From assembly GCA_031279615.1 (NCBI GenBank), contig JAITIE010000089.1, forward strand, positions 1 through 11,936: a stretch of 11,936 nt of DNA, given 5' to 3'. The notes below the pieces were generated by a model. It was not told the origin of the DNA and did not search any database. It saw only the letters and a list, made by a program, of their open reading frames with translations. Each line of letters opens with the position of its first letter. Within the stretch, counting starts at the first letter, position 1. Position numbers and translations under genes: made by a program. This DNA comes from Candidatus Margulisiibacteriota bacterium. GTDB taxonomy: Bacteria > Margulisbacteria > Termititenacia > Termititenacales > Termititenacaceae. Of this stretch, positions 1-11,936 are shown piece by piece.

Positions 1-210
1 GGACAGGCCGCGGGTCTAAAATATTATGACCTGCAGGGCGTGCCGCTGAGCAAGGACGAAAATCATCCGATGCACGGTTTTTACCGTTTCAAAAAAGGTT
101 TCAACGGGCAGGAAGTGGAGTTTGTGGGTGAGTATGATTTCGCGCCGCTGAATTGGCCGTATCAGCTCTGGCAAAATCTGCGTTTTGACCGGCGGCAATT
201 TTTGCAGTAG
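1..210 (+). CDS. FemAB-family peptidyltransferase, C-terminal end (5' truncated)
   Basis: Frame 1 is open from the first base to a TAG at 208-210, giving the last 69 residues of a protein that begins outside the window. The stretch HGFYRFKKGFNG followed by EVEFVGEYD matches the C-terminal GNAT-like domain of FemA/FemB/FemX and related proteins, where a G-x-Y-x-F-K-x-G-F-G-G motif is typical. Family members use aminoacyl-tRNA to add amino acids to the peptide side chain of peptidoglycan precursors in the cytoplasm. Some relatives act in other aminoacyl or acyl transfers. Only the tail is visible, so substrate and membership of a subfamily cannot be judged. The next gene, lepA, starts 108 bases later with its own candidate promoter, so an operon with lepA is not required. 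Confidence 0.72.
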   Translation, partial: GQAAGLKYYDLQGVPLSKDENHPMHGFYRFKKGFNGQEVEFVGEYDFAPLNWPYQLWQNLRFDRRQFLQ

Positions 211-232
211 CCAGCGCTTACGCTGCTTGCAA
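202..232 (+). terminator. Possible weak hairpin at the end of the FemAB gene
   Basis: CAGCG (212-216), loop CTTA and CGCTG (221-225) form a five-base-pair stem. An outer TTGCA/TGCAA pairing (202-206 with 228-232) lies beyond an internal loop and overlaps the stop codon. No T-run follows, so this is not a classic intrinsic terminator. It may be a weak terminator or an mRNA 3'-end structure. The rest of the gap up to lepA (233-300) shows nothing else. Confidence 0.25.
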
Positions 233-300
233 GAACTTACAACATACCCGCGGCTGCCGAGGAACAAAAATTTTTCTCGCTGTGATAACACGGGACAAAA

Positions 301-309
301 TGTTAAGAT
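301..309 (+). promoter_or_regulatory. Candidate extended -10 promoter of lepA
   Basis: TGTTAAGAT fits an extended -10 element (TG-N-TAAGAT) and ends 9 bases before the lepA ATG. No convincing -35 element lies 16-18 bases upstream, and no Shine-Dalgarno sequence precedes the ATG. If real, the leader would be only a few bases long. This matches the short or absent leaders predicted for other genes in the window. Confidence 0.35.
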
Positions 310-318
310 TTCCGCTGT

Positions 319-2115
319 ATGCAGATAGACTTGATCCGCAATTTTTCAATTATCGCGCACATCGACCACGGCAAGTCCACGCTGGCTGACCGCCTGCTGG
401 AGCTGACCGGCGCGGTGTCGGCGCGGGAAATGCGCGCCCAGCTGCTGGACTCGATGGACATTGAACGCGAGCGCGGCATTACGATCAAGCTCAATAACGC
501 GCGCTTGAGCTACGCGGCGCAGGATGGCAAAACTTATGAACTGAATCTGATCGACACGCCCGGCCATGTGGATTTTAGTTACGAGGTGTCACGCTCGCTG
601 GCGGCCTGCGAAGGCGCGCTGCTGGTCGTGGACGCTTCGCAGGGTATCGAGGCGCAGACGCTGGCCAATGTTGGTCTGGCGCGCGAGCTGGGCTTGAAAA
701 TAATTCCGGTGATTAACAAGATCGATTTGCCCGCCGCTGATGTGAATATGGCGCAGGAAGAATTGCTGGACGTGCTGGGTATTGATCCCGATGAATGTAT
801 TTTAGCCTCGGCCAAAGAAGGCCTCGGGATACAGGAGATTTTGGAAGCGATAGTGCGGCGCGTTCCCTGTCCGCAAAATAATAATCAGCCTTTGCAGGCG
901 CTGATTTTTGATTCTTATTTTGACGAGTACCGCGGCGTGGTGGCGCAGATCCGCGTCAAAGAAGGCGTGATCCGCAAAGGCATGATTATGCGCACGATGC
1001 AGACTGGCAAAGAGCACGAGATACTGGAGCTGGGCGTCAAAACCCCGGCGCCCAAACCTGTGGACGCGCTGTCGACCGGTGAGGTGGGCTATGTCATCGC
1101 CAATATCAAGGCTATCGAGGACGCGACGGTTGGCGATACGATCACTGATGCCGCCGCTCCGGCCGCCACGCCGCTGCCCGGTTATCAGCCGGCCAAGTCC
1201 ATGGTTTTCTGCGGACTTTTTCCGGTGGACGGCGAGCAGTTTGAGGATTTGCGCGAGGCTCTGGCCAAAATGAAACTCAACGACGCGGCTCTCCAGTACG
1301 AGCCGGAGACTTCGACCGCGTTGGGTTTTGGTTTTCGCTGCGGTTTTTTGGGGCTGCTGCATATGGAAATAGTGCAGGAGAGACTGGAGCGCGAGTACAA
1401 TCTCAATCTGCTGGCGACCACGCCCTCGGTGGAAGTGGAAGTGGTGAAGACCAATCAAGAGACCGTGCTGATCGATTCACCAGCCAAGCTGCCGCCGGTG
1501 TCCAGCATCGAGGCGATCCGCGAGCCGCTGGTCAAAGCGGTGATTATCACGCCCAATACCTACACCGGCGCGATCATGGAGCTGTGCCAGAAACGCCGCG
1601 GGGTTTTTCGCGATATGGAATATCTGGACAAGACGCGCGTGCGCCTGAATTACGAACTGCCGCTGATCGAGATCGTCACGGATTTTTTCAATAAATTAAA
1701 ATCCGTCTCGCAGGGTTACGCTTCTTTTGATTATGAATTTATAGGTTTCCGCGCGGCGGACATGATCAAGCTGGACATCCTGCTCCACGGCGAGCCGGTG
1801 GACGCGCTGGCGGTCATCATTCACCGCTCCACGGCGGAGTCCCGCGGACGCAAGCTTTGCGAGAAACTCAAAGAATTGATACCGCGGCACATGTTCGAGA
1901 TACCGGTGCAGGCGGCGATCGGCGGCAAGGTCATCGCCCGCGAGACCATCCGCGCCAACCGCAAGGACGTCACGGCCAAATGCTACGGCGGCGACGTGAC
2001 GCGCAAGCGCAAGCTCCTCGAAAAACAAAAAGAGGGCAAAAAACGCCTGAAATCCGTCGGCTCCGTGGACATCCCGCAAGAAGCGTTTTTGGCAATGCTG
2101 AGGATTGAGGACTAG
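319..2115 (+). CDS. lepA: Elongation factor 4 (LepA), ribosome-associated GTPase
   Basis: This encodes 598 residues, the usual length for LepA/EF4, a translational GTPase that acts on the ribosome and is linked to initiation, back-translocation and ribosome assembly. GTP-binding motifs are intact: G1 AHIDHGKST (13-21), G2 RGITIK (52-57), G3 DTPGHVD (79-85), G4 NKID (133-136) and G5 SAK (164-166). EF-G-like domains follow. The LepA-specific C-terminal domain is recognisable from [20 protein letters not shown] and the end [10 protein letters not shown]. The ATG at 319 is fixed by an in-frame TAA at 304-306 and by the conserved N-terminus; no Shine-Dalgarno sequence is seen. The last 16 codons are duplicated twice downstream (4000-4047 and 4760-4807). 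The tail of the working gene differs from those copies almost only at synonymous positions, so it may have been supplied by the inserted cassette. Confidence 0.98.
2068..2115 (+). repeat. lepA-tail repeat, copy A (functional lepA end)
   Basis: These last 16 codons of lepA (encoding [15 protein letters not shown] and stop) are the first of three copies. Aligned without gaps to copy B (4000-4047) it matches at 39 of 48 bases. The differences are synonymous except AGG/AAA (R/K) and the stop TAG/TGA. The longest block identical in all three copies is GAAGCGTTTTTGGC at 2080-2093. After the stop, copies A and B also share a T6 run, five bases, then ATATA. Confidence 0.9.
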
Positions 2116-2174
2116 GTTTTTTGGTTTATATAGATTGCTGATGAGAATAGCAAGGTTTTTATTGTAAAATCAGG

Positions 2175-2180
2175 TATAAT
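2175..2180 (+). promoter_or_regulatory. -10 box (TATAAT) of the restriction-modification operon, leaderless
   Basis: A perfect TATAAT is followed by GTGGTT and then the ATG at 2187, so transcription should begin at or next to the A of that ATG. No clear -35 element is seen 17 bases upstream (AAGGTT). This arrangement decides the start codon: the in-frame GTG at 2181 would lie upstream of the predicted transcript. The toxin-antitoxin promoter at 4078-4083 has the same spacing. Confidence 0.65.
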
Positions 2181-2186
2181 GTGGTT

Positions 2187-3068
2187 ATGAGCTTTCTGGA
2201 ACTATGCGCAAAAATAAAAAGTGAAGCAGCCCGAAGATCATTTGAAGTATCTACGCAGGTTTTAGAGCAAAAAATATATTCCCTTAACAGGAGAGAGTTG
2301 CTTTCTATTGTTGCGGCAATCGGAGCCATTCCCGAAAACATAGGGCATGATTCTACGGAGGAAAAATTATATGCCAAAGCATCAGATATTGTTTTGGCGA
2401 AATGTTTGCGAGAATTAGGGCTTAGCGCTGTTATCAATAAAAAGCGGGCGAATTGCGCTGATGTCGTGGCAAAAAGCATGTTTCATGGTTATTCATTAGT
2501 GGGCGAAGCGAAATCTTTCAGGTTGAGCCGCACGGCTAAAAATCAGAAAGATTTTAAAGTTAAGTCTTTGGCAGATTGGCGCGGGGATAATAATTATGCT
2601 GTTTTGACGTGTCCGTATTATCAATATCCCAAATCCAAAAGCCAGATTTATGGTCAGGCTTTGAATGATAATGTTTCTTTGTTTTCGTGGGAATATTTTT
2701 CTGTTTTGCTGGCAAATAAAATTTCAGAAAACAAGCTGGTGAATTTTGCTGACTTATGGAATTGCAGTTTTCTGTTGGCGAAAAATACCAGAGTAACTGA
2801 TAAGGATAATTGTTTTTTATTAAAGCAAGATGCTTTTATGAAAAAATGTCTAAAATTAAGCGATAAAAAATTTGAGGCTTATTTTAGTGAATTTAGAGAC
2901 AATATTGTGGTCAGAGGAAATTTAGAAATAAAATATTGGCAGGCTAAAATAATGGAAATAAAAAAATATACGAGAAAACAAGCCATTAAAGAATTATTAC
3001 TGTCTTTAAAATTGAATGAAAAAATATCTGCGATTAGGAAATATATTGATTCGTTGGAGCATAAATAA
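2187..3068 (+). CDS. HindIII-like type II restriction endonuclease
   Basis: This encodes 293 residues, close to the 300 of HindIII. Resemblance to remembered HindIII runs along the whole chain and is strongest at SFRLSRTAKNQKDFKVK (110-126), DYAVLT/NYAVLT and the LLFSWEH/LFSWEY region. The homology predicts cutting of AAGCTT as a Mg2+-dependent PD-(D/E)XK enzyme. The catalytic pair appears as E107-A-K109, where HindIII has D108-A-K110, a conservative change allowed by the motif; D92 is also conserved. The ATG at 2187 is chosen because TATAAT ends six bases before it; a GTG at 2181 is the alternative. The TAA overlaps the ATG of the methyltransferase by one base (TAATG). No controller (C) protein gene is present. 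Function is inferred from similarity and from the neighbour, which is HindIII-methylase-like. Confidence 0.9.
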   Translation: MSFLELCAKIKSEAARRSFEVSTQVLEQKIYSLNRRELLSIVAAIGAIPENIGHDSTEEKLYAKASDIVLAKCLRELGLSAVINKKRANCADVVAKSMFHGYSLVGEAKSFRLSRTAKNQKDFKVKSLADWRGDNNYAVLTCPYYQYPKSKSQIYGQALNDNVSLFSWEYFSVLLANKISENKLVNFADLWNCSFLLAKNTRVTDKDNCFLLKQDAFMKKCLKLSDKKFEAYFSEFRDNIVVRGNLEIKYWQAKIMEIKKYTRKQAIKELLLSLKLNEKISAIRKYIDSLEHK

Positions 3069-3991
3069 TGTCTTTGATTAGGCCGAACAATATTTATCAT
3101 GGTGATTCAAAAGAATTAATCGGAGGAGTGGAAGACAACTCCGTTGATTTGATCCTGAGTGATATTCCCTATGGCATAGGCATAGATGAATGGGATGTTT
3201 TGCACGCCAATACTAATAATGCTTATCTTGGTTCTAGCCCGGCGCAGGAAAAGGCCGGCGCGGTATTTAAAAAACGCGGCAAACCCTTGAATGGTTGGTC
3301 TGAAGCAGACAGGCTGATTTCAAAACAGTATTATGAGTGGATTACAATTTGGGCTGCAGAATGGCTGCGGGTTGTCAAGCCGGGAGCGAATGTTTTTGTT
3401 TTTGCCGGCAGACGTTTGGCGCATCGCTGTATTTGTGCATTTGAAGATGCCGGTTTTACTTATAAAGATATGTTGGCTTGGGATAAGGCCCGCGCCGCGC
3501 ATCGAGCGCAAAGAATTAGTGTGGTTTTTGAGCGCAGACAGGATTTTGAATCTGCGGATAAATGGATCGGCTGGAAAGTCGGTAATCTGCGCCCGTTATT
3601 TGAGCCGATACTTTGGTTTACCAAGCCTTATAAGATTGGCGGTACTTTGGCGGATAATATTTTACAGTATGGCTTAGGGGCTTTTAATGAAAAGATTTTA
3701 GAAAAGTATGGGCAGGAGCCGGATAACATTATTCGTATTCAAGCTCGGCGTTCAGATGTTGGATTGCACACCACCCAGAAACCCTTAAAGCTCATGGAAT
3801 TACTGATTGAATTGACGACGACGGAAAATCAATTGGTGCTGGATCCTTTTTGTGGCAGCGGCACAACTTTGGTGGCGGCTTTTAGATTAAAAAGAAATTA
3901 TATTGGATTTGAAAGGGAGAAAGAATATTGCGACATTGTTGCTGACAGATTACAAAAAGAAGAACATGTTTTAGACGGTATGTTGTTTTGA
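3068..3991 (+). CDS. M.HindIII-like DNA adenine methyltransferase (beta class)
   Basis: This encodes 307 residues, similar in length to M.HindIII. The catalytic motif IV SDIPYG (31-36) comes before the S-adenosylmethionine motif I VLDPFCGSGTT (257-267). This order defines beta-class amino-methyltransferases. HTTQKP (234-239) is the usual motif upstream of motif I in such enzymes. IDEWDVLH, SSPAQEK and RGKPLNGWSEAD in the N-terminal half match my memory of M.HindIII, which makes N6-methyladenine in AAGCTT. The enzyme should protect the host from the endonuclease just upstream. GGAG at 3056-3059 is a well-placed Shine-Dalgarno sequence, and the one-base TAATG overlap suggests coupled translation. 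A TATATT at 3042-3047 could serve as an internal -10 box but lacks a clear -35. Confidence 0.93.
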   Translation: MSLIRPNNIYHGDSKELIGGVEDNSVDLILSDIPYGIGIDEWDVLHANTNNAYLGSSPAQEKAGAVFKKRGKPLNGWSEADRLISKQYYEWITIWAAEWLRVVKPGANVFVFAGRRLAHRCICAFEDAGFTYKDMLAWDKARAAHRAQRISVVFERRQDFESADKWIGWKVGNLRPLFEPILWFTKPYKIGGTLADNILQYGLGAFNEKILEKYGQEPDNIIRIQARRSDVGLHTTQKPLKLMELLIELTTTENQLVLDPFCGSGTTLVAAFRLKRNYIGFEREKEYCDIVADRLQKEEHVLDGMLF

Positions 3992-3999
3992 GTCCATAA

Positions 4000-4047
4000 G
4001 ACATCCCGCAGGAAGCGTTTTTGGCGATGCTAAAAATCGAGGATTGA
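4000..4047 (+). repeat. lepA-tail repeat, copy B (orphan gene tail)
   Basis: This lies 8 bases after the methyltransferase stop. Read in the lepA frame it encodes [15 protein letters not shown] and a TGA, the complete LepA C-terminal end with R595 changed to K. There is no gene body in front of it. Bases 4004-4047 are identical over 44 bases to 4764-4807 (copy C). Weak similarity to lepA continues upstream to about 3993 (TCC). It is the junction between cassettes 1 and 2. Confidence 0.93.
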
Positions 4048-4074
4048 TTTTTTAACGCATATAAAATATTTCAA

Positions 4075-4083
4075 TGGTATAAT
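4075..4083 (+). promoter_or_regulatory. Extended -10 promoter of the toxin-antitoxin operon, leaderless
   Basis: TGGTATAAT is an extended -10 element (TG-N-TATAAT) that ends six bases before the ATG at 4090, so the mRNA is predicted to start at or beside the initiator codon. No strong -35 or Shine-Dalgarno sequence is seen. The geometry is the same as at the restriction-modification promoter (TATAAT, six bases, ATG). Confidence 0.65.
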
Positions 4084-4089
4084 AAATGT

Positions 4090-4389
4090 ATGAATGACTT
4101 TTTGTATAGCGTGAGCGACATCAAATCCCGTATCGCTAGTGTGGCCGATAAATACGGCATTGGACGGGCTTTTTTGTTCGGTTCTTACGCCCGAGGCGAA
4201 GCCACGCCGCAGAGCGATATTGATATTTGTATTGAAAAAGGCCAGCTCCGTACTTTGCTGGAATTGTCGGGATTTTATCAGGATTTGGAAAAAACTTTGC
4301 AGCGCAAGGTCGATGTTGTGACTATGGACGGGCTGGACAATAATTTTAAAGATGAAATAAAAAAAGAATTTGTGCTTATTTATGAGTAA
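4090..4389 (+). CDS. mntA: MntA-like minimal nucleotidyltransferase (antitoxin)
   Basis: This encodes 99 residues, the usual size of stand-alone minimal nucleotidyltransferases. The GSX10DXD signature is complete: G31-S32, YARGEATPQS, D43-I-D45. A third acidic residue sits in KVDVV (D75). In MntA/HepT systems the protein transfers AMP groups from ATP to a tyrosine of the HEPN toxin and so switches it off in the cytoplasm. The pairing here with a HEPN gene overlapping by eight bases supports that role. The ATG follows a TATAAT by six bases, and no Shine-Dalgarno sequence is seen. The pair lies between two copies of the lepA tail. Substrate and activity are inferred from the family. Confidence 0.9.
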   Translation: MNDFLYSVSDIKSRIASVADKYGIGRAFLFGSYARGEATPQSDIDICIEKGQLRTLLELSGFYQDLEKTLQRKVDVVTMDGLDNNFKDEIKKEFVLIYE

Positions 4390-4732
4390 TTCAAAAGACA
4401 CTAGTTTGCTCAAACATATTATCAAACATTGCGAGGCGATCGTTGCCGCGCAGAAAAGATTTGGTGATAACTTTGAAGTTTTCAAGTCAGATGCGGATTA
4501 TTTTAATTCGGTTTGTATGAGTTTGCTGCAAATTGGCGAGCTGGCCAATCATTTGTCGGCGGAGTTTAAGACCAAACACAAAATGCTGCCCTGGCCGGAA
4601 ATTATCGGGTTACGTAATGTTGTCGTCCATGGGTATGGACAGTTGGACGCCGCTATTGTCTGGGCGACGCTTAATGAGGACGTGCCCAAGTTGCGTCAGT
4701 ATTGCGCTAAATTGATGTCTTTGAATAAATAA
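4382..4732 (+). CDS. hepT: HepT-like HEPN ribonuclease toxin (DUF86 family)
   Basis: This encodes 116 residues in an all-helical HEPN/DUF86 pattern. The catalytic RX4HXY motif is intact: R78-NVVV-H83-G-Y85. Upstream, QIGELA (50-55) and PW (70-71) are typical of the family. Toxins of this family cleave RNA as dimers. In studied pairs, the tyrosine of the motif is AMPylated by the cognate nucleotidyltransferase. The ATG at 4382 lies inside the end of mntA (ATGAGTAA overlap, eight bases), so toxin synthesis is probably coupled to antitoxin translation. An in-frame TTG at 4370 would add four residues but has no better signal. The gene ends 31 bases before lepA-tail copy C. Confidence 0.9.
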   Translation: MSNSKDTSLLKHIIKHCEAIVAAQKRFGDNFEVFKSDADYFNSVCMSLLQIGELANHLSAEFKTKHKMLPWPEIIGLRNVVVHGYGQLDAAIVWATLNEDVPKLRQYCAKLMSLNK

Positions 4733-4746
4733 ACAAAACCATGGAT

Positions 4747-4807
4747 GCCGGTTCCTGTGGCCCTCCCGCAGGAAGCGTTTTTGGCGATGCTAAAAATCGA
4801 GGATTGA
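4747..4807 (+). repeat. lepA-tail repeat, copy C (outermost orphan tail)
   Basis: Bases 4764-4807 are identical to copy B over 44 bases and encode [14 protein letters not shown] and TGA. Further upstream, 4747-4763 still resembles lepA 2055-2071 but with base changes and one extra T near 4756, which breaks the reading frame. The homology is thus longer and more decayed than in copy B. It marks the right edge of the accessory segment; the slipin promoter begins immediately after. Confidence 0.9.
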
Positions 4808-4833
4808 AGTTTTAATATTTGTCCGAATTAAGT

Positions 4834-4839
4834 TATAAT
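4834..4839 (+). promoter_or_regulatory. -10 box (TATAAT) of the slipin gene
   Basis: A perfect TATAAT is followed by a leader of about 24 bases with AAGGAG at 4859-4864 and the ATG at 4870. The -35 region is weak (TTTAAT at 4811-4816, 17-base spacer). The promoter lies directly beyond lepA-tail copy C. It shows that a TTG at 4819, in frame with the slipin, is upstream of transcription and not the start. Confidence 0.6.
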
Positions 4840-4869
4840 TCTCAAATATTTTTCAGCGAAGGAGATTTT

Positions 4870-5649
4870 ATGCAATTTATCATTTTTGGTTTGTTTGTGA
4901 TCGTGGCGCTGGTGTTGGTTTCGATTAAGCAGATTAATCAGTACGAACGCGGCCTGCTTTTTTCTTTTGGCCGGTTTACAAGAATTCTGGAGCCGGGCTG
5001 GCGGCTGGCGCTGCCGGTGGTCCAGTCTTTTGACAAAGTGGATATCCGCACCAAAGCGGTCGACGTGCCGGAGCAGGACGCGATCACGCGCGACAATGTC
5101 TCGATCAAAATTAACGCCGTGATTTATTACAAAGTTTTTGACGCGGGCAAGGCGATTATCGAAGTCGAGAATTTTTATTACGCCGTGAGCCAGCTGGCGC
5201 AGACCACGATGCGCAACGCCGTCGGCTCGGTGACGCTCGACGAGTTGCTGACCGACCGCGAAAAAGTTTCCCGGGAAATTTGTTCGATTATCGACAAATT
5301 GACCGACCCGTGGGGCATCAAAGTTGAAAATGTGGAATTAAAAGACGTCACGTTGTCCGAGGAGATGAAGCGCGTCATCGCCAAAGTCGCGGAAGCCGAG
5401 CGGGAAAAACGCGCGGTCATCACCAAAGCCGCCGGTGAAGTCGAGGCTTCGGAAAATCTGGCCAAAGCCGCTTCACTCATGGGCAGCACGCCCGGCGCGC
5501 TGCATTTGCGCACACTGTCCACGCTCAATGACCTGAGCTCTGACCAGTCCAACACGGTGATTTTTGCCGTGCCGGTCGAAGCTTTGCGCGCGCTGGAAGG
5601 CTTGGCCAAACTGACGGAGACTTTGACACAGCCCAAGTCCGGCAAGTAA
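4870..5649 (+). CDS. Slipin / stomatin-like SPFH (band 7) membrane protein
   Basis: This encodes 259 residues. A single hydrophobic segment (about 3-19) anchors the N-terminus in the membrane. An SPFH/band 7 domain follows (about 20-190), with the slipin hallmarks YERGLLFSFGRF, EPGWRLALP and VDIRTKAVDVP. A charged helical stretch, AEAEREKRAVITKAAGE, and a short tail complete it. Slipins assemble into large ring or cage oligomers in membrane microdomains; client proteins vary and are unknown here. The partner gene nfeD, often next to slipins, is absent on both sides. HflC/HflK is less likely because the gene stands alone and the domain order is slipin-like. The ATG at 4870 is supported by AAGGAG six bases upstream and by the membrane anchor beginning there. 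It ends just before a hairpin shared with a convergent small gene. Confidence 0.9.
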   Translation: MQFIIFGLFVIVALVLVSIKQINQYERGLLFSFGRFTRILEPGWRLALPVVQSFDKVDIRTKAVDVPEQDAITRDNVSIKINAVIYYKVFDAGKAIIEVENFYYAVSQLAQTTMRNAVGSVTLDELLTDREKVSREICSIIDKLTDPWGIKVENVELKDVTLSEEMKRVIAKVAEAEREKRAVITKAAGEVEASENLAKAASLMGSTPGALHLRTLSTLNDLSSDQSNTVIFAVPVEALRALEGLAKLTETLTQPKSGK

Positions 5650-5653
5650 ATTA

Positions 5654-5701
5654 GAGAGTGTAAATTAAACTGTGTAAACAGCGCACTCCATTTACACTCT
5701 C
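5654..5701. terminator. Hairpin between convergent genes, likely bidirectional terminator
   Basis: GAGAGTGTAAAT (5654-5665) and ATTTACACTCTC (5690-5701) are perfect 12-base inverted repeats around a 24-base loop that can itself fold (CTGT-GTAA-ACAG, 5670-5681). The hairpin begins 5 bases after the slipin stop and lies 5 bases beyond the stop of the minus-strand small gene. On the plus strand a T6 run follows only after 11 bases, so it is not a textbook terminator. The heptamer TAAATTA occurs three times (5647, 5661, 5703), which leaves open a protein-binding role. Confidence 0.5.
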
Positions 5702-5706
5702 GTAAA

Positions 5707-5859
5707 TTAGGCTTTTTTCTGCAGATTATCGTTCATGATAGCGCTAAGCGTGTCGAACGAAAGGCCTAGTTTAGTTTTCATTTTGCTAAAAGTATTGTCC
5801 ACCGCCGAATTGGTCAAAACTTGATTGCCGTCATTGGCGGCTTTGTTAATAGCTGACAT
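5707..5859 (-). CDS. Small protein of unknown function, 50 residues
   Basis: The minus strand reads an ATG at 5859-5857, 50 codons, and a TAA at 5709-5707. Translation begins MSAINKAANDGNQVLTNSA and ends MNDNLQKKA. The start is strongly supported: AGGGGGTGA (5873-5865 on the minus strand) differs at one base from the ideal Shine-Dalgarno AGGAGGTGA and sits five bases from the ATG. The protein is hydrophilic, without cysteine, signal peptide or membrane segment. The middle (KMKTKLGLSFDTLSAIM) could form an amphipathic helix. I do not recognise the family. It is convergent with the slipin gene and divergent from hemW, sharing a 76-base intergenic region with the latter, so the two may be co-regulated. 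Confidence 0.7.
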   Translation of the reverse strand: MSAINKAANDGNQVLTNSAVDNTFSKMKTKLGLSFDTLSAIMNDNLQKKA

Positions 5860-5892
5860 AGTGTTCACCCCCTGACATAGATATATCGTTGG

Positions 5893-5920
5893 TTGCAGCG
5901 TGGTTCTTGCATGCTAAAAT
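5893..5920 (+). promoter_or_regulatory. Promoter of the hemW operon
   Basis: TTGCAG (5893-5898), a 16-base spacer and TAAAAT (5915-5920) preceded by TGC form a plausible extended -10 promoter. The predicted transcript starts near 5927, inside or next to the Shine-Dalgarno GAGGGGG (5925-5931), so the leader would be about 9 bases. The remaining intergenic bases to the small minus-strand gene show no convincing promoter for that gene. Confidence 0.5.
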
Positions 5921-5935
5921 AAGCGAGGGGGAAAA

Positions 5936-7084
5936 TTGCCGGCCTTATATATTCACATTCCTTATTGCCTGCAAAAATGCCGCTATTGCGGTTTTGTGAG
6001 TTTTCCGGTGAATTATCAAGAGGAAATGCCGAGCACAGCTGGACAGAAGGATTATGTCCCCGACGCCTACATTGACGCCTTGTGCCAGGAGATGCGGGAA
6101 ACCGCCGAGCAAAGGTATTTTTCCGGCGATAATGGGTATAAATATACTAATAATATAATATCGACAGTATATGTCGGAGGGGGGACGCCGAGTTTACTTG
6201 CCGCCGCACAGCTGGCCAGAATAATCGCCGGCGTGAAGAGTGTTTTTGCGCTGGCGGACGACGCGGAGTTTACGCTGGAAGCCAATCCGGAAACTTACAC
6301 CAGGGAAAAGTTTTTAGCGTATCGGGCGCTGGGTGTAAACCGGATTTCTTTAGGGATTCAGTCTTTTCAGCCGGAATATTTGCGGTATTTGGGGCGGGCG
6401 CACTCGCGGGAAAAAGCGGCCGAGGCTTTGCGGGGCGCGCGGGAAATTTTCGACAACGTCAGCGTGGACTTGCTGAACAATTTACCCGGGCAGACTCTGG
6501 AGCAAAGCGCGGCGGATTTGCGGACAGCGCTGGATTTTCAGCCGCGGCATATTTCCTGCTACGAGCTGACTGTGGAGCGCGGCACGCCGCTGGCCACAGA
6601 GCGTGGAACGCTGGCCGCGGAAAAAACCGTCCGCAACGAATTGGGGGCCGAAATGTATCTGCAGACGAAAAAAATTTTAGAGGACCACGGCTACGCGCAG
6701 TATGAAATTTCCAATTACGCGCAGGCCGGCTATGCGTCGCGCCACAATCTGGCCTATTGGTCGGACGAGCCGTATCTCGGCTTAGGCCTGGCCGCGCACA
6801 GTTACGACAAGGCGCGGAAACTGCGCCGGGCGAACACGCGTGATCTAAAGAATTATCTGCAGAAAATTTTTCACCGCGAGTCTGAGCCGGAAAATGATTT
6901 CAACAAAATCATGATGGGACTGCGCAAGAACAGCGGCATTCCCGAAACGTATCTTGATGAACGCCAAAAAGCCGCCGCGCAAAAATTGGTTTCTGAGGAG
7001 CTGCTGGTCTGGCGGAATAATAATTTGTGCGCGACCAACCGCGGACGGCTGGTTTTAAATCAAGTGTTGCTGGAGTTAATGTGA
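5936..7084 (+). CDS. hemW: HemW-like radical SAM protein (heme chaperone family)
   Basis: This encodes 382 residues, typical of HemW. The N-terminus ALYIHIPYC contains the radical SAM cluster motif C11-x3-C15-x2-C18. GGGTPS (81-86), EANPE, GVNRISLGIQSFQ and SVDLLNNLPGQT follow in family order. HemW binds heme and is thought to deliver it to respiratory enzymes. It is often mis-annotated as oxygen-independent coproporphyrinogen oxidase (HemN), which has a longer N-terminus and a different cysteine pattern. Translation starts at TTG 5936: LYIHIP must be included, the next in-frame ATG falls past the cluster cysteines, and GAGGGGG lies four bases upstream. The stop TGA overlaps the GTG start of the next gene (GTGA), so the two are co-transcribed. 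Heme-chaperone function is inferred. Confidence 0.88.
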   Translation: MPALYIHIPYCLQKCRYCGFVSFPVNYQEEMPSTAGQKDYVPDAYIDALCQEMRETAEQRYFSGDNGYKYTNNIISTVYVGGGTPSLLAAAQLARIIAGVKSVFALADDAEFTLEANPETYTREKFLAYRALGVNRISLGIQSFQPEYLRYLGRAHSREKAAEALRGAREIFDNVSVDLLNNLPGQTLEQSAADLRTALDFQPRHISCYELTVERGTPLATERGTLAAEKTVRNELGAEMYLQTKKILEDHGYAQYEISNYAQAGYASRHNLAYWSDEPYLGLGLAAHSYDKARKLRRANTRDLKNYLQKIFHRESEPENDFNKIMMGLRKNSGIPETYLDERQKAAAQKLVSEELLVWRNNNLCATNRGRLVLNQVLLELM

Positions 7085-7137
7085 AAAAATTTTGGCCAAT
7101 TTTGCTGATTTTATTGCTGTTGCTGCCAGCGGCGGCC
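7081..7137 (+). other. Signal peptide of the giant protein
   Basis: Residues 1-19 have the lysine pair, a hydrophobic core of about 13 residues and an AAA end before K20, consistent with Sec export and signal peptidase I cleavage after A19. No cysteine follows, so it is not a lipoprotein. Confidence 0.75.
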
Positions 7138-10100
7138 AAGGACCCGATGAAACGCGGCAAGTCCGCTTTTCAGCCCGGGCGCGCCTACCCGCAGGTGGAC
7201 GTTTCCGGCTACGAAGAGCTGGAGTTCAATACCTTGGAGCAGTCCGGCGATCCGCAAAAATATCAAAACACGACCGAGTATTTAGGTCTGCCAGCTTCGG
7301 TCAAAGTATACGACGGCCTGCGCCACCGCCGCTTGATCGACCTTGAGGGCCAGATCAACGAGAAACTTTACGTGCGCTACAAAATCACCCAGGACCCCGA
7401 CCTGCCGCAGGAGACGGATATTTACGTGGAGTACGATAAATTTTCGGTGTATTTTGGCAAATACGATGCCGCTCTAGTCAACGGCGATATGTTTGCGCTG
7501 GGCAAAGGTATTGACGGTTTGCACGCCGATTATCTCGACAGGGATTTTGAATTGGAAGCGATTTACGGCGAAGAGCGTTCGCACGAGCGTGAGTTTTCTT
7601 TCCAGGGCGCGGGCAAACGCGAGTACAGCCTCGGCCAGACCAATATCGTGGAGGGCACGCTGAAGATCCGCTTGAACGGCAATGAGCTTTCGGAAAACGA
7701 TTACCGGGTGGATTATTTTGACGGCGTGATTGTTTTTGACAAAATTCTTTCGGTTTTGGACACGATCGAGGGTTCGTATGAATATCTGGATCCGATCGAG
7801 GATTTTTTGCCGATTTCTTCCAAGATCCGTTTGAGCGGCGTGCAGCACCGTTACAAAGCTTACCGCGGCTCCGAGCCGATCATCATCACGGCGGACGCGG
7901 TGTATCAATACGAGCCGGCGCTCAATGAGCCGGTGGCCGCGCCGCCGGAAGCCCTGCGCGCGGCGACAAGTTTTTCCTATCAAGACGGCGAGCTGCAGGT
8001 CGTGGTGCGGCGCGGCGCGGAACAGGCGGTTTATCTGCGCCATTTTGAGGAAAAAATTCCTTTGCAGCCGGCGGAGGACAGCGGCGCCTGGACTTTGACT
8101 TTGCCGTTTACGCCAGGCGAGCAAGAGACGGCGCTGGATTATGAATTTGCCGATTATACCCTGCGGCAGGAGTACTGGCTCTATTTGGAGAAGCCGGACC
8201 TTTGCATTTCCCGCGTGTCCGCTGGCTATCAGGTCCTTTTGCCGGAAGGCGCGGTGCGTTTTACGCGCGATAAATTTGCGCAGAACGAAACTTTGCATTT
8301 TACTTTTCAGACCTATGACGGCCTGCATGAAAAGATTCTGGTCAATTTTCAAAGCGACGCGCAGGAGTTGCTTTTGTCCGACGGACAGTTTATTTTAAAC
8401 CGCCGCTTGGTCGAAGAAACAGCCGGCGCGAAAAATTTTTATCTGATCTTTAATCACGGCGCCGCTAATGAGACGGCGCGCAAAGTGCCTTTTGCGGTGG
8501 ACTATGCGCCGGTCGAGGCTGGAGTTCTGGAAAAAATCCAGCTGGCGGATTTTCCGGTGGTTTCATTTACGGAAAAAGTTTATTTTGAGGGCGAACGGCT
8601 GATCGCCAATCAGGATTATAAATTAAATTACGCGACCGGCCTGCTGACTTTTTTGCGGCCGCTGCCGGCGGACACTTACGCTTTGAAAGTCGACTATGTT
8701 TACAATCAGACGCGCGCCGCGCAGGAAATCATCAAGGGACGTGACTCGCAGGGGCCTTATGCTCTGGCGCACGGTTTGCTGGCGCCGGGCAGCACGGCAG
8801 TCATGGTCAATAATCTCAATATGATCGAGGGCGTGGACTACACGCTGGATCCGCGCACCGGCGCGCTTAGTTTTCCGCGGCGGATCAATTCGGTCGACGC
8901 CATTCAGGTTAATTACCGTTATTTTGATTCACTGCTGCCGGCGGAGCAGCATAAAAAAGAACAATTTACGATCAGCAGTTATTATGTGCAGGAGCAGGCC
9001 AAATCGGCGGAAGGCGAGGGACTGGAATCGCACACGCTTTCCGGCGGCGACATCAGCGTAACCAGCGACGCGGGACTAACGCTAATCACTATCTCGACTA
9101 AATATTTGCCGATCGCCAAATTCGGCGAAGTGCAGGTCGACGGCGTCAAAGTCGACATACTCGCCAAATCGGAATATAACGGACAGCTGGTTATTTCTGG
9201 CAATTACACACAGGCGGACGCCAGCCGCATCAAGGTTTCTTTTGATCAGGGACAGGCTTCGCAGGCGCCGCAGATTTATTTCCGCAACAGCACTATGGCC
9301 AGGGAAATAGTTCTCGACGAGATAACCTCTTTTGCCCGGCCAATTGTTTACGGCTCGGTTGTTTTAGAAGTGCGGCGCAAAAATGATCCTTTTTATATTC
9401 CGCTGGTGCAGAACCGCGATTATATTATGGGACGGGAAAGCGATTTAATGTCGGGGCATGGCAGCAACGGCGACGCGGTCGTCACGGATAATCCTGAAGT
9501 TTGGCAGCGCGGCATTATTACGTTTATTACAGGCAATGCCTATACTCCTTATTATGCCTACAATGGTTTTGGTCCGGAGGATGATTTCCGTCTGACCTAC
9601 AAAATCTCCAACGCCGAAAGCACTGACCCGGGCGATGTCCTGCATCAGACTTACGGCACGAAATTTACTTATTCGCCGGTAGACTGGCTGCGCGCCGATG
9701 TGGAGTACAACGAAAGTCACAAGCAGTATCAACGCGCCACGGCCCAGGAATCCGTCACGGATAACGGCTCCGGTTACGCCGGACAGGAAATAAATATTTT
9801 AAATTTGCTGAAAAGCAAAAGTCCAGTCTATAACAGCATGAGCAATCTGGAGATCGTCGAGGACAGCGAAAAAGTTTATATCAATGACCGCCTGCAGACC
9901 AAAAACGACAGCTACACGCTGGCCTACAACGGCGGAGTTTTGCGTTTTCATTCCGGCCTGGCCTTGTCGCCAGCCGATATAGTGCGGATCGAGTTTAGCT
10001 ATTACAGCAGCGGCGTCGGCGAGCAGGAACAGTTTGATGAGAAAGCCAAAGCCGCCAAAGTCGATCTGCGCTTAAATTTGGGACAGACGGATATTTCCGC

Positions 10101-11936
10101 CGGCTATGTCACCGTCGACTCTAAATACGATCCGGTGGGCACTCCGCCGGCTAATTATCCGCGCGGCACGGAAGCAAAAAATATTATTATCAACTCCAAG
10201 CCGCTGGACAGATTGACCGTGTACTCGCGCCTCGAGCAACAGGACACGCTGGCTGGCACTTACGAAGACGAAACAATTAACCGTTTTCGCAACACGACTT
10301 ATCAAAATTACCGCGCGGCCTATGGTTTTAACGCAAACGATAATATCGCGCTGGCCTACAACCGCACGGACGTCAACGAGCCGGCGCCCAGTCTGACCAC
10401 CGCCAGTTATCTGGTGGACACGCGCCAGCAGGATTATCAGATGGATTTGAATGTCGGCCCCGACGCTTTCCGCACGGGGATTTTCCTGCGCAACGCCGAA
10501 TCTTTTACTGATGAGCTGGATAAAGACAGCCCCGAAAAAACTTTCAACCGCAACGCGCGTTTGACCAATTTTTTCCGGCCTTTGAACGACCTGACTTTTT
10601 CCAGCTCGCTGGCGCGGAATATTGACGAGCAGCACAAGGCTATTTTTAGTTACAGCGAGTCGCAGGCTTACTCGGAGGCGGTCCGCTACAATCCCTGGAC
10701 GATTGACAGCAGCTTTGAGTACGCCGGCGCGGATTATCTCACCGAACAGCAGGCCGCGACGAACACCAAAACGATTGGCAATGACCGCAAGCAGATTTTT
10801 AATTTTTCTTTCCGCCGTCCGCCGGAATTTTCCAGCAAATTGTTTGAAGAATTTTATCTGCATTATGACAACACTTACGCCAGCACGGCCACCGATCTCT
10901 ATCAACAAATGCCCAATATTGCGCGCCAGCAAAATTTCAACGGGACACTGCGGCCTTACGACATTATTTCTTTCAGCTATGATGACCGCTACAGCCGCGG
11001 CGTGCTGGAGAATCATAATCGCACGGATTATTATCAGGAGAACGCTTATAAATTTTCGCGTTTTTATCCGGCCAAATATCTTGGTTTTTTACCGGCGGAC
11101 TTCTTGATCGTCAACAAAGTGGAATTTACGCGCCGGCTCAATCAGAACGCGCGCGATATAGAAAACAGCGCCACGCGCCGCACCTATACGCTGGATCATT
11201 ACAATACGCTGCTACAAAGCTACTCGCTAAATCCGCTGGATCGCCTGATCTTAAATTTGGATTTCAACAGCAAAATGACCGAGCGTTTGAGCGAAACCTT
11301 GTACACTGACGGTTTGGCCGCGGTGGAAAGCGTCGAGCCGGAAGACACGCAGGCCGTAAAATTGAACTACGCGCTGACCGAGTTTTCTTTTTTGAAAAAC
11401 ATCAATTACACCTGGCAGATGGATTTGGCGCAGCGCCGCATTAACCGGCGCAATACTTATCAGGATGGACGGGTCAGTATCAACCGCGATGATCTAGACA
11501 GCGGCACGAGCAAAATGAATTTGAATTACAATTATTTTACTTCGTTTACCAACACGCATTATTTGACCATGCTGGAAGAATTCCGGCGCAATACCGGAGA
11601 CAACAGCGGCACGCGCTATTCTTACGGACAGACCGATGAGATCGACGTGCGCTACGCCGTGCCTCATACGCAGCTGGGGTTGACTTACGGTTTTAACCGC
11701 ATTTTCAATAAACAGTTTGACCTCAGCGGCGAGGTGATCGGCAAAACCACTTTGCTCGAGCGCGACTACCGCGGCCGCCTGCTGCGTTACGATGACACTA
11801 ACCGCTTTACCGTTGATTACACGCCCTGGCAGGAATTAGTGCTGGACGCCTCGATGTACTTCCGGCATATCGCGCAAAATATTCAAACCGGCCGCCGCAC
11901 GCCGACATTTAATAATGTGCATGACGAAATCAGCGC
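7081..11936 (+). CDS. Giant secreted protein, SprA-like outer-membrane beta-barrel candidate (3' truncated)
   Basis: The frame stays open for 1618 codons from GTG 7081 to the window edge. The start is supported by GGAG five bases upstream, a GTGA overlap with hemW and a signal peptide: VKK, a Leu/Ile core (about 4-16) and AAA-K at 17-20, without a lipobox cysteine. Residues about 60-190 form a beta-rich, aromatic domain. From about 194 to 975 there are repeated modules of 42-46 residues with a D-Y-x-(L/V)-x-Y-x2-G-x-(L/I)-x-F core. From about 995 onward the chain is a long run of alternating polar/hydrophobic strands rich in Tyr, Phe, Asn, Asp and Thr, as in a large outer-membrane barrel. The module pattern and size recall SprA, the giant type IX translocon of Bacteroidota, but this is pattern resemblance only. 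Function is unknown; surface location is inferred. Confidence 0.75.
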   Translation, partial: MKKFWPILLILLLLLPAAAKDPMKRGKSAFQPGRAYPQVDVSGYEELEFNTLEQSGDPQKYQNTTEYLGLPASVKVYDGLRHRRLIDLEGQINEKLYVRYKITQDPDLPQETDIYVEYDKFSVYFGKYDAALVNGDMFALGKGIDGLHADYLDRDFELEAIYGEERSHEREFSFQGAGKREYSLGQTNIVEGTLKIRLNGNELSENDYRVDYFDGVIVFDKILSVLDTIEGSYEYLDPIEDFLPISSKIRLSGVQHRYKAYRGSEPIIITADAVYQYEPALNEPVAAPPEALRAATSFSYQDGELQVVVRRGAEQAVYLRHFEEKIPLQPAEDSGAWTLTLPFTPGEQETALDYEFADYTLRQEYWLYLEKPDLCISRVSAGYQVLLPEGAVRFTRDKFAQNETLHFTFQTYDGLHEKILVNFQSDAQELLLSDGQFILNRRLVEETAGAKNFYLIFNHGAANETARKVPFAVDYAPVEAGVLEKIQLADFPVVSFTEKVYFEGERLIANQDYKLNYATGLLTFLRPLPADTYALKVDYVYNQTRAAQEIIKGRDSQGPYALAHGLLAPGSTAVMVNNLNMIEGVDYTLDPRTGALSFPRRINSVDAIQVNYRYFDSLLPAEQHKKEQFTISSYYVQEQAKSAEGEGLESHTLSGGDISVTSDAGLTLITISTKYLPIAKFGEVQVDGVKVDILAKSEYNGQLVISGNYTQADASRIKVSFDQGQASQAPQIYFRNSTMAREIVLDEITSFARPIVYGSVVLEVRRKNDPFYIPLVQNRDYIMGRESDLMSGHGSNGDAVVTDNPEVWQRGIITFITGNAYTPYYAYNGFGPEDDFRLTYKISNAESTDPGDVLHQTYGTKFTYSPVDWLRADVEYNESHKQYQRATAQESVTDNGSGYAGQEINILNLLKSKSPVYNSMSNLEIVEDSEKVYINDRLQTKNDSYTLAYNGGVLRFHSGLALSPADIVRIEFSYYSSGVGEQEQFDEKAKAAKVDLRLNLGQTDISAGYVTVDSKYDPVGTPPANYPRGTEAKNIIINSKPLDRLTVYSRLEQQDTLAGTYEDETINRFRNTTYQNYRAAYGFNANDNIALAYNRTDVNEPAPSLTTASYLVDTRQQDYQMDLNVGPDAFRTGIFLRNAESFTDELDKDSPEKTFNRNARLTNFFRPLNDLTFSSSLARNIDEQHKAIFSYSESQAYSEAVRYNPWTIDSSFEYAGADYLTEQQAATNTKTIGNDRKQIFNFSFRRPPEFSSKLFEEFYLHYDNTYASTATDLYQQMPNIARQQNFNGTLRPYDIISFSYDDRYSRGVLENHNRTDYYQENAYKFSRFYPAKYLGFLPADFLIVNKVEFTRRLNQNARDIENSATRRTYTLDHYNTLLQSYSLNPLDRLILNLDFNSKMTERLSETLYTDGLAAVESVEPEDTQAVKLNYALTEFSFLKNINYTWQMDLAQRRINRRNTYQDGRVSINRDDLDSGTSKMNLNYNYFTSFTNTHYLTMLEEFRRNTGDNSGTRYSYGQTDEIDVRYAVPHTQLGLTYGFNRIFNKQFDLSGEVIGKTTLLERDYRGRLLRYDDTNRFTVDYTPWQELVLDASMYFRHIAQNIQTGRRTPTFNNVHDEIS
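7660..10005 (+). other. Divergent repeat modules in the giant protein
   Basis: Four clear copies of one module are seen at residues 194-235 (7660-7785), 499-541 (8575-8703), 573-614 (8797-8922) and 931-975 (9871-10005). Shared core forms are NDYRVDYFDGVIVF, QDYKLNYATGLLTF, VDYTLDPRTGALSF and DSYTLAYNGGVLRF, each followed by 13-19 residues ending in a Y/F-x-Y pair. Weaker copies may lie at 682-722 and 758-840. The pattern suggests repeated beta-sandwich units before the barrel-like C-terminal half. Confidence 0.6.

What the first reader, a model, noticed from the sequence alone, without database searches (positions are those of the whole stretch)
2068..4807. Two self-contained modules stacked behind lepA, each closed by an extra copy of the lepA 3' end
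The last 16 codons of lepA appear at 2068-2115, 4000-4047 and 4760-4807. Between the first two lies a restriction-modification operon; between the last two lies a toxin-antitoxin operon. All run in the same direction. The order gene, cassette, tail, cassette, tail is what serial insertion at the 3' end of a gene produces when every insert carries its own replacement tail. A conserved protein gene, not a tRNA gene, would be the docking site. The arrangement may represent an undescribed family of small cassettes targeting lepA.
Basis: partly seen in the sequence, partly recalled or inferred. Interest (0 to 1): 0.88.

Follow-up and report, generated by a model that had tools for sequence, protein, structure and literature searches.

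The report
Defence cassettes docked at gene ends
Small self-protection gene packages appear to have slotted in one after another just behind a conserved gene, each time giving that gene a new end and pushing the old end downstream, and related bacteria show the same layout behind several other genes.

Summary
In detail: the lepA 3' end recurs at 4000-4047 and about 4760-4807, closing a HindIII-type restriction-modification operon and an MntA-HepT toxin-antitoxin operon. In six congeneric genomes the lepA-slipin gap is empty in two, holds the toxin-antitoxin cassette in one, the restriction cassette plus another defence-like module in one, both cassettes here, and a toxin-antitoxin remnant in one. 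So insertion of cassettes behind lepA is supported. lepA is not a special target: the gene/cassette/tail layout also occurs in the genus behind gyrA (four tails in one genome), purF, ppdK and others, and behind ilvD and metF in one genome of another family. No tyrosine or serine recombinase match lies in a cassette and nine docking tails share no motif. Gene tails and displaced tails differ mostly synonymously. Best reading: recombination at the gene tail, the tail itself being the address; the recombination step is inferred. Several modules at these docks have no tail copy. Nearest described phenomenon: insertion of restriction-modification systems with long target duplication.

The parts
319..2115 (+). 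lepA (elongation factor 4), the docking gene
   Evidence: Pfam GTP_EFTU and LepA_C
2068..2115 (+). current 3' tail of lepA (16 codons incl. stop); differs from copy 2 at 9 of 48 bases, 6 codons synonymous and 1 not
2187..3068 (+). HindIII-type restriction endonuclease gene (cassette 1)
   Evidence: PF09518 5e-54; HindIII structure 2e52, E 1.4e-65; homologue at the lepA dock of G004, 82% DNA identity
3068..3991 (+). N6/N4 DNA methyltransferase gene (cassette 1)
   Evidence: PF01555; PADLOC MTase_II; 81% DNA identity in G004
4000..4047 (+). lepA tail copy 2; the bases after it resemble those directly behind lepA in G001 (start of the MntA-HepT cassette)
4090..4389 (+). MntA-like nucleotidyltransferase antitoxin gene (cassette 2)
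   Evidence: PF01909/PF18765; 90% DNA identity at the lepA dock of G001
4382..4732 (+). HepT-like HEPN toxin gene (cassette 2)
   Evidence: PF01934; 85% DNA identity in G001
4749..4807 (+). lepA tail copy 3, followed by the slipin leader
4870..5649 (+). slipin (Band_7/SPFH), the fixed gene beyond the dock
   Evidence: PF01145; follows lepA directly in G002 and G003

Best explanation
These are small accessory cassettes (restriction-modification, toxin-antitoxin, other defence-like genes) without a recognisable recombinase that enter the chromosome by recombination at the 3' end of a host gene. The unit is a module plus a copy of the target gene's last 30-150 bp. A crossover inside that shared tail joins the resident gene to the incoming tail, so the gene stays whole, and pushes the resident tail, with the DNA that followed it, to the far side of the cassette. 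Repetition gives gene-cassette-tail-cassette-tail. Shown: cargo presence/absence at the dock, displaced tails with flanking DNA that directly follows the gene in other genomes, mainly synonymous tail divergence, several unrelated docks, no PF00589 or PF00239 match in the cassettes, no shared motif in nine tails. Inferred: that the recombination is homology-based (single crossover of a circle, or one-ended homologous joining of linear DNA after uptake) rather than done by a dedicated enzyme, and that established docks then exchange cassettes by ordinary homologous recombination.
For: lepA-slipin gap: empty in G002 and G003, MntA-HepT in G001, GmrSD_N/HEPN plus HindIII RM in G004, RM and MntA-HepT in G000, broken MntA-HepT in G005. 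Displaced lepA tails of G004 and G001 run into the DNA that follows lepA in empty G002. At ppdK the displaced tail and following hairpin of G001:C1 match the gene-proximal ones of G003 and G001:C107 (93 nt, 92-95%), and the displaced one of C107 matches the gene-proximal one of G004 (95 nt, 79%). Survey of ORFs of 250 aa or more: 13 of 838 in genus stretches have a downstream tail copy, 0 upstream, 0 reverse strand; outside the phylum 1 of 1073 (sampling caveats in the full report). 17 tail pairs: 50 synonymous, 23 nonsynonymous codon differences, 54.6 nonsynonymous expected neutrally, 0 of 20,000 simulations as low. No motif beyond random sets in 9 tails. ComEC in 6 of 6 genomes of the genus.
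Against: The recombination step is not observed. Tails of 30-60 bp at 81-98% identity are poor substrates for RecA (recalled). Published one-ended joining usually deletes host DNA (PMC3240628 passages). ComEC also occurs in 10 of 14 control genomes. The least diverged case (98 bp, no mismatch) fits an ordinary target duplication equally well. The 17 pairs are not independent (the gyrA gene tail of G001 is used three times), and constraint on the gene copy alone gives some synonymous excess. Modules without a detected tail copy: between the two modules of G004 at lepA, purF in G005, ppdK in G004, gyrA in G002 and G005. MntA divergence (90%) equals that of lepA (88-90%), so that cassette may be inherited with losses; RM is more diverged (81-82%). 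A recombinase lies about 4 kb beyond the L182 dock and near the L260 dock.
Confidence: 0.5

Rival explanations
1. Insertion with long target duplication: an unknown transposition-like process inserts restriction-modification or toxin-antitoxin modules and duplicates about 30-150 bp of target; insertions whose duplication spans a stop codon leave the gene whole and survive. Later gene conversion introduces the synonymous differences.
For: A review passage describes RM units inserting with long and variable target duplications in the order of 100 bp (PMC3874152). L204 shows an exact 98-bp repeat running 4 bp past the stop codon, and the L182 and ppdK repeats also cross the stop.
Against: Most tail differences are synonymous, which a neutral local duplicate would not show without a second process. 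Gene starts, where a duplication could also leave a gene whole, gave only 2 control hits in 838 genus ORFs, one of them on the ppdK repeat itself.
Confidence: 0.25
2. Cassettes are remnants or satellites of integrative elements that use site-specific recombinases supplied in trans, each with its own gene-tail attachment site.
For: Gene 3' ends and tRNA T-arms are classic attachment sites (recalled); one single-ORF cassette sits next to a tRNA-Thr whose 3' part is copied 504 bp away (L163). All 6 genomes carry PF00589 matches, 24 in all. In L182 two such matches lie about 4 kb beyond the dock, and L260 holds one upstream of its dock.
Against: No PF00589 match or PF00239 match (4 matches in 3 of 6 genomes, none in G000) falls in a cassette described here. 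Of 24 PF00589 matches, 21 lie in surveyed stretches, and only those two stretches also hold a tail copy of an ORF of 250 aa or more. No exact match to a degenerate lepA-tail pattern in viral contigs. Many docks would need many enzymes.
Confidence: 0.2
3. Local tandem duplication of the gene tail or assembly error, with no mobility.
For: The window is one whole contig of a draft genome.
Against: Same anatomy in other genomes with different cargo and with empty sites; displaced tails match gene-proximal arrangements elsewhere.
Confidence: 0.03

Closest known systems
Insertion of restriction-modification systems with long target duplication (Nobusato 2000; Furuta 2010; reviewed in PMC3874152)
   Same: RM modules without a known mobile element, inserted with direct repeats in the order of 100 bp (review passage seen; Furuta 2010 not held; Nobusato 2000 not seen)
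   Different: Here repeats sit at gene 3' ends, can be stacked, close toxin-antitoxin and other modules too, and the copies differ mainly synonymously
SCCmec-type cassettes at the rlmH (orfX) 3' end (recalled)
   Same: Serial insertion at the 3' end of one protein gene with a repeat at each junction
   Different: SCC carries or borrows ccr serine recombinases and has one target; here no PF00239 match in a cassette or anywhere in G000, G004, G005, several targets, tail copies 0.5-4 kb from the gene
Minimal mobile elements of Neisseria (papers holding the term listed; details recalled)
   Same: Alternative RM and other cassettes exchanged between conserved genes without an own recombinase
   Different: Displaced gene tails are not part of that description as recalled
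Integron cassette arrays (recalled)
   Same: Small cassettes in series, each closed by a recombination sequence
   Different: The closing sequence is a target-gene tail, different at each dock; no shared motif
Homology-facilitated illegitimate recombination (PMC3240628, passages seen)
   Same: Homologous joint at one end and illegitimate joint at the other during DNA uptake
   Different: Usual product is insertion plus deletion, not displacement of a gene tail

Membership tests
RM insertion with long target duplication | RM module flanked by long direct repeats of target DNA | tested here: met
   lepA tails flank the HindIII RM in G000
RM insertion with long target duplication | Empty site with a single target copy in relatives | tested here: met
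   G002 and G003 lepA-slipin
RM insertion with long target duplication | Repeats are copies of one resident target | tested here: inconclusive
   98-bp exact repeat in L204 fits; synonymous bias over 17 pairs argues for divergence as coding sequence
Site-specific integrative element | Recombinase gene in the element | tested here: not met
   no PF00589 or PF00239 match in the cassettes described; other recombinase or transposase families not searched
Site-specific integrative element | Common attachment core | tested here: not met
   no motif in 9 docking tails beyond random sets; tests one enzyme for all docks, not one per dock
SCCmec-like cassette | ccr serine recombinase and rlmH site | tested here: not met
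   sites are lepA and other genes; no PF00239 match in G000, G004 or G005
HindIII-type RM system | HindIII-family endonuclease with linked DNA methyltransferase | tested here: met
MntA-HepT toxin-antitoxin | NTase-HEPN gene pair | tested here: met
   overlapping ORFs; activity not testable here

The most novel reading that the evidence does not exclude
A gene-capture system without a dedicated recombinase: defence and toxin-antitoxin cassettes use the conserved 3' end of whichever host gene they sit behind as a portable homology address, so that any conserved gene can become an array of cassettes, working like an integron whose closing sites are gene tails.
Probability: 0.35. Interest if true: 0.87.

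Novelty: new variant of a known kind. Interest (0 to 1): 0.74.

Why it matters
How solitary restriction-modification and toxin-antitoxin modules move without transposases or integrases is a long-standing question. This genus offers several parallel events with empty sites and traceable displaced tails. It suggests a simple rule (insert behind a stop codon, carry the gene's tail) that can be searched for in any genome, and it makes the mechanism testable at the sequence level.

Tried and rejected
Phage origin of the tail: a degenerate lepA-tail pattern found 0 stretches in viral contigs; plasmids were not searched. The genome-contig scan for lepA kept the 80 best loci, all at 66% identity or less; they served as an out-of-phylum control. 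A shared docking motif was looked for and not found. Serine recombinases were searched. Rows dropped from the survey by the flank-similarity filter: 2, 2, 2, 6 and 6 in the five sets. One of them, L199, is probably a further case; the others I take to be paralogues or repeats, not examined one by one. Survey hits probably not cassettes: L203 (internal repeat, judged by eye), L097 (AT-rich, inside the next gene), L175 (weak, 82%). In one search two pairs (gyrA tail 4, metF) were out of register; one search corrects them and replaces that test. L213 was left out of the survey because L263 covers most of it; L250, L256, L288 and the short search loci were not surveyed. Pfam was not obtained for the larger extra genes of L204, L207 and L199 (one search failed on a wrong frame and was not repeated).
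Full report
What is there. The window is one whole contig of a draft genome of an unnamed bacterial species. lepA (319-2115) is followed by a HindIII-type endonuclease and a methyltransferase (2187-3991), a copy of the lepA 3' end (4000-4047), an MntA-like nucleotidyltransferase and HepT-like toxin pair (4090-4732), a second copy of the lepA 3' end (about 4749-4807) and slipin (4870-5649). In the held 1.02 Mb of the own genome the tail occurs three times and nowhere else above chance. The endonuclease aligns with HindIII over 282 residues, E 1.4e-65.

The lepA dock in congeners. Five other species of the genus are held. G002 and G003 have lepA followed directly by slipin. G001 has lepA, MntA-HepT, a tail copy, slipin. 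G004 has lepA, a GmrSD_N protein and a HEPN protein on the opposite strand, the HindIII system, a tail copy, slipin, with no tail between its two modules. G005 has lepA followed by a broken MntA-HepT and then other DNA, with no slipin match on its contig. The displaced tails of G004 and G001 run into the DNA that follows lepA in the empty G002, and G000 copy 2 is followed by the same bases as lepA in G001, the start of the MntA-HepT cassette. After copy 3 of G000 the likeness to the G002 gap is limited to a short stretch before slipin. A 25-aa lepA-tail search over 74 phylum genomes found a match in 64; only G000 (three) and G004 (two) had more than one. The 36-base G001 copy is not caught by that search.

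The same layout elsewhere in the genus. In 20 stretches of G001 tail copies were found behind other genes; the gene names are confirmed by NCBIfam cut-offs unless marked. purF is followed by a nucleotidyltransferase-HEPN pair and a purF tail copy 1,015 bp on. gyrA has three extra tails at +987, +2402 and +3824, enclosing a T5orf172/DUF5655 protein and genes that look by eye like tail fibres (one tested, no Pfam match) and HTH regulators, with a DUF4160/DUF2442 pair beyond the last. A tRNA-Thr has a copy of its 3' part 504 bp away with one ORF between that matches CdiA_C. A wider scan added ppdK with a ParE toxin and a weak Phd match below cut-off, a 371-aa gene of unknown family with DUF4160/DUF2442, an 847-aa gene of G003 (partly cellobiosidase-like, below cut-off) with a Phd/ParE pair and further genes, leuS of G003 (weak copy), a galE of G001 (weak copy), a 381-aa gene of G001 with a DUF3800 protein, and, in G011 of another family, ilvD with an ORF6N protein and metF (methylenetetrahydrofolate reductase). 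An aminotransferase gene of G003 (LegC-like, below cut-off) with a 155-base copy and a large membrane-type protein between was dropped by the filter but looks like a further case.

Counts and controls. Among ORFs of at least 250 aa, 13 of 838 in genus stretches (95 loci, 1.55 Mb) have a same-strand tail copy 250-12,000 bp downstream with unrelated flanks; 0 have one upstream and 0 on the reverse strand. Phylum set (G011, G014, G035, G009, G007; 37 loci): 2 of 371, both in G011; 1 reverse-strand hit. Outside the phylum (80 loci, 1.36 Mb): 1 of 1073 downstream, an AT-rich match inside the next gene; 2 reverse-strand hits. Gene starts gave 2 hits in the genus, both in G001, 0 in the phylum set and 1 outside; one of the G001 hits lies on the ppdK repeat itself. 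The genus figure is not a random sample: L028, L031, the window and L246 were fetched because already suspected, L260 for its recombinase, L203 is probably an internal repeat, and L175 and L207 are weak.

Docks across congeners. gyrA is followed by a T5orf172-like gene and a tail copy in G000, but by fibre- and HTH-like genes without a detected tail copy in G002 and G005. ppdK is followed by closely similar ParE/Phd-type pairs and tail copies in two G001 contigs, a different ParE-type toxin without a detected tail copy in G004, a different ORF cut by the contig end in G003, and fibre/HTH-like frames in G005. purF has the nucleotidyltransferase-HEPN pair and a tail copy in G001; in G005 the HEPN gene is there, the nucleotidyltransferase frame looks broken and no tail copy was detected; G002 and G004 have an HTH-like gene, G003 other host genes. 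At ppdK the displaced tail plus the hairpin after it in G001:C1 matches the gene-proximal ones of G003 and G001:C107 at 92-95% over 93 bases, and the displaced ones of C107 match the gene-proximal ones of G004 at 79% over 95 bases.

How the tails differ. In 17 gene-tail/displaced-tail pairs there are 50 synonymous and 23 nonsynonymous codon differences; 54.6 nonsynonymous are expected if substitutions fall at random, and none of 20,000 simulations is as low. Differences by codon position are 10, 16 and 54. The pairs are not fully independent: the G001 gyrA tail is used three times. The strongest single cases are leuS (6 of 6 synonymous), lepA of G000 (6 of 7) and ilvD (5 of 6). The gyrA pairs are weaker, and a comparison of two displaced gyrA tails looks neutral. 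Constraint on the gene copy alone can explain part of the bias, but hardly the cases with almost no nonsynonymous change. The least diverged case, L204, is an exact 98-base repeat that runs 4 bases past the stop, which fits a local duplication or a donor from the same population.

Mechanism. No PF00589 match (24 in the genus) and no PF00239 match (4 in three of six genomes) falls in a cassette described here; two PF00589 matches lie about 4 kb beyond the L182 dock and one lies upstream of the L260 dock. Other recombinase families were not searched. Nine docking tails share no motif beyond random sets. The most economical account is recombination at the gene tail itself, with the tail as a homology address, followed by ordinary homologous exchange at established docks. 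This is inference. A transposition-like process with long target duplication, described for restriction-modification systems (PMC3874152, passages seen), and recombinases acting in trans remain open. ComEC is present in 6 of 6 genomes, which does not decide the matter.

Literature. Seen as passages: PMC3874152, PMC3031569, PMC3240628. Furuta 2010 is not held and Nobusato 2000 was not seen. Of the searches for lepA as an attachment site and for tail-closed cassettes, searches listed nothing that by title or start of abstract describes this pattern, and searches listed no paper at all; they cover only the open-licence library. SCCmec, integron and minimal-mobile-element details are recalled.

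Noticed in passing
window 5653-5702 and G005 contig C103 (L032, about 8516-8538 of its reverse complement): A short inverted-repeat unit after slipin contains AGAGTGTAAATTAAACTGTGTAA; the same 23 bases mark the point where the G005 HepT gene is cut off, so it looks like the end of a transposable element (family not tested).
   Followed up: partly
G006 and G007 (sister genus): Neither genome of the sister genus has a lepA match, although they are 92% and 100% complete.
   Followed up: no
L171, L245, L246, L247: Fibre-like genes (by eye; one tested, no Pfam match) recur on the opposite strand beside gyrA in four genomes of the genus, in three of them with an HTH-like gene, possibly a cassette class of their own.
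   Followed up: partly
G001 contigs C1 and C107: Two different ppdK 3' regions with closely similar toxin-antitoxin pairs lie in one genome bin, so the bin may mix two close strains.
   Followed up: no
L199 15032-18215: A LegC-like aminotransferase gene has a displaced tail of about 155 bases with a large membrane-type protein gene between, hinting that surface-glycan genes use the same layout.
   Followed up: partly
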